The translations under genes were made by a program, and so were the position numbers. A stretch of DNA of 54,936 nt from an uncultured Prevotellaceae bacterium (GTDB taxonomy: Bacteria > Bacteroidota > Bacteroidia > Bacteroidales > Bacteroidaceae). Below, in pieces: positions 1 to 54,936 of this stretch. The notes beneath the pieces were generated by a model. It saw only the letters and a list, made by a program, of their open reading frames with translations, ran no database searches and had not been told where the DNA came from. The stretch is taken from positions 1 to 54,936 of the forward strand of contig CACYKA010000013.1 of NCBI GenBank assembly GCA_902774795.1. The letters run 5' to 3'. The number at the start of each line of letters is the position of its first letter. The first letter of the stretch is position 1.

Positions 1-34
1 AACGCTCATCCTTCGGGGTGGGCGTTGTTATTTT
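1..34 (+). terminator. Rho-independent terminator of an upstream gene
   Basis: Arms at 1-11 and 16-26 pair over 11 bp (two G-U pairs) around a TTCG tetraloop at 12-15, followed by a T-rich run. The gene it ends lies outside the window. Confidence 0.75.
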
Positions 35-46
35 AGGATGTCAATG

Positions 47-152
47 GCTTCGTGATGCGAGGCTTTCATTATTCCCAAGGTGGGAATACTTTACTCCCAG
101 TATGGGAACTTCTTGTTCCCAGTGTGGGAATTTTTTATGCAATAGGGATTGC
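47..152. repeat. Phased palindrome array A (about 22-bp period)
   Basis: Hyphenated palindromes are centred near 55, 79, 101, 123 and 145.5. The best three have the form TCCC-N5-GGGA, with TCCC at 73, 95 and 117 and GGG at 82, 104 and 126, exactly 22 bp apart. The flanking units (GCTTCG/CGAGGC with one G-T pair, GCAAT/ATTGC) have different arms but keep the dyad. There is no credible ORF here. Comparable arrays lie at 38218-38362 and 46097-46285. Confidence 0.7.
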
Positions 153-167
153 TGCCTGATAAGGCAC

Positions 168-240
168 GGGTATTGGATGACAGAGGTAGGTTATTGAACG
201 ATAAGGGCGGGTTATTGAAAATTAAGTGATGGTTATTGAA
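168..240. repeat. 21-nt direct repeats
   Basis: The word GGTTATTGAA starts at 189, 210 and 231, exactly 21 nt apart, with a degenerate fourth copy near 168. It has no dyad symmetry, unlike the adjacent array A. It lies between that array and the 12-nt repeats upstream of the VapE-type gene. Confidence 0.7.
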
Positions 241-248
241 AAATCCCC

Positions 249-373
249 ATCTCTCCCGTCAATCCTTTATGAAGTCCCTGTTTATGGGTGTTTTGGATTT
301 TAATTTATCTGTCATCTCTCCCCTGATCTCTCCCGTTATCTCTCCCGTCATCTCTCACTTGATCTCACACTTT
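249..373. repeat. ATCTCTCCC repeats upstream of the VapE-type gene
   Basis: ATCTCTCCC occurs at 249, 314, 326 and 338, with degenerate copies at 350 and 362. The copies from 314 onward are spaced exactly 12 nt. The same word, mostly in inverted orientation, recurs just after the gene at 1846-1938. The arrangement resembles iterons or repeated operator sites. Confidence 0.75.
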
Positions 374-438
374 AATAATATTAAGGTGAAAATATTGATG
401 TTTTGGTTGCAAATGTAATAAAAATAATTTTGGAGAAA

Positions 439-470
439 TTTGCACATATCAATATTTTTTTGTACCTTTG
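439..470 (+). promoter_or_regulatory. Bacteroidetes-type promoter for the VapE-type gene
   Basis: TTTG at 439-442 and TACCTTTG at 463-470 are separated by 20 bp, matching the known Bacteroidetes -33/-7 consensus. It implies a 5' leader of about 100 nt before the ATG at 576. Confidence 0.75.
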
Positions 471-575
471 CATCGTTCAAAAGAACATATGGCAAGCATG
501 CCATGAGAAGCACGAATCACACGAAGGAGAAAGAATAAAGGAACAGGTTTAACCTCTTTAATTTAATTATTTTTT

Positions 576-1835
576 ATGAAGAAACACATTTTACCCAATG
601 GGGGAGCTATGGACGCTTCCCAAGAGACAACGCTCGCTATCGAGTTGTTTCTCAATGAAAATTACCTTTTCCGTCGCAATGTGCTGAACGGGAAGGTTGA
701 GTTTTTTGACAAGCCAAGCGGCAAAGCCGAGCGTATGGACAAGCCAAACGACGGAGCCGAGTGTTTAACACCGCCTAATGAGGGTTTCCGTCCTCTGACT
801 TCAGCAGCCCTGAACAGTATTATTATTCGTGCCAAGCGCGAACAAGTGCTGGAGAAGGGAAGCCCCAAAGCGGAGATAACGGAGTATGTTACCTCAGAAG
901 AAGTGCCTGAATACAATCCTGTGCAGGCATTTCTCGCGAGTCTGCCTGTTTGGGACGGACAGAATCACATCGGCCAGATTTTCGGCCGTCTGCCTGGCAT
1001 CACCTCCGAGCAGTTGAACTATCTGACCATCTGGCTGCGTTCGTCAGTGGCTCATTGGTTGCAAATGGACATGCTGCATGGCAATGAGTGTGTGCCAACG
1101 ATTATCGGAAATCAGGGTTGCGGAAAGACTACCTTTGTGCGTCGATTATTGCCTGTGTATCTGCGTGAATACTATCTTGATCATCTGAATCTGGCCAACA
1201 AGTTTGACAAAGAGATGGCTTTGACGAACAATCTTATTGTGAATCTCGACGAACTGGATGCCATCCGACCCTCTCAGCAGTCATCGTTGAAGCAGACGTT
1301 GTCTGTGAGTAAGGTAAATGGTCGCCCAATCTTCGGACGTACTCAGGAAGACCGCCCAAGATTCGCATCGTTCGTAGCAACTACCAACAATCGTCATCCG
1401 CTGAAGGATGTTACAGGTTCGCGACGCTATATCTGTATTCTGATTCCAGACGGTAAGATGATTGACAATATGGGTGATATCGACTATGGACAGCTTTATG
1501 CGCAGGTGGTTTATGAACTGCAGGAGCAGAAGGCTCCTTATTGGTTCAACAACGATGAGGTGGCTCGTATTCAGCAGTTAAATCAGAATTTTATGGAAAA
1601 AACAGACCTCGGTGAAATGTTTGTGGCCTGTTTCCGTCAGCCAGAAGAAGGTGAGGTGGTCAAGACGATGAGTTGCGGTCAGATGATTGATATTATGCAG
1701 AAGGACTATCCAACGCTGCAGAATACCATTGGTAATAGAGTAAGACTTGGTAAGACCATTTCTGCTTTGGGCTTTGAACACAAGGAGCATTCTCACGTAG
1801 CCTATTACAAAGTGGTACCACTTCGGGCAGCATAG
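576..1835 (+). CDS. VapE-family P-loop ATPase
   Basis: This is a virulence-associated-E (VapE/VirE) family protein. The family contains SF3-helicase-like ATPases of phages, satellites and integrated elements, thought to act in replication. Visible motifs are a lead-in NPVQAFLASLPVWDG near residue 114, Walker A GNQGCGKT (178-185), Walker B with NLDELD (about 223-228), FVATTNN (266-272) and DVTGSRRY (278-285), which may supply an arginine finger. At 419 aa it has the ATPase core but no recognisable primase domain. Residues 45-74 form three degenerate 10-residue repeats. Repeat arrays flank the gene on both sides and a DUF6078-like gene follows at 1963. No integrase, capsid or transposase gene is nearby, so a stranded or domesticated module is possible. 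The family call is firm; the cellular role is unknown. Confidence 0.85.
   Translation: MKKHILPNGGAMDASQETTLAIELFLNENYLFRRNVLNGKVEFFDKPSGKAERMDKPNDGAECLTPPNEGFRPLTSAALNSIIIRAKREQVLEKGSPKAEITEYVTSEEVPEYNPVQAFLASLPVWDGQNHIGQIFGRLPGITSEQLNYLTIWLRSSVAHWLQMDMLHGNECVPTIIGNQGCGKTTFVRRLLPVYLREYYLDHLNLANKFDKEMALTNNLIVNLDELDAIRPSQQSSLKQTLSVSKVNGRPIFGRTQEDRPRFASFVATTNNRHPLKDVTGSRRYICILIPDGKMIDNMGDIDYGQLYAQVVYELQEQKAPYWFNNDEVARIQQLNQNFMEKTDLGEMFVACFRQPEEGEVVKTMSCGQMIDIMQKDYPTLQNTIGNRVRLGKTISALGFEHKEHSHVAYYKVVPLRAA
708..797 (+). repeat. Three 30-nt in-frame repeats in the VapE-type gene
   Basis: The units encode DKPSGKAERM, DKPNDGAECL and TPPNEGFRPL. The first two are clearly related in DNA sequence and the third is degenerate. 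They form a Pro/Gly-containing linker between the short N-terminal segment and the ATPase domain. Confidence 0.6.
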
Positions 1836-1845
1836 AGGGGGGGAT

Positions 1846-1938
1846 GGGAGAGATATGGGAGAGATTGAAAAAATCTCTCCCATTGCTCAAGCCCCTGTTT
1901 ACAAGGCCTTTCAAGGGGTGACGGGAGAGATGAGAGAT
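1846..1938. repeat. GGGAGAGAT repeats and perfect inverted repeat after the VapE-type gene
   Basis: GGGAGAGAT occurs at 1846, 1857 and 1923, with a partial copy at 1932-1938. Its complement ATCTCTCCC is at 1873. The copies at 1855-1866 and 1872-1883 form a perfect 12-bp inverted repeat around a 5-nt loop. This is the same word as in the upstream array. As RNA it could also be a stem-loop that separates the two genes. Confidence 0.75.
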
Positions 1939-1962
1939 TTTTTGAAATAATTTAATACTGAT

Positions 1963-2406
1963 ATGGAAGAGAAAAAACTGAATAGAAAAGATATTCCTTA
2001 CGGATATCAGCTTTGTTTCAACGAAGAATGCCTGTTGCGAGACAAATGTATGCACTATCAGGCTTGGCTGCTGAAGTCAGAAGAGCGGTTTGGCGGACCT
2101 GCCGTCTATCCTGATGCATGGAAGAATGGCCAGTGTCAGCGGTTCAGCGAGATAAAACAAGCGAAGAAAGCGTGGGGATTTGCGCATATATATGATAATG
2201 TGCCATACTATCTGAGGACCGAGGCACGTCGCAAGGTTATGAACTACTTCAGCAGAGGCTGCGGGCCCTACTACCGCTACCATCATGGTGAAAACAAGCT
2301 ATCGCCCCGTGAACAGGCAGAAATTCTAGCTATCCTTGCCAACTTCGGTCCCACCGACGGCCTGACCTTCGACCACTACGAAACGGATTGGGACTTCGAA
2401 AACTAA
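1963..2406 (+). CDS. Small cysteine-containing protein, DUF6078-like
   Basis: The 147-aa cytosolic protein has no signal peptide or membrane segment. It starts with a motif resembling the Bacteroidetes DUF6078 family: YGYQLC then EEC then DKC, placing cysteines at 18, 23 and 29, a possible metal site. The middle is basic and aromatic (RRKVMNYFSRGCGPYYRYHHG), and the C-terminus is acidic. It lies 127 bp after the VapE-type gene, separated by the GGGAGAGAT repeats, and may be co-transcribed with it. From memory, VapE and DUF6078 genes occur near each other in other Bacteroidales, which I cannot verify here. The family assignment rests on the N-terminal cysteine pattern and is moderate; the function is unknown. 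Confidence 0.65.
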   Translation: MEEKKLNRKDIPYGYQLCFNEECLLRDKCMHYQAWLLKSEERFGGPAVYPDAWKNGQCQRFSEIKQAKKAWGFAHIYDNVPYYLRTEARRKVMNYFSRGCGPYYRYHHGENKLSPREQAEILAILANFGPTDGLTFDHYETDWDFEN

Positions 2407-2424
2407 AACACAGATATGAAAAAT

Positions 2425-2454
2425 AGCAGGAACTGCGTGATTGCAGTTCCTGCT
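2425..2454 (-). terminator. Terminator between convergent genes
   Basis: A perfect 12-bp inverted repeat (2425-2436 and 2443-2454) surrounds a 6-nt loop. On the minus strand the stem is followed by TATTTTT, so it mainly ends the lipoprotein transcript. It may also stop plus-strand readthrough. Confidence 0.75.
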
Positions 2455-2507
2455 AATTGGTTTCTGACTTCAGTTTTGTCAGATGATATAAATCTATGAA
2501 CGGAATT

Positions 2508-4133
2508 TTACTTAATATCGTAAACAAGGCGGACAGCATAGCCGTTGCATCTGCCGGCGCCGGTATCGGGTGCCAGACCTCGATTTGCTACAGGAGTCGT
2601 CGTATTAGGCATCCACCTCAGATGGTAGCCAATAGGCGTACCACCATCATTAAGACCGCCTGTAGAAGACCAATAATGTAATTGTTCATCATAACCAGTG
2701 ACAGAAGTACCGCTACGCTGACCAGTTACTGGCAGGAAGACTGCGCCGTGTGCCTCAAGGGTAGCCCATTGACTATCATCAAGGGTATTAGCAGAAAAGT
2801 CTACACTGGCATCATTGTAATTTTTCAAACTGTAGTATGAAGTATTCCAATCATCAGGCAGCAATATCATACCACCTCTCGAGCCTTTCTTGGCCATAAC
2901 ATAGCGTATTCCTGAAGGAGTAGTACGAGTATTCGTCAGATACCTCCATTCATTTTTATTCAGAGTACGCCAACCTGTGCCGATGCCTGCAATCACATCT
3001 TCGTGTGAGCCCCAATCAATAAAGTCAGAACCATCAGTTTTACCACCATATTGATAATCGGTATTAGTGGTACTATTGTTTATTCCAAGATATGTTTTGG
3101 CTGTGCTCCATCCGAAGAGGTCAACATTGAGACCATTGCCAGAAGAGTTGACTTTACCATTGCCATTTATGTATACGTTGGCACCGGTGCCAACCCTGGC
3201 ATACTGAGTGTCAGCAAAATGCCATTCCCATGTAGTTGTACTTGCGTTTACATAAGTTGCTCTTGCCTGCAGGTTACTCTTAGAGAAATATACCTTTTTG
3301 CCATTTACAGAGAACAAGCCCGGCATAATATTATCATTTTGCGTCATTCTCAAACCGAGTGGATACCATTCCCCATTGGTATATGTCTTGCCTGTTACAT
3401 TCTTGGTATAAACCTTTGAACTTGCTATTGCGGTATATTTGATATTTTTATTATCTGTGGGCTGAATTGCTACATAGATAGGACCTGCAGCAGCCGTGCG
3501 ATTAACGATGTAAACGTTGGTTCCGTCACTAACTGTCATGGTTGTTACATTGCTTGTAATATCAGCGCTACCGTCGCTGTTCTTAAGAGTATAAGCACAA
3601 ACGACGAGCTGGTTGCTCAGATTACCAGTAGGCAATTGTCCTTCACTCCAAGCACCGCTATATTCGCAGTAGTCGAGGTTGCTGGCAAGGGTTGCCAAAG
3701 TACCGTCCTGTTCTGCCAGGGCATCATAGTTAACTGTGCCATCTGAATTGGCCATTGAAGCAGGATAAATATAGGTTACATTCTGTGTCTTGTCAGCGTT
3801 AGTCAGTGTGACGGTGAAATCGGCGGACTTACCATCAACACTAATGCCTGTAAGTTCTTCACTCTCTGCCTTAACGGTTGTGCCGCTAGTATTCTTATAC
3901 ACTACAGCAATCTTGTCACCTTCGGCAAACGTCTTCACGCCACCGCTGGTCAGTGCACGAGTCTCGCCACCAGCCATGCGGACGCTTGCAGTCAGTGTTT
4001 CTACGTTGTCACCGCTTGCAGGCTGCGGCTGCGTTAGTGTCTCTTCGAAGTCGCTGCTGTTGGAGCAACTTGTCATTACTGCGCCCACCAAAGCGAGGGC
4101 AGCCATGCTAAAATATTTCATTGTCTTTTTCAT
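2508..4133 (-). CDS. Fimbrillin-like surface lipoprotein
   Basis: A predicted exported lipoprotein. MKKTMKYF and a hydrophobic stretch lead to a lipobox-like VMTSC; the cysteine is residue 23 from this start. The next ~230 residues (Gly/Thr/Ser-rich, with RALTSGG, FAEGDKIAVVY and TYIYPA) resemble the Mfa-like fimbrillin N-terminal fold. The C-terminal half (SKSNLQA, LFGWST, GWRTLNKNEWRYL, YWSSTG, GYAVRLVYDIK) resembles the FISUMP / sulfatase-modifying-like modules common in Bacteroidales surface proteins. An alternative ATG at 4169 adds 12 basic residues; 4133 gives a more typical signal peptide. It stands alone, convergent with the preceding gene. A surface or adhesion role is inferred from family only. 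Confidence 0.75.
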   Translation of the reverse strand: MKKTMKYFSMAALALVGAVMTSCSNSSDFEETLTQPQPASGDNVETLTASVRMAGGETRALTSGGVKTFAEGDKIAVVYKNTSGTTVKAESEELTGISVDGKSADFTVTLTNADKTQNVTYIYPASMANSDGTVNYDALAEQDGTLATLASNLDYCEYSGAWSEGQLPTGNLSNQLVVCAYTLKNSDGSADITSNVTTMTVSDGTNVYIVNRTAAAGPIYVAIQPTDNKNIKYTAIASSKVYTKNVTGKTYTNGEWYPLGLRMTQNDNIMPGLFSVNGKKVYFSKSNLQARATYVNASTTTWEWHFADTQYARVGTGANVYINGNGKVNSSGNGLNVDLFGWSTAKTYLGINNSTTNTDYQYGGKTDGSDFIDWGSHEDVIAGIGTGWRTLNKNEWRYLTNTRTTPSGIRYVMAKKGSRGGMILLPDDWNTSYYSLKNYNDASVDFSANTLDDSQWATLEAHGAVFLPVTGQRSGTSVTGYDEQLHYWSSTGGLNDGGTPIGYHLRWMPNTTTPVANRGLAPDTGAGRCNGYAVRLVYDIK

Positions 4134-4560
4134 TGCTTTCTTCGTTTTTGTGGGTTTATTACTCTTCATAATAATCTTGCACTTCGTAATTTTTCAAACT
4201 GGATCTAGATCTAGGAGTGCTTGTTACCAAAATGTGGCGCTGTTGCCTTAACTGGACGAGTTTAATCGTCGGTTTCATGTAATGTTTGTGTTTCATAAAC
4301 ATAAAAATAAAAATAAAATTGTTTGATAAAAGTATATTTTAGATGAAATTTATTTTGCGGATGCAAAATTACAAAAAAAATATTAAAATTACCCCCCCCG
4401 AAAAAAAAGTGCATAAATGGTAAATTTTAATGACAAATGTCAAAACTTCAATTTCTTGATAATTAACTGTTAAGGCACATTTTTTTGCTTGTTTTTATGT
4501 AAATATAAGTGTACTTTCGCTTGAAAATACAGGCAAAAATGGAAATATAATCCTTTTTAT
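4134..4560. other. AT-rich intergenic region with homopolymer tracts
   Basis: This region lies between the divergent lipoprotein and nadA genes. It contains a minus-strand TAATTTTG (-7-like) at 4364-4371, and runs of eight A (4373-4380), eight C (4392-4399) and eight A (4401-4408). A short palindrome GATCTAGATC lies near 4202. I see no gene. Confidence 0.55.
4364..4408 (-). promoter_or_regulatory. Possible promoter of the lipoprotein gene, with G8 tract
   Basis: On the minus strand TAATTTTG (4371-4364) matches the -7 consensus. Twenty bases further upstream, where TTTG is expected, lies the end of a run of eight G, itself preceded by eight T. No good -33 element is present at the current spacing. 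The leader to the start codon would be roughly 220 nt. Confidence 0.4.
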
Positions 4561-4591
4561 TTTGTAGAGTGAAGAAAATTTTGTAAATTTG
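4561..4591 (+). promoter_or_regulatory. Promoter of nadA
   Basis: TTTG at 4561-4564 and TAAATTTG at 4584-4591 have 19-bp spacing, matching the Bacteroidetes consensus. Transcription would begin about 100 nt before nadA. Confidence 0.75.
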
Positions 4592-4687
4592 CGGCAAAAT
4601 TGCCGCGAACCTGCTTGCGCTCGGCATAATGAAAACAAAGTTTTCTTTCTGCCCTCGCTTAACCGCAGATTTGCCCGCGAAATTTTC
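4591..4687 (+). promoter_or_regulatory. Structured nadA 5' leader with nested inverted repeats
   Basis: A palindrome (GCGGCA-AAAT-TGCCGC) occupies 4591-4606. It is followed by an imperfect hairpin at 4617-4658: GAAAAC (4631-4636) pairs with GTTTTC (4640-4645), then GGCA with TGCC. The flanks AAATTTGCGG (4585-4594) and CCGCAGATTT (about 4662-4671) are complementary at 9 of 10 positions. The leader is more GC-rich than the surrounding DNA. No known NAD-related riboswitch is recognised. Confidence 0.6.
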
Positions 4688-4699
4688 TAAATAGAAAAA

Positions 4700-5689
4700 A
4701 TGGAAGAACTGAAAGAGAGACAGCAGGTGGCGGAGCTGCAAGAGGAGATACGCCAGTTATGCGAAGAGAAGAACGCTGTGGTATTGGCTCACTACTATAC
4801 TACGGGCGACATACAGGAGTGTGCAGACTTTGTCGGTGACTCGCTGGCACTGGCACGTCAGGCGGCACAGACCGACGCCGACATCATCGTGATGTGCGGA
4901 GTACATTTCATGGCAGAGACATGTAAGCTTCTCTCGCCAAGGAAGAAGGTGCTCGTGCCCGACCCAGCTGCAGGATGTTCGCTGGCCGACAGCTGTAATG
5001 CCGAGGACCTGCGCAAGTGGAAGGAGGAGCATCCCGACCATCTCGTGGTGCAGTATGTCAACACTACGGCAGCCACGAAGGCACTGACCGACGTGGTGGT
5101 GACAAGCGGAAACGCCAAGAAGGTGATAGACCAGCTGCCGAAGGATGCCAAGATACTCTTCGGTCCTGACTACAACCTGGGAGCATACATCAATTCTGTT
5201 ACAGGTCGTGAGATGGAACTGTGGAACGGTGGCTGTCACGTTCATGAGCGCTTCTCGGTAGAGGCAATAGCAAAGCTAAAGGCAGAATATCCTGAGGCAG
5301 TAGTGATGGCACATCTGGAGTGTAAGGCCCCAGTGCTCGCTATGGCCGACGTGAAGGGCTCTACTGCCGACATGATACGCTACGCCAAGCACCTGAGAAA
5401 GGAGAATGATGCCAACGGTATGGAACCGCCGACGTTCATTGTGGCTACGGAGGCCGGCATACTGCACGAGCTGCAGAGGGTATGCGGCGACTGTCGCTTT
5501 ATCCCCGTGCCGCCTGAGATGACGGAAGGAAATACATCGTGCGGATGCAACGAATGCCAGTATATGAAGATGAATACGCTGCAGAAGCTGCGCGACTGCC
5601 TGCTCAATGAGTCACCCGAAGTGACGGTGGATGAGGCAATAGCCGACGATGCAGTAAAACCAATAAACAAAATGCTGCAATTGAGTTAA
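4700..5689 (+). CDS. nadA: Quinolinate synthase
   Basis: NadA condenses iminoaspartate with dihydroxyacetone phosphate to quinolinate in de novo NAD synthesis, using a [4Fe-4S] cluster. The 329-aa length is normal for the family. Visible motifs are AHYYTTGDIQE (30-40), VGDSLALAR, PDPAAGCSLADSC (Cys93), WNGGCHVHERF (Cys179) and TSCGCNECQYM (Cys281/283/286), which covers the three cluster-cysteine regions. The L-aspartate oxidase (nadB) and nadC genes that complete the pathway are not adjacent. The gene has its own promoter and a structured leader; cysS follows after 53 nt containing heptamer repeats, so the two may be co-transcribed. Confidence 0.97.
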   Translation: MEELKERQQVAELQEEIRQLCEEKNAVVLAHYYTTGDIQECADFVGDSLALARQAAQTDADIIVMCGVHFMAETCKLLSPRKKVLVPDPAAGCSLADSCNAEDLRKWKEEHPDHLVVQYVNTTAATKALTDVVVTSGNAKKVIDQLPKDAKILFGPDYNLGAYINSVTGREMELWNGGCHVHERFSVEAIAKLKAEYPEAVVMAHLECKAPVLAMADVKGSTADMIRYAKHLRKENDANGMEPPTFIVATEAGILHELQRVCGDCRFIPVPPEMTEGNTSCGCNECQYMKMNTLQKLRDCLLNESPEVTVDEAIADDAVKPINKMLQLS

Positions 5690-5690
5690 A

Positions 5691-5718
5691 CGGTTAGCGG
5701 TTAACGGTTAGCGGTGAG
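5691..5718. repeat. Heptamer repeats CGGTTAR (copy 1)
   Basis: Four consecutive 7-mers, CGGTTAG, CGGTTAA, CGGTTAG and CGGTGAG, begin two bases after the nadA stop codon and 25 nt before cysS. A second array of the same unit is at 12698-12725. Confidence 0.75.
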
Positions 5719-5742
5719 AGGGATGATGTAAGAAGTAAGATT

Positions 5743-7224
5743 ATGGATAAAACACTTTTAATTTACAACACATTAACACACAAGAAGGAGGCTTTCAAGC
5801 CTATCAATCCCGGACATGTAGGCATGTATGTCTGCGGCCCTACAGTATATGGCGATGCTCACTTGGGACACGCCCGTCCGGCAATTACATTTGATATACT
5901 TTTCAGATACCTGAAGCATCTAGGGTATAAGGTGCGCTATGTCCGCAACATCACCGATGTAGGGCACCTGGAGCATGATGCCGACGAGGGTGAGGACAAG
6001 ATAGCCAAGAAGGCACGTCTGGAAGAGGTGGAGCCGATGGAGATAGCTCATTACTACACACGCCGCTTCAATGCTGCTATGGAAAAGCTGAATGTTCTGT
6101 CGCCATCGATAGAGCCAAGGGCTACAGGCCATATCATCGAGCAGCAGCAGCTGGTGCAGGAGATTCTTGACAACGGCTATGCTTACGTTTCCAACGGTTC
6201 GGTATATTTCGACATCGAGAAGTATAACAAGGACTATAAGTACGGCATTCTCTCAGGCAGGACACTTGAAAACTTGAAGGATGCCTCACGTGACACGCTT
6301 GCTGGAGTGGGCGAGAAGAAGAATCAGGCCGACTTTGCACTGTGGAAGAAGGCCCAGCCGGAGCACATCATGCGCTGGCCATCACCCTGGAGTGACGGTT
6401 TCCCTGGCTGGCACTGCGAATGTACCGCTATGGGCAGGAAGTATCTGGGAGATGAATTCGACATTCACGGCGGCGGTATGGATCTCGTGTTCCCGCATCA
6501 TGAGTGTGAGATAGCTCAGGCACAGGCTTCGATGGGACATCAGGCAGTGAGATACTGGATGCACAACAATATGATTACCATCAACGGACAGAAGATGGGT
6601 AAGTCATATAATAACTTCATCACCCTGGATCAGTTCTTCAAGGGAGATCACGAACTGCTGACAAAGCCGTTCAGCCCTATGACAATACGTTTCTTCATTC
6701 TCTCAGCCCACTATAGGGGAACTGTCGATTTCTCGTCAGAAGCTCTGGAGGCAGCAGAAAAGGGTCTGGCACGCCTGATGGGCGGTCTGAAGGACCTGAA
6801 GCGCATACAGCCGGCAAAGGGATCAAGTCCGGAGATAGCGGCTTACGTAAAGGGACTGAGCGACAAGCTGTACTCTGCTATGAACGACGATATGCAGACA
6901 CCTGTCGTCATCAGCGAGTTGTTTGAGGCCTGCCACCAGGTGAACCTGCTTGTGGACAGGAAGTTCAAGATTGGTGCCGATGACCTTGAGACACTCTCAC
7001 AGACCATGCATCTGTGGATAGAGGAGATACTGGGACTTGTCAATACTACCGACAATGCCGGCGACAACAAGGCCCTCGACAAGGTTATGAAGATGGTGCT
7101 CGACATCCGCGCCAAGGCAAAGGCTGACAAGGATTGGGCAACATCAGACAAGATACGCGACGACCTGAACGAAGCAGGAATCATCATCAAGGACACTCCT
7201 GACGGAGCAATATGGGAAATCTAG
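5743..7224 (+). CDS. cysS: Cysteinyl-tRNA synthetase
   Basis: A class I aminoacyl-tRNA synthetase that charges tRNA-Cys. Full length at 493 aa. The first zinc ligand region is [13 protein letters not shown] (Cys31), the HIGH-type signature is HLGH (40-43), further zinc ligands lie in [10 protein letters not shown] (about 224-229), and the KMSKS loop is KMGKS (about 283-287). A helical DALR-type region follows. The last 13 bases overlap the U32-family gene, suggesting translational coupling. Nothing is unusual in the catalytic motifs. Confidence 0.97.
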
Positions 7225-8474
7225 AGATAATGGCCCCCGTAGGGTCGAGGGAATCCTTGGCCGCAGCAATCAATGCCGGAGCAGACAGCATATACTTCGG
7301 CATAGGAAAGCTGAATATGCGTGCCCATTCGGCATCGGTATTCACCATTGACGACCTGCGGGAGATTGCCGCCCTGTGTGAGGAGCACGGCATAAAGTCA
7401 TATCTCACCGTCAACACCATCATATACGGCGAGGACATACCGCAGATGCACGAAATCATCGATGCGGCGAAGGAGGCAAAGATAAGTGCCGTGATAGCGT
7501 CGGACATCGCCGTTATGATGTACTGCCGCCAAGTGGGGCAGGAGGTACACCTTTCCACACAGCTGAATATCTCGAACATAGAGGCTTTGCGCTTCTATGC
7601 CCAGTTTGCGGATGTCGTAGTGCTGGCCCGCGAGCTGAACATGGAGCAGGTGAAGGCGATACACGAGCAGGCTCTGAAGGAGAATATCTGCGGCCCGTCG
7701 GGCAATCCGATACGCATAGAGATGTTCTGCCACGGAGCGTTGTGTATGGCAATATCAGGAAAGTGTTACCTGTCGCTGCACAATGCCAACAGAAGTGCCA
7801 ACAGGGGCGAGTGCGTGCAGATATGCCGCAGAGGCTATGAGGTGACCGATGTTGAGACGGGCAACCAACTGCTGGTGGACAACAAATACATCATGTCACC
7901 GAAAGACCTTAAAACCATCCGTTTCATCGACAGGATGATTGATGCAGGAGTAGAAGTGTTCAAGATAGAAGGCAGGGCACGCGGACCAGAATATGTCGAT
8001 ACGGTGGTGAGATGCTACAGGGAAGCCGTGAATGCGGTGCTTGCCGACAAGAACGCACCCGAAGGCAGCGAAAAGAAATTCACTGAGGCAGCAAAGGACG
8101 CGTGGGACGAAAGACTGGCCAGAGTTTTCAACAGAGGTTTCTGGGATGGATACTATCAGGGACAGACGCTGGGCGAATGGAACGAGGCGTACGGCTCAAA
8201 GGCTACGGAGAAGAAAGTGTATGCCGCCAAGACCATCAAGTATTTTTCGAAGATTGGCGTGGCAGAGTTCCAGGTTGAGGCTCACGACATCAGCGTAGGA
8301 GACAAACTCCTGATAACCGGCCCTACGACAGGAGCGCTGTATATCGATGAGGTAAAGGAGATAAGATATGACCTCAAGCCCGTTGAAACCGCAAAGAAAG
8401 GACAGAGAATAAGCATCGCCGTGCCCGACAAGGTAAGGCCTAACGACAAACTGTTTATTCTGGAGAAAGTATAA
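7212..8474 (+). CDS. Peptidase U32 family protein (probable RNA-modification enzyme)
   Basis: Members of this family were long called collagenase-like proteases. Characterised relatives such as TrhP and RlhA act in prephenate-dependent hydroxylation of tRNA or rRNA and bind iron-sulfur clusters. The 420-aa protein opens with the barrel start [20 protein letters not shown] and holds the cysteine signature [17 protein letters not shown] then [12 protein letters not shown] (about 171-207). A small C-terminal beta domain follows. The TrhP (YegQ-like) subgroup is the closest by pattern, but I cannot prove the substrate. It overlaps cysS by 13 bases and sits before sufE, which is fitting because both are linked to Fe-S biology. 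Confidence 0.88.
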
Positions 8475-8498
8475 AACTACAATTAACATACGAGATAT

Positions 8499-8924
8499 AT
8501 GACCATAAACGAGAGACAGGACGAGATAATAGAGGAGTTTAACGACCTTGACGACTGGATGGACAAATACCAGTTGCTCATTGACCTTGGTAGTGAACAG
8601 GACGCCCTGGACGAGAAATACAAGACGGAACAGAATCTTATCGACGGATGCCAGAGTCGCGTGTGGATACAGTGCGACGCAAAGGAGGAAGCGGAAGGAA
8701 AGATTCTGCATTTCCAGGCTGACAGTGATGCCTTGATTGTAAAGGGTATCATAGCATTGCTCATACGTGTCATCAACGACCAGTCGGCAAAGGAAATTCT
8801 TAATGCCGACCTCTATTTCATGGAGGCAATAGGTCTGAAAGAACATCTTTCTCCTACCCGTTCCAACGGACTGCTCGCTATGGTAAAACGCATAAAAGCA
8901 TACGCTCTTGCTTTCAGCACTTAA
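8499..8924 (+). CDS. sufE: SufE-family sulfur acceptor protein
   Basis: SufE accepts persulfide sulfur from the cysteine desulfurase SufS and delivers it for Fe-S cluster assembly. At 141 aa it is a normal single-domain SufE. The active cysteine is Cys51 in GCQSRVW, the same position as in E. coli. Other family features are the N-terminal IIEEFNDLDDWMDKYQLLIDLG and the C-terminal GLKEHLSPTRSNGLLAM. No sufBCDS genes are in the window. The 3' end overlaps the following helicase gene by 17 bases. Confidence 0.93.
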   Translation: MTINERQDEIIEEFNDLDDWMDKYQLLIDLGSEQDALDEKYKTEQNLIDGCQSRVWIQCDAKEEAEGKILHFQADSDALIVKGIIALLIRVINDQSAKEILNADLYFMEAIGLKEHLSPTRSNGLLAMVKRIKAYALAFST

Positions 8925-11900
8925 TAGACAACAGCTGCAGCTGCTCGCTATTTATGCCCTTTTCAATACAGAGGGCTCGCAGGCTAACAAGGTATTGCCC
9001 ATACTGAACAGTCTGCCGGGTGAGCCGTGTACTGACCTGAAGCATCTTATCAGAACTCTGCTTTCGATGGGGCTGGTTGATGAATATTCCTTCAACTGGC
9101 GCACTGATACCTATGACCATTGCGTAAAACCGCATTTGCTTGTCAAGGTGATGCAGTACTTGGTGGATAAGGCGCCGCAGGAGACAGTGGAGGTGCTGAA
9201 TGCCGTGGGGTCGGAACTGCAGCCTACCGTCATGCAGAAGATGCTGTGGGAGTTTATCAGCAGTTCTTACCAGAAGATAAGCATCGAGAAGATGGATGAT
9301 TACGCCATAGGCAGAAACCTCGATATCCTTGTTCCTGCCGTTATGGATTATCATTTCGCTCCGTTGCTGATGCTCCTGAACAAGGCCAATTTCTTCGGTC
9401 TCATCGAAAAGACTCTTAACAACCTCTTCACAACGGGAGAACTGGCAGATATCTATCACCTGACTCTCCTGATTAAGAACTACCAGAATACGGATATTGC
9501 CCAGCAGAAGGAGGTTCTGCAATGTACTCTGGATCTGTATGCTTTCCTGGCTTACGGAAAGATGCCCGACTACCTGATGTCTTCAAACCGAGACCACCGC
9601 ATCATCGCCGGCATATATGAAGCCCTGCACGGAAACGACAAGAAAGGCTTGGAGCATTTCAAGAAGGCATTGTCGCTGAATAACAGGGAAAATGGTTATT
9701 CTCTTTCAAAACCGTATCTGCCGCTGGATGTAGCCAATTTCTATCTTGTGACCATAGCAAAGCGTACTTTCACAGAGGAAGGGCGCAAGAAGGCTTTTGG
9801 CATAAGCAGGGTTATGGAGGACAATGTGACACGTGCTGCCAAACTGTTGTATGCTATTCTGTTCGGTGCCTCTTCGGAAAAACAGCAGAAGAAGGACCTT
9901 ATGGAACTTCTGACAAGCAAGAAGCCTATTGACAGGATGTTGGCAAAAATGATGTGCCAGTATATCGGGATAAAGGCGGTGGAACCGCAGATTAAGGAGT
10001 TTTCTGATACACGCATACAATGGAGCATTCTGAATGAAAACGCCCTGCTGATGAATATGCCGCAAGAGAACGGCGTAGAAGAGGAATATGTTCCGCCGAC
10101 GCGAAAAGCCTATTTCATGACCAGCACACGTGTGAGGAATGTGGAGATGCGCATGCAGCCCCTTTTGAAGAACGGCAAATGGGGAGCCGGCAAGCGTATG
10201 GCCGGACAGACCAAGATTATAGAAGATGTGCTCGTCGAGGTGCTGGAGGGCACGCCGCTGTACGGAGGCAGGTATTCACCTCACTATATCATCGAGGTGA
10301 ATGAGGAGATGCCGTATATGTATGTGACGCGTACTCCCAAGGGATTTACCGTTGACAGCAATGTACCACGCGAAGCCATAGAACAGGGAATTTTTATCAG
10401 CCATCGCGGCAGAACGTCTATAGACTTCATACGCATCGGTGAAAGACAAAGGAAATACTACGATCGCCTTGTAGAGAAGATTTTCCCTCTGTCGATGGAG
10501 GATAAACTGCGCAATTTCCTTGTCAAGGCCAGCATGCAGCGTTTTGATGACGGCTCACGTCTGGAAATACATAGCGACCTGCTTGAAGGAGGCTCGACCT
10601 TGCCCATATGTGATGCAGACACCAAAATGGTGATGCAGATACGCAAGAAAGAGAAACAGAAATATTCCGTTGAAATATTCATACGTCCGATAGAAGGAGG
10701 AAGGTTGAGGCTTATTCCGGGCAGAGGGAAACTGGTCGTTATAGACGGATTAGGCGATAAGCGTACACGCATAAGAAGGAACCTGGAACTTGAGCAGCAG
10801 ATTTTCAGTGACTATAACGAAGCCACCTGCATGCTTGGTCAGACAACGATGGAACTGAACATTTTTGACCTGTTGCCTCTTCTGGAATATGCACAGCAGC
10901 ATCAGGACAATATAATATGCGAATGGCCGGAAGGAATGTCACTGACGATAAGGAACAAGAGTCGGTCGAGCATCTGGAGCGGCAGTATAAGGCGTAACGA
11001 AAATGGGTGGTTCGACATCGAGGGCAGCATAAACGTTGATCAGGACAAAGTCCTCTCGATGTCACAATTGTTGGAACTTTCGGCACAGAGTCACGGAAGA
11101 TATATCCGCCTCAGTGACAGTGAGTTCCTGGCATTGTCAGAGAAACTGCGTCAGCAACTGAATAGGCTCGCCACCATAGCATCGCGTCATCACTCACGTC
11201 TGCAGATGTCACCATTCTCTGCGGCTTTGCTCAGTAACGAGATGCTTGACGGCGAACTTATGCTTGAAGGTGATGAGGAACTGGAGCAGATACGGCAGCG
11301 CATAAGAGATGCCGGAACATATCGCCCTCATGTGCCGAAGACATTACAGGCAACACTGAGACAGTATCAGAAGGACGGTTATCAGTGGATGATGCGACTG
11401 AACAAGTGGGGAGCGGGAGCGCTTCTGGCAGACGATATGGGTTTGGGAAAGACCATACAGACCATAGCTCTGTTGCTTGCAAGGGCAGAAGAAGGTCCGG
11501 CACTTGTTATAGCACCAGCTTCGGTAACACCTAACTGGAATACGGAATTCTCACGTTTTGCTCCCAGCCTCAACATCACAATGCTCAACTATGAGCAGAA
11601 CCGTGCTGAGGCTATAGAGAAGGCTGCGGCAGGAGATGTGGTGGTAATGTCATATATGCTGCTGTTAAGTGTAAAGGATTCCGTCGTTAAGAAGCAGTGG
11701 AAGACGATATGTCTGGATGAGGCGCATATCATAAAGAATCGCGGTGCCAAGACCTCGGCAGTGGCTATGAAGCTGAAGAGTGACTATCGTGTGATGCTTA
11801 CGGGTACGCCGGTACAGAATCATCTTGGAGAATTATGGAATCTTTTCCAGTTTGTCAATCCAGGTCTGCTTGGTAGTTTCGAGAGTTTCAATAAGCGCTT

Positions 11901-12696
11901 CATACAGCCAATAGAGCAGCTTCATGACAAGGTAGCACAGGAGAATCTGGACCACCTCATAAAACCCTTTATGCTCCGTAGGACAAAGGATAAGGTGGCA
12001 AAGGAACTGCCGGACAAGGAGGAAATATATCATCATGTTTCGCTGTCGGAAGAGGAAATACTGAAGTATGAGGCCATGAGGCAGAAGACAAAGGCCCTCA
12101 TAGAGGAAGAAATTAGGAATAATAATTCAAACAATGTTTCCTTCAATGCTTTGGCTGAAATTACGAAGTTGAGACTTTGCGCATGCTGCAAGTCAAAGAT
12201 TGTGGCCTTGACAGAATTGCTGATGACCATTATGGAGGGTGGAGGAAGTTCTTTGGTATTCTCTCAGTTTACGACATACCTTAGTCAGATTAAACGTGCC
12301 CTTGATGAGGCCCATATACATTATATCTACATAGATGGTGCTACGCCGATAAAGGAACGTCAGCAGCTTGTAGAGAGTTTCCAGAATGGAGAATGTCCCG
12401 TATTCCTCATCTCTCTGAAGGCAGGCGGTTTGGGACTTAACCTTACGAAGGCAAACTATGTGATACACATGGATCCGTGGTGGAATCCAGCTATAGAGTC
12501 GCAGGCTACTGACCGTGCCCACCGTATAGGACAGAAGCAGGCTGTGACAGTTTATCACCTCATTTCCGAAGGTACTATAGAAGAGAAGATACAGCGTCTC
12601 CACAGCCGCAAGCAGAAACTTGTTGACAATGTGCTTAAGGCTACGGATATGAGTTACAGACTTACTGGAGAAGAACTTCTGGAAATGGTGAAATAA
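8908..12696 (+). CDS. SNF2-family DNA-dependent ATPase/helicase
   Basis: A large (1262 aa) Swi2/Snf2-type ATPase, expected to translocate on double-stranded DNA or remodel nucleoprotein. The N-terminal ~780 residues are a helical, poorly conserved region of unknown role. The motor follows: motif I ADDMGLGKT (about 841-849), motif II DEAH (about 937-940), the LTGTPVQN motif, then the second lobe with LISLKAGGLGLNL, DPWWNPAIESQATDRAHRIG (from about 1188) and a final QKLVDNVL segment. The only start near the upstream stop is TTG at 8908, 17 bases inside sufE; the first in-frame ATG is at 9064. Bacterial relatives are implicated in transcription recycling (RapA) and defence, but nothing here points to a defence island. 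Confidence 0.9.
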   Translation: MLSALNRQQLQLLAIYALFNTEGSQANKVLPILNSLPGEPCTDLKHLIRTLLSMGLVDEYSFNWRTDTYDHCVKPHLLVKVMQYLVDKAPQETVEVLNAVGSELQPTVMQKMLWEFISSSYQKISIEKMDDYAIGRNLDILVPAVMDYHFAPLLMLLNKANFFGLIEKTLNNLFTTGELADIYHLTLLIKNYQNTDIAQQKEVLQCTLDLYAFLAYGKMPDYLMSSNRDHRIIAGIYEALHGNDKKGLEHFKKALSLNNRENGYSLSKPYLPLDVANFYLVTIAKRTFTEEGRKKAFGISRVMEDNVTRAAKLLYAILFGASSEKQQKKDLMELLTSKKPIDRMLAKMMCQYIGIKAVEPQIKEFSDTRIQWSILNENALLMNMPQENGVEEEYVPPTRKAYFMTSTRVRNVEMRMQPLLKNGKWGAGKRMAGQTKIIEDVLVEVLEGTPLYGGRYSPHYIIEVNEEMPYMYVTRTPKGFTVDSNVPREAIEQGIFISHRGRTSIDFIRIGERQRKYYDRLVEKIFPLSMEDKLRNFLVKASMQRFDDGSRLEIHSDLLEGGSTLPICDADTKMVMQIRKKEKQKYSVEIFIRPIEGGRLRLIPGRGKLVVIDGLGDKRTRIRRNLELEQQIFSDYNEATCMLGQTTMELNIFDLLPLLEYAQQHQDNIICEWPEGMSLTIRNKSRSSIWSGSIRRNENGWFDIEGSINVDQDKVLSMSQLLELSAQSHGRYIRLSDSEFLALSEKLRQQLNRLATIASRHHSRLQMSPFSAALLSNEMLDGELMLEGDEELEQIRQRIRDAGTYRPHVPKTLQATLRQYQKDGYQWMMRLNKWGAGALLADDMGLGKTIQTIALLLARAEEGPALVIAPASVTPNWNTEFSRFAPSLNITMLNYEQNRAEAIEKAAAGDVVVMSYMLLLSVKDSVVKKQWKTICLDEAHIIKNRGAKTSAVAMKLKSDYRVMLTGTPVQNHLGELWNLFQFVNPGLLGSFESFNKRFIQPIEQLHDKVAQENLDHLIKPFMLRRTKDKVAKELPDKEEIYHHVSLSEEEILKYEAMRQKTKALIEEEIRNNNSNNVSFNALAEITKLRLCACCKSKIVALTELLMTIMEGGGSSLVFSQFTTYLSQIKRALDEAHIHYIYIDGATPIKERQQLVESFQNGECPVFLISLKAGGLGLNLTKANYVIHMDPWWNPAIESQATDRAHRIGQKQAVTVYHLISEGTIEEKIQRLHSRKQKLVDNVLKATDMSYRLTGEELLEMVK

Positions 12697-12697
12697 A

Positions 12698-12725
12698 CGG
12701 TTAGCGGTTAGCGGTTAAAGGTTAA
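12698..12725. repeat. Heptamer repeats CGGTTAR (copy 2)
   Basis: CGGTTAG, CGGTTAG, CGGTTAA and AGGTTAA begin one base after the helicase stop codon and end six bases before the next start codon. The placement and unit match the array at 5691-5718. Confidence 0.75.
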
Positions 12726-12731
12726 AGAATT

Positions 12732-13271
12732 ATGATGCGCTCGGTTTTCTTCATATTATTCTTCACTCTTCATTCTTCACTTGTCACTTTTGCACAGGGG
12801 GAGGCTGCTTCTGACATAGTAACCTTGCAGATACCTCATTATGACAAAGACGGAAAGCCGACGACGGGAACGTTGGAATGTAACAAGAGCATAGCCAAAG
12901 ACCTGCAGGAGATTTTCGCGGAATTATATAAAGCGAAATATCGCATAGAGAGCATGCGGCCTGCGAGCGAATATGGTGGTGATGATGATAAGATGATGGA
13001 GGCAAACAATACATCCTGTTACAACTATCGTGTGATGACCGGTTCCAAGAAAAAACTTTCAAAACACGCCCTTGGACTTGCTATAGATATAAATCCACTC
13101 TATAATCCGTATGTGAAAGGCAATATAGTAAAGCCTGAAGCAGGAAGGAAATATGCCAAGAATCCGCAAATAAAGAAAGGCAGCCTGATATACCGTCTAT
13201 TCAAGCAGCATGGCTTCAGATGGGGTGGAGAATGGCGTACATTGAAAGATTATCAGCATTTTGAAAAGTAA
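12732..13271 (+). CDS. Secreted M15-family peptidase (D-Ala-D-Ala carboxypeptidase type)
   Basis: A 179-aa exported zinc peptidase of the M15 family (VanY-like; Peptidase_M15_4), which cleaves peptidoglycan peptide stems. An N-terminal signal peptide (FFILFFTLHSSLVTFAQG) implies periplasmic or outer-membrane export. The zinc site is seen as SKHALGLAIDINPLYNPY (His112, Asp119) and DYQHFE (His176). The start is one of two adjacent ATG codons. It lies 35 bp after the helicase gene, the gap being mostly heptamer repeats, and 20 bp before the PL11 gene. The exact bond cleaved is not determined by the sequence. Confidence 0.9.
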   Translation: MMRSVFFILFFTLHSSLVTFAQGEAASDIVTLQIPHYDKDGKPTTGTLECNKSIAKDLQEIFAELYKAKYRIESMRPASEYGGDDDKMMEANNTSCYNYRVMTGSKKKLSKHALGLAIDINPLYNPYVKGNIVKPEAGRKYAKNPQIKKGSLIYRLFKQHGFRWGGEWRTLKDYQHFEK

Positions 13272-13291
13272 TTATTACTAAATTAAATAAT

Positions 13292-15835
13292 ATGAAAAAG
13301 ACTCTATTATTTCTCTTAGCTTTAGTACCAGCTCTGGCTTTTGCCCAGAAAGCAACACCTTTGAAGAGAGGTTTGGTGGCGGTGAACCTTTCACAGTCGG
13401 GCAGTTCTGGCGCCCTCGTTTCCTGGCGTTCAAGAAAGACAGACGACAGGGGCACCAAGTTCAAGTTGTACAGAGGTACCAGTGCTAAGTTCATCAATAC
13501 CAAGATTAACGGTGGAAACTTCATAGACGGCAAGACGAACTTCACAGACCCTAACGGCACGGCTTCGTCATACTATCGTGTTGAGGTATATAACGGTAAT
13601 GGTGAGATAGTGGAGAGGGACACTTGTAAGGCGTGGGAGTCGCAGGTGAATTACATAGACCTTGAGGGAGGTGCTCCTACTGACATCTGGGGACGTGGAG
13701 CGACATACAGTCCGAATGATGCCTCCATTTGTGATATGGACGGTGACGGTGAATACGATATAATCCTGAAATGGAGTCCTTCAAACGAGAAGGATGCAGC
13801 TTCTACGGGTACTACATCGCCTGAATACTATGCGTGTTACAAGATGAGCGGCAAGCGCCTCTGGATACTTACCGGCGGACCGAATATGTTCTCTTCTGCA
13901 CACACTTCTCCTTTCGTGGCATGGGACCTCGACGGCGATGGATTCGGTGAATTTATGATAAAAACAGGTCACGGAGCAATAGACGGCCTAGGAAACTACC
14001 TCAGCGTAGATAAGAATCCAAATGGCAACTACCTTAATTCAAGGGGCAAGCAGGAAAGTGGCGAAGAATGGATAACAGTCTTCGACGGACGTACTGGTGC
14101 AGAATTGAAGACGATAGACTATCATACCAGCTATTCTGCCGGCTCTGCATATTGGGGCGACAGCAAGCAGAACCGCTCAGAGCGTTACCTTGGTGGCATA
14201 GCATGGCTTGATGGCGAAAGTGGTAATCCGAGTGCGGTCTTCTCTCGCGGTTACTACAACGGTGCCTTTATCGGAGCCTACGACTGGGACGGCACAAACC
14301 TTACTCTGCGTTGGTTGCACAGGGCTTTAACTGCCAGCAGCGGTGAGGTTAAATATGCCAACGGAACAAAAAAGACGCTTTCAAAGACTGTCTATGGTGA
14401 AGGCTGTCACTGGTTCTCAAGCGCTGATGTCAATCTTGACGGCAAACAGGAGATAATCTTCGGTTCCGGTTCTTTGAAATCTGACGGCACGACATTGTAT
14501 CGTACGGGACTTGGTCACGGTGATGCCCTGCATGTGAGCGATTTTGACCCCTCACGCCCAGGATTGGAGGTTTTCATGGTACACGAGGAGAAACCTTATG
14601 GTATGGACTATCGTGACGGTACCACTGGCGAATTTATAATACACAATACAGCATCAGGCGATACAGGTCGCGGCTTCATGGCAAACTTCGACCCGGAACG
14701 TGAGGGTCCACTGTGGCAGGCTTCTGCTTGGGGTAATATCTTCGATGGTGAAGGCAACAGCGTTATTGATTCAAAGACTTGGGGCGGCGGAGCATCTCCC
14801 CAAGACCGTCTGTACTGGACAGGTACGTTGGGCGATGACTTCTGGGGCAAGGGAGTTCTAGAGACCTGGGATCCTGCTTATAACAGTTTCTCACGCCTTA
14901 CAGGATGTGTCAATGGAGGAAATTATACATACGGCAATACGAACAATTCCTCAAAGAACAATGCTTGTCTTATAGGCGACGTTTTCGGCGACTGGCGCGA
15001 AGAAGTGATATGCTGGACGACAGGCGGAACATCGGGCTACCAACTTGTTGTGAATGCTACGAACCATACAACGAACTATATTGTTCCGCATTTGATGGAT
15101 GACCTGGACTACCGTGCACAGCTGATAGAGCAGAACTGCTGCTACAACCAGCCTCCTCATTTGGGATATAACCTCAGAGAGTCGAAGAAAATTACTGCTG
15201 AGACAATTGAGGTGGAGGGAACACCTGAGAAATATGGAAAATACTGGGGCGCTATATACACGTCATATCCGGTAATCGTTCCAGAGGGAGTGACAATATT
15301 ATCTGTTACCAATTATGAATACAAGGAAGGATACGACACCCTCAAGGTTACAGAAATCCCTGCAGGTAAGATAATCTCAGGAAACAAGGGCTTTGTATTC
15401 AACTCAACGGTGAAGAATCCAGTATTCGTTCCTTCAGCAAAGACAACGAATGCTAATCCTTCAACAACATACGTAAAGGGATTTTATAGCGATTCCACCG
15501 TTGTTGTTACGGCTACACAGGCTGCATACAAGTATGTATATGAGTTCCGCAATGGTGATAGAGGCGTAGGTTTCTACAAGACTGACGGCACTTGGAGAGT
15601 TCCGGGCGGAACGCCATACGGATTGTTTGGTTACAGTGCTGATTTCCCTGGTGCTGAGTCGTATGTGTTCGGAAGTTCTTATAACCCTTCTACAACAGGT
15701 ATTACCTCACACCTTTCAGAGGAGCAGAAAACAAGGGAGGATGATGCAATATACAACTTGCAGGGAATCCGCCTGAAGAAGAAGCCAAACAGCGGAGTGT
15801 TTATTCAAAACGGACTGAAGTGCGTAGCGCACTGA
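13292..15835 (+). CDS. Rhamnogalacturonan lyase, polysaccharide lyase family 11
   Basis: PL11 enzymes cleave the rhamnose-galacturonic acid backbone of pectin (rhamnogalacturonan I) by beta-elimination, using calcium. The 847-aa protein has a signal peptide (MKKTLLFLLALVPALAFAQ), an N-terminal Fn3-like portion, then a beta-propeller with calcium-loop motifs such as CDMDGDGEYD and WDLDGDGFGE, plus TGHGAIDGLGNYL and HTSYSAG, all typical of YesW/YesX-like lyases. The last ~35 residues (IYNLQGIRLKKKPNSGVFI) match a C-terminal motif frequent in secreted Prevotella proteins, of uncertain role. No SusCD pair is adjacent, so this is an isolated pectin gene. The ORF overlaps the next gene by 16 bases. 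Confidence 0.92.
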   Translation: MKKTLLFLLALVPALAFAQKATPLKRGLVAVNLSQSGSSGALVSWRSRKTDDRGTKFKLYRGTSAKFINTKINGGNFIDGKTNFTDPNGTASSYYRVEVYNGNGEIVERDTCKAWESQVNYIDLEGGAPTDIWGRGATYSPNDASICDMDGDGEYDIILKWSPSNEKDAASTGTTSPEYYACYKMSGKRLWILTGGPNMFSSAHTSPFVAWDLDGDGFGEFMIKTGHGAIDGLGNYLSVDKNPNGNYLNSRGKQESGEEWITVFDGRTGAELKTIDYHTSYSAGSAYWGDSKQNRSERYLGGIAWLDGESGNPSAVFSRGYYNGAFIGAYDWDGTNLTLRWLHRALTASSGEVKYANGTKKTLSKTVYGEGCHWFSSADVNLDGKQEIIFGSGSLKSDGTTLYRTGLGHGDALHVSDFDPSRPGLEVFMVHEEKPYGMDYRDGTTGEFIIHNTASGDTGRGFMANFDPEREGPLWQASAWGNIFDGEGNSVIDSKTWGGGASPQDRLYWTGTLGDDFWGKGVLETWDPAYNSFSRLTGCVNGGNYTYGNTNNSSKNNACLIGDVFGDWREEVICWTTGGTSGYQLVVNATNHTTNYIVPHLMDDLDYRAQLIEQNCCYNQPPHLGYNLRESKKITAETIEVEGTPEKYGKYWGAIYTSYPVIVPEGVTILSVTNYEYKEGYDTLKVTEIPAGKIISGNKGFVFNSTVKNPVFVPSAKTTNANPSTTYVKGFYSDSTVVVTATQAAYKYVYEFRNGDRGVGFYKTDGTWRVPGGTPYGLFGYSADFPGAESYVFGSSYNPSTTGITSHLSEEQKTREDDAIYNLQGIRLKKKPNSGVFIQNGLKCVAH

Positions 15836-17010
15836 TAATGATAATATTGGGTATTGTCGCTGGCAAGTATATGGAACTGCCTGTCAGCAATATCCAAATA
15901 GTTTACCTGCTACTGTCGCTACTCTTTCTTGCAGCCTTACTGAGGCGATGGGAAAGGGTGGCGTCGGCTTTTGTTATAGTAGCGCTCTTTGTGCTGGGTG
16001 TTTTCCTTATGAAAAGCAGCGAAGGCTCCTCCGGCAGGTATGTGCCGTATATTGACAAAGTAACGGTAAAGATGGGGGAAATAAGGAAAGACCTCGCTGC
16101 GAGATATGCGGAGTATGGACTTGAAGGTGAGACTTATGATATCGTTGCCGCAATGACGCTGGGCGAGAAAAAAGGCATAGACAGGGAAACGAGAAAGGTC
16201 TTTTCTACTAGCGGAGGGGCACACATTCTGGCATTGTCGGGAATGCATCTGAGTATTCTGTTCATGCTGGTTTCGTTCCTTTTGCCCACAAGGAGATTCC
16301 CAAAACTGTCTGTAGCAGCGGAGATGATTGCTGTATGGGCATTTGTAATGTTGGTGGGCTTTCATCCTTCTGTCACCAGGGCTGCCGTCATGCTTACAGT
16401 GTATTGCGTGGCACGTATGATGTCGAGAAATACAAAGAGCATGGATGTACTTCTCTTCTCTGCTATGCTGCTGCTCGTGATATCCCCTCAGTGGTTGTTT
16501 GATGTGGGATTCCAGATGTCGTTTGCTGCAATGACAGGCATATTGATGCTGTATGGACCAATATACAGATTCCTGACATACAGAAGAGAGGATGACCTTC
16601 CCCCTTCCATTTTGGTGATATTCTTCAGGGCGTGCTATAACTGCGTTGTGGGAATGGTAGTAATATCTATTACTGCTCAACTGGGAGTAGCACCATTGGT
16701 AGCACACTACTTCGGGAATTTTCCGACATATTTCCTTCTTACCAACTTCATTGTTACTCCTGCGGCATTCCTTATTATAATCCTGGCAGCAGGACTACTT
16801 GTGGGTATTCCGTTGCAGGCCCCATTGTCTGCGGTAGTACAGAAGATGAGTGCTTCCCTGCAGTGGATAACAAATCTGCCATACTCCAGCCTGGAAATCA
16901 GGTTGTCAGCATGGCAGACAGTATTGATGTATGTGATTATTATTGCTGTGTGTCGCCTTGTGGCTCTTTGCGTCCGAAAGACGGATCGATTTTTAAGAAT
17001 GATGCCATAA
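15820..17010 (+). CDS. ComEC/Rec2-family membrane protein, short form
   Basis: The Competence domain forms the DNA-uptake channel in ComEC proteins. The 396-aa protein is largely hydrophobic and carries the family signature ARYAEYGLEGETYDIVAAMT, then TSGGAHILALSGMHLS (about 131-146), PSVTRAAVM and DVGFQMSF. Full-length ComEC proteins are about 650-800 aa with a soluble DUF4131 domain and often a metallo-beta-lactamase domain; both are missing or reduced here. The start is GTG at 15820, inside the PL11 gene, because the upstream RSALIMIILGI fits the family N-terminus; an ATG at 15838 is two bases after the PL11 stop. The 3' end overlaps the convergent transporter gene by 71 bp. Confidence 0.87.
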   Translation: MRSALIMIILGIVAGKYMELPVSNIQIVYLLLSLLFLAALLRRWERVASAFVIVALFVLGVFLMKSSEGSSGRYVPYIDKVTVKMGEIRKDLAARYAEYGLEGETYDIVAAMTLGEKKGIDRETRKVFSTSGGAHILALSGMHLSILFMLVSFLLPTRRFPKLSVAAEMIAVWAFVMLVGFHPSVTRAAVMLTVYCVARMMSRNTKSMDVLLFSAMLLLVISPQWLFDVGFQMSFAAMTGILMLYGPIYRFLTYRREDDLPPSILVIFFRACYNCVVGMVVISITAQLGVAPLVAHYFGNFPTYFLLTNFIVTPAAFLIIILAAGLLVGIPLQAPLSAVVQKMSASLQWITNLPYSSLEIRLSAWQTVLMYVIIIAVCRLVALCVRKTDRFLRMMP

Positions 17011-18232
17011 TGAACGTTACACTACATGATGCCATCACTATGATGAAGAAGGTGAGGTATCCGACAGCCTCTTGAAGAGCACCTGCGAAAAGACCTGGTA
17101 TCATCATACTTAAAGCCATGAAGGCCGTACACAGAGCATAGTGTGACGTCTTGAATTCTCCCCGGCTGTAGTATATGAGGTAAAGCATATAAGCCGTAAA
17201 ACCGAATCCATAGCCAAACTGTTCGATGAAAACGCAGATATTTATGGTAAGCAGGTTGGTAGGAAGGGCATATGCCATGAAGACATAGACGATATCTGGA
17301 AGCGTTATAGCGCAAACCATTGGCCACAGCCATTTCTTAAGTCCGTCATTGCTGGCTACTATACCGCCCAGGATGCCTCCCAGTGTAAGGCCTATTACTC
17401 CGACAGTACCCTGAACAAATCCCAACTCCTGAGGAGAAAGCCCCAGACCTCCGTTGCCTTCAGAGTCTATGAGGAAGAGAGTGGATACCTTTACGAGCAG
17501 TCCCTCCGGCATGCGGTAGAGTAGCATGAAGAGAATGCCCACCAGAACCTGTTCTTTCTGGAAGAAGGTCTTTATTGTATGTTTGAAATCTGCAAGGATG
17601 GTGCTGGCAGTTACTCCTTCGCGAATACCATCTTCGGTAGGGCGGGGGAGTATGTATAAATGCCATAGCCAAATAGCTATGAACAGGCCGCAGCAGCCGT
17701 AGAAGAGCAGACTCCATGAATAGGCTATCTGGTCGCGGAAGATGATTTCAAGGGTTCCCGCTATCATTATCAAGACTCCTTGTCCAACTATCATGGCGAG
17801 ACGGTAGAAAGTGCTTCGTATGCCTACAAACCAGGACTGCTCATGGCCGTCAAGGGCCAACATGTAATATCCGTCGGCTGCTATGTCGTGAGTGGCACTT
17901 GAAAATGCCATAATCCAGAAAAATGCAAGGGTTCCCTGAAGCCAGAAATCGGTAGGAATAGTGAAAGCAACACCGCCGAAGGCTGCACCTATCAGAAGTT
18001 GCATGGCGTTTATCCACCAGCGTTTGGTCTTGATAAGGTCAATGAATGGACTCCAAAGGGGTTTTATTACCCATGGAAGGTAGAGCCATGACGTGTAATA
18101 GGTTATTTCTGTGTTAGATAGCCCTAACTGCTTGTAAAGCACAAGTGCTATTGTCATTACGGCAACGTAGGGTATTCCTTCTGCAAAATATAAAGAAGGT
18201 ACCCAACTCCATGGATTCTTGCTTAAATTCAT
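16940..18232 (-). CDS. AmpG-like MFS transporter
   Basis: A 430-aa multi-spanning inner-membrane protein of the major facilitator superfamily. The N-terminus (WSWVPSLYFAEGIPY, then SWLYLPWVIKPLWSPFIDL) fits the AmpG/PAT group, whose best-known member imports anhydromuropeptides for cell-wall recycling. Hydrophobic segments are distributed over the full length with a central cytosolic linker (about 205-225). It has its own promoter, divergent from rpsU. The last ~23 codons overlap the ComEC-like gene on the other strand. The substrate is inferred from family only; a neighbouring M15 peptidase is compatible with cell-wall recycling but is weak support. Confidence 0.82.
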   Translation of the reverse strand: MNLSKNPWSWVPSLYFAEGIPYVAVMTIALVLYKQLGLSNTEITYYTSWLYLPWVIKPLWSPFIDLIKTKRWWINAMQLLIGAAFGGVAFTIPTDFWLQGTLAFFWIMAFSSATHDIAADGYYMLALDGHEQSWFVGIRSTFYRLAMIVGQGVLIMIAGTLEIIFRDQIAYSWSLLFYGCCGLFIAIWLWHLYILPRPTEDGIREGVTASTILADFKHTIKTFFQKEQVLVGILFMLLYRMPEGLLVKVSTLFLIDSEGNGGLGLSPQELGFVQGTVGVIGLTLGGILGGIVASNDGLKKWLWPMVCAITLPDIVYVFMAYALPTNLLTINICVFIEQFGYGFGFTAYMLYLIYYSRGEFKTSHYALCTAFMALSMMIPGLFAGALQEAVGYLTFFIIVMASCSVTFIMASFLKIDPSFGRKEPQGDTQQ

Positions 18233-18278
18233 TATTTTTTATTAGGAAAATGTTATTTGTGATGTTCAAAATCTGGTG

Positions 18279-18310
18279 CAAAGGTACTGAAAAGATAGGG
18301 AATATACAAC
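18279..18310 (-). promoter_or_regulatory. Promoter of the AmpG-like gene
   Basis: On the minus strand TACCTTTG (18286-18279) is preceded by TTG at 18309-18307 with 20-bp spacing. It lies 15 bp from the divergent rpsU promoter. Confidence 0.7.
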
Positions 18311-18325
18311 TTTTTCGCTATTTTT

Positions 18326-18357
18326 TTTGGTCAGATGAAAAAAATATATTACCTTTG
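18326..18357 (+). promoter_or_regulatory. Promoter of rpsU
   Basis: TTTG (18326-18329) and TACCTTTG (18350-18357) are 20 bp apart, an exact match to the Bacteroidetes consensus. Confidence 0.8.
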
Positions 18358-18376
18358 CATCCGCTTTTTTCTCTGT

Positions 18377-18394
18377 CATGTGCGCACGCACGTG
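18377..18394 (+). promoter_or_regulatory. Hairpin in the rpsU leader
   Basis: CATGTGCG (18377-18384) pairs with CGCACGTG (18387-18394), including one G-U pair, forming a strong GC-rich hairpin in the ~90-nt leader. It may stabilise the message or serve as a feedback site. Confidence 0.5.
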
Positions 18395-18450
18395 CAGGAA
18401 GGCAGATATATTAATTCAAATTATTAACACATTAAAATTTTAAAAGACAG

Positions 18451-18645
18451 ATGATTATTGTACCTGTAAAGGAAGGCGAAAACATCGAAAGAGCCCTCAA
18501 GAAATTCAAGAGGAAGTTTGAGAAAACTGGTGTAATTAAGGAACTCCGTTCACGTCAGCAGTTCAACAAGCCTTCTGTATTGAAGAGACTCAAGATGGAG
18601 CATGCCATCTATGTACAGAAATTGCGTCAAGCAGAGGAGGCATAA
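18451..18645 (+). CDS. rpsU: 30S ribosomal protein S21
   Basis: S21 (64 aa, normal length) binds near the 3' end of 16S rRNA. In Bacteroidetes ribosomes it helps occlude the anti-Shine-Dalgarno sequence, which fits the weak Shine-Dalgarno use across this window. The protein is basic with the family start MIIVPVKEGENIERALKKFKRK. It has a dedicated promoter and a terminator overlapping its stop codon, so it is probably mostly monocistronic. Confidence 0.96.
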   Translation: MIIVPVKEGENIERALKKFKRKFEKTGVIKELRSRQQFNKPSVLKRLKMEHAIYVQKLRQAEEA

Positions 18646-18657
18646 CCCTCTTTTTTC
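18633..18657 (+). terminator. rpsU terminator overlapping the stop codon
   Basis: AGAGG (18633-18637) pairs with CCTCT (18647-18651), and a T-rich run TTTTTTCTT follows. The stem begins inside the last rpsU codons. Confidence 0.65.
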
Positions 18658-18675
18658 TTAAAGAAGGTTAATTCT

Positions 18676-18707
18676 TTTGGCAATCTGAATTTTATTGCGT
18701 AAATTCG
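18676..18707 (+). promoter_or_regulatory. Probable xerC promoter
   Basis: TTTG at 18676-18679 and TAAATTCG at 18700-18707 (one mismatch to TAnnTTTG) have 20-bp spacing. The predicted transcription start coincides with, or nearly coincides with, the ATG at 18712. Confidence 0.55.
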
Positions 18708-18711
18708 CAAC

Positions 18712-19620
18712 ATGATTGTTGAAGATTTCCTGAGATACATGCTGGCAGAGCGTGATGCGTCGCCCCGTACAGTAGATACTTATCGGGATGCGTTGAACGA
18801 TTTTCAGGCATTTCTCTCGAAGCTAGACAATCAGATGACACCAGAGGGCGCAGACAGCGATGTTATTCGTGACTGGATTGAAGACATGATGGAAAGGGGC
18901 TTGAAAGCCTCATATGCATGTAAACGATTATCTGCGGTAAAATCACTCTACCGCTACGCCCTGAGAAAAGGTATCGTGGAGCGAGATCCCGCTCACAAGG
19001 TCACAGGACCGAAAAAAGAAAAGGTGTTGCCCACTTTCCTCAGAGAGGAGGAGGCAAATGATCTTTTTGACAGGTTAGAATGGAACCTGGATGACATAAA
19101 AGATGTTCGTGCGCGTACATTATTATTATTGTTATATTCTACAGGTATCCGCAGTGCCGAGGTCGTGAGCCTCACTGATGATAATGTAAATCTTATCACA
19201 CGTGAGATAAAGGTGACGGGAAAGAGAAGAAAGCAGCGCATTGTTCCGTTGGGTGACGAGATGGTAGAGACCATCAAAAGCTACCAACAGCAGAGAGATG
19301 AAAAAACTCCTGCTACGGACAATAGCCGCTCTCTGTTCAGGGACGACAAAGGGAAGGCGATAACCTACAGTATGGTTTACCACATCGTAAGGAACTACCT
19401 CTCCCTTGTTACTACTCAGAAAAAACGCTCTCCACACGTGCTAAGGCACACATTCGCCACAGTGATGCTCAATCACGATGCAAAACTGGGTAGCGTGCAG
19501 AAGCTGCTGGGTCATGAAAGCCTCAATACGACACAGATATACACGCATGTCACTTTTGAGGAACTGAAGCGAAGTTACACAAGTGCCCATCCAAGAGAGG
19601 GCAAAAACTCAAAGTTATAA
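18712..19620 (+). CDS. xerC: Tyrosine recombinase, XerC/XerD type
   Basis: A 302-aa site-specific recombinase with the length and layout of Xer proteins, which resolve chromosome dimers at dif. An N-terminal SAM-like core-binding domain (about 1-90) precedes the catalytic domain with Arg147 (STGIRSAEV), Lys171 (TGKRRKQ), His242 and Arg245 (PHVLRHTFAT), His268 (LLGHES) and nucleophile Tyr277 (TQIYTHV). The complete residue set and the conserved housekeeping context (rpsU before, hpf after) argue for a chromosomal Xer rather than a mobile-element integrase. XerC versus XerD cannot be decided from this alone. Confidence 0.9.
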   Translation: MIVEDFLRYMLAERDASPRTVDTYRDALNDFQAFLSKLDNQMTPEGADSDVIRDWIEDMMERGLKASYACKRLSAVKSLYRYALRKGIVERDPAHKVTGPKKEKVLPTFLREEEANDLFDRLEWNLDDIKDVRARTLLLLLYSTGIRSAEVVSLTDDNVNLITREIKVTGKRRKQRIVPLGDEMVETIKSYQQQRDEKTPATDNSRSLFRDDKGKAITYSMVYHIVRNYLSLVTTQKKRSPHVLRHTFATVMLNHDAKLGSVQKLLGHESLNTTQIYTHVTFEELKRSYTSAHPREGKNSKL

Positions 19621-19634
19621 CCTAAAAAAACTAA

Positions 19635-19940
19635 ATGACTATGGAGATTAAAATTCAGGCTGTCCATTTCGACGCTACAGAGAAATTACAAGAGTTCACT
19701 ACAAAGAAAGTAGAAAAACTCTCAAGGTCTTACGAAGATATAAAGAAAGTAGAGGTGCAATTAAAGGTTGAGAAGCCACAGACTGCTATGAACAAAACAA
19801 CTAGCATCAGTGTGGCAATACCTGGCGGAACACAATATGTAGAGAAAACATGTGATACTTTTGAAGAAGGTATTGACTTGTGTGTCGATGCATTGAAGGT
19901 AAAATTGACCAAAATCAAAGAAAAATCAAGGAATCATTAA
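19635..19940 (+). CDS. hpf: Ribosome hibernation promoting factor (HPF/RaiA family, short form)
   Basis: HPF binds the 30S decoding region in stationary phase and stops translation, preserving ribosomes. The 101-aa protein matches the short form (N-terminal domain only), with IQAVHFDATEKLQEFTTKKV and a basic, alternating beta-alpha layout. It starts 14 bp after xerC and is likely co-transcribed with it. A second in-frame ATG lies six bases downstream (19641) and is an equally plausible start. Confidence 0.92.
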   Translation: MTMEIKIQAVHFDATEKLQEFTTKKVEKLSRSYEDIKKVEVQLKVEKPQTAMNKTTSISVAIPGGTQYVEKTCDTFEEGIDLCVDALKVKLTKIKEKSRNH

Positions 19941-19956
19941 ATTTCTTCTAGAAAAA

Positions 19957-20032
19957 TTTGGTGATTTGAAATTTTATACGTACCTTTGCACCCGCAAATT
20001 CCCACAGGATGTCCAGACATCGGAAATTCGGG
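19957..20032 (+). promoter_or_regulatory. Promoter and leader hairpin of the tRNA-tuf operon
   Basis: TTTG (19957-19960) and TACCTTTG (19981-19988) are 20 bp apart, an exact consensus match. The transcript would begin with a hairpin: GATGT-CCAG-ACATC at 20008-20021 inside an outer imperfect stem (19991-20002 with 20022-20032). The element ends 10 bp before the first tRNA. Confidence 0.75.
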
Positions 20033-20042
20033 ACAGGGACTC

Positions 20043-20116
20043 GCCTCTTTAGCTCAGTTGGCCAGAGCACGTGATTTGTAATCTCGGGGTCGTTGGTTCG
20101 AATCCGACAAGAGGCT
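20043..20116 (+). tRNA. tRNA-Thr (anticodon TGT)
   Basis: Acceptor arms GCCTCTT (20043-20049) and AAGAGGC (20109-20115) pair, with discriminator T. TGT is at 20077-20079, flanked by T and A in a 7-base loop. The T-loop GGTTCGAATCC is canonical. CCA is not encoded. The anticodon stem has one T-T mismatch. Confidence 0.95.
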
Positions 20117-20167
20117 CCCTCAAGAAGGAGATAATGGCACAGAGATGTGCGGGTGCATAAGTACAAA

Positions 20168-20250
20168 GGGTGGTTACCAGAGTGGCCAAATGGGGCAGAC
20201 TGTAAATCTGCTGTCTTTCGACTTCGGTGGTTCGAATCCATCACCACCCA
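20168..20250 (+). tRNA. tRNA-Tyr (anticodon GTA)
   Basis: Acceptor GGGTGGT (20168-20174) pairs with ACCACCC (20243-20249). GTA is at 20202-20204. A long variable arm is present, as expected for tRNA-Tyr. CCA is encoded at 20251-20253. Confidence 0.95.
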
Positions 20251-20253
20251 CCA

Positions 20254-20344
20254 AAGAAGTTTGCGGAAACGCTTGTTTTTGTGATTCCCATCAACAACGG
20301 TTTGAGATTTGCAAAAGAAGCAAACGTCCTCGCAAAATTTTTTC
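20254..20344 (+). other. Structured spacer between tRNA-Tyr and tRNA-Gly
   Basis: This 91-nt spacer is longer than needed and can form an extended imperfect hairpin. TTTGCG-N3-ACG (20260-20271) faces CGT-N3-CGCAAA (20325-20336), with further partial pairing inside and a T-rich end. It may be a processing or attenuation element. Confidence 0.4.
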
Positions 20345-20417
20345 GCGGAAATAGCTCAGTCGATAGAGCACTAGCCTTCCAAGCTGGGGGTCGCGGGTTT
20401 GAGCCCCGTTTTCCGCT
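20345..20417 (+). tRNA. tRNA-Gly (anticodon TCC)
   Basis: Acceptor GCGGAAA (20345-20351) pairs with TTTCCGC (20410-20416). TCC is at 20378-20380. CCA is encoded at 20418-20420. The D and T arms are canonical. Confidence 0.95.
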
Positions 20418-20456
20418 CCATAATAGAGAGCCCGAGAGGAGAGTGGAACAAATGAC

Positions 20457-20528
<72 letters not shown>

Positions 20529-20573
20529 CCACATTTTTTAAAAAGATAATATAAATTAACAAAGAAAGAAACA

Positions 20574-21761
20574 ATGGCAAAAGAGACTTTCCAGCGTGAC
20601 AAAATTCACGTAAACATTGGTACCATTGGTCACGTTGACCACGGTAAGACAACTCTCACCGCTGCTATTACAACTGTGCTTGCAAAGAAGGGCCTCTCTG
20701 AGGTTAAGTCTTTCGACCAGATTGATAATGCTCCTGAGGAGAAAGAGCGCGGTATTACAATTAACACTGCACACGTAGAGTATCAGACAGCAAAACGTCA
20801 CTATGCACACGTTGACTGTCCGGGACACGCCGACTATGTGAAGAACATGGTAACTGGTGCTGCTCAGATGGATGGAGCTATCATCGTGGTTGCTGCTACT
20901 GATGGTCCTATGCCTCAGACTCGTGAGCACGTGCTTCTCGCTCGTCAGGTGAACGTTCCACGTCTTGTTGTATTCCTCAACAAGTGTGATATGGTTGACG
21001 ATGAGGAGATGCTTGAGCTCGTTGAGATGGAAATGCGTGAGCTCCTTGATCAGTATGATTTCGATGGCGACAATACTCCTATCATCCGTGGTTCTGCTCT
21101 TGGCGCACTGAACGGTGTAGAGAAGTGGGAAGAGAAGATTATGGAGCTGATGGATGCCTGCGACACATGGATTCAGGATCCTCCACGTGACCTCGACAAG
21201 CCATTCTTGATGCCAGTTGAGGACGTGTTCTCAATCACTGGTCGTGGTACTGTTGCTACAGGCCGTATCGAGACAGGTCGTATCCACGTTGGTGACGAAG
21301 TTGAGCTCCTCGGCCTCGGTGAGGACAAGAAGTCAACAGTTACTGGTGTTGAGATGTTCCGTAAGATTCTTGACGAGGGTCAGGCTGGTGATAACGTTGG
21401 TCTGCTGCTCCGTGGTATCGATAAGAACGAAATCAAGCGTGGTATGGTGCTCTGTCACCCAGGACAGATTAAGCCTTTCAAGAGGTTCAAGGCTTCTATC
21501 TACGTTCTGAAGAAGGAAGAGGGTGGCCGTCATACTCCATTCGGAAACAAGTATCGTCCACAGTTCTATCTCCGCACAATGGACTGCACAGGTGAGATTA
21601 CTCTCCCAGCAGGTGTTGAGATGGTAATGCCTGGTGATAACGTAGAGATCACTGTAGAGCTCATCTACGCTGTGGCTCTGAATGCAGGTCTGCGTTTCGC
21701 TATCCGTGAGGGTGGTCGTACCGTAGGTTCTGGTCAGATTACAGAGGTTTACGAAGATTAA
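20574..21761 (+). CDS. tuf: Elongation factor Tu
   Basis: EF-Tu delivers aminoacyl-tRNA to the ribosome. Full length (395 aa), with G1 [10 protein letters not shown] (near 19-28), switch [14 protein letters not shown]3 DCPGHADY, G4 NKCDMVDD and G5-region GSALGALNG, followed by two beta-barrel domains ending in [16 protein letters not shown]. It is transcribed behind four tRNA genes, an arrangement known in several bacterial phyla that links tRNA and EF-Tu supply. The sequence is rich in preferred codons, as expected for a highly expressed gene. Confidence 0.99.
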
Positions 21762-21795
21762 TATCAGTCCGAAATCCAATTAGGACAAACCTATA

Positions 21796-21830
21796 AAAGT
21801 TCCTGTATGCTGCATGGCTGCAGGAACTTT
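21796..21830 (+). terminator. Stem-loop between tuf and tRNA-Trp
   Basis: AAAGTTCCTG (21796-21805) and CAGGAACTTT (21821-21830) are perfectly complementary, with a 15-nt loop. There is no T tract after it, and the tRNA starts 5 nt later. It may be a partial terminator or a processing signal rather than a full stop. Confidence 0.55.
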
Positions 21831-21834
21831 ATCT

Positions 21835-21905
21835 ACGGGAGTCTTTCAATGGTAGGAAAGCGGTCTCCAAAACCGTCAATGAGGGTTCGATTCCTTCCTC
21901 CCGTG
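21835..21905 (+). tRNA. tRNA-Trp (anticodon CCA)
   Basis: Acceptor ACGGGAG (21835-21841) pairs with CTCCCGT (21898-21904), with discriminator G. CCA is at 21867-21869. The 3' CCA end is not encoded. Its position before secE-nusG is typical. Confidence 0.95.
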
Positions 21906-21924
21906 CTAATAAATACAAATAGAC

Positions 21925-22113
21925 ATGAATAAGATAGTTAACTATTGTAAGGCTTGCTATGAAGAGTTAGCACACAAGACTACTTGGCCAACGAGACAGC
22001 AGTTGACACATTCGGCAATGGTAGTGTTGTCTGCTTCACTTGTTATTGCCTTGGTGGTTTTTGGCATGGACTCTGTATTCCGTTCTTTAATGAGTGCCAT
22101 TTATCCTAATTAA
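21925..22113 (+). CDS. secE: Preprotein translocase subunit SecE
   Basis: SecE is the essential small clamp of the SecYEG channel. The 62-aa protein has the family pattern: a short amphipathic N-terminal helix ending in ELAHKTTWPTRQQL and one membrane span (about 32-54). It sits between tRNA-Trp and nusG, the usual neighbourhood. Confidence 0.93.
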   Translation: MNKIVNYCKACYEELAHKTTWPTRQQLTHSAMVVLSASLVIALVVFGMDSVFRSLMSAIYPN

Positions 22114-22136
22114 TAAATTAATCAAGGGTATTAGTC

Positions 22137-22682
22137 ATGCAGGAAAAGGGTTTTAAATGGTATGCTGTGCGTGCCGTCAGCGGCAAGGAGGCTAAACTCA
22201 AGGAATATATTGAGAAGGAATGTTCTCATAACGAAGAGTTGGCAAAGCATGTTGCACAGGTTCTCCTGCCAATGGAAAAGCATGCAGTCCTGAAGAACGG
22301 CAAGCGTGTCATTAAGGAAAAGACTTCATTACCGGGTTATCTTTTTATAGAGGCAGAATTGGTGGGCGATACTGCGCACACTTTACGTTTTATGCCTAAC
22401 TGTATGGGATTCCTCGGTGGTTTGGATAGTCCTACGCCTGTACGTCAGTCGGATATTAACCGCATGATAGGTGCTGCAGAGGAAACTGCACTGACTGAGG
22501 AAATGGATATCCCTTATTTCCAGGGAGAAACGATAAAGGTCACAGACGGACCTTTCAGCGGTTTCGCTGGAACAATCGAGGCGATAAATGAGGAAAAACG
22601 CACATTGAAGGTTGTTGTGAAGATCTTTGGAAGGGATACTCCAATGGAACTGAACTTCATGCAAGTAGAGAAAGAAGGATAA
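22137..22682 (+). CDS. nusG: Transcription termination/antitermination factor NusG
   Basis: NusG binds RNA polymerase, affecting pausing, and couples transcription to translation through its C-terminal KOW domain. The 181-aa protein starts with KWYAVRAVSGKEAKL (NGN domain) and ends with a KOW motif, VTDGPFSGFAGTIEAINEEK (about 140-159). The length is normal. It starts 23 bp after secE. Confidence 0.96.
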   Translation: MQEKGFKWYAVRAVSGKEAKLKEYIEKECSHNEELAKHVAQVLLPMEKHAVLKNGKRVIKEKTSLPGYLFIEAELVGDTAHTLRFMPNCMGFLGGLDSPTPVRQSDINRMIGAAEETALTEEMDIPYFQGETIKVTDGPFSGFAGTIEAINEEKRTLKVVVKIFGRDTPMELNFMQVEKEG

Positions 22683-22762
22683 GAAGACTGAGGGTTTTTA
22701 AATATAATGCTTCCAAAAGACCCCTTTCTATATAAGTAAATAATTTAATTAATAACAACAAG

Positions 22763-23200
22763 ATGGCTAAAGAAGTTGCTGGACAACTTAAGTTACAGAT
22801 TAAGGGTGGCGCTGCCAATCCGTCTCCTCCAGTAGGACCTGCACTGGGTTCTAAGGGTATCAACATTATGGGCTTCTGTAAGGAGTTCAATGCACGTACT
22901 CAGGACAAGGCTGGCAAGGTACTCCCAGTTGTTATTACTTACTATGCAGACAAATCTTTCGACTTTGTCATCAAGACTTCTCCTGCTGCTGTACAGCTGA
23001 AGGAAGCTGCAAAGATTAAGTCTGGTTCTGCTTCTCCAAACCGTAAGAAGGTTGCCGAGATAACATGGGATCAGGTTAAGGCTATTGCTGAGGACAAGAT
23101 GAAGGATCTTAACTGCTTTACCATTGAGTCTGCTATGAAGCAGGTTGCTGGTACAGCACGCAGTTTGGGTATCACCATCAAGGGTGACTTCCCTGCTTAA
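22763..23200 (+). CDS. rplK: 50S ribosomal protein L11
   Basis: L11 forms the stalk base of the 50S subunit with L10-L7/L12. The 145-aa length is normal. The proline-rich N-terminus ([18 protein letters not shown]) is the thiopeptide and release-factor contact region, and the C-terminal rRNA-binding domain ends in [13 protein letters not shown]. An 80-bp gap separates it from nusG. Confidence 0.97.
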
Positions 23201-23256
23201 TGCAAAGAAAGTGATAACAGTTGTGACTTCGTGTCCGCTGATTTATTTAACATTTC

Positions 23257-23287
23257 CGGGAGGCAAAACATTTGCCGTTAGAACCGA
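23257..23287 (+). promoter_or_regulatory. Hairpin upstream of rplA, possible L1 target
   Basis: GGCAAA (23262-23267) pairs with TTTGCC (23271-23276) around ACA, flanked by CCGGGA before and CCG after. L1 is known to repress its own operon by binding an mRNA mimic of its rRNA site. Whether this is that site is inferred only from position. Confidence 0.35.
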
Positions 23288-23302
23288 AAAAACTTCAAAA
23301 AA

Positions 23303-23995
23303 ATGAGTAAACTGACAAAAAATCAAAAAGCAGTTGCTGACAAGGTAGAACAGGGTAAGCTGTACACCATCAACGAGGCTGCCGCTCTTGTAAAGGAGAT
23401 TACCACAACGAAGTTCGACGCTTCTGTTGATGTTGACGTTCGTCTGGGTGTAGATCCTCGCAAGGCCAACCAAATGGTGCGTGGCGTTGTTTCCCTGCCA
23501 AACGGTACTGGTAAAGTTACACGTGTGCTCGCACTTGTGACAGCTGACCAGGAGGCTGCTGCTAAAGAGGCTGGTGCTGACTATGTTGGTCTTGATGAAT
23601 ACATCGAGAAGATCAAAGGTGGCTGGACAGACGTTGATGTCATCATCACTATGCCTTCATGCATGGGTAAGATTGGTCCTATCGGACGTATTCTCGGTCC
23701 ACGTGGACTGATGCCAAACCCTAAGAGCGGTACCGTAACAATGGACGTTGCGAAAGCTGTGAAGGAAGTTAAGTCTGGTAAGATTGATTTTAAGGTTGAC
23801 AAGACTGGTATTATTCACACTTCTATAGGTAAGGTATCTATGAGTGCTGAGGCTATTGCTGGTAATGCCAAGGAGTTCATCTCTACCGTTAACAAGCTCA
23901 AGCCTGCTGCTGCGAAGGGTACATACATCAAGAGTATCTTTATTTCAAGTACAATGAGTAAGGGTATCAAGATTGATCCTAAATCAGCTGAATAA
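23303..23995 (+). CDS. rplA: 50S ribosomal protein L1
   Basis: L1 builds the mobile L1 stalk at the E site and is usually the translational repressor of its operon. The 230-aa length is typical. Family motifs are [40 protein letters not shown] and the C-terminal [11 protein letters not shown]. About 100 bp separates it from rplK and contains a small hairpin. Confidence 0.97.
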
Positions 23996-24015
23996 CTCTA
24001 AAAGTTTTTACAACA

Positions 24016-24531
24016 ATGAAAAAGGAAGTAAAAGATACCATTATCTCACAGCTTGGCGAGCAGATTAAGGCCTATCCTCATTTCTACATTGTAGATGTGA
24101 CTGGTCTGAATGCTCAGCAGACAAGTGATTTCCGTCGTGAAGCCTTCAATCAGAAGATCAAGACCGTAGTGGTTAAGAATAAGCTTCTCATTAAGGCTTT
24201 CGATGCGGCTGAGACTGATTTCTCTGAACTCTATCCAACTCTGAAGGGCAATACTGCTCTTATGTTCTGTGAGACAGCAAATGTTCCTGCAAAACTCTTG
24301 AAGAAGTACAAGGATGTTAATCCTACTTTGAAGGCTGCTTATGCAGAAGAGAGTTTCTTTGTAGGTGCAGATAAGTTGGCTGAACTTGCAGCACTGAAGA
24401 GCAAGAACGAACTTATTGCAGACGTTATTGCACTGCTCCAGTCTCCGGCAAAGAATGTTGTTTCCGGTCTTCAGTCTGGTGCTGGTACTATCCATGGTCT
24501 GCTTAAGACCCTTGGAGAACGTCCAGAGTAA
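24016..24531 (+). CDS. rplJ: 50S ribosomal protein L10
   Basis: L10 anchors the L7/L12 dimers to the ribosome. The 171-aa protein begins MKKEVKDTIISQLGEQI, with the RNA-binding domain up to about 130 and a C-terminal helix (GTIHGLLKTLGERPE) for L7/L12 docking. Only 20 bp separate it from rplA, leaving no room for the long L10 leader seen in some other bacteria, so regulation probably differs. Confidence 0.96.
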   Translation: MKKEVKDTIISQLGEQIKAYPHFYIVDVTGLNAQQTSDFRREAFNQKIKTVVVKNKLLIKAFDAAETDFSELYPTLKGNTALMFCETANVPAKLLKKYKDVNPTLKAAYAEESFFVGADKLAELAALKSKNELIADVIALLQSPAKNVVSGLQSGAGTIHGLLKTLGERPE

Positions 24532-24579
24532 AAAATTATCAATTAACAAAAAAGAAAAACAATTTAAATTTTAATAATC

Positions 24580-24960
24580 ATGGCAGATATTAAAAAAATC
24601 GCTGAGGAACTCGTTAACCTCACCGTTAAAGAAGTAAATGAACTTGCACAGGTCCTGAAGGACGAGTATGGAATTGAGCCTGCTGCTGCAGCTGTTGCTG
24701 TTGCTGCTGGTCCAGCTGCTGGCGCTGCTGAGGCTGCTGCTGAGGAGAAGGATTCATTCGATGTAGTTCTCGCAGAAGTAGGTGCTAACAAGCTTGCAGT
24801 TGTTAAGGCTGTCAAGGAAGCTTGTGGTCTTGGTCTTAAGGACGCAAAGGATCTCGTTGACGGTGCTCCTGCTACCATCAAGGAGGGTATGCCAAAGGCT
24901 GAAGCTGAGAACCTGAAGAAGGCTATCGAAGAGGCTGGTGCTAAGATTGAGCTGAAGTAA
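24580..24960 (+). CDS. rplL: 50S ribosomal protein L7/L12
   Basis: The stalk protein that recruits translation factors. It has an N-terminal dimerisation domain, an alanine-rich hinge (from about 44, with [20 protein letters not shown]) and the conserved C-terminal domain with [16 protein letters not shown] and [15 protein letters not shown]. The 126-aa length is normal. It is followed by two stem-loops before rpoB. Confidence 0.97.
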
Positions 24961-24976
24961 AATTCAACATCCTCAG

Positions 24977-25060
24977 ACTCACTCATCAATTAGAGTGAGT
25001 TTATAAAAAGAAATTTTTTAAAGGTTAGAATCTGTCAAGTAGATGGATTCTAATCTTTTC
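24977..25060 (+). terminator. Two stem-loops between rplL and rpoB (attenuator-like)
   Basis: The first has ACTCACTC (24977-24984) paired with GAGTGAGT (24993-25000). The second has an AAGGTTAGAATC arm (25021-25032) paired with GATTCTAATCTT (25046-25057, one G-U pair) and a short T-rich end. Partial termination here would lower RNA polymerase genes relative to ribosomal protein genes, as known in other bacteria. Confidence 0.65.
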
Positions 25061-25080
25061 ATATTTTATAGATAAAACAA

Positions 25081-28000
25081 ATGACATCTAAGAAGGCAGA
25101 AAACAGAATCAATTTTGCTCGTGTGAAGAATCCGATGCCTTATCCGGATTTTCTTGACGTGCAGCTGAAATCCTTCCGCGAATTCCTGCAACTGGATACA
25201 CCTCCTGAGGAGCGTAGGAAAGATGGTCTGTATAAGGTGTTCGCTGAGAACTTCCCTATAACAGATACTCGTAATAACTATGTACTCGAGTTCCTCGACT
25301 ACTTTATTGACCCGCCACGCTATACCATAGAGGAGTGTCTAGAGTGTGGGTTGACATACAGCGTGCCTCTGAAGGCCAAGATGAAACTGTATTGTAACGA
25401 TGAGGAGCATACTGATTTCGAGACAATTATCTCTGACGTATTCCTCGGAACAATACCTTACATGACCAATAACGGCACCTTTATTATCAATGGTGCTGAG
25501 CGTGTCGTGGTTTCACAGTTGCATCGTTCTCCCGGCGTATTCTTCGGTCAGGGCGTACATGCTAACGGATCAGTACTGTATTCTGCCCGTATTATTCCTT
25601 TCAAGGGTTCATGGATAGAGTTCGCAACAGATATAAACAACGTGATGTATGCATACATCGACCGTAAGAAGAAGTTGCCAGTTACAACTCTGCTCCGTGC
25701 CATCGGATATGAAAAGGATAAGGATATTCTGAACATCTTCGACCTTGCCGAAGAGGTTAAGGTTAATAAGAAGAATCTCACCCAGCTCGTAGGTCGCAAA
25801 CTTGCTGCTCATATTATGAGAACATGGGCGGAGGATTTCGTAGATGAGGATACTGGTGAAGTAGTTTCTTTGGAGCGTAACGAAATCCTGATGCCACGTG
25901 AGACAGAGATTACGGAAGAAAATATCCAGGACATCCTTGACAGCGAGCAATCATCTATCCTTGTACATAAGGATGAAGAGACTGCAGCAAAGTATGATAT
26001 CATTTTCAATACTCTTGCAAAGGATACAGCAAATTCAGAAAAAGAGGCAGTTTATTATATCTACCGTCAGTTGCGCAATGCAGACCCTGCAGATGAGGCA
26101 AGCGCACGTGAGGTGATACAGAATCTGTTCTTCTCTGATAAGAGATACGATTTGGGCGAGGTAGGACGCTATCGTATTAACAAGAAACTGAGCCTCAATA
26201 CCAGTATGGATGTCCGTACTCTTACCAATGAGGACATTATTGAGATTATAAAATATCTCATAAACCTTATTAACAGTAATGCTACTGTTGATGATATTGA
26301 CCACCTCTCCAACCGTCGTGTTCGTACCGTGGGTGAGCAGTTGGCAAATCAGTTCTCTATTGGCTTGAGTCGTATGAGCCGTACTATCCGCGAGCGTATG
26401 AACGTTCGTGACAATGAGGTATTCACTCCTGCCGATTTGATTAATGCAAAGACTATATCAAGCGTCATAAACTCATTCTTCGGTACCAACCCGTTGAGCC
26501 AGTTCATGGACCAGACAAACCCTCTTGCTGAGGTGACCCATAAGCGTCGTCTTTCAGCACTCGGTCCTGGCGGTCTGTCTCGTGAGCGTGCTGGCTTTGA
26601 GGTGCGTGACGTGCACTATACACACTATGGTCGTCTCTGTCCTATTGAGTCACCTGAAGGACCTAACATCGGTCTTATCTCGTCACTCTGTATGTATGCT
26701 CAGATTAACGACCTTGGATTTATTGAGACTCCATACCGTAAGGTTAAGGATAGCGTGGTTGATCTTGATAATGATCACGTTGTATATCTTACCGCAGAGG
26801 AGGAGGAGAACCATATTATCGGTCAGGGTAATGCTCCGCTGAACGATGACGGTACATTCATTAGAGCCGTTGTCAAGTGCCGTGAGAATGCCGACTTCCC
26901 TGTCGTGCCCCCATCACAGGTCGATCATATGGACGTATCTCCACAGCAGATAGCTTCTGTTTCGGCTGGTCTTATTCCTTTCTTGGAGCACGATGACGGT
27001 CACCGTGCACTGATGGGATGTAACATGATGCGTCAGGCTGTGCCTCTGCTTCACAATGATGCACCTATCGTTGGTACAGGTTTGGAGCGTCAGGTATGTG
27101 AGGACTCACGTACAATGATTACTGCTGAAGGTGAAGGAGTTATAGAATATGTTGATGCAACAACCATACGTATTCTCTATGACCGCACAGAAGACGAAGA
27201 CTTCGTAAGCTTTGAGCCTGCAGTCAAGGAATATCGTATTCCGAAGTTCCGCCGCACGAACCAGAACATGGTTATCGACCTTCGTCCTATATGTGAAAAA
27301 GGTCAGCGTGTAAAAGCTGGTGATATTCTTACAGAGGGATATGCAACAGAGAACGGAGAACTGGCACTTGGCCGTAACCTTCTTGTCGCATACATGCCTT
27401 GGAAAGGTTACAACTATGAGGATGCAATCGTTCTTTCTGAGCGTATCGTTCGTGACGATGTGCTGACATCTGTTCATGTAGATGAGTATTCTCTTGACGT
27501 TCGTGAAACAAAGCGTGGTATGGAGGAACTCACAGCAGATATTCCTAATGTCTCAGAGGATGCAACAAAAGACCTTGATGAGAATGGTATCATTCGTATA
27601 GGTGCTCGTGTTGTACCTGGTGATATCATGATAGGTAAGATTTCTCCTAAGGGTGAGAGTGATCCTTCTCCAGAAGAGAAACTCCTGCGTGCTATCTTCG
27701 GTGACAAGGCCGGTGATGTAAAGGATTCTTCTCTCAAGGCTAATCCTTCTCTTTCAGGTGTTGTTATTGACAAGAAACTGTTCTCTCGTTCTGTCAAGAC
27801 ACGTGAGTCAAAGAAACAGGATAAGATTATCCTTGCAAAGATTGATCAGGAATATAAGGCTAAGACTGATGACCTGAAGGAAATCCTGATAGAGAAACTG
27901 ATGACACTTACTAAGGGCAAGACTTGTCAGGGTATCAAGGATTATACTAATGCAGAGGTAATTACCAAAGGCAGCAAATTCACTCCTGCTATGCTCGCAA

Positions 28001-28893
28001 ATCTTGAGTATGATGGTGTGCAGTCAAATAAGTGGACAGGTGATTCACATACTGACGCAATGATTCAGAAACTCATAATGAATTACATCAAGAAGTACAA
28101 GCAACTTGATGCAGAGCTCAAGCGTCAGAAGTTTGCTGTGACAATTGGTGATGACCTGCCAAGCGGTGTGCTTCAGATGGCTAAGGTATATATTGCCAAG
28201 AAACGTAAGATTGGTGTCGGTGATAAGCTTGCCGGCCGTCACGGTAACAAGGGTATTGTATCCAAGGTGGTACGTCAGGAGGATATGCCGTTCCTGGAGG
28301 ACGGACGTCCTGTGGATCTTGTACTGAACCCATTGGGTGTGCCTTCACGTATGAATCTGGGACAGATTTTTGAAGCCGTGCTTGGTGCAGCAGGAAAGCG
28401 TTTGGGTGTTAAGTTTGCTACTCCTATTTTCGATGGTGCAAAACTTGAAGACCTCAACGAATGGACAGACAAGGCCGGACTGCCACGCTATTGTTCCACA
28501 CACCTTTATGACGGTGAAACCGGTGAAATGTTCGACCAGCCGGCTACAGTGGGCGTAACATACTTCCTCAAACTCGGACACATGGTAGAGGATAAGATGC
28601 ATGCACGTTCTATCGGCCCATACTCTCTTATTACACAGCAGCCGCTTGGTGGTAAGGCACAGTTTGGTGGTCAGCGTTTCGGAGAAATGGAGGTCTGGGC
28701 TATTGAGGCATTCGGCGCCAGCCATGTGCTGCAGGAGATTCTGACCGTGAAGTCTGATGATGTGACCGGACGCTCTAAGAGCTATGAGGCTATTGTCAAG
28801 GGTGACAACCTTCCAACGCCGGGAATACCAGAGTCTCTCAATGTGCTTCTCCATGAACTGCGTGGTCTTGGACTTAGTGTAACATTGGATTAA
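25081..28893 (+). CDS. rpoB: RNA polymerase beta subunit
   Basis: The 1270-aa beta subunit has family-typical length and motifs. The rifampicin-binding cluster (about 470-500: [23 protein letters not shown]) carries the sensitive-type residues Asp, His, Ser and Leu at the classic resistance positions. Further motifs are [15 protein letters not shown], the C-terminal [12 protein letters not shown] and the flap/clamp region ending in [12 protein letters not shown]. It is 120 bp after rplL behind two stem-loops and 35 bp before rpoC. Confidence 0.99.
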
Positions 28894-28928
28894 TTTATTC
28901 AATTTGTCAATCTGTAAATACCTAGAAT

Positions 28929-31900
28929 ATGGCTTTTAAGAAAGAAAATAAAATAAAGAATAACTTCACCAAGATTACTATTGGTCTGGCTTCTCCAGAA
29001 GAAATTCTTGAGAATTCATATGGTGAGGTTACTAAGCCTGAAACCATAAACTACCGCACTTATAAGCCTGAGCGCGATGGTCTTTTCTGCGAGAAGATTT
29101 TTGGTCCTACTAAGGATTTTGAATGTGCTTGTGGAAAATATAAGCGTATCCGCTATAAGGGCATTGTCTGCGACCGTTGTGGTGTTGAGGTAACTGAAAA
29201 GAAGGTACGTCGTGAGCGTGCAGGACACATTGAACTTGTTGTTCCTGTTGCTCATATATGGTATTTCCGTTCTTTGCCAAATAAGATAGGATACCTTCTC
29301 GGTATACCTACAAAGAAACTGGAGAGTGTCATCTACTATGAGAGATATGTTGTTATCCAGCCTGGAAAACTTGCTGGTGCAAAGGATGAGAGCGGTGAGG
29401 AACTGAATGGCTCACATCGTCTTGATTTCATCACAGAGGAAGAGTATATCGACATAGTTGATAACCGCCTTGGTGCATCCAACTACAATCTTGAGGATAG
29501 CGATCCGAAGAAGTTCATTGCCAAGATGGGTGCTGTTGCAATCTATGAGCTTCTTGCTAACCTTGATTTGGACGCTCTATCATACGAGTTGCGCGATCAG
29601 GCAAGTAATGAGGGCTCTGTACAGCGTAAGACTGAGGCCCTGAAGCGTCTGCAGGTTGTCGAGGCTTTCCGTTCAAGTCGTGGAGAAGACGGTACAAAGA
29701 ACCGTCCGGAATGGATGATTATGAAGATTCTTCCTGTCACACCACCGGAACTTCGTCCTCTCGTACCATTGGATGGTGGACGTTTCGCCACATCAGACCT
29801 TAATGACCTCTATCGTCGAGTTATTATACGTAATAACCGTCTGAAGAGGCTAATGGAAATTCATGCCCCAGAGGTTATTTTGCGTAATGAGAAGCGTATG
29901 CTTCAGGAGGCTGTTGATTCTCTCTTCGACAATTCTCGCAAGAGCAGTGCTGTTAAGAGCGAGAGCAATCGTCCGTTGAAGTCTCTCTCTGACTCTCTGA
30001 AGGGTAAGGCTGGACGTTTCCGTCAGAACCTTCTCGGTAAGCGTGTTGACTATTCTGCACGTTCCGTTATCGTCGTAGGTCCCGAACTGAATATGGGTGA
30101 GTGTGGCTTGCCGAAGCTTATGGCAGCAGAACTTTATAAGCCATTCATTATCCGCAAACTCATAGAGCGCGGTATAGTGAAGACTGTTAAGAGTGCAAAG
30201 CGTATTGTTGACCGCAGGGAGCCGATAATCTATGACATCCTTGAGAATGTCATGAAGGGACATCCTGTTCTCTTGAACCGTGCTCCAACACTTCACCGTC
30301 TTGGTATACAGGCTTTCCAGCCAAAACTCATTGAAGGAAAGGCTATTCAACTTCATCCATTGGCATGTACGGCGTTCAATGCTGACTTCGATGGTGACCA
30401 GATGGCTGTACACCTTCCATTGTCAAACGAGGCAATACTGGAAGCACAGTTGTTGATGCTTCAGAGCCATAACATTCTGAATCCTGCAAATGGTGCTCCT
30501 ATTACCGTACCTTCACAGGATATGGTACTCGGACTTTACTACATCACAAAGATGCGTCCGGGAGCAAAGGGTGAAGGACTGACATTCTATGGTCCGGAAG
30601 AGGCTATCATTGCATATAACGAGAAACGCTGTGACCTCCATGCACCTGTTAAGGTGATGGTTAACGATATTGTTGAAGGAGAGCCTGTTCGCCACATGGT
30701 GGAGACTTCTGTTGGACGTGTTATCGTCAACAATATTATTCCTGATGAGGTGGGGTATGTAAATACCATCATTTCCAAGAAGTCACTTCGTGACATCATT
30801 CAGAATGTCATCAACCTCGTAGGTTTTGCCCGTGCATGTACATTCCTCGATGGAATCAAGAACTTGGGTTATCGTATGGCATATCTTGCCGGTCTTTCAT
30901 TCAACCTTGATGATATCATCATTCCACCAGAGAAGGATGAACTTATCAATAAGGGTAATGAGGAGGTACAGCAGATTACCGATAACTATAACATGGGCTT
31001 TATCACAGATACCGAGCGTTACAATCAGGTTATTGATACATGGACACATGTCAACAATGATATAGGTAATATCCTGCTTAAGGAGATGACAGAGGCAGAC
31101 CAGGGATTCAATGCCGTATTCATGATGCTTGACTCTGGTGCCCGTGGTTCTAAGGACCAGATTAAGCAGCTTTCAGGTATCCGTGGTCTGATGTCAAAGC
31201 CTCAGAAGGCTGGTGCTGATGATCGTCCTACCATTGAGAACCCGATTCTGTCGAACTTCAAGGAAGGTATGTCTGTGCTGGAGTACTTCATCGCATCTCA
31301 CGGTGCGCGTAAGGGTCTGGCAGATACCGCTATGAAGACTGCCGATGCAGGTTATCTGACACGTCGTCTTGTTGACGTTTCTCACGATGTTATCATCAAT
31401 GAGGATGACTGTGGTACTCTCCGTGGCCTCTCATGCTCGGCTTTGAAGAATGGTGATGATGTAATATCTTCTCTGTATGACCGTATTCTTGGTCGTGTCA
31501 GCGTTCATGACATCATCAATCCTCATACCAACAAGATTATCTGTCCTGCAGGCGAAGAGATTAACGAGGCTCGCGCTAAGGAGATAGAGGATGCTGGTAT
31601 TGAAACTGTTGAGATACGTTCAGTACTTACTTGCGAAAGCCGTCAGGGTGTATGTAAGAAGTGTTATGGACGTAACCTTGCTACACAGCGCATGGTACAG
31701 AAGGGTGAGGCTGTCGGCGTCATCGCTGCACAGGCTATCGGTGAGCCAGGAACTCAGCTTACTCTGCGTACTTTCCACGCCGGTGGTATTGCCGGTAATG
31801 CTGCTGCCAATGCATCTGTAAAGTGCAGAGCGGTTGAGGCTAAGGTAGAGTTTGATGAGTTGCGTACTGTTCCTTTCATAGATAAGAGTGAGGGTGGAAG

Positions 31901-33257
31901 TGTAGAGTGCGAGATGGTAGTAAGCCGTCTGACGGAGTGCCGTTTCGTTGATACCAACACAGGTATTATACTCTCTAACGTTCCTGTTCCTTACGGTTCT
32001 TCTCTGTTCTTTAAGAACGGTGATATCGTCAAGAAGGGCGACATTATAGCACGATGGGATCCGTTTAATGCTGTCATCGTGTCTGAGTTCGGCGGCAAGG
32101 TACGTATCAAGGACTTCGTTGAAGGTGTTACCTATAAGGCTGAGACGGATGATTCTACTGGTATGACTGAGAAGATTATCATAGAATCAAAGGATCGCTC
32201 TATGATTCCTACTGTTGAAATCGTCGATGAGACTGGTCAGGTGGTAGCTACTTATAACCTGCCTGTTGATGGTCACGTAGTAGTTGAGAACGGTCAGAAG
32301 ATTGCTACTGGTGAAACCGTAGTAAAGATTCCACGTACAGTAGGTCGTGCAGGTGATATCACCGGTGGTCTGCCACGTGTGACAGAGCTCTTCGAGGCAC
32401 GTAACCCAAGCAACCCTGCTGTCGTATCAGAAATCGATGGCGAGGTAACAATGGGACCATTGAAGCGTGGTAACCGTGAGATAACCATTACGTCTAAGTC
32501 TGGTGAACAGCGTAAGTATCTTGTGCCATTGTCTAAGCAGTTGCTTGTTCAAGAACATGATGCCGTTCGTGCGGGTACACCTCTTTCTGCAGGTGTAATC
32601 ACTCTGAATGATATTCTTCAGATCAGGGGTCTTACCGCTGTACAGGAGTATATCGTAAATGAGGTACAGGACGTATATCGTCTGCAGGGTGTGAAGATTA
32701 ACGACAAGCACTTTGAGATTATTGTACGTCAGATGATGCGTAAGGTACAGATTAATGACCCAGGTGATACTATCTTCCTTGAGAGTGATGTTGTGGATAA
32801 GCTCGATTTCACCGAGGAGAACGATCGTATCTGGGGCAAGAAGGTTGTCATCGATGCTGGCGATTCTGAGAACTTCCATAAGGGACAGATTGTAAGTGCC
32901 CGCAAGCTTCGTGACGAGAATGCCTTCCTGCAGCGTCATGACCTCAAGAGGGTTACCGTACGTGATGCCGTTCCTGCTACATCTACACAGATACTGCAGG
33001 GTATCACACGTGCAGCCCTTCAGACGAAGAGCTTCATGTCTGCTGCATCGTTCCAGGAGACAACGAAAGTCCTGAACGAGGCTGCTGTACGTCGTAAGGT
33101 TGACTACTTACAGGGAATGAAGGAGAACGTTATCTGCGGACATCTGATTCCAGCTGGTACAGGTCTGCGCGAATTCGAAAAGATTATAGTAGGTTCGCGC
33201 GAAGAGATGGACCGCCGTTCAATGAGCCGTCAAAACGTTTTCGAATATAGAAACTAA
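28929..33257 (+). CDS. rpoC: RNA polymerase beta' subunit
   Basis: The 1442-aa catalytic subunit has the N-terminal zinc ribbon (CACGKYKRI then CDRCG, about 66-84), the active-site triad [12 protein letters not shown] (about 483-494), the bridge/trigger region with [14 protein letters not shown] and a second cysteine set around [13 protein letters not shown]. The end ([20 protein letters not shown]) is canonical. Its stop codon lies inside a stem shared with the convergent downstream gene. Confidence 0.99.
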
Positions 33258-33278
33258 GCTGTATTGACTACAGCTTAG
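33254..33278. terminator. Bidirectional terminator holding two stop codons
   Basis: CTAAGCTGTA (33254-33263) and TACAGCTTAG (33269-33278) form a perfect 10-bp stem. The rpoC stop (TAA, 33255-33257) is in the left arm, and the stop of the convergent ligase gene (TAG on minus, 33270-33268) is at the loop and right arm. A T-rich stretch follows on the plus strand. Confidence 0.7.
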
Positions 33279-35778
33279 CATTTATTTCGCTTTGAACTAA
33301 TGCTGCCAGTTCCTCATAGGAGTTGGCGGCATTTGGTTTTATAAGGGGTAGGTATTCAACAGAGATATGATGTGGTGTAGGCAACATGCGGCCTCTTGGT
33401 AACGCATTGAAGGCACCCTTTATGCATACTGGCAGAATGGGCACATTCAACTCCTTTGACAGGATGGCAAATGTTTTGTGGAAAGTGTTCATTGCTCCAT
33501 CGTGAGTGCGCTTTCCTTCTGGGAAGATGACGATGCTCTTTCCCTGCTTCAGTACCTCTGCCATTTTGAGTATGGAGTTCTTCAAGTTCTTGCGTTCCAT
33601 CAGGATGATGTTGTGGCGGCCGGCAAAGCGTCTCCTTATTGAGCCTTGCACGTGTTCCTCTGTAGCATAGAAATAATATTCCCTTATCTGCTGTGCTGTC
33701 AAACCTGTTACAACCAGCGGACCATCAATAAAACTCTGATGATTAGGTGCCATGATAACAGGACCATGAGCAGGAATATTCTCTTTTCCGATTATTGTGA
33801 GGCGATTGTTAAACTTCAGATAGGATTTGAATAGCTTTGCAACAAGAATATGTGAAGAGGAAGTCGACGGCAGAACGAGATTACTGGATTCGCTTAGCAT
33901 GATGTCGTGCCAGTTTATGGAACCAACATTTTTCTCTTCGTGTCGTTCTCCACTTTGTTGTTTGCATTTTTCTGCTATTGCAGCCATATCCTTAAATCCA
34001 GCCATTTCATCGGCATCTATAGTGATGCCAAATCTTTCTTCGATGAAGCTTTGCAGTCCGACTTTATCAAGGCTGTCGAAAGCCAGGTCTGTCTCTATGT
34101 GGCTGTTTGCCTTGATAGCGATATGTTTTTCCTCAAAGATATATTTTGCTATGACATCCAATTCCTTGTTATCTGGGAATTCAGGAACCTCTACCTTCTT
34201 TGGGGCAACATCGCCGCCTTTGTTCTCAAGAATGTCCTTGAGCTTGAATCTCTGTAGCTTTTCCAGTTTTGTTCTTGGAAGGTCTCCGTTGAAGATAAAG
34301 ATATTCATTATCTTCTTATAGTTCTCTACGCTTCTGTTGTAGGGTTGTATGACGTTCTCCTTGATAAAATCCTCGGTTGCATCGGCCCTTTGCGGCACTA
34401 TTATCGCCCAAAGCGCATCATCCTTCTCCGTAACAGCAGCCTCTTTTACGTAGGTGTCGTACTTCTCTAACTGGAATTCTATTTCGTTAGGCTGTACGTT
34501 CTTACCGTTTGACAGGACTATGATTTCCTTCTTTCTTCCTGTGATGGTGACTCTTCCTTCTTCGTCAAGACTTGCCAGGTCTCCTGTATGCAGGAAGCCG
34601 TCTTTGTCTATTACATCAGCAGTCTCTTCAGGTCGGTTGTAATATCCCAGCATTAGGTTCCTGCCTCGTGCACACAGTTCATCATCCACGATTTTCACCT
34701 CTACAGAAGGTAGCGGCTTTCCGCTGCAGCCAGGAATGTAGTCTCCAGGGCGTGTAAATGAGATGATAGGTGCAGTCTCAGTCATGCCGTAGCCTTCAAG
34801 CACTTCGAGGCCGAGGGTCTTAAGTCCGTTACCAATCTCCGTATCAAGGGCTGCACCACCTGATACGCAGTAATCCAAGTGTCCGCCCATCTTCTTGTGT
34901 ACACTTTGGAAGATAAATCTTGAGAATGACTGATTGTTGACTGAAGCACACAGCGAGAAGAGTGCGCGAGTTATGAAACTTGCATCGATTTTCTTCTTTA
35001 TACCATAATATAATGTCTGCCACAGGCGAGGCACACCAATCATGATGGCAATCTTGCCCTTGCACAGCATATTCATGATGTCAGGTCCTGAGAGGGTAGG
35101 GCATATTGCGACGCCTCCTCCTCTTGTGATGGGGGCAATGAGGCATCCCATCAGAGGCAGGATATGGTGTACAGGCAGCAGTATGAGAGTCCGTCGCTCC
35201 GTAGAGAAGATGGGGACTTCGTCGGCTACGCCGCTGATGTTAGCTTCCAGGTTGTCGTATGACAGCATCACACCCTTCGGAGAACCAGTAGTGCCTGATG
35301 TGTAAATAATGAGGCAGGGCTTGTCTTTGTCGCCTTCAAAAACCATTTCTTTAATTGCCTCCGGCTGAGAGTTGCCTGCGCTCTTGTCTTCCAGATTCAT
35401 CAAAGCCATCTCATGTCCCACCTGTGCTATGGCCTCTTTTGCTACTTCGGCAGTATTCTCTGATACCCAGATGGCACTCGGCGTGCAGTCTTTGATGATG
35501 TATGCAAGATCGCTGACGGTGCTTGTAGCATCAACAGGAACGGCGATAAGGTGTTTCTTCCAGATGCCGAAGAAAGCGTATATCCATTCTTCCCTGTTCT
35601 CTGAGAAGATGATAATCCTTTCAGCATATTTGTCAGCGGTGTCCTTCTGGCTTGCTGCTGTTTCTTTACTTATGTTCAATTTCTCCGCATACTCAGTTAT
35701 GCGTTGCATCATCTCAGCATAACTCACTTCATGCTCTGGAGTGATAATTGCCGCCTTGTGGAAATCCTTTATCGTCAT
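33268..35778 (-). CDS. AMP-dependent acyl ligase / acyl carrier / acyltransferase fusion
   Basis: Three activities are joined in one 836-aa protein. Residues ~1-545 are an adenylate-forming acyl-CoA/acyl-ACP ligase with IYTSGTTGSPKGVMLSY (about 158), GYGMTET and HTGDLASLDEEGRVTITGRKK. Residues ~545-625 form an acyl carrier domain with the phosphopantetheine serine in LAFDSLDKVG (about 570). Residues ~650-836 are a PlsC-like acyltransferase with NHQSFIDG (about 678) and FPEGKRTHDG (about 755). E. coli Aas joins ligase and acyltransferase in the opposite order. A role in activating fatty acids and loading them onto lysophospholipid is inferred. The ATG at 35778 is chosen because the open frame upstream runs into the GH5 gene and a good promoter lies just upstream. 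Confidence 0.88.
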   Translation of the reverse strand: MTIKDFHKAAIITPEHEVSYAEMMQRITEYAEKLNISKETAASQKDTADKYAERIIIFSENREEWIYAFFGIWKKHLIAVPVDATSTVSDLAYIIKDCTPSAIWVSENTAEVAKEAIAQVGHEMALMNLEDKSAGNSQPEAIKEMVFEGDKDKPCLIIYTSGTTGSPKGVMLSYDNLEANISGVADEVPIFSTERRTLILLPVHHILPLMGCLIAPITRGGGVAICPTLSGPDIMNMLCKGKIAIMIGVPRLWQTLYYGIKKKIDASFITRALFSLCASVNNQSFSRFIFQSVHKKMGGHLDYCVSGGAALDTEIGNGLKTLGLEVLEGYGMTETAPIISFTRPGDYIPGCSGKPLPSVEVKIVDDELCARGRNLMLGYYNRPEETADVIDKDGFLHTGDLASLDEEGRVTITGRKKEIIVLSNGKNVQPNEIEFQLEKYDTYVKEAAVTEKDDALWAIIVPQRADATEDFIKENVIQPYNRSVENYKKIMNIFIFNGDLPRTKLEKLQRFKLKDILENKGGDVAPKKVEVPEFPDNKELDVIAKYIFEEKHIAIKANSHIETDLAFDSLDKVGLQSFIEERFGITIDADEMAGFKDMAAIAEKCKQQSGERHEEKNVGSINWHDIMLSESSNLVLPSTSSSHILVAKLFKSYLKFNNRLTIIGKENIPAHGPVIMAPNHQSFIDGPLVVTGLTAQQIREYYFYATEEHVQGSIRRRFAGRHNIILMERKNLKNSILKMAEVLKQGKSIVIFPEGKRTHDGAMNTFHKTFAILSKELNVPILPVCIKGAFNALPRGRMLPTPHHISVEYLPLIKPNAANSYEELAALVQSEINAKL

Positions 35779-35799
35779 TGTTATTGAAAAATATTTTTG

Positions 35800-35830
35800 C
35801 AAAAGTACGATTAAATTGTGATAAATGCAA
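35800..35830 (-). promoter_or_regulatory. Promoter of the ligase/acyltransferase fusion
   Basis: On the minus strand TACTTTTG (35807-35800) has TTGC at 35830-35827 with 19-bp spacing. It gives a leader of only about 15-20 nt before the ATG at 35778 and supports that start. Confidence 0.65.
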
Positions 35831-35846
35831 GAAAAAATCAAAAAAA

Positions 35847-35873
35847 TCTCCGCCAAAGGATTTCTGACGGAGA
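35847..35873 (-). terminator. Terminator of the GH5 gene
   Basis: Read on the minus strand, TCTCCGTCA (35873-35865) pairs with TGGCGGAGA (35855-35847) with one G-U pair, and a TTTTTTTGATTTTTT run follows. The wobble pair only works in minus-strand RNA, fixing the direction. Confidence 0.75.
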
Positions 35874-35926
35874 AATAAGCCCATTTTAAAGCCTCAATAA
35901 ATAATTGTACATAATAGCTAATGTAA

Positions 35927-38077
35927 TTAATTCTGACCAACGATGATGTTGATAATCTCCTGGATGTCAGTACCATTTACTTTACCATCCTTATTTACAT
36001 CAGCATTCTCGTCAAACTCACCAGCAACAATGAAGTTGATGACAGCCTGGATGTCAGTACCGTTTACGATTCCGTCACCGTTAACGTCGCCCTCGATGCC
36101 TATCGGATATTCTTCGCGTGAGTAGTCGCTATTGTTTGTCAGGTACATATCATCTACCATGATATTCTGGCTGCCATTGCCCCAGAAGCTGACGATGCGA
36201 ATGTTCTTGGTGTCGAGAGGCTGTCCCTTCTTGTCGCTGTCGTTGGTGTATTTTGCTGTTTCCAGATTCAGGACAATCTGTTTTTTTGTTGAGAAGTCAG
36301 AGGTGCTGCAGCATGGCGACCAGATACTATTCTCTGTGAAGATATTCAGGTGGCTATTGCTACTTGCTACCTTAAGCTTTATGACGAGGTATTTGTAACC
36401 AGACATGTCAACACCGTTTGGATATACCCATCCCATCTGTCCGTATTGTGATGGTTTGAAGGTATGGGTTTTCTCCCAATATGTGCCTTCTCCGTAGAGG
36501 TTTTTCTTGATGTACTTTGCCCCAAATGGGAAGAAAGCAGAGTTTACTGTGAATGATGCTTCCTTAGTGTTGCCCAATGGGTCGGTATATTTGGCTGTGA
36601 CGTTAGCCTTACCATCTTTCACACCCTTTATCTGTCCGTCCTCTATGGCAACTACGTCGCTGTTTGCTTCATACTCGGACATTGAACCCACATAGGCTGT
36701 GTGGCCATAGCGGTATGTTGCAGTCAGCTTGGGACTGCTGCTATTGCCAATCATCAACTCTACATTCTCATCTGCAACTTCCAGTTTCTCTACAGTGAGC
36801 ATATCCTCGCCGTATTCCATAATATCAGCATGTGGCCAATCTACATTATAGTAATCAGCATACCAGTCCATGCAGGCTTTGCCACAGGCCTCTTCCAAGC
36901 CGTTAAAGGCTGGTTTCACAGCATTACTGTTCAGGTAGGCATCGATGTCGATGAGACATCCTGTGCCTGAGAGAGTCATGGAGATATTGCCATAGTGGTC
37001 GATATTAGCCTTGTAGGCTGCTCCCCATTTTGATGTAGAGCCAGTAGCCCATGTGCCATAGTTTGGCTCCACCCAGTTGCCGTGCTCGTCATAGTGACCT
37101 TCGGCATCGGGGTTCACAGGACTCCAATCGACCTCAGTGATGATGACAGGAGCTGTATCAACCACTGGCACCTGATTGTGGAAGTTGGTTATCTTGGTCT
37201 GTGGGTCAGGATTGTTATCGCTGCTGCCATACCATCCGCAGTAGTCGTGAACGGCATAGCCGATGTTATAACCCTCGATGGGGTAGGTGGCATAGCTTGT
37301 ATAGTTAGACTGCCAGCCTGTGCCTGGAATCCAGATAATGCCTGTGAATCCGTTGGCGCGAATCTTTTCTACAATGGGCTGGAAATAGTCGTACAGAGCC
37401 TTAGGATCGTCTTGATTGTTGGCATTCTTCAGATTTACAGGCTCGTTAGCCAGCTCGAGGCTTATCTGACCTGCATATTTCTTGATGTTGGCATTACTTG
37501 ATACGATGTCCCACACGGTCATCAGATATTGCTGATAGTAGTCGCCCACCTTAAGGTTTGGAGGACATACGCCAGGAGGGCGCACTACGACATACATACC
37601 ATGATTCATAGCCTTCTGCATCAGCGGCCAATAGAGAGCCGTAAGGTAGGACCTCAGACGTGAAGGGTTGAACTTGCTTATGTCGGCCTCGGACGTTGCT
37701 TCAGCAGGCTGGTCGGCTGCACCAGGGTATGTATAGCTGTTGCTTGGGTCATTTGTCCATGCTGGGTCAAGATGCAGGCGGAATACGTTACACTTGGCTT
37801 TCTCCAAGGCAGTGAGTATCCTTTCAAAGTAATTCTTACATTTGGTGACGCCTGTTGAGTTATATCCTACGCCTGAGCCATCCCAGGGAGACCCCCATCG
37901 CCAGCCATTGAAAAACATATTCGGAGTGTCCATCACACCATGCAGCACCACGTGGTTGCCTTCCTGATCTGCGAGCCATTTGCCCTCAACGTGGAGCGTT
38001 GGCAGCGGCTTTACACCCTGTGCCCATGATAATGTGGCAAAGAGACATACCGCGAAACAAACATACAGTCTTTTCAT
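35927..38077 (-). CDS. Secreted GH5 glycosidase with Ig-like, binding and dockerin-like modules
   Basis: A signal peptide (MKRLYVCFAVCLFATLSWAQ) is followed by a glycoside hydrolase family 5 barrel: LHGVMD, a probable acid/base Glu in LELANEP (about 212) and a nucleophile Glu in ITEVDWSP (about 316). Next come a BIG2-like Ig domain (about 450-540), a jelly-roll segment like a carbohydrate-binding module (about 545-655) and a C-terminal pair of type I dockerin repeats, DVNGDGIVNGTDIQ and DVNKDGKVNGTDIQ. GH5 members include cellulases, mannanases and others; the subfamily is not determinable here. The ATG at 38077 is preferred over one 63 bases upstream because it begins the signal peptide. No cohesin gene is visible. 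Confidence 0.87.
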   Translation of the reverse strand: MKRLYVCFAVCLFATLSWAQGVKPLPTLHVEGKWLADQEGNHVVLHGVMDTPNMFFNGWRWGSPWDGSGVGYNSTGVTKCKNYFERILTALEKAKCNVFRLHLDPAWTNDPSNSYTYPGAADQPAEATSEADISKFNPSRLRSYLTALYWPLMQKAMNHGMYVVVRPPGVCPPNLKVGDYYQQYLMTVWDIVSSNANIKKYAGQISLELANEPVNLKNANNQDDPKALYDYFQPIVEKIRANGFTGIIWIPGTGWQSNYTSYATYPIEGYNIGYAVHDYCGWYGSSDNNPDPQTKITNFHNQVPVVDTAPVIITEVDWSPVNPDAEGHYDEHGNWVEPNYGTWATGSTSKWGAAYKANIDHYGNISMTLSGTGCLIDIDAYLNSNAVKPAFNGLEEACGKACMDWYADYYNVDWPHADIMEYGEDMLTVEKLEVADENVELMIGNSSSPKLTATYRYGHTAYVGSMSEYEANSDVVAIEDGQIKGVKDGKANVTAKYTDPLGNTKEASFTVNSAFFPFGAKYIKKNLYGEGTYWEKTHTFKPSQYGQMGWVYPNGVDMSGYKYLVIKLKVASSNSHLNIFTENSIWSPCCSTSDFSTKKQIVLNLETAKYTNDSDKKGQPLDTKNIRIVSFWGNGSQNIMVDDMYLTNNSDYSREEYPIGIEGDVNGDGIVNGTDIQAVINFIVAGEFDENADVNKDGKVNGTDIQEIINIIVGQN

Positions 38078-38109
38078 GAATTTTTTTGGTTTTATATTAT
38101 ATCTGGGTG

Positions 38110-38117
38110 CAAAGATA
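38110..38117 (-). promoter_or_regulatory. Probable -7 element of the GH5 gene
   Basis: TATCTTTG on the minus strand (38117-38110) matches the -7 consensus, about 33 bp from the chosen start. No clear -33 element is seen at 19-20 bp. Confidence 0.5.
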
Positions 38118-38217
38118 AGAAGATTTTTACAACACTCCATTATTTTTTATTACATTTATCTTTCAAAATATAACATACCGCCTTTATTTAACATAAAATA
38201 GGTGTTTGCATTATCTT

Positions 38218-38362
38218 TCCCCCTATGAATTTTTTATTTTCTCTTCGAGATATTTTTCTTTTCCTCTAGGGGAATTTTATGTTTCCAGTGCAGAAACTAC
38301 TGTACGCGGTGCAGAAACTACTGTCCTCGGTGCAGAAACATAAGTTCGCGGTGCGGAAATAC
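38218..38362. repeat. Phased palindrome array B (about 21-bp period)
   Basis: Seven units are centred near 38224.5, 38246.5, 38267.5, 38289, 38310, 38331 and 38352, a mean period of 21.25 bp. The first three (CCTATG, TCTTCGAGA, TTCCTCTAGGGGAA) have differing arms with kept or near-kept symmetry. The fourth is GTTTC-N7-GAAAC. The last four share GTGCAGAAAC or a variant, starting exactly every 21 nt from 38288. The array lies in the divergent GH5/DUF4861 intergenic region. Confidence 0.7.
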
Positions 38363-38403
38363 AAAAAACATAAGGGGCTAAAAAAATTTTCTTCGCTGTT
38401 TTC

Positions 38404-38434
38404 TTGCATTTCTCATAACTTAATTGTAACTTTG
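38404..38434 (+). promoter_or_regulatory. Promoter of the DUF4861-kor transcription unit
   Basis: TTGC (38404-38407) and TAACTTTG (38427-38434) are 19 bp apart. The element starts about 40 bp downstream of palindrome array B. Confidence 0.7.
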
Positions 38435-38481
38435 CACGCGATTTACACATTATTTATATATAAGAGCATAGAATTTTCGTC

Positions 38482-39543
38482 ATGAGTGTACTTAGTGCTT
38501 TGCTTTTGTCGTTTGTCATTAACGTTATGAATCCGATGGGTTCAGAACGCTTCGTTCCAGAGATGGTGGAGGTTAGCTTGCCGCAGGATGCTACGGCAAA
38601 GCAATACGTTGTGACTGACGAGAAGGGCGACACCCTGCCTTCGCAGGTTACTTACGACGGTAAGCTCATATTCCCTTGTCCTACGCTGAAGGCCAAAGGA
38701 AAGGCAAAGTTCTTCGCACAAGAGGGTGGGGCAGACAAGGCGTTCAAGAGCGAGGTATTCGGAAGAAACTTCCCTGAGCGCGACGGCGACTTCTCATTTG
38801 AGAACGACAGAGTGGCATATCGCCTCTATGGTCCTGGCTCAAAAGGGATATATGGCTACGACATCTTCAGCAAGCGCACCAGCAACCTGTATCTTGAGAA
38901 GCTCTACAAGTTGCAATGTGACAATGAGGTTCACTCCATGCGTGCAAAGCTGTCAAGGCTGGGCCGTCAGGACCTTGCTGACAAGATGTATAACGAGGTG
39001 TTCTCGTATCATGTAGATCATGGTGAGGGAATGGACCAGTATGATGTAGGTAAGACTCTCGGTGGCGGAGCAATTGCATACAAGGGCAGCGACGGAAAAC
39101 TGGAGTTTCAGGAGTCGTTCAAGACTGCTGAGGTACTCGACAACGGTCCTCTACGCCTGACAGTCCGTCTGACATACGCCAACGAGGTGCGCACACTCTC
39201 CATAGATGCTCATAGCAACATGGTGAAGTCTGTAATAGAGGCAAAAAAACCGTTTGTTGCAGGCATAGTGATGCATAACAGCGACAACAAAAATGCTGAG
39301 GAAGAAGGCTTCATAGCATACGAAGACAAGGACGGCATACAGATTGCCTGCCTCGCTCCAAAAGGTAAGACAAGCAAGGAACAGGGACATCTGCTCATAG
39401 CTCCAGCTTCTGATACATACTATTTCGGTTCGGCCTGGGCACGATATGATGGCGATGGAATCACCAGTTTTGATGCTTGGCTTGAATATCTCAGGAAATA
39501 CCTGACACAAATTCAGAATCCGTTAAAGACAAAGATAAAATAA
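38482..39543 (+). CDS. DUF4861 family protein
   Basis: The 353-aa protein matches the DUF4861 family found in Bacteroidetes, often within polysaccharide (including pectin) utilisation loci. The short hydrophobic N-terminus (SVLSALLLSFVINVMNP) may be a signal peptide. Recognisable parts are DRVAYRLYGPGSKGIYGYDIFSKRTSNL, EVFSYHVDHGEGMDQYDVGKTLGGG and AWARYDGDGITSFDAWLEYL, suggesting a beta-rich carbohydrate-active or carbohydrate-binding fold. The catalytic role is unproven. It starts a transcription unit and ends only 15 bp before korA, an unusual pairing. The nearby GH5 and the PL11 gene elsewhere in the window fit a plant-glycan diet. Confidence 0.8.
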   Translation: MSVLSALLLSFVINVMNPMGSERFVPEMVEVSLPQDATAKQYVVTDEKGDTLPSQVTYDGKLIFPCPTLKAKGKAKFFAQEGGADKAFKSEVFGRNFPERDGDFSFENDRVAYRLYGPGSKGIYGYDIFSKRTSNLYLEKLYKLQCDNEVHSMRAKLSRLGRQDLADKMYNEVFSYHVDHGEGMDQYDVGKTLGGGAIAYKGSDGKLEFQESFKTAEVLDNGPLRLTVRLTYANEVRTLSIDAHSNMVKSVIEAKKPFVAGIVMHNSDNKNAEEEGFIAYEDKDGIQIACLAPKGKTSKEQGHLLIAPASDTYYFGSAWARYDGDGITSFDAWLEYLRKYLTQIQNPLKTKIK

Positions 39544-39558
39544 GGTAAAAAAAAGATT

Positions 39559-41403
39559 ATGGCAGAAACATTAGAAATCAAGGAACTCGACAATGTCGTG
39601 GTTCGTTTTTCAGGAGACTCCGGCGACGGCATGCAGCTGGCCGGAAACATCTTCTCTACGGTATCAGCCACAGTAGGTAACAGCATTTCTACCTTCCCTG
39701 ACTATCCTGCAGACATCCGCGCCCCGCAAGGTTCGCTGACTGGTGTGTCAGGATTCCAGGTACACATAGGTGCTGACGTGGTTTATACCCCAGGAGACCA
39801 GTGTGATGTGCTGGTGGCAATGAATGCCGCAGCTCTGAAGACTCAGTACAGGTATGCTAAGCCTGGAGCAACTATCATCATCGATACTGACTCCTTTGGT
39901 CAGACAGATCTGGATAAGGCACAGTTCAAGACTACTGACTACCTCGGTGAAATGGGCATAGATCCAGACCGCGTCATAGCTTGTCCTATCACAACGATGG
40001 TGAAGGATACCCTTGCTGACTCAGGCATGGACAACAAGGCAATGCTCAAGTGTAGGAATATGTTCGCTTTGGGACTCGTCTGCTGGCTCTTCAGCCGCGA
40101 CCTGAACCTGGTGTTCAACTTCCTGAGAGAGAAGTTTGCCAAGAAGCCTGCTATCGCTGAGGCTAATATCAAGGTTATTCAGGCTGGTTATGACTATGGT
40201 CACAATACCCATTCGTCTGCAACAAACGTATATCGCATAGAGTCTAAGCAGAAAGTACCTGGACGCTATATGGATATTACTGGTAACAAGGCTACGGCAT
40301 ACGGTTTCATCGCTGCTGCTGAGAAGGCAGGCCTGAAGCTGTATCTGGGTTCTTATCCTATCACTCCTGCTACAGATGTGCTCCATGAACTCTCAAAGCA
40401 TAAGAGTCTTGGTGTTACTACTGTACAGTGTGAGGACGAGATAGCTGGGTGTGCAAGTTCAGTAGGTGCTGCATTTGGTGGTGCGCTGGCTGTTACAAGT
40501 ACTTCCGGTCCTGGCATCTGCCTAAAGTCTGAGGCTATGAACCTGGCTGTTATTATGGAGTTGCCACTCGTTGTTCTTGACGTTCAGCGTGGCGGACCTG
40601 CAACAGGACTGCCTACAAAGTCTGAGCAGACAGACCTTCTGCAGGTTCTCTTTGGAAGAAATGGTGAGTCTCCGATGCCTGTCATCGCTGCTCTATCACC
40701 AGTGGATTGCTTCAATGCTGCATACGATGCATCAAAGATGGCTCTGGAGCATATGACACCAGTTGTTCTGCTTACAGATGCTTTCATAGCAAACGGCTCA
40801 GGCGCATTCAAACTGCCTGATCTGGAAAAAATGGATCCTATCAATCCTCCTTATGTGCCTGAAGAGATGAAGGGTACTTGGACACCATATATGCGTGCAG
40901 AGAATGGCACTCGCTACTGGGCTGTGCCTGGACGCGAAGGATTCCAGCATATCCTCGGTGGATTGGAGAAAGATGACAAGACGGGCGCTATCTCAACAGC
41001 TCCAGAGAACCACGACCTGATGACTCGCAAGCGTCAGGCAAAGATTGAAAATATCGTGGTGCCAGACCTTCAGGTGGTGGGTGATGTTGATGATGCAGAC
41101 CTGCTGATTGTAAGCTTCGGTTCTACATACGGACACTTGCATGCTGCTATGGACGAGATGCGTCAGCAGGGCAAGAAGGTGGCTCTCGCACAGTTCCGTT
41201 ATCTCAATCCGCTGCCAAAGAATACTGCTGAGGTACTCATGAAGTACAAGAAGGTTGTTGTGGCAGAGCAGAATATGGGACAGCTGGCAGGCTATCTGCG
41301 TATGAAGGTTGACGGATTCGTTCCAGCACAGTTCAATCAGGTCAAAGGTCAGCCATTCGTAGTCAATGAGTTGGTTGAGGCCTTTAATGCATTAATAAAG
41401 TAA
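39559..41403 (+). CDS. korA: 2-oxoacid:ferredoxin oxidoreductase, alpha subunit (gamma-alpha fusion)
   Basis: With KorB this forms the enzyme that converts a 2-oxoacid (probably 2-oxoglutarate) and CoA to acyl-CoA, CO2 and reduced ferredoxin, or runs reductively, as in anaerobic Bacteroidales metabolism. The 614-aa protein fuses the gamma domain (about 10-190: VRFSGDSGDGMQLAGNI, PDYPADIRAPQG) with the alpha domain (about 215-600: LYLGSYPITPATDVLHEL, QCEDEIAGCASSVGAAFGG, TSTSGPGICLKSE). The split of substrate between 2-oxoglutarate and other 2-oxoacids is assigned by family. No ferredoxin-like delta subunit is adjacent. Confidence 0.93.
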   Translation: MAETLEIKELDNVVVRFSGDSGDGMQLAGNIFSTVSATVGNSISTFPDYPADIRAPQGSLTGVSGFQVHIGADVVYTPGDQCDVLVAMNAAALKTQYRYAKPGATIIIDTDSFGQTDLDKAQFKTTDYLGEMGIDPDRVIACPITTMVKDTLADSGMDNKAMLKCRNMFALGLVCWLFSRDLNLVFNFLREKFAKKPAIAEANIKVIQAGYDYGHNTHSSATNVYRIESKQKVPGRYMDITGNKATAYGFIAAAEKAGLKLYLGSYPITPATDVLHELSKHKSLGVTTVQCEDEIAGCASSVGAAFGGALAVTSTSGPGICLKSEAMNLAVIMELPLVVLDVQRGGPATGLPTKSEQTDLLQVLFGRNGESPMPVIAALSPVDCFNAAYDASKMALEHMTPVVLLTDAFIANGSGAFKLPDLEKMDPINPPYVPEEMKGTWTPYMRAENGTRYWAVPGREGFQHILGGLEKDDKTGAISTAPENHDLMTRKRQAKIENIVVPDLQVVGDVDDADLLIVSFGSTYGHLHAAMDEMRQQGKKVALAQFRYLNPLPKNTAEVLMKYKKVVVAEQNMGQLAGYLRMKVDGFVPAQFNQVKGQPFVVNELVEAFNALIK

Positions 41404-41420
41404 AAAGAAAGGAACAAGAT

Positions 41421-42440
41421 ATGGAATTTACTGCACAAGATTATAAAAAAGGTCAGCCTCGCTGGTGTCCTGGCTGTGGTGACCATTTCTTCCTCGCATC
41501 TCTCCATAAGGCATGTGCGGAGATTGGCGTAGCACCTTGGAATATTGCAGTTATCTCTGGTATTGGCTGTTCTTCACGTCTGCCACACTATATGGCTACA
41601 TACGGAATGAACACCATACACGGACGTGCAGCTGCCATAGCTACAGGATGTAAGATTGCTAACCCTGACCTCACCGTTTGGCAGATATCAGGTGACGGCG
41701 ACGGACTTGCCATTGGTGGTAACCACTTCATCCATGCTAACAGACGTAACATAAACCTCAATATGATTCTTCTGAACAACCGTATCTATGGTCTTACGAA
41801 GGGTCAGTATTCTCCTACTTCACCACGTGGCTTCGTGTCTAAGTCAAGCCCTTACGGTACAGTAGAAGATCCTTTCCGCCCAGCAGAGCTCTGCTTTGGT
41901 GCTCGCGGACACTTCTTCGCTCGTACTGTTGCTACTGACGGTGCTCATACCGTAGAAGTGCTGAAGGCCGCTAATGCCCACAAGGGGGCCAGCGTTACAG
42001 AGGTACTGCAGAATTGTGTCATCTTCAACGATGGTACGCATGCTGCCGTATATAATAAGGCTGGACGTGCTGAAAACGCCATTTACGTTGAGCACGGAAA
42101 ACCACTCGTATTTGGTGTTGAGAATGAGTTTGGCCTCGTACAGGATGGCTTCGGAGTGAAGAAAGTAAGGTTAGGCGACGCAAAGCCAGATGGCGGCGTG
42201 TGGTCTATTGACGACATCCTCGTTCACGATGCACATTGTGAGGATAATACCCTGCAGCTGAAGCTGGCTTTGATGGGAGTCAATGACGGCTTGCCTGTAG
42301 CTCTTGGTGTTATCAGGGATGTTGATGCTCCTACATATGATGACTCTGTTGCTGCTCAGATAGAGGAGGTTAAGGCTGCGAAGAAGTATCATAACTTCGC
42401 GGAGCTGCTGGAGACAAACGATATCTGGACGGTAGAGTAA
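41421..42440 (+). CDS. korB: 2-oxoacid:ferredoxin oxidoreductase, beta subunit
   Basis: The thiamine-diphosphate subunit partnering KorA. The 339-aa protein has the cluster-type cysteine motif RWCPGCGDH (about 14-22), SGIGCSSRLPHY, and the TPP/Mg signature SGDGDGLAIGGNH through LLNNRIYGLTKGQ (about 92-134). It starts 17 bp after korA and is followed by a double stem-loop terminator, so the unit is DUF4861-korA-korB. Confidence 0.95.
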   Translation: MEFTAQDYKKGQPRWCPGCGDHFFLASLHKACAEIGVAPWNIAVISGIGCSSRLPHYMATYGMNTIHGRAAAIATGCKIANPDLTVWQISGDGDGLAIGGNHFIHANRRNINLNMILLNNRIYGLTKGQYSPTSPRGFVSKSSPYGTVEDPFRPAELCFGARGHFFARTVATDGAHTVEVLKAANAHKGASVTEVLQNCVIFNDGTHAAVYNKAGRAENAIYVEHGKPLVFGVENEFGLVQDGFGVKKVRLGDAKPDGGVWSIDDILVHDAHCEDNTLQLKLALMGVNDGLPVALGVIRDVDAPTYDDSVAAQIEEVKAAKKYHNFAELLETNDIWTVE

Positions 42441-42453
42441 GAAAGACTCAAAA

Positions 42454-42516
42454 AGCTCCGCAATCGGAGCTCAGTGCATAAAAAGAAAATTGCCCAGCCG
42501 AAAGGTTGGGCAATTT
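42454..42516. terminator. Double stem-loop between korB and the porin gene
   Basis: The first is AGCTCCG-CAAT-CGGAGCT (42454-42471). The second is a 13-bp stem (42487-42499 with 42504-42516, one G-U pair) around a GAAA loop. T-rich DNA follows on the minus strand and weakly on the plus strand, so it serves both convergent genes. Confidence 0.8.
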
Positions 42517-42562
42517 CTGTTTATCTATCCCTATATATTATATATAAGGTATAAGAGAGGGA

Positions 42563-44032
42563 TTAGAACTTATAGTCTAAGCCCACACCTATTACATGAT
42601 TAGTACGGCTATATATCTTATCTGCAGTATAAGGAGTTCCATAAGCTTTTTCGAGGTGCTTCTTGTAATCGCTGTAGAGCGAGCAGAAATAGCTTGCGTT
42701 GAGGCGCATCTTTTCGTTGATGTTCCATGCTCCGCCAAGACCAAGCGACCAACTGTCGCAAGCGAATGAGGTGTTCTGCTGATAATCATCAGTAAGTCCA
42801 TAGTCAGTACGCTGACCACCACAGCTTATGGTAAACTTCTTGTTGATGTCATACTCCACTCCGGCAAGTACCTCGTATGTGCCATGAGAGAGCGTCTCCT
42901 GACGCTTGCCACCCATCTTTGCATTCTTGTCATCGAAGAAGTGGAATTCTGCAGCAGCACGAAGACGTGGGGTGAAATCATAACCTACAGCAGCAACGAA
43001 GAGTGCAGGCATGTCGTAGCGTGTCTCCTCATCAGGCAGATAAGCTGCCACTTTACCTGCCATATCGCCAAGAGCAGTTTGTGAGAGTGCAGCAATAGTT
43101 TGTTCAGTGCCCATTTTCTCTGCCATAGCCTTTACATCAACAACATTGCCTGATGCGCCGATAAGGAGGGTGCGTGTGTCGTTCTTAGGATTAATCTTAG
43201 TGCGGAACTCATAGCGTAAGGCAACGGTCCACTTATTCTTGTGGAAGTCAAGGCTGATAAGAGGAGCAAATCCCCATCCACGCTGTAAGCAGTCGAGTTG
43301 AAGGTCCATCAGAGGAGTGGTGCCCACCATAGTTGCTATCTTCTGACCTGGTATAGCAGTAACATGTCCCCTGTAGTAGCCATCATAGTAATTGGCACGG
43401 AAACCTACTGCTGCTGAGAGGAAGTCAAAGAACTTATAGGTGAAGTTTACCTGGCCGCCATAGATATATTGCTTGCCTTTCATAGAAGAATCAAGGGTAA
43501 AGTCGCGAGCGAGCGCATCAGCCTGAGCAGCATAAGGGGTAGCTGCTATCTTCTGGAAGAGGGTTGAATATATCTTTGCAGTAACAGGAACGTTGAACAT
43601 TGGAACACCTTCATCATACTCCACGAAACCACCACTACCTACGATGCCTATCATGGTAGATATTGCCCAACGGTCTTTCTTATAAGAAGCGAAAAGGGCT
43701 GGTACGATGGGTGCTGATGCTTTACCATTATACTTCTTGTGAAAGGTTTCGCCAGGATTTCCCACTAAAGGGTTTGCAAGGAAGTTGTCGATGTTAATCT
43801 CGACGTCGCGGTTCTGCCAAGGTTTCTGGAAATTGATGGAAAGCTGCCATCCTTCGTGTCCCCATGCAAGACCTGCAGGGTTGGAGTAAGCAGCATCAAT
43901 CTCTGTCGTAGCGCCACGTGCAAACATGCGGTCAAAGGCAATGTGATAGTTTGTGTTGGTCATAAGACCTCCGGCACTTGCAATACTTGTGAAGCCAAGT
44001 AAAGCAACAATCATTGTGCAGAGTTTTTTCAT
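42563..44032 (-). CDS. FadL/OmpP1-family outer membrane protein
   Basis: A beta-barrel channel family for hydrophobic compounds (FadL, TodX). The 489-aa protein begins with a signal peptide (MKKLCTMIVALLGFTSIASA), then the family-like hatch motif AYSNPAGLAWGHEGWQLS, alternating polar/hydrophobic strands and an ending HVIGVGLDYKF with C-terminal Phe typical of outer-membrane barrels. The ATG at 44032 is chosen over one 33 bases upstream because it starts the signal peptide. It lies 36 bp downstream of the CapD-like gene and may be its second cistron. Fatty-acid transport is possible; the substrate is unknown. Confidence 0.87.
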   Translation of the reverse strand: MKKLCTMIVALLGFTSIASAGGLMTNTNYHIAFDRMFARGATTEIDAAYSNPAGLAWGHEGWQLSINFQKPWQNRDVEINIDNFLANPLVGNPGETFHKKYNGKASAPIVPALFASYKKDRWAISTMIGIVGSGGFVEYDEGVPMFNVPVTAKIYSTLFQKIAATPYAAQADALARDFTLDSSMKGKQYIYGGQVNFTYKFFDFLSAAVGFRANYYDGYYRGHVTAIPGQKIATMVGTTPLMDLQLDCLQRGWGFAPLISLDFHKNKWTVALRYEFRTKINPKNDTRTLLIGASGNVVDVKAMAEKMGTEQTIAALSQTALGDMAGKVAAYLPDEETRYDMPALFVAAVGYDFTPRLRAAAEFHFFDDKNAKMGGKRQETLSHGTYEVLAGVEYDINKKFTISCGGQRTDYGLTDDYQQNTSFACDSWSLGLGGAWNINEKMRLNASYFCSLYSDYKKHLEKAYGTPYTADKIYSRTNHVIGVGLDYKF

Positions 44033-44068
44033 AATTTTTTTGTTTATTGAAAAAAAAATGTACAAGGC

Positions 44069-45970
44069 CTAATCCAAGACCTCGTACTTACTATGTTGAC
44101 TCTTATATTCAGGTACTACTTCCTTCATCTTCTTCACGATAGCCATATCGTCATACAGCAGAGCCAGTTTGAACAGTTCCTCTTCGTTCTTGAGAGCCTG
44201 CTCATACGGATACTCACGTACTTTGGCTATCTTAATCTTCGGATGAATGGTTGGTTTTGTCTGCTCTTCATCGTTGAGCAGTTCTTCATACAACTTCTCT
44301 CCGTCGCGCAATCCTGTGTATTTTATCTCCACATCTTTTGCTCCGGAAAGGTCTATCATTCGCTGTGCAAGGTCTGCAATGCGTACTGGCTTTCCCATAT
44401 CGAAGATGTAAATCTCACCGCCTTTGCCCATAGTGCCTGCCTCAAGAACAAGTTGACATGCCTCTGGTATGAGCATGAAGTAGCGTATGATGTCTGGATG
44501 TGTCACTGTCAGCGGACCTCCCTTCTTGAGTTGTTGTCTGAACAGCGGTATTACGGAGCCGTTTGAACCAAGGACATTGCCAAAACGTGTGGTAATGAAC
44601 TGTGTGCCCTTCTGGTGGGCGTTCAGCGCCTGACAATAAATCTCGCAGATACGCTTGCTGCATCCCATAACGTTCGTTGGGTTGACAGCCTTGTCTGTTG
44701 AAATCATGACAAACTTCTTTGTGCCATATTTGACAGCAAGGTCTGCTATGATGCGTGTGCCATATACATTATTGGTAATGGCGACACCAGGATTGTTCTC
44801 CATCATCGGAACGTGCTTGTAGGCAGCAGCGTGGAAGACGTATTCTGGTTTATAGTGCTCGAATACATACTCCATAAGAACAGAGGCACAGATGCTTCCT
44901 ACGATTGTCTCGCACGGGATGTCAGAATATTTCCGATTCATGTAGAGGCGCACATCGTGCATTGGAGTCTCTGCCTGATCAACAAGAATGAGATTCGCTG
45001 GCTTGAACTTTGCTATCTGGTGAACCATCTCGCTTCCGATGGAGCCTGCGGCACCAGTAATGAGGATTGTTTTTCCCTTGAGCATCTCGCCGATAGCTGT
45101 GGTATCAATGACAATCTTTTCTCGTGGCAGCAAGTCCTCAACCTCGACATCCTTAAGTTGTTCCTGTTTAATATCTTTCGTAGGATCCCACTCTTCTTCC
45201 TGGATCATCATCAGGATCTTTATCTGCGCCTTGATGAGTTTGTTTACCAGTTCTTCGTTTTCGCGGAAGTTATCTACCTGAAGCGGGCTGACAATAATGG
45301 CGCTTATGCCTGCTTTCCGGAGATGCTGTATGATGTGTGGTCCTGCTCGGCGTACTTTCTTGCCCATAAGGTACTTGCTGTTGAGTGAACCGTCAGGACT
45401 GATAAAGCCGCCTATTTCGTACTTGGAATTAGGATTCTTCAGTAAGGCCTGTGCAATGGATAGGCCACCTTCCTTGACACCATAAATAGCAACCTTTTGG
45501 CGATTCCTTGTTACCTGTACTACCTCATACAGATACTTTATTATAATTCGTAAAGCCCATTGTCCGAAAAGTGCGAGGAGGAACATTACAACGAACGTAA
45601 GGCGTCGGGTGCTATGTATGATGGAACCATACGTCATGAGTTCCCTTATAATCAATACTAGTATGAATCCTACCATCAGCGCAAAAGCCTGTCTCATCAT
45701 GTCGATGGTGCTGCTGTAGCGCATGATGCCAGAATAAGTATGGAACAATCTCATGCCGATGATGAAGAACGGCAGAGTCAGGCACCATGTTCGCAAGATA
45801 TACCAGAAATTATTTGTCAGGGAGTTTTCTCCTTGGACGAAATAAGTGGCTAGTATTCCTGCAAACACAATAATGATACAGTCGATAGCCAAGACGCACC
45901 AATAGGGCAGGGTATTCTTAGAAAAATACCATGAGGCTAATCTTCGGATATGTTCTTTATAGTTTGGCAT
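44069..45970 (-). CDS. CapD/FlaA1-type nucleoside-diphosphate-sugar dehydratase, membrane-bound
   Basis: A 633-aa inner-membrane protein of the WbpM/PglF/CapD type, which convert UDP-GlcNAc to 4-keto-6-deoxy sugars for capsule, O-antigen or glycoprotein glycans. Four hydrophobic segments span about 15-150, followed by a CoA-binding-like nucleotide domain (about 150-270), then an extended SDR domain with TGAAGSIGSEM (about 303-313), HAAAYKHVPMMENNP, STDKAVNPTNVMG and RFGNVLGSNGSVIPLF. Neighbouring glycosyltransferase or transport genes are absent. It has its own promoter, divergent from rpsL across palindrome array C. Confidence 0.9.
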   Translation of the reverse strand: MPNYKEHIRRLASWYFSKNTLPYWCVLAIDCIIIVFAGILATYFVQGENSLTNNFWYILRTWCLTLPFFIIGMRLFHTYSGIMRYSSTIDMMRQAFALMVGFILVLIIRELMTYGSIIHSTRRLTFVVMFLLALFGQWALRIIIKYLYEVVQVTRNRQKVAIYGVKEGGLSIAQALLKNPNSKYEIGGFISPDGSLNSKYLMGKKVRRAGPHIIQHLRKAGISAIIVSPLQVDNFRENEELVNKLIKAQIKILMMIQEEEWDPTKDIKQEQLKDVEVEDLLPREKIVIDTTAIGEMLKGKTILITGAAGSIGSEMVHQIAKFKPANLILVDQAETPMHDVRLYMNRKYSDIPCETIVGSICASVLMEYVFEHYKPEYVFHAAAYKHVPMMENNPGVAITNNVYGTRIIADLAVKYGTKKFVMISTDKAVNPTNVMGCSKRICEIYCQALNAHQKGTQFITTRFGNVLGSNGSVIPLFRQQLKKGGPLTVTHPDIIRYFMLIPEACQLVLEAGTMGKGGEIYIFDMGKPVRIADLAQRMIDLSGAKDVEIKYTGLRDGEKLYEELLNDEEQTKPTIHPKIKIAKVREYPYEQALKNEEELFKLALLYDDMAIVKKMKEVVPEYKSQHSKYEVLD

Positions 45971-45996
45971 AAATGTCTTTCTAATAAAATTCGCGG

Positions 45997-46027
45997 CAAA
46001 GATACTTATTTTTTATAATATATGCAA
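45997..46027 (-). promoter_or_regulatory. Promoter of the CapD-like gene
   Basis: On the minus strand TATCTTTG (46004-45997) is preceded by TTGC (46027-46024) with 19-bp spacing. Confidence 0.7.
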
Positions 46028-46096
46028 GAAAAATTTTAAAATATCCTAAAAAGAGGTAAAAAGGACAAAGAAAAAGCCTCCAAAATGCTCTTTTTA

Positions 46097-46285
46097 GTAC
46101 ATATCTGTGTACAATTTGTCCGCCTATGAATGCAATTTTGTCCGCCTAGGAATTATTTTTCCCTAACTGGGAAGAAAATGTTTTCTGCCTAGGGAACAAA
46201 TTTTTCATAGTTATGCAGCAAATTTTTGTTTCCCTTAAGGGTTGCAATTTTTATCCTTAGGGATTACAAATTTTTCCCCTAACAC
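46097..46285. repeat. Phased palindrome array C (22-bp mean period)
   Basis: Nine units are centred near 46104.5, 46125.5, 46147.5, 46166, 46190.5, 46210.5, 46236.5, 46258.5 and 46280.5, a mean of exactly 22 bp with individual steps of 18.5-26. Units include GTAC-N8-GTAC, CCTAGG, TTCCC-N5-GGGAA, CATAGTTATG, CCCTTAAGGG and ATCCTTAGGGAT. The second (CCTATG) and the last (CCCCTAAC) are imperfect. T-rich spacers separate many units. Arm sequences differ but most dyads hold. Confidence 0.75.
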
Positions 46286-46419
46286 ACATCGTGCTGTTTC
46301 TCCTCCTGATTTTTACCTCTCTTCTCTCTTTTTGTCTTTTTGGCAGGATTAAAAAGTGCACAAAAATGTTAAAAAACCGTAAAATCAGTATTGTTAAGGG
46401 TAGAAAAGAATGTATTTCT

Positions 46420-46450
46420 TTTGCCATGTTTAATATATTTCGTACCTTTG
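46420..46450 (+). promoter_or_regulatory. Promoter of the str operon
   Basis: TTTG (46420-46423) and TACCTTTG (46443-46450) are 19 bp apart. The ~150-nt leader to rpsL contains a small hairpin AGCAT-CGCCTT-ATGCT (46540-46555). Confidence 0.75.
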
Positions 46451-46604
46451 CAGCCGCAAATTTATGGCCTCTACCCGAATAATACCGCTTGGCAAGCCGT
46501 GTTTTTGCAGGTGCGACCTTGGAAAAGAGCTCCTCGGTTAGCATCGCCTTATGCTGTAAACATCATTAATATATAATAAAGTATAAACAAAAAAGATTAA
46601 AAAA

Positions 46605-46988
46605 ATGCCTACAATTCAACAATTGGTAAGAAAAGGCAGGAAGGTACTTGTAGACAAGAGCAAGTCACCAGCTTTGGACTCATGTCCACAGCGTCGTGGG
46701 GTGTGCGTGCGTGTGTATACAACTACCCCTAAGAAGCCTAACTCGGCTATGCGTAAGGTAGCCCGTGTTCGACTGACGAACACAAAAGAAGTGAACTCAT
46801 ACATACCTGGAGAAGGACACAACTTGCAGGAACACTCAATCGTTCTTGTACGTGGTGGTCGTGTAAAAGACCTTCCAGGTGTACGTTATCACATCGTACG
46901 TGGAACACTCGATACAGCAGGTGTTGCTTCACGTACACAGCGTCGCTCTAAGTACGGAGCAAAGAGGCCTAAGGCTGCTAAGAAGTAA
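46605..46988 (+). CDS. rpsL: 30S ribosomal protein S12
   Basis: S12 is the decoding-centre protein and streptomycin target. The 127-aa protein has [20 protein letters not shown] with Lys43 and [13 protein letters not shown] with Lys88, both the sensitive-type residues. The C-terminal tail is lysine/alanine-rich. It is the first gene of the str/S10 run, with its own promoter and a structured leader. Confidence 0.98.
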
Positions 46989-47109
46989 AAATCAGGAAGC
47001 CAAAGGTAAAAAGAAAACAAAGGTTGAGTAAATGACCCGTGAAGGGCATTGAAGCCGAAGTTAGACCGAAAGGTCAGAGAAAACAACCAAGAAAATTTTA
47101 AAGCTAAAA

Positions 47110-47586
47110 ATGAGAAAAGCAAAACCAAAGAAAAGGGTAGTTCTACCAGATCCCGTTTACAATGACAAGAAAGTGTCAAAGTTTGTAAACCACCTGATGT
47201 ACGATGGCAAGAAGAATACATCTTATGAGATTTTCTATGCTGCTATCAACACAGTTGGTGAGAAGATGAAGAGTGAAGAAAAGCCTGCACTGGATATATG
47301 GAAGCAGGCTCTTGATAATGTTACTCCACACGTTGAGGTTAAGAGCCGTCGTATCGGTGGTGCAACATTCCAGGTGCCAACAGAAATCCGTCCTGACCGC
47401 AGGGAATCAATCTCTATGAAGAATCTTATCTCGTTCGCTCGTAAGCGTGGCGGTAAGGGTATGGCAGAAAAACTCGCAGCGGAGATTATGGATGCATACA
47501 ACAACCAGGGTGGTGCCTTCAAGCGTAAGGAAGATATGCATCGCATGGCTGAGGCTAACCGTGCTTTTGCACATTTCCGTTTCTAA
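47110..47586 (+). CDS. rpsG: 30S ribosomal protein S7
   Basis: S7 initiates 30S head assembly and contacts the E site. The 158-aa length is typical for Bacteroidetes. Motifs: [19 protein letters not shown] and the C-terminal [12 protein letters not shown]. The ~120-bp gap after rpsL contains a small GACC-GAAA-GGTC hairpin but no other feature I can support. Confidence 0.97.
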
Positions 47587-47610
47587 TCGTTAAAGTAACA
47601 AATAAGAGAA

Positions 47611-49731
47611 ATGGCAAAACACGATCTTCATTTGACAAGAAACATCGGTATCATGGCTCATATTGATGCCGGTAAGACAACAACTTCCGAGCGTATCCTT
47701 TTCTATACTGGTAAGACTCACAAGATTGGTGAGGTACATGAGGGTGCTGCTACAATGGACTGGATGGAACAGGAGCAGGAGCGTGGTATCACAATCACCT
47801 CTGCTGCAACAACCTGTTTCTGGAAGTATAACGACAAGCAGTATAAGATTAATCTTATCGATACTCCGGGACACGTGGACTTCACCGCTGAGGTAGAGCG
47901 TTCACTCCGTGTGCTGGACGGCGCTGTGGCTACCTACTGTGCAGTAGGTGGTGTTGAGCCTCAGTCAGAGACTGTATGGCGTCAGGCTGACAAGTACGAA
48001 GTACCACGTATCGGCTATGTAAACAAGATGGACCGCTCTGGTGCCAACTTCTTCGATGTTGTGCAGCAGATGAAGGATGTGCTGGGTGCTAATCCTGTAC
48101 CTCTCTGCGTTCCTATCGGTGCAGAAGAAACCTTCAAGGGTCTCGTTGACCTCGTTAAGATGAAGGCTATTCTGTGGCATGATGAGACAATGGGTGCTGA
48201 CTATGACGTTGAAGAGATTCCTGCAGACCTCGTTGACGAGTGCAACGAATGGCGTGAGAAGCTCCTTGAGTCTGCAGCAAACTTCGATGAGGCTCTCATG
48301 GAGAAGTACTTCGAGGATCCATCAACCATCACAGAGGAAGAGATTATCGCTGCTATCCGTAAGGGTACACTTGCTCTCGAATGCGTGCCAATGCTCTGCG
48401 GTTCTTCTTTCAAGAACAAGGGCGTACAGACAATGCTCGACTACGTTTGTGCACTGCTTCCTTCACCACTGGATAATCCAGAGGTAATAGGTACAGAGCC
48501 AGGCGACGAGTCTGTAGAGGTTAAGTTCGAGGCAAAGGAGGATGCTCCTACAGCAGCTCTCGCATTCAAGATTGCAACAGACCCATATGTAGGCCGTCTC
48601 GTATTCTTCCGCGTTTATTCTGGTAAGATTGAGGCTGGTTCATATGTGTATAACCCACGTTCTGGCAAGAAGGAGCGTATCAGCCGTCTGTTCCAGATGC
48701 ACTCAAACAAGCAGAACCCTGTTGACGAAATTGCTGCAGGTGATATCGGTTCAGGCGTAGGCTTCAAGGATATCCGTACAGGTGATACCCTCTGCGATGA
48801 GGATCATCAGATAGTACTTGAGTCTATGACATTCCCTGATACTGTGATCTCTATCGCAGTAGAGCCAAAGTCACAGGCTGACATCGCTAAGCTCGATAAC
48901 GGTCTTGCTAAGCTTGCTGAGGAAGATCCTACATTCACAGTTCGTACTGACGAGCAGAGCGGACAGACAGTCATCAGCGGTATGGGTGAGCTTCACCTCG
49001 ATATCATTATTGACCGTCTGAAGCGTGAGTTCAAGGTCGAATGTAACCAGGGTAAGCCACAGGTTAACTATAAAGAGGCTATCACCAAGGAGGTTAACCT
49101 CCGTGAGGTTTACAAGAAGCAGTCAGGTGGTCGTGGTAAGTTCGCTGATATCATCGTTAACATCGGTCCTAAGGATGAGGATTACAAGGAAGGCGATCTG
49201 CAGTTCATCAATGAGGTGAAGGGTGGTAATGTGCCTAAGGAGTTCATTCCTGCTGTCCAGAAGGGCTTTGAGGATTGCCTCAAGAATGGTGTTCTCGGTG
49301 GTTATCCTGTTACTGGTCTGAAGGTTACCCTCATCGATGGTAGCTTCCACCCAGTTGACTCTGACCAGCTGTCATTCGAACTTGCTGCTCGCAACGCCTT
49401 CAAGAATGCTTGTCCTAAGGCAGGTCCTTGTCTGATGGAGCCTATCATGAAGGTAGAGGTCGTTACACCTGAAGAGAATATGGGTGACGTAATCGGTGAC
49501 CTCAACAAGCGTCGTGGTATGGTACAGGGTATGGATGACGCCCGTTCAGGAGCGAAGGTGGTTAAGGCTATGGTTCCACTGGCTGAGATGTTCGGCTATG
49601 TAACAGCATTGCGTACCATCACTTCTGGTCGTGCTACTTCTTCTATGGAGTATGATCACCATGAGCCAGTATCAAGCTCAATCGCTAAGACAATATTGGA
49701 AGAGAACGGCGGTCGTGCTGACCTCGTATAA
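47611..49731 (+). CDS. fusA: Elongation factor G
   Basis: EF-G drives translocation and, with RRF, ribosome recycling. Full length at 706 aa, with G1 [15 protein letters not shown] (about 17-31), switch [13 protein letters not shown]3 DTPGHVDF and G4 [10 protein letters not shown], then domains II-V ending in [14 protein letters not shown]. It is 24 bp after rpsG. A hairpin follows before rpsJ. Confidence 0.99.
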
Positions 49732-49738
49732 TAAATAA

Positions 49739-49772
49739 GGTGCCCGTGAGCAAATGACTCTTTACGGGCACC
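49739..49772 (+). terminator. Stem-loop between fusA and rpsJ
   Basis: GGTGCCCGT (49739-49747) pairs with ACGGGCACC (49764-49772), with an inner GAG/CTC pairing. No strong T tract follows, so a partial terminator or processing site is more likely than a full stop. Confidence 0.6.
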
Positions 49773-49815
49773 CACTTAATAAACAAATAAAAACAAAATT
49801 AATTAGAATTCAATT

Positions 49816-50121
49816 ATGAGTCAAAAAATCCGCATCAAGCTGAAGTCTTACGACCACACACTGGTTGACAAGTCAGCTGAGAAAATCGTCAAGGCCGTGA
49901 AGGCTACTGGCGCTATCGTAAGTGGTCCTATTCCACTCCCAACACACAAGCGCATCTACACAGTCAACCGTTCAACCTTCGTAAACAAGAAGGCTCGTGA
50001 GCAGTTCCAGCTGTCTGACTACAAGCGTCTGATCGACATCTACAGCTCAACAACAAAGACTGTTGACGCACTGATGAAGCTCGATCTTCCTTCAGGTGTA
50101 GAAGTAGAAATCAAAGTCTAG
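49816..50121 (+). CDS. rpsJ: 30S ribosomal protein S10
   Basis: S10 (101 aa, normal) is a 30S head protein and also the NusE transcription antitermination factor. Motifs: [20 protein letters not shown] and [20 protein letters not shown]. It is the first gene of the S10 operon proper, 84 bp after fusA and behind the hairpin. Confidence 0.97.
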
Positions 50122-50163
50122 TTAAAAAGAATTACAAGGAATAAATTTTAAAATTTAATTGAA

Positions 50164-50778
50164 ATGCCAGGATTAATTGGAAGAAAAATCGGAATGACAT
50201 CCGTTTTCAGTGCCGACGGCAAGAATACGCCGTGCACTGTTATCGAAGCTGGTCCTTGTGTTGTAACCCAGGTAAAGACCGTTGAAAAGGACGGTTATGC
50301 CGCATATCAGCTTGGCTTCGGCGAGCGTAAGGAGTCTCGTACTACCAAGCCAATGATGGGAGCCTTCAAGAAGGCAGGCACAACACCAAAGCAGCACTTG
50401 GCCGAGTTCAAGTTCGACGAGGAGAAGAACCTCGGCGACACCATCACAGCAGAAATCTTCTCTGAAGGCGACTTCGTTGACGTAGTCGGCACTTCAAAGG
50501 GTAAGGGTTTCCAGGGTGTCGTAAAGCGTCATGGGTTCGGCGGTGTAGGTCAGGCTACTCACGGTCAGGATGACCGTCTGCGTAAGCCAGGTTCTATAGG
50601 TGCCTGCTCATACCCTGCAAAGGTATTCAAGGGTATGCGCATGGGCGGACACATGGGCAACGAGCGTGTTACAACGCAGAATCTGCGAGTTATTAAAGTT
50701 ATCCCAGAGAGCAACCTCGTTATCGTGAAGGGCTCTGTTGCTGGATATAATGGTTCAACCGTATTAATTAAGAAGTAA
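50164..50778 (+). CDS. rplC: 50S ribosomal protein L3
   Basis: L3 (204 aa) is an early 50S assembly protein whose loop reaches the peptidyl-transferase centre. Motifs: [38 protein letters not shown] and [13 protein letters not shown]. Four bases separate it from rplD. Confidence 0.97.
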
Positions 50779-50782
50779 GGTC

Positions 50783-51415
50783 ATGGAAGTAAATGTATTG
50801 AATATACAGGGCAAAGAGACAGGCCGCAAAGTGGTTCTGAACGATGCTATCTACGCTATCGAGCCTAACGACCATGTTCTCTACCTTGATGTAAAGCAGT
50901 ACCTCGCTAACCAGCGTCAGGGTACAGCAAAAGCTAAAGAGCGCAGTGAGATGTCTGGCTCTACACGCAAACTCGGTCGCCAGAAGGGCGGCGGCGGTGC
51001 ACGCCGTGGTGATATCAATTCACCAGTACTCGTGGGTGGTGCACGCGTGTTTGGTCCACGTCCACGCGACTATCGTTTCAAACTCAACCTTAAGACAAAG
51101 CAGCTGGCTCGTAAGAGCGCTCTTTCTTACAAGGTTAAGGATGATAAGGGCATTATCGTAGTTGAGGATTTTACAATCCAGACACCTAAGACAAAGGAGA
51201 TTCTGGATATCATGAAGGCTCTCGGAGTTGAAGGAAAGAAGGTCCTCTTCCTCATGCCTGAAGAAAACAAGAGTGTATATCTTTCAGCACGCAACCTCCA
51301 GAAGGTAGAAGTAATGGGTGCAGCAATGGTTAACGCATATAAGTTGCTCAACGCTGATACTGTAGTTCTCTGCGAGAATGCTGTCAAGAAAATAGAAGAA
51401 GTCTTAATCAAGTAA
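50783..51415 (+). CDS. rplD: 50S ribosomal protein L4
   Basis: L4 (210 aa) lines the exit tunnel and in enterobacteria represses the S10 operon. The tunnel loop is seen as [20 protein letters not shown] then [13 protein letters not shown]. The length is normal. It sits between rplC and rplW with short gaps. Confidence 0.97.
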
Positions 51416-51437
51416 ACTTAAAAAGGAGAAACAGATT

Positions 51438-51731
51438 ATGGCATTTATCATTAAGCCTATTGTCACTGAGAAGATGACAAGGATTACAGAAAAGCGCCCA
51501 AACCGCTATGGCTTTATCGTTAAGCCAGAGGCCAACAAGATCCAGATTAAGCAGGAGGTTGAGGCTCGCTACAATGTTACAGTAGAAGACGTAAACACCA
51601 TGAGATATGCAGGCAAGCGCTCAAGCCGCTATACAAAGGCCGGCCTTATCCGTGGTCAGAAGAACGCCTTCAAGAAAGCAATCGTTACTCTTAAGGAGGG
51701 CGAGGAAATAGATTTTTACAGCAATATATAA
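51438..51731 (+). CDS. rplW: 50S ribosomal protein L23
   Basis: L23 (97 aa) is at the tunnel exit, docking site for trigger factor and SRP. It starts MAFIIKPIVTEKMTRI and has the RNA-binding NKIQIKQEVEARYNVTVEDV. Nine bases separate it from rplB. Confidence 0.96.
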   Translation: MAFIIKPIVTEKMTRITEKRPNRYGFIVKPEANKIQIKQEVEARYNVTVEDVNTMRYAGKRSSRYTKAGLIRGQKNAFKKAIVTLKEGEEIDFYSNI

Positions 51732-51740
51732 TAATAGAAA

Positions 51741-52502
51741 ATGGCAGTACGTAAATTAAAACCAGTTACACCTGGTCAAAGACACAAAGTTATTGGCACG
51801 TTCGAGGATATTACTGCATCCGTGCCAGAGAAGTCTCGTGGTGGTCACAAGAAGAAGTATCGTCTGATCGACTTCAAGCGAGAGAAAGATGGTGTTCCAG
51901 CTGTAGTAAAGTCAATAGAGTATGATCCAAACCGTTCGGCTCGTATCGCTCTATTGTATTATGTTGACGGTGAGAAGCGTTACATTATCGCTCCTAACGG
52001 ACTTAAGGTAGGTGCTACCTTGATGTCAGGTGCAGAAGCTGCACCTGAGGTAGGTAACGCTCTTCCTTTGGCAAACATCCCAGTAGGTACCGTTATCCAC
52101 AACATCGAGCTTCGCCCAGGACAGGGTGCTCTGCTCGTTCGTTCGGCAGGAAATTTCGCTCAGTTGACTTCTCGTGAAGGCAGTTACTGTGTAATTAAAC
52201 TCCCTTCAGGCGAGACACGTAAAGTGCTCTCAGCTTGTAAGGCAACAGTCGGTGCCGTAGGCAATTCTGACCACGCACTTGAGCAGTCAGGTAAGGCCGG
52301 ACGCTCACGCTGGCTCGGACGTCGTCCACACAACCGTGGTGTTGTAATGAACCCAGTAGATCACCCAATGGGTGGTGGTGAAGGACGTCAGTCTGGTGGT
52401 CATCCACGTTCACGTAAGGGCTTGTACGCTAAGGGTCTCAAGACTCGTGCTCCCAAGAAGCATAGCAATAAGTACATTATAGAAAGAGCTAACAAGAAGT
52501 AA
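51741..52502 (+). CDS. rplB: 50S ribosomal protein L2, with short N-terminal region
   Basis: L2 is required for subunit joining and peptidyl-transferase centre assembly. The protein is 253 aa; E. coli L2 is 273 and Bacteroides L2, as I recall it, about 274. It runs normally from [15 protein letters not shown] to ASVPEKS (about residue 32), then joins directly to [15 protein letters not shown]. The stretch usually between these, containing the near-universal SGGRNN...TxRxxG motif, is missing (about 21 residues, in frame, at about 51834-51842). The rest is intact, including the peptidyl-transferase loop [15 protein letters not shown] with its histidine. No frameshift or stop is seen. Confidence 0.95.
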
Positions 52503-52528
52503 ACCCACAAATTAAAGAAAAAGAAATT

Positions 52529-52795
52529 ATGAGTCGTTCACTTAAAAAAGGTCCATATATCAACGTCTCTCTCGAGAAGAAGATTCTCGCTATGAACGAG
52601 AGCGGAAAGAAGAATGTCGTAAAGACATGGGCCAGAGCTTCTGTAATCTCACCTGATTTCGTGGGTCATACAGTAGCTGTTCATAACGGTAATAAATTTA
52701 TTCCTGTCTATGTGACGGAGAACATGGTCGGACACAAGTTCGGCGAGTTTGCTCCAACACGTCGTTTCGGCGGACATGCCGGCAACAAGAAATAA
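52529..52795 (+). CDS. rpsS: 30S ribosomal protein S19
   Basis: S19 (88 aa) contacts S13 and the head-to-50S bridge. Motifs: [38 protein letters not shown] and the C-terminal [17 protein letters not shown]. The length is normal. Confidence 0.97.
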
Positions 52796-52826
52796 GGCGG
52801 GGCTAATCCATTAAAAAGAAAACGAA

Positions 52827-53231
52827 ATGGGAGCTAGAAAACATAATGCTGCTGAAGCTATTAAGGCAGCTAAGAAGAATCAATATTTTGCCAAGCTCGT
52901 TGGCGTTCCCTCTTCTCCACGTAAGATGCGCTACGTTGTAGACATGATTCGTGGCATGGAGGTAAACAGAGCTCTTGGCGTACTGCGTTTCTCTAAGAAG
53001 CAGGCATCTGCTGACGTAGAGAAACTGCTGCGCTCTGCCATCGCAAACTGGGAGGTCAAGAATGACCGCAAGGCTGAAGATGGAGAGTTATACATCTCAA
53101 AGATTTTTGTTGACGAAGGCGTTACGATGAAGCGTATGCGTCCTGCACCACAGGGACGCGGATATCGTATCCGTAAGCGTTCTAATCACGTGACGCTGTT
53201 TGTAGATACCAAAACCAATGATGAAAAATAA
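52827..53231 (+). CDS. rplV: 50S ribosomal protein L22
   Basis: L22 (134 aa) lines the exit tunnel near the macrolide site with a long beta-hairpin (here [20 protein letters not shown]). The N-terminal [19 protein letters not shown] is family-typical. It ends five bases before rpsC. Confidence 0.96.
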
Positions 53232-53236
53232 GTAGT

Positions 53237-53971
53237 ATGGGACAGAAAGTTAATCCAATAGCAAATCGCCTCGGCATTGTCCGTGGCTGGGATTCAAACT
53301 GGTTCGGTGGTAAGAGCTTTGGAGAGAATCTCGTAGAGGATCAGAAAATACGTAAGTACCTCAACGAGCGTCTTGCAAAGGCTAGCGTATCACGCATTGT
53401 CATCGAGCGTACTTTGAAGCGTGTCACTATCACTATCTGCACGGCTCGTCCGGGTATCGTCATTGGTAAGGGCGGACAGGATGTCGACAAACTGAAAGAA
53501 GAATTGAAGAAGCTCTATGGCAAAGAGATACAGATCAATATCTTCGAAATTAAGAAACCAGACCTCGATGCTAATATCGTAGCTAATTCTATCGCTCGCC
53601 AGGTAGAGGGCAAGATAGCATATCGTCGCGCTATTAAGATGGCTATCCAGAATACTATGCGCGCTGGTGCAGAAGGTATCAAGGTTCAGATTTCTGGTCG
53701 TCTGAACGGTGCTGAAATTGCACGTTCTGAAATGTTCAAGGAGGGTCGTACACCACTTCATACCTTCCGTGCTGACATCGACTACTGCAAGACTGAGGCT
53801 CTCACAAAGGTGGGACTCCTTGGAATCAAGGTATGGATCTGTCGCGGTGAGGTTTACGGAAAGCGTGATCTCGCACCTAACTTCTCTCAGGAGAAGGCTG
53901 GTGGCAATCGTGCCGGTTCTGGTCGTCGCGAAGGACGTGGTGGAAACCGTAAGAGAAACAATAATCGTTAA
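53237..53971 (+). CDS. rpsC: 30S ribosomal protein S3
   Basis: S3 (244 aa) is at the mRNA entry channel. The KH domain carries [16 protein letters not shown], followed by the C-terminal domain with [15 protein letters not shown] and a Gly/Arg/Asn-rich tail ([16 protein letters not shown]), which is common in Bacteroidetes S3. Confidence 0.97.
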
Positions 53972-53985
53972 AAACAGAAGCTACT

Positions 53986-54414
53986 ATGTTACAGCCAAAA
54001 AGAGTAAAATATAGAAGACCGCAAGACGGGCGTGGCAATAAAGGCAACGCTCACCGTGGTACTCAGCTTGCTTTCGGTTCTTTCGGTATCAAGACCCTTG
54101 AACCAAAGTGGATAGATAGCCGTCAGATTGAGGCTGCCCGTGTGGCAATCAACCGCAAGATGAACCGTGAGGGTCAGGTTTGGATTCGTATCTTCCCTGA
54201 CAAACCAATCACAAGAAAGCCTGCGGATGTACGTATGGGTAAAGGAAAGGGTGACCCAGCAGGATGGGTGGCTCCTGTTACTCCAGGACGTATTCTCTTT
54301 GAGATAGAAGGCGTGCCTTTCGATATCGCAAAAGAGGCTCTGCGTCTTGGCGCACAGAAATTACCTGTTAAAACAAAATTTGTTGTACGTCGTGACTACG
54401 ACAAAAACGCTTAA
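53986..54414 (+). CDS. rplP: 50S ribosomal protein L16
   Basis: L16 (142 aa) organises the A site and central protuberance. Motifs: [30 protein letters not shown] and [17 protein letters not shown]. Normal length. It ends three bases before rpmC. Confidence 0.97.
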
Positions 54415-54417
54415 ACT

Positions 54418-54612
54418 ATGAAGATTAAAGAATTAAAAGAACTCGATGTCAAGGAATTGACAGAGAAGCTGGAGAATGCAGAAGCAGCTCTCGACACAAT
54501 GAAGCTGAACCATATGGTGTCTCCACTTGAGAATCCATCACAGATTAAAGCGGCTCGTCGTGACATCGCACGTATGAAAACAGAGATTCGCTTACGTGAA
54601 CTTAATAAATAA
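54418..54612 (+). CDS. rpmC: 50S ribosomal protein L29
   Basis: L29 (64 aa) is a small two-helix protein near the exit tunnel. It begins [20 protein letters not shown] and ends with [15 protein letters not shown], both family-typical. Adjacent genes are within a few bases. Confidence 0.95.
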
Positions 54613-54623
54613 TAATGGTCCAT

Positions 54624-54881
54624 ATGGAAATGCGTAATTTAAGAAAGACAAGACAGGGTGTTGTTACAAGCAACAAGATGGATAAAACCATTGTTATTGC
54701 ATCCAAGTTCAAGGAGAAGCACCCAATCTATGGTAAGTTTGTGCAGAAGACTAAGAAGTATCATGCACACGATGAGAAGAATGAGGCAAACGTAGGTGAT
54801 ACAGTCCTCATTATGGAGACACGTCCACTCTCTAAGACAAAGAGATGGAGATTAGTTTCAATAATTGAAAAAGCTAAGTAA
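54624..54881 (+). CDS. rpsQ: 30S ribosomal protein S17
   Basis: S17 binds 16S rRNA early in assembly. The ATG at 54624 ([14 protein letters not shown]) is chosen over the ATG at 54615, which adds three residues (MVH) not expected in the family. Motifs: [20 protein letters not shown] and [11 protein letters not shown]. The result is 85 aa. Confidence 0.95.
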
Positions 54882-54883
54882 TT

Positions 54884-54936
54884 ATGATACAGGCAGAATC
54901 AAGACTTACAGTATGTGACAACAGCGGTGCACGTGA
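54884..54936 (+). CDS. rplN: 50S ribosomal protein L14, partial
   Basis: The gene begins two bases after the rpsQ stop and runs off the window. The 17 readable residues, MIQAESRLTVCDNSGAR, are the conserved L14 N-terminus. L14 is the expected next gene of the operon. Confidence 0.93.
   Translation, partial: MIQAESRLTVCDNSGAR

Follow-up and report, generated by a model that had tools for sequence, protein, structure and literature searches.

Array C, a run of about eight diverged 22-bp units beside the ribosomal protein gene rpsL, looks like a diverged example of a class of arrays that lie between genes in the Prevotella–Bacteroides lineage, which we take to be the Bacteroidaceae of GTDB. What the members share is pitch and symmetry rather than sequence: their units measure 21–22 bp and often consist of inverted half-sites. 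We infer that proteins bind here and tentatively read the arrays as docking sites for putative dimeric DNA-binding proteins, carried on short elements; we put the probability of this reading at roughly 0.4.

Location of array C

The window, meaning the whole 54,936-nt stretch of DNA that was analysed, lies on contig C13 of a genome (G000) of 2.44 Mb and 79% completeness. Among named genomes its closest relatives are MAGs of Prevotella and Prevotellaceae, of which two come from the gut of sheep. The features at and around array C are as follows, L078 being the locus of the nearest named relative found.

44069–45970, minus strand: left neighbour, gene for a nucleotide-sugar (polysaccharide) epimerase/dehydratase (Pfam, Polysacc_synt_2)
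45997–46004, minus strand: CAAAGATA (minus strand TATCTTTG), likely −7 element of the epimerase gene (from the sequence and the consensus assumed below)
46097–46285, no strand: array C, some eight 22-bp units that have diverged from one another, spaced by T-tracts, the unit being palindromic in part (from lag-22 self-identity, short-dyad excess and the unit column test)
46097–46112, no strand: array C unit 1, imperfect palindrome GTACATATCTGTGTAC
46114–46155, no strand: array C units 2–3, a near-exact 22-bp duplication (AATTTTGTCCGCCTA..) with cores CCTATG / CCTAGG, without counterpart in L078
46159–46173, no strand: array C unit 4, dyad TTCCC-TAACT-GGGAA (read from the sequence)
46196–46285, no strand: conserved core of array C, units 5b–9 (by identity to L078), containing the palindromes CATAGTTATG (46206–46215), CCCTTAAGGG (46232–46241) and ATCCTTAGGGAT (46253–46264)
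46443–46450, plus strand: TACCTTTG, likely −7 element of rpsL (from the sequence and the consensus assumed below)
46605–46988, plus strand: right neighbour, rpsL (ribosomal protein S12; Pfam), first gene of the str operon (operon name from the earlier note)

Both promoter elements were named on the basis of the Bacteroidota −7 consensus, which we take to be TAnnTTTG. The CAAAnnTA of the likely epimerase element is kept in 5/5 aligned species, and the likely −7 element of rpsL is invariant across five aligned species. Array C is likely to sit between these divergent promoter elements and outside both expected transcripts. A minus-strand ORF of 95 aa overlaps the right end of the array.

The sequence of array C: a worn tandem repeat with a partly palindromic unit

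Array C had been described from its letters as nine changing palindromes on a grid of about 22 bp, separated by T-rich spacers and maintained by selection on the dyad rather than by copying of a sequence. The palindromes named at the time (CCTAGG, CATAGTTATG, CCCTTAAGGG and ATCCTTAGGGAT) are present, as are the spacers, in the form of seven T-runs (at 46136, 46156, 46181, 46201, 46223, 46248 and 46271) with steps of 20–25 bp. The grid exists at the level of sequence: identity at lag 22 is 0.491, a value that 0 of 1000 shuffles reached at any lag from 19 to 25. It does not extend to the dyad centres, whose 22-bp phasing was reached by 666 of 1000 shuffles and whose best period by 972 of 1000, and the pitch inside the array is loose (20–25).

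The symmetry itself also stood only in part. Short dyads are in excess, with a total score of 44.0 compared with 23.0 (sd 8.1) in dinucleotide shuffles (reached by 2 of 200), and of 53.0 compared with 26.3 when loops of up to 8 are allowed (0 of 200). Dyads of hairpin strength are no commoner than in shuffles, 57, 40 and 23 of 200 of which reached the observed value, as did 38 of 500 in a separate test of hairpin-grade dyads; the dyad score summed over all centres was reached by 57 of 1000. By eye, units 2 (CCTATG) and 9 (CCCCTAAC) are poor palindromes. When eight units were cut by hand at the T-runs, a column-permutation test found the unit to be palindromic (z 2.1, p 0.030). Since the period is carried by the sequence and the consensus is mildly palindromic, array C is a worn 22-bp tandem repeat of a partly palindromic unit. 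Its units are diverged copies, and many of its arms are variants of CC-T-A-GG in T-rich DNA rather than free inventions. The proposal of selection on the dyad instead of a copied sequence is not supported on this point, nor by the arms inside the units of 45 arrays, which do not compensate (see below).

The core of array C (units 5b–9) is identical to L078 at 75 of 89 positions, compared with 81/124 and 69/97 in the spacers on either side, and is thus better conserved than its flanks (Fisher p 0.003); the rpsL promoter matches at 33/41 positions and the rpsL leader at 134/147. Most of the upper units are missing from L078, where units 1–5a contain 75 gapped columns, about 3.4 units' worth. The earlier note had proposed looking for compensatory arm changes between orthologues, and L078 gave one case of each kind: in unit 6 one arm changed (CATAGTTATG/CGTAGTTATG) and its partner did not, whereas unit 8 (ATCCttagGGAT/CCCCTAGGGG) differs between the two genomes and retains its dyad in both. 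Four relatives that are 80–88% identical at and around the rpsL promoter carry different, shorter sets of palindromes at the place of array C, among them TTCCCacacttGGGAA and TTCCCaaagcYGGGAA, which align poorly with it. Within G000, only a 58-bp stretch of the array recurs, at 91%. Unit pairs related to array C occur in the relatives G370, G098, G255 and G042, and matches at E ≤ 0.01, some of them weak and partial, in 15 of 398 genus genomes including its own.

Tandem-repeat periods in sampled intergenic DNA of the lineage peak at 21–22 bp

Tandem repeats were surveyed with TRF in intergenic DNA of the lineage, 312 kb in all. The sample comprised stretches of G000 and G098, 18 loci of other close relatives, 34 Bacteroides and allied loci, and 40 stretches of ten complete genus genomes. 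The 52 named loci, some with order-level names only, all surround one gene and hence form no random sample. Genes were called with our own codon-scored script, which replaced a cruder caller, and intergenic borders are approximate. Where TRF rows shared more than half of their extent, the best row alone was kept; the count of indels used all rows.

Array numbers peak sharply at periods of 21–22 bp, with 3 arrays at 19 bp, 2 at 20, 23 at 21, 50 at 22, 4 at 23, 6 at 24 and 2 at 25; periods 11 and 33 are low (8 and 2 arrays). A second peak lies at 14 bp (32 arrays), twice a common heptamer, with numbers falling from 17 at 9 bp, and the 21-bp class includes arrays built from heptamers (3 × 7). Tandem repeats of 7 bp are common in the intergenic DNA of G000 and G098 (26 and 47 TRF places; for example CGGTTAG), with higher orders at 14 and 21 bp. 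Eight pooled intergenic arrays have a period of 44 bp (2 × 22), suggesting higher-order units. The ten complete genus genomes alone contributed 31 arrays at 22 bp, 4 at 21 bp and one each at 20, 23 and 24 bp, and nine of the ten hold 1–6 arrays of 21–22 bp, in 80 kb for each genome. Such arrays are present in 9 of the 34 Bacteroides-type loci.

Shuffled intergenic DNA (four sets, three shuffles each) contained no arrays at 21–22 bp, save one at 21 bp in the set from other Bacteroidales, and the coding DNA of the four sets (1,337 kb) held five at 21 bp and one at 22 bp. Planted arrays were detected in 30 of 60 cases at 12 bp and in 33–47 of 60 at 15–36 bp, with no peak at 21–22 bp. Other Bacteroidales families yielded 2 arrays of 21–22 bp in 97.4 kb, where 22.8 were expected (Poisson 3.6e-8); this outgroup count does not include fourteen loci of Proteiniphilum type, whose 14.4 kb of intergenic DNA held one array, at 24 bp. 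Four stretches of E. coli K-12 (40.7 kb intergenic) had no arrays of 21–22 bp and one at 20 bp. By the orientation of the flanking genes, the arrays divide into 15 convergent, 23 divergent and 47 tandem cases, or 27.6, 29.2 and 26.2 per 100 kb, an even density that speaks against classical promoter control.

Grouping the 73 arrays of 21–22 bp by unit at 72% circular identity gave 59 families, of which nine have two or more members. Among uncollapsed TRF rows of 21–22 bp with at least 2.3 copies, 45 of 74 are free of indels, and copies match one another at 78% on average. A search of 358 genomes for relatives of the 5.5-copy array L327 found none beyond itself.

Symmetry and conservation of the units

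In a column-permutation test of arrays of 21–23 bp with at least 2.3 copies, 33 of 65 had a palindromic unit at p ≤ 0.05 and 22 of 65 at p ≤ 0.01. By period, palindromic units were found in 23/50 arrays at 22 bp, 11/23 at 21 bp, 4/10 at 23–24 bp and 6/23 at 25–60 bp, compared with 0/2 at 20 bp, 3/33 at 15–19 bp, 2/32 at 14 bp, 0/14 at 12–13 bp and 2/37 at 9–11 bp. Unit palindromy thus belongs to the 21–22 bp class and its longer kin, where it is far commoner than at shorter periods; 39 of the 73 arrays of 21–22 bp are without significant symmetry, and of the consensus units taken alone (20–24 bp) 16 of 85 are palindromic at p ≤ 0.05. The spacing of two helical turns with palindromic units, which the earlier note had seen in the window, is therefore genuine and specific, and recurs across the genomes that were sampled. 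Inverted half-sites in units of 21–22 bp place symmetry axes about every 11 bp, one helical turn.

In a leave-one-out comparison of 45 arrays, paired columns (arms) matched at 0.910 (1185/1302) and unpaired ones (loops and linkers) at 0.821 (339/413); the cells are not independent, and counted by array 18 of 30 agree and 11 show the opposite. The pool, if not each array, thus has the make-up of a dimer operator array, with inverted half-sites at helical pitch that are better kept than the rest. The arms do not compensate for one another within units, where 1611 paired cells were observed and 1624.8 expected (sd 10.1, z −1.36), and far pairing, with letters re-dealt among units, is likewise unremarkable (2357 and 2343.6, sd 9.4, z +1.4). 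This lack of covariation within arrays counts both against hairpins of RNA or single-stranded DNA and against selection on the dyad. Compensatory base pairs, the mark of a structured RNA, were thus not in excess within the 45 arrays, and the signal between genomes is weak, with few events.

Two broader measures were set aside. Lags between dyad centres over all intergenic DNA are in excess at 20–24 bp, but are mixed with the lags of AT repeats and do not serve as main evidence. A detector of phased dyads found 13 cases compared with 4.1 in shuffles (G000) and 21 compared with 7.8 (G098), and also catches apparent tRNAs. At three loci (L031 2960–3280, L035 3150–3370 and L036 3160–3500; G000:C2, G098:C4), short palindromic tandem repeats such as GTGACACGTGACA and GAGACGCTGAGACGC accompany an AT-rich TATATA stretch. 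This intergenic layout resembles iterons beside an unwinding region; the unit sequence is locus-specific, and in L031 and L035 the repeats are also present inverted.

Arrays A and B and the dispersed elements

Arrays A and B, which the earlier note had grouped with array C, differ among themselves.

70–152, no strand: array A1, TTCCCA-NNN-TGGGAA palindromes at about 22 bp
38215–38405, no strand: array B with flanking palindromes (by eye, borders approximate); the stretch is missing from the same intergenic region in G370
38282–38365, no strand: array B core, four 21-bp units (16-bp core and 5-bp spacer) of a dispersed element

The dyads of A1 were reached by 0–2 of 200 shuffles, and A2 and A3 had none at any of five settings. 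Array B is not enriched in dyads by shuffle count (75–200 of 200 reach the observed value), yet it is a clear element of 4 × 21 bp. The three distinct repeat arrays at window positions 1–560, with periods of 22, 21 and 12 bp and the last two without dyads, precede a VapE-like gene (576–1835).

The array-B element has at least five copies in G000, at least five in G098, at least two in G081 and at least one in G097, and its sequence is genome-specific, with copies matching the query at 77–91% in G000 and 80–86% in G098. Matches at E ≤ 0.001 were found in 4 of 150 genomes with one query and 5 of 150 in another search. Of 16 places, 13 were aligned, the exclusions being G81_C72 (decayed), G117 (three units at 22 bp) and G043 (flank match only). 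All 13 aligned elements have four 21-bp units, set between variants of ATTTTATG and CATAAAAT together with further palindromes. These inverted ends adjoin the units, by eye, as exact ATTTTATG on the left in 8/13 and exact CATAAAAT on the right in 3/13, the others being near-matches, and on either side homology tapers off with no clear border. No counterpart of array B lies between the same gene pair in G370, and at the S16–thrA gene pair, which also holds a copy, G192 has none. Other loci are less informative because neighbour genes differ or the contig ends. No target-site duplication was seen by eye at array-B sites, and the G370 and G192 sites without the element may also be deletions. At the site in G192 that is orthologous to array B (L230, about 1100–1250), tandem promoter-like copies (TTAATCGTACCTTTGACTTCG) lie upstream of a DUF4861 gene, where G000 has array B. 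In G098 this gene was matched in two pieces (G098:C1:348511-349544), perhaps because of a frameshift or a broken gene.

In 12 of 13 array-B elements the best-scoring axis is a global one that lies between units 2 and 3, pairing 69.1% compared with at most 46.5% in slid versions, and pairing and covariation about this axis were reached by 3 and 5 of 500 shuffles. Cells and pairs changed on both sides are not above shuffles there (139 and 428 of 500), and local pairing is weaker than global (59, 67, 220 and 492 of 500). Left and right arms alike have different sequences in G000 and G098 (TTTCCG/CGGAAA compared with TTCAAG/CTTGAA). A second dispersed family (GGTAATnnnATTACC) occurs at two places each in G024, G125 and G158, these being 3 of 358 genomes searched. 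Seven of its ten listed dyad axes lie 11 bp apart, at 22, 33, 44, 55, 66, 77 and 88, two of them weak; the alignment omits gapped columns, which are extra units in some copies. Between G024 and the others, one unit differs on both sides in two of its pairs (GGTAAT/ATTACC compared with TGTAAC/GTTACA), and covariation in this family was reached by 11 and 14 of 500 shuffles; doubly changed pairs are not above shuffles (347 and 274 of 500). Such two-sided arm changes between species, few as the lineage events are, fit a shifting preference of a dimer for its site better than the upkeep of a hairpin.

Candidate drivers and functions of the elements were considered. No theme emerged among 20 neighbours of ten elements or among the neighbours of array B, and a regulon reading was dropped. 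A RAYT/IS200-type transposase was rejected as driver: Y1_Tnp genes occur in G000, G098 and G081, and the flanks of the three best contain no array, the G000 gene lying at a contig end with its upstream side outside the DNA examined. The absence of Y1 transposase genes from G370, G255 and G192 says little, as these assemblies are 67–78% complete. Downstream of the Y1 transposase gene of G098:C4 (L233, 2270–2480) lie repeats around GAACCGTCCCC and runs of TGATCCCT, perhaps the REP family of the adjoining RAYT-like enzyme.

Comparison with known systems

The nearest described system that we found is BrickBuilt of Porphyromonas gingivalis. This MITE is described as intergenic and dispersed, with an imperfect 23-nt tandem repeat, a leader and a tail, and inverted-repeat ends; repeat number runs from 1 to 22.8, and its authors found no match outside P. 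gingivalis (PMC4596501). The arrays reported here are likewise intergenic, some are dispersed, and the unit length is nearly equal; the array-B element in particular shares with a BrickBuilt-like MITE the dispersed intergenic copies, the tandem repeat and the common flanks. The likeness claimed is one of layout. BrickBuilt is one family of variable repeat number in one species, whereas here there are 59 families with a common pitch, and the unit number of the array-B elements is four in all 13 that were aligned. REP and BIME palindromes are short, intergenic and in some cases tandem, carry GTAG or CGTC tags and have variable dimer spacers, mostly of 20–100 bp (PMC3733652). The present arrays are alike in being short intergenic palindromes and unlike in their fixed pitch and in showing no common tag. 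Palindromes at a Y1 gene, as expected of REP with RAYT, were not found around the three best Y1_Tnp genes (G000, G098 and G081).

Binding sites that recur at intervals of roughly two turns and face the same side of the helix are known from the iterons of plasmid origins and from tandem operators such as ARG boxes and Lrp sites. Iterons are direct repeats tied to a Rep gene, and tandem operators share one sequence across a regulon. Here the two-turn spacing is alike, but neither a link to a Rep gene nor a regulon-wide sequence was seen. The arrays resemble CRISPR in being regular and tandem, and we agree with the earlier note that they are something else, as the 22-bp units abut and there is no constant repeat with unique spacers. 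That note knew of no named element with this pattern, and none matching it turned up in our literature search. The search, mostly of papers free of subscription, found no description of a 21–22 bp palindromic class in this lineage; within the literature searched, and the claim goes no further, the class in Prevotella–Bacteroides relatives is apparently undescribed.

Discussion

The arrays could be selfish, short MITE-like elements with an internal palindromic minisatellite, moved by some transposase, expanding and decaying in their repeats and useless to the host, an account that we find somewhat unlikely. It would explain the genome-specific multiplication of the array-B element in G000, G098 and G081 and the paired places of the second family in G024, G125 and G158, it has a known parallel in BrickBuilt, and it gains from the absence of the array-B element from its sites in G370 and G192, which deletion in these relatives may also have produced. 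Neither a target-site duplication nor a transposase is tied to the elements, the Y1 genes examined have no array around them, and one pitch in 59 unlike sequence families is not explained by a single mobile element. Another possibility is a mutational habit, in which slippage or template switching makes duplications of 21–22 bp, preferably at palindromes, and leaves the arrays as neutral debris. Such a habit would show no orientation preference, as observed, and would suit the fast turnover between species at the rpsL site, including the 3.4 or so units' worth gained or lost in array C; the near-absence of arrays from coding DNA may then reflect purged frameshifts. The low numbers at periods 11 and 33 beside the 22-bp peak do not suit it: no slippage process known to us would settle on 22 bp and leave those two periods scarce. 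With arms better kept than loops, and the core of array C better kept than its flanks, we consider this origin quite improbable.

Very unlikely, in our estimate, is that structured RNA or single-stranded DNA is the working form, as tandem small hairpins or as one long stem. Some sequences do fold well: two overlapping parts of array C gave z values of −3.4 and −4.1, and −3.2 and −1.5, on the two strands, two elements of array-B type gave −5.6 and −5.7 (L176) and −4.4 and −3.2 (L162), and the global axis of 12 in 13 array-B elements would accord with a long stem. The window's own array B folds poorly (z −1.4 and +0.4), arrays show no internal covariation, local or far, and array C lies between likely divergent promoters and outside the expected transcripts. 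In the window, only tRNAs reach Rfam gathering scores, and seven matches in five loci all fall below theirs.

Docking arrays are the reading we favour because of the fixed two-turn pitch, the half-sites about every 11 bp, the better-kept arms and the two-sided arm shifts. The constant four units of the aligned array-B elements and the better-kept core of array C also speak for it. A single protein dimer would bind at each unit; adjacent dimers would line up along the same face of the helix, and the array would gather a cooperative complex of several dimers. At array C, the complex would sit between the two promoters, that of the epimerase gene and that of rpsL. Half-sites that vary between arrays would imply different binders, or a preference that drifts fast, and the complex may serve the host, in nucleoid folding or promoter insulation, or only the element. 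Against docking, a single binder would hardly be expected to use half-sites that are unrelated from array to array, and the half-unit spacing of axes follows from any tandem palindrome. The lack of covariation within arrays, the 11 of 30 arrays in which arms are not the better kept, the loose pitch of array C and the 39 of 73 arrays with no significant symmetry weigh against it as well. No promoter role is visible, the scanned neighbour genes have no theme, and the covariation across genomes amounts to few lineage events, with several measures at or below shuffles.

More broadly, and with considerable doubt on our part, the lineage may hold a class of intergenic elements defined by geometry, with inverted half-sites every 11 bp whose sequence differs from family to family. 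If docking is the right reading, there would be either diversified dimeric proteins that coat DNA or a single protein guided by symmetry and pitch more than by sequence. If the geometric class is real, it would add a so far unrecognised level to the way the chromosome is organised, or to the conflict of short elements with their hosts. Short tandem repeats in bacteria are usually seen as neutral markers, family by family. A period and a symmetry common to 59 families in one major gut lineage, and rare in its sampled neighbours, call for one common cause; be it a coating protein, the enzyme of a mobile element or a quirk of replication, such a cause would explain recurring intergenic DNA of Prevotella and Bacteroides.
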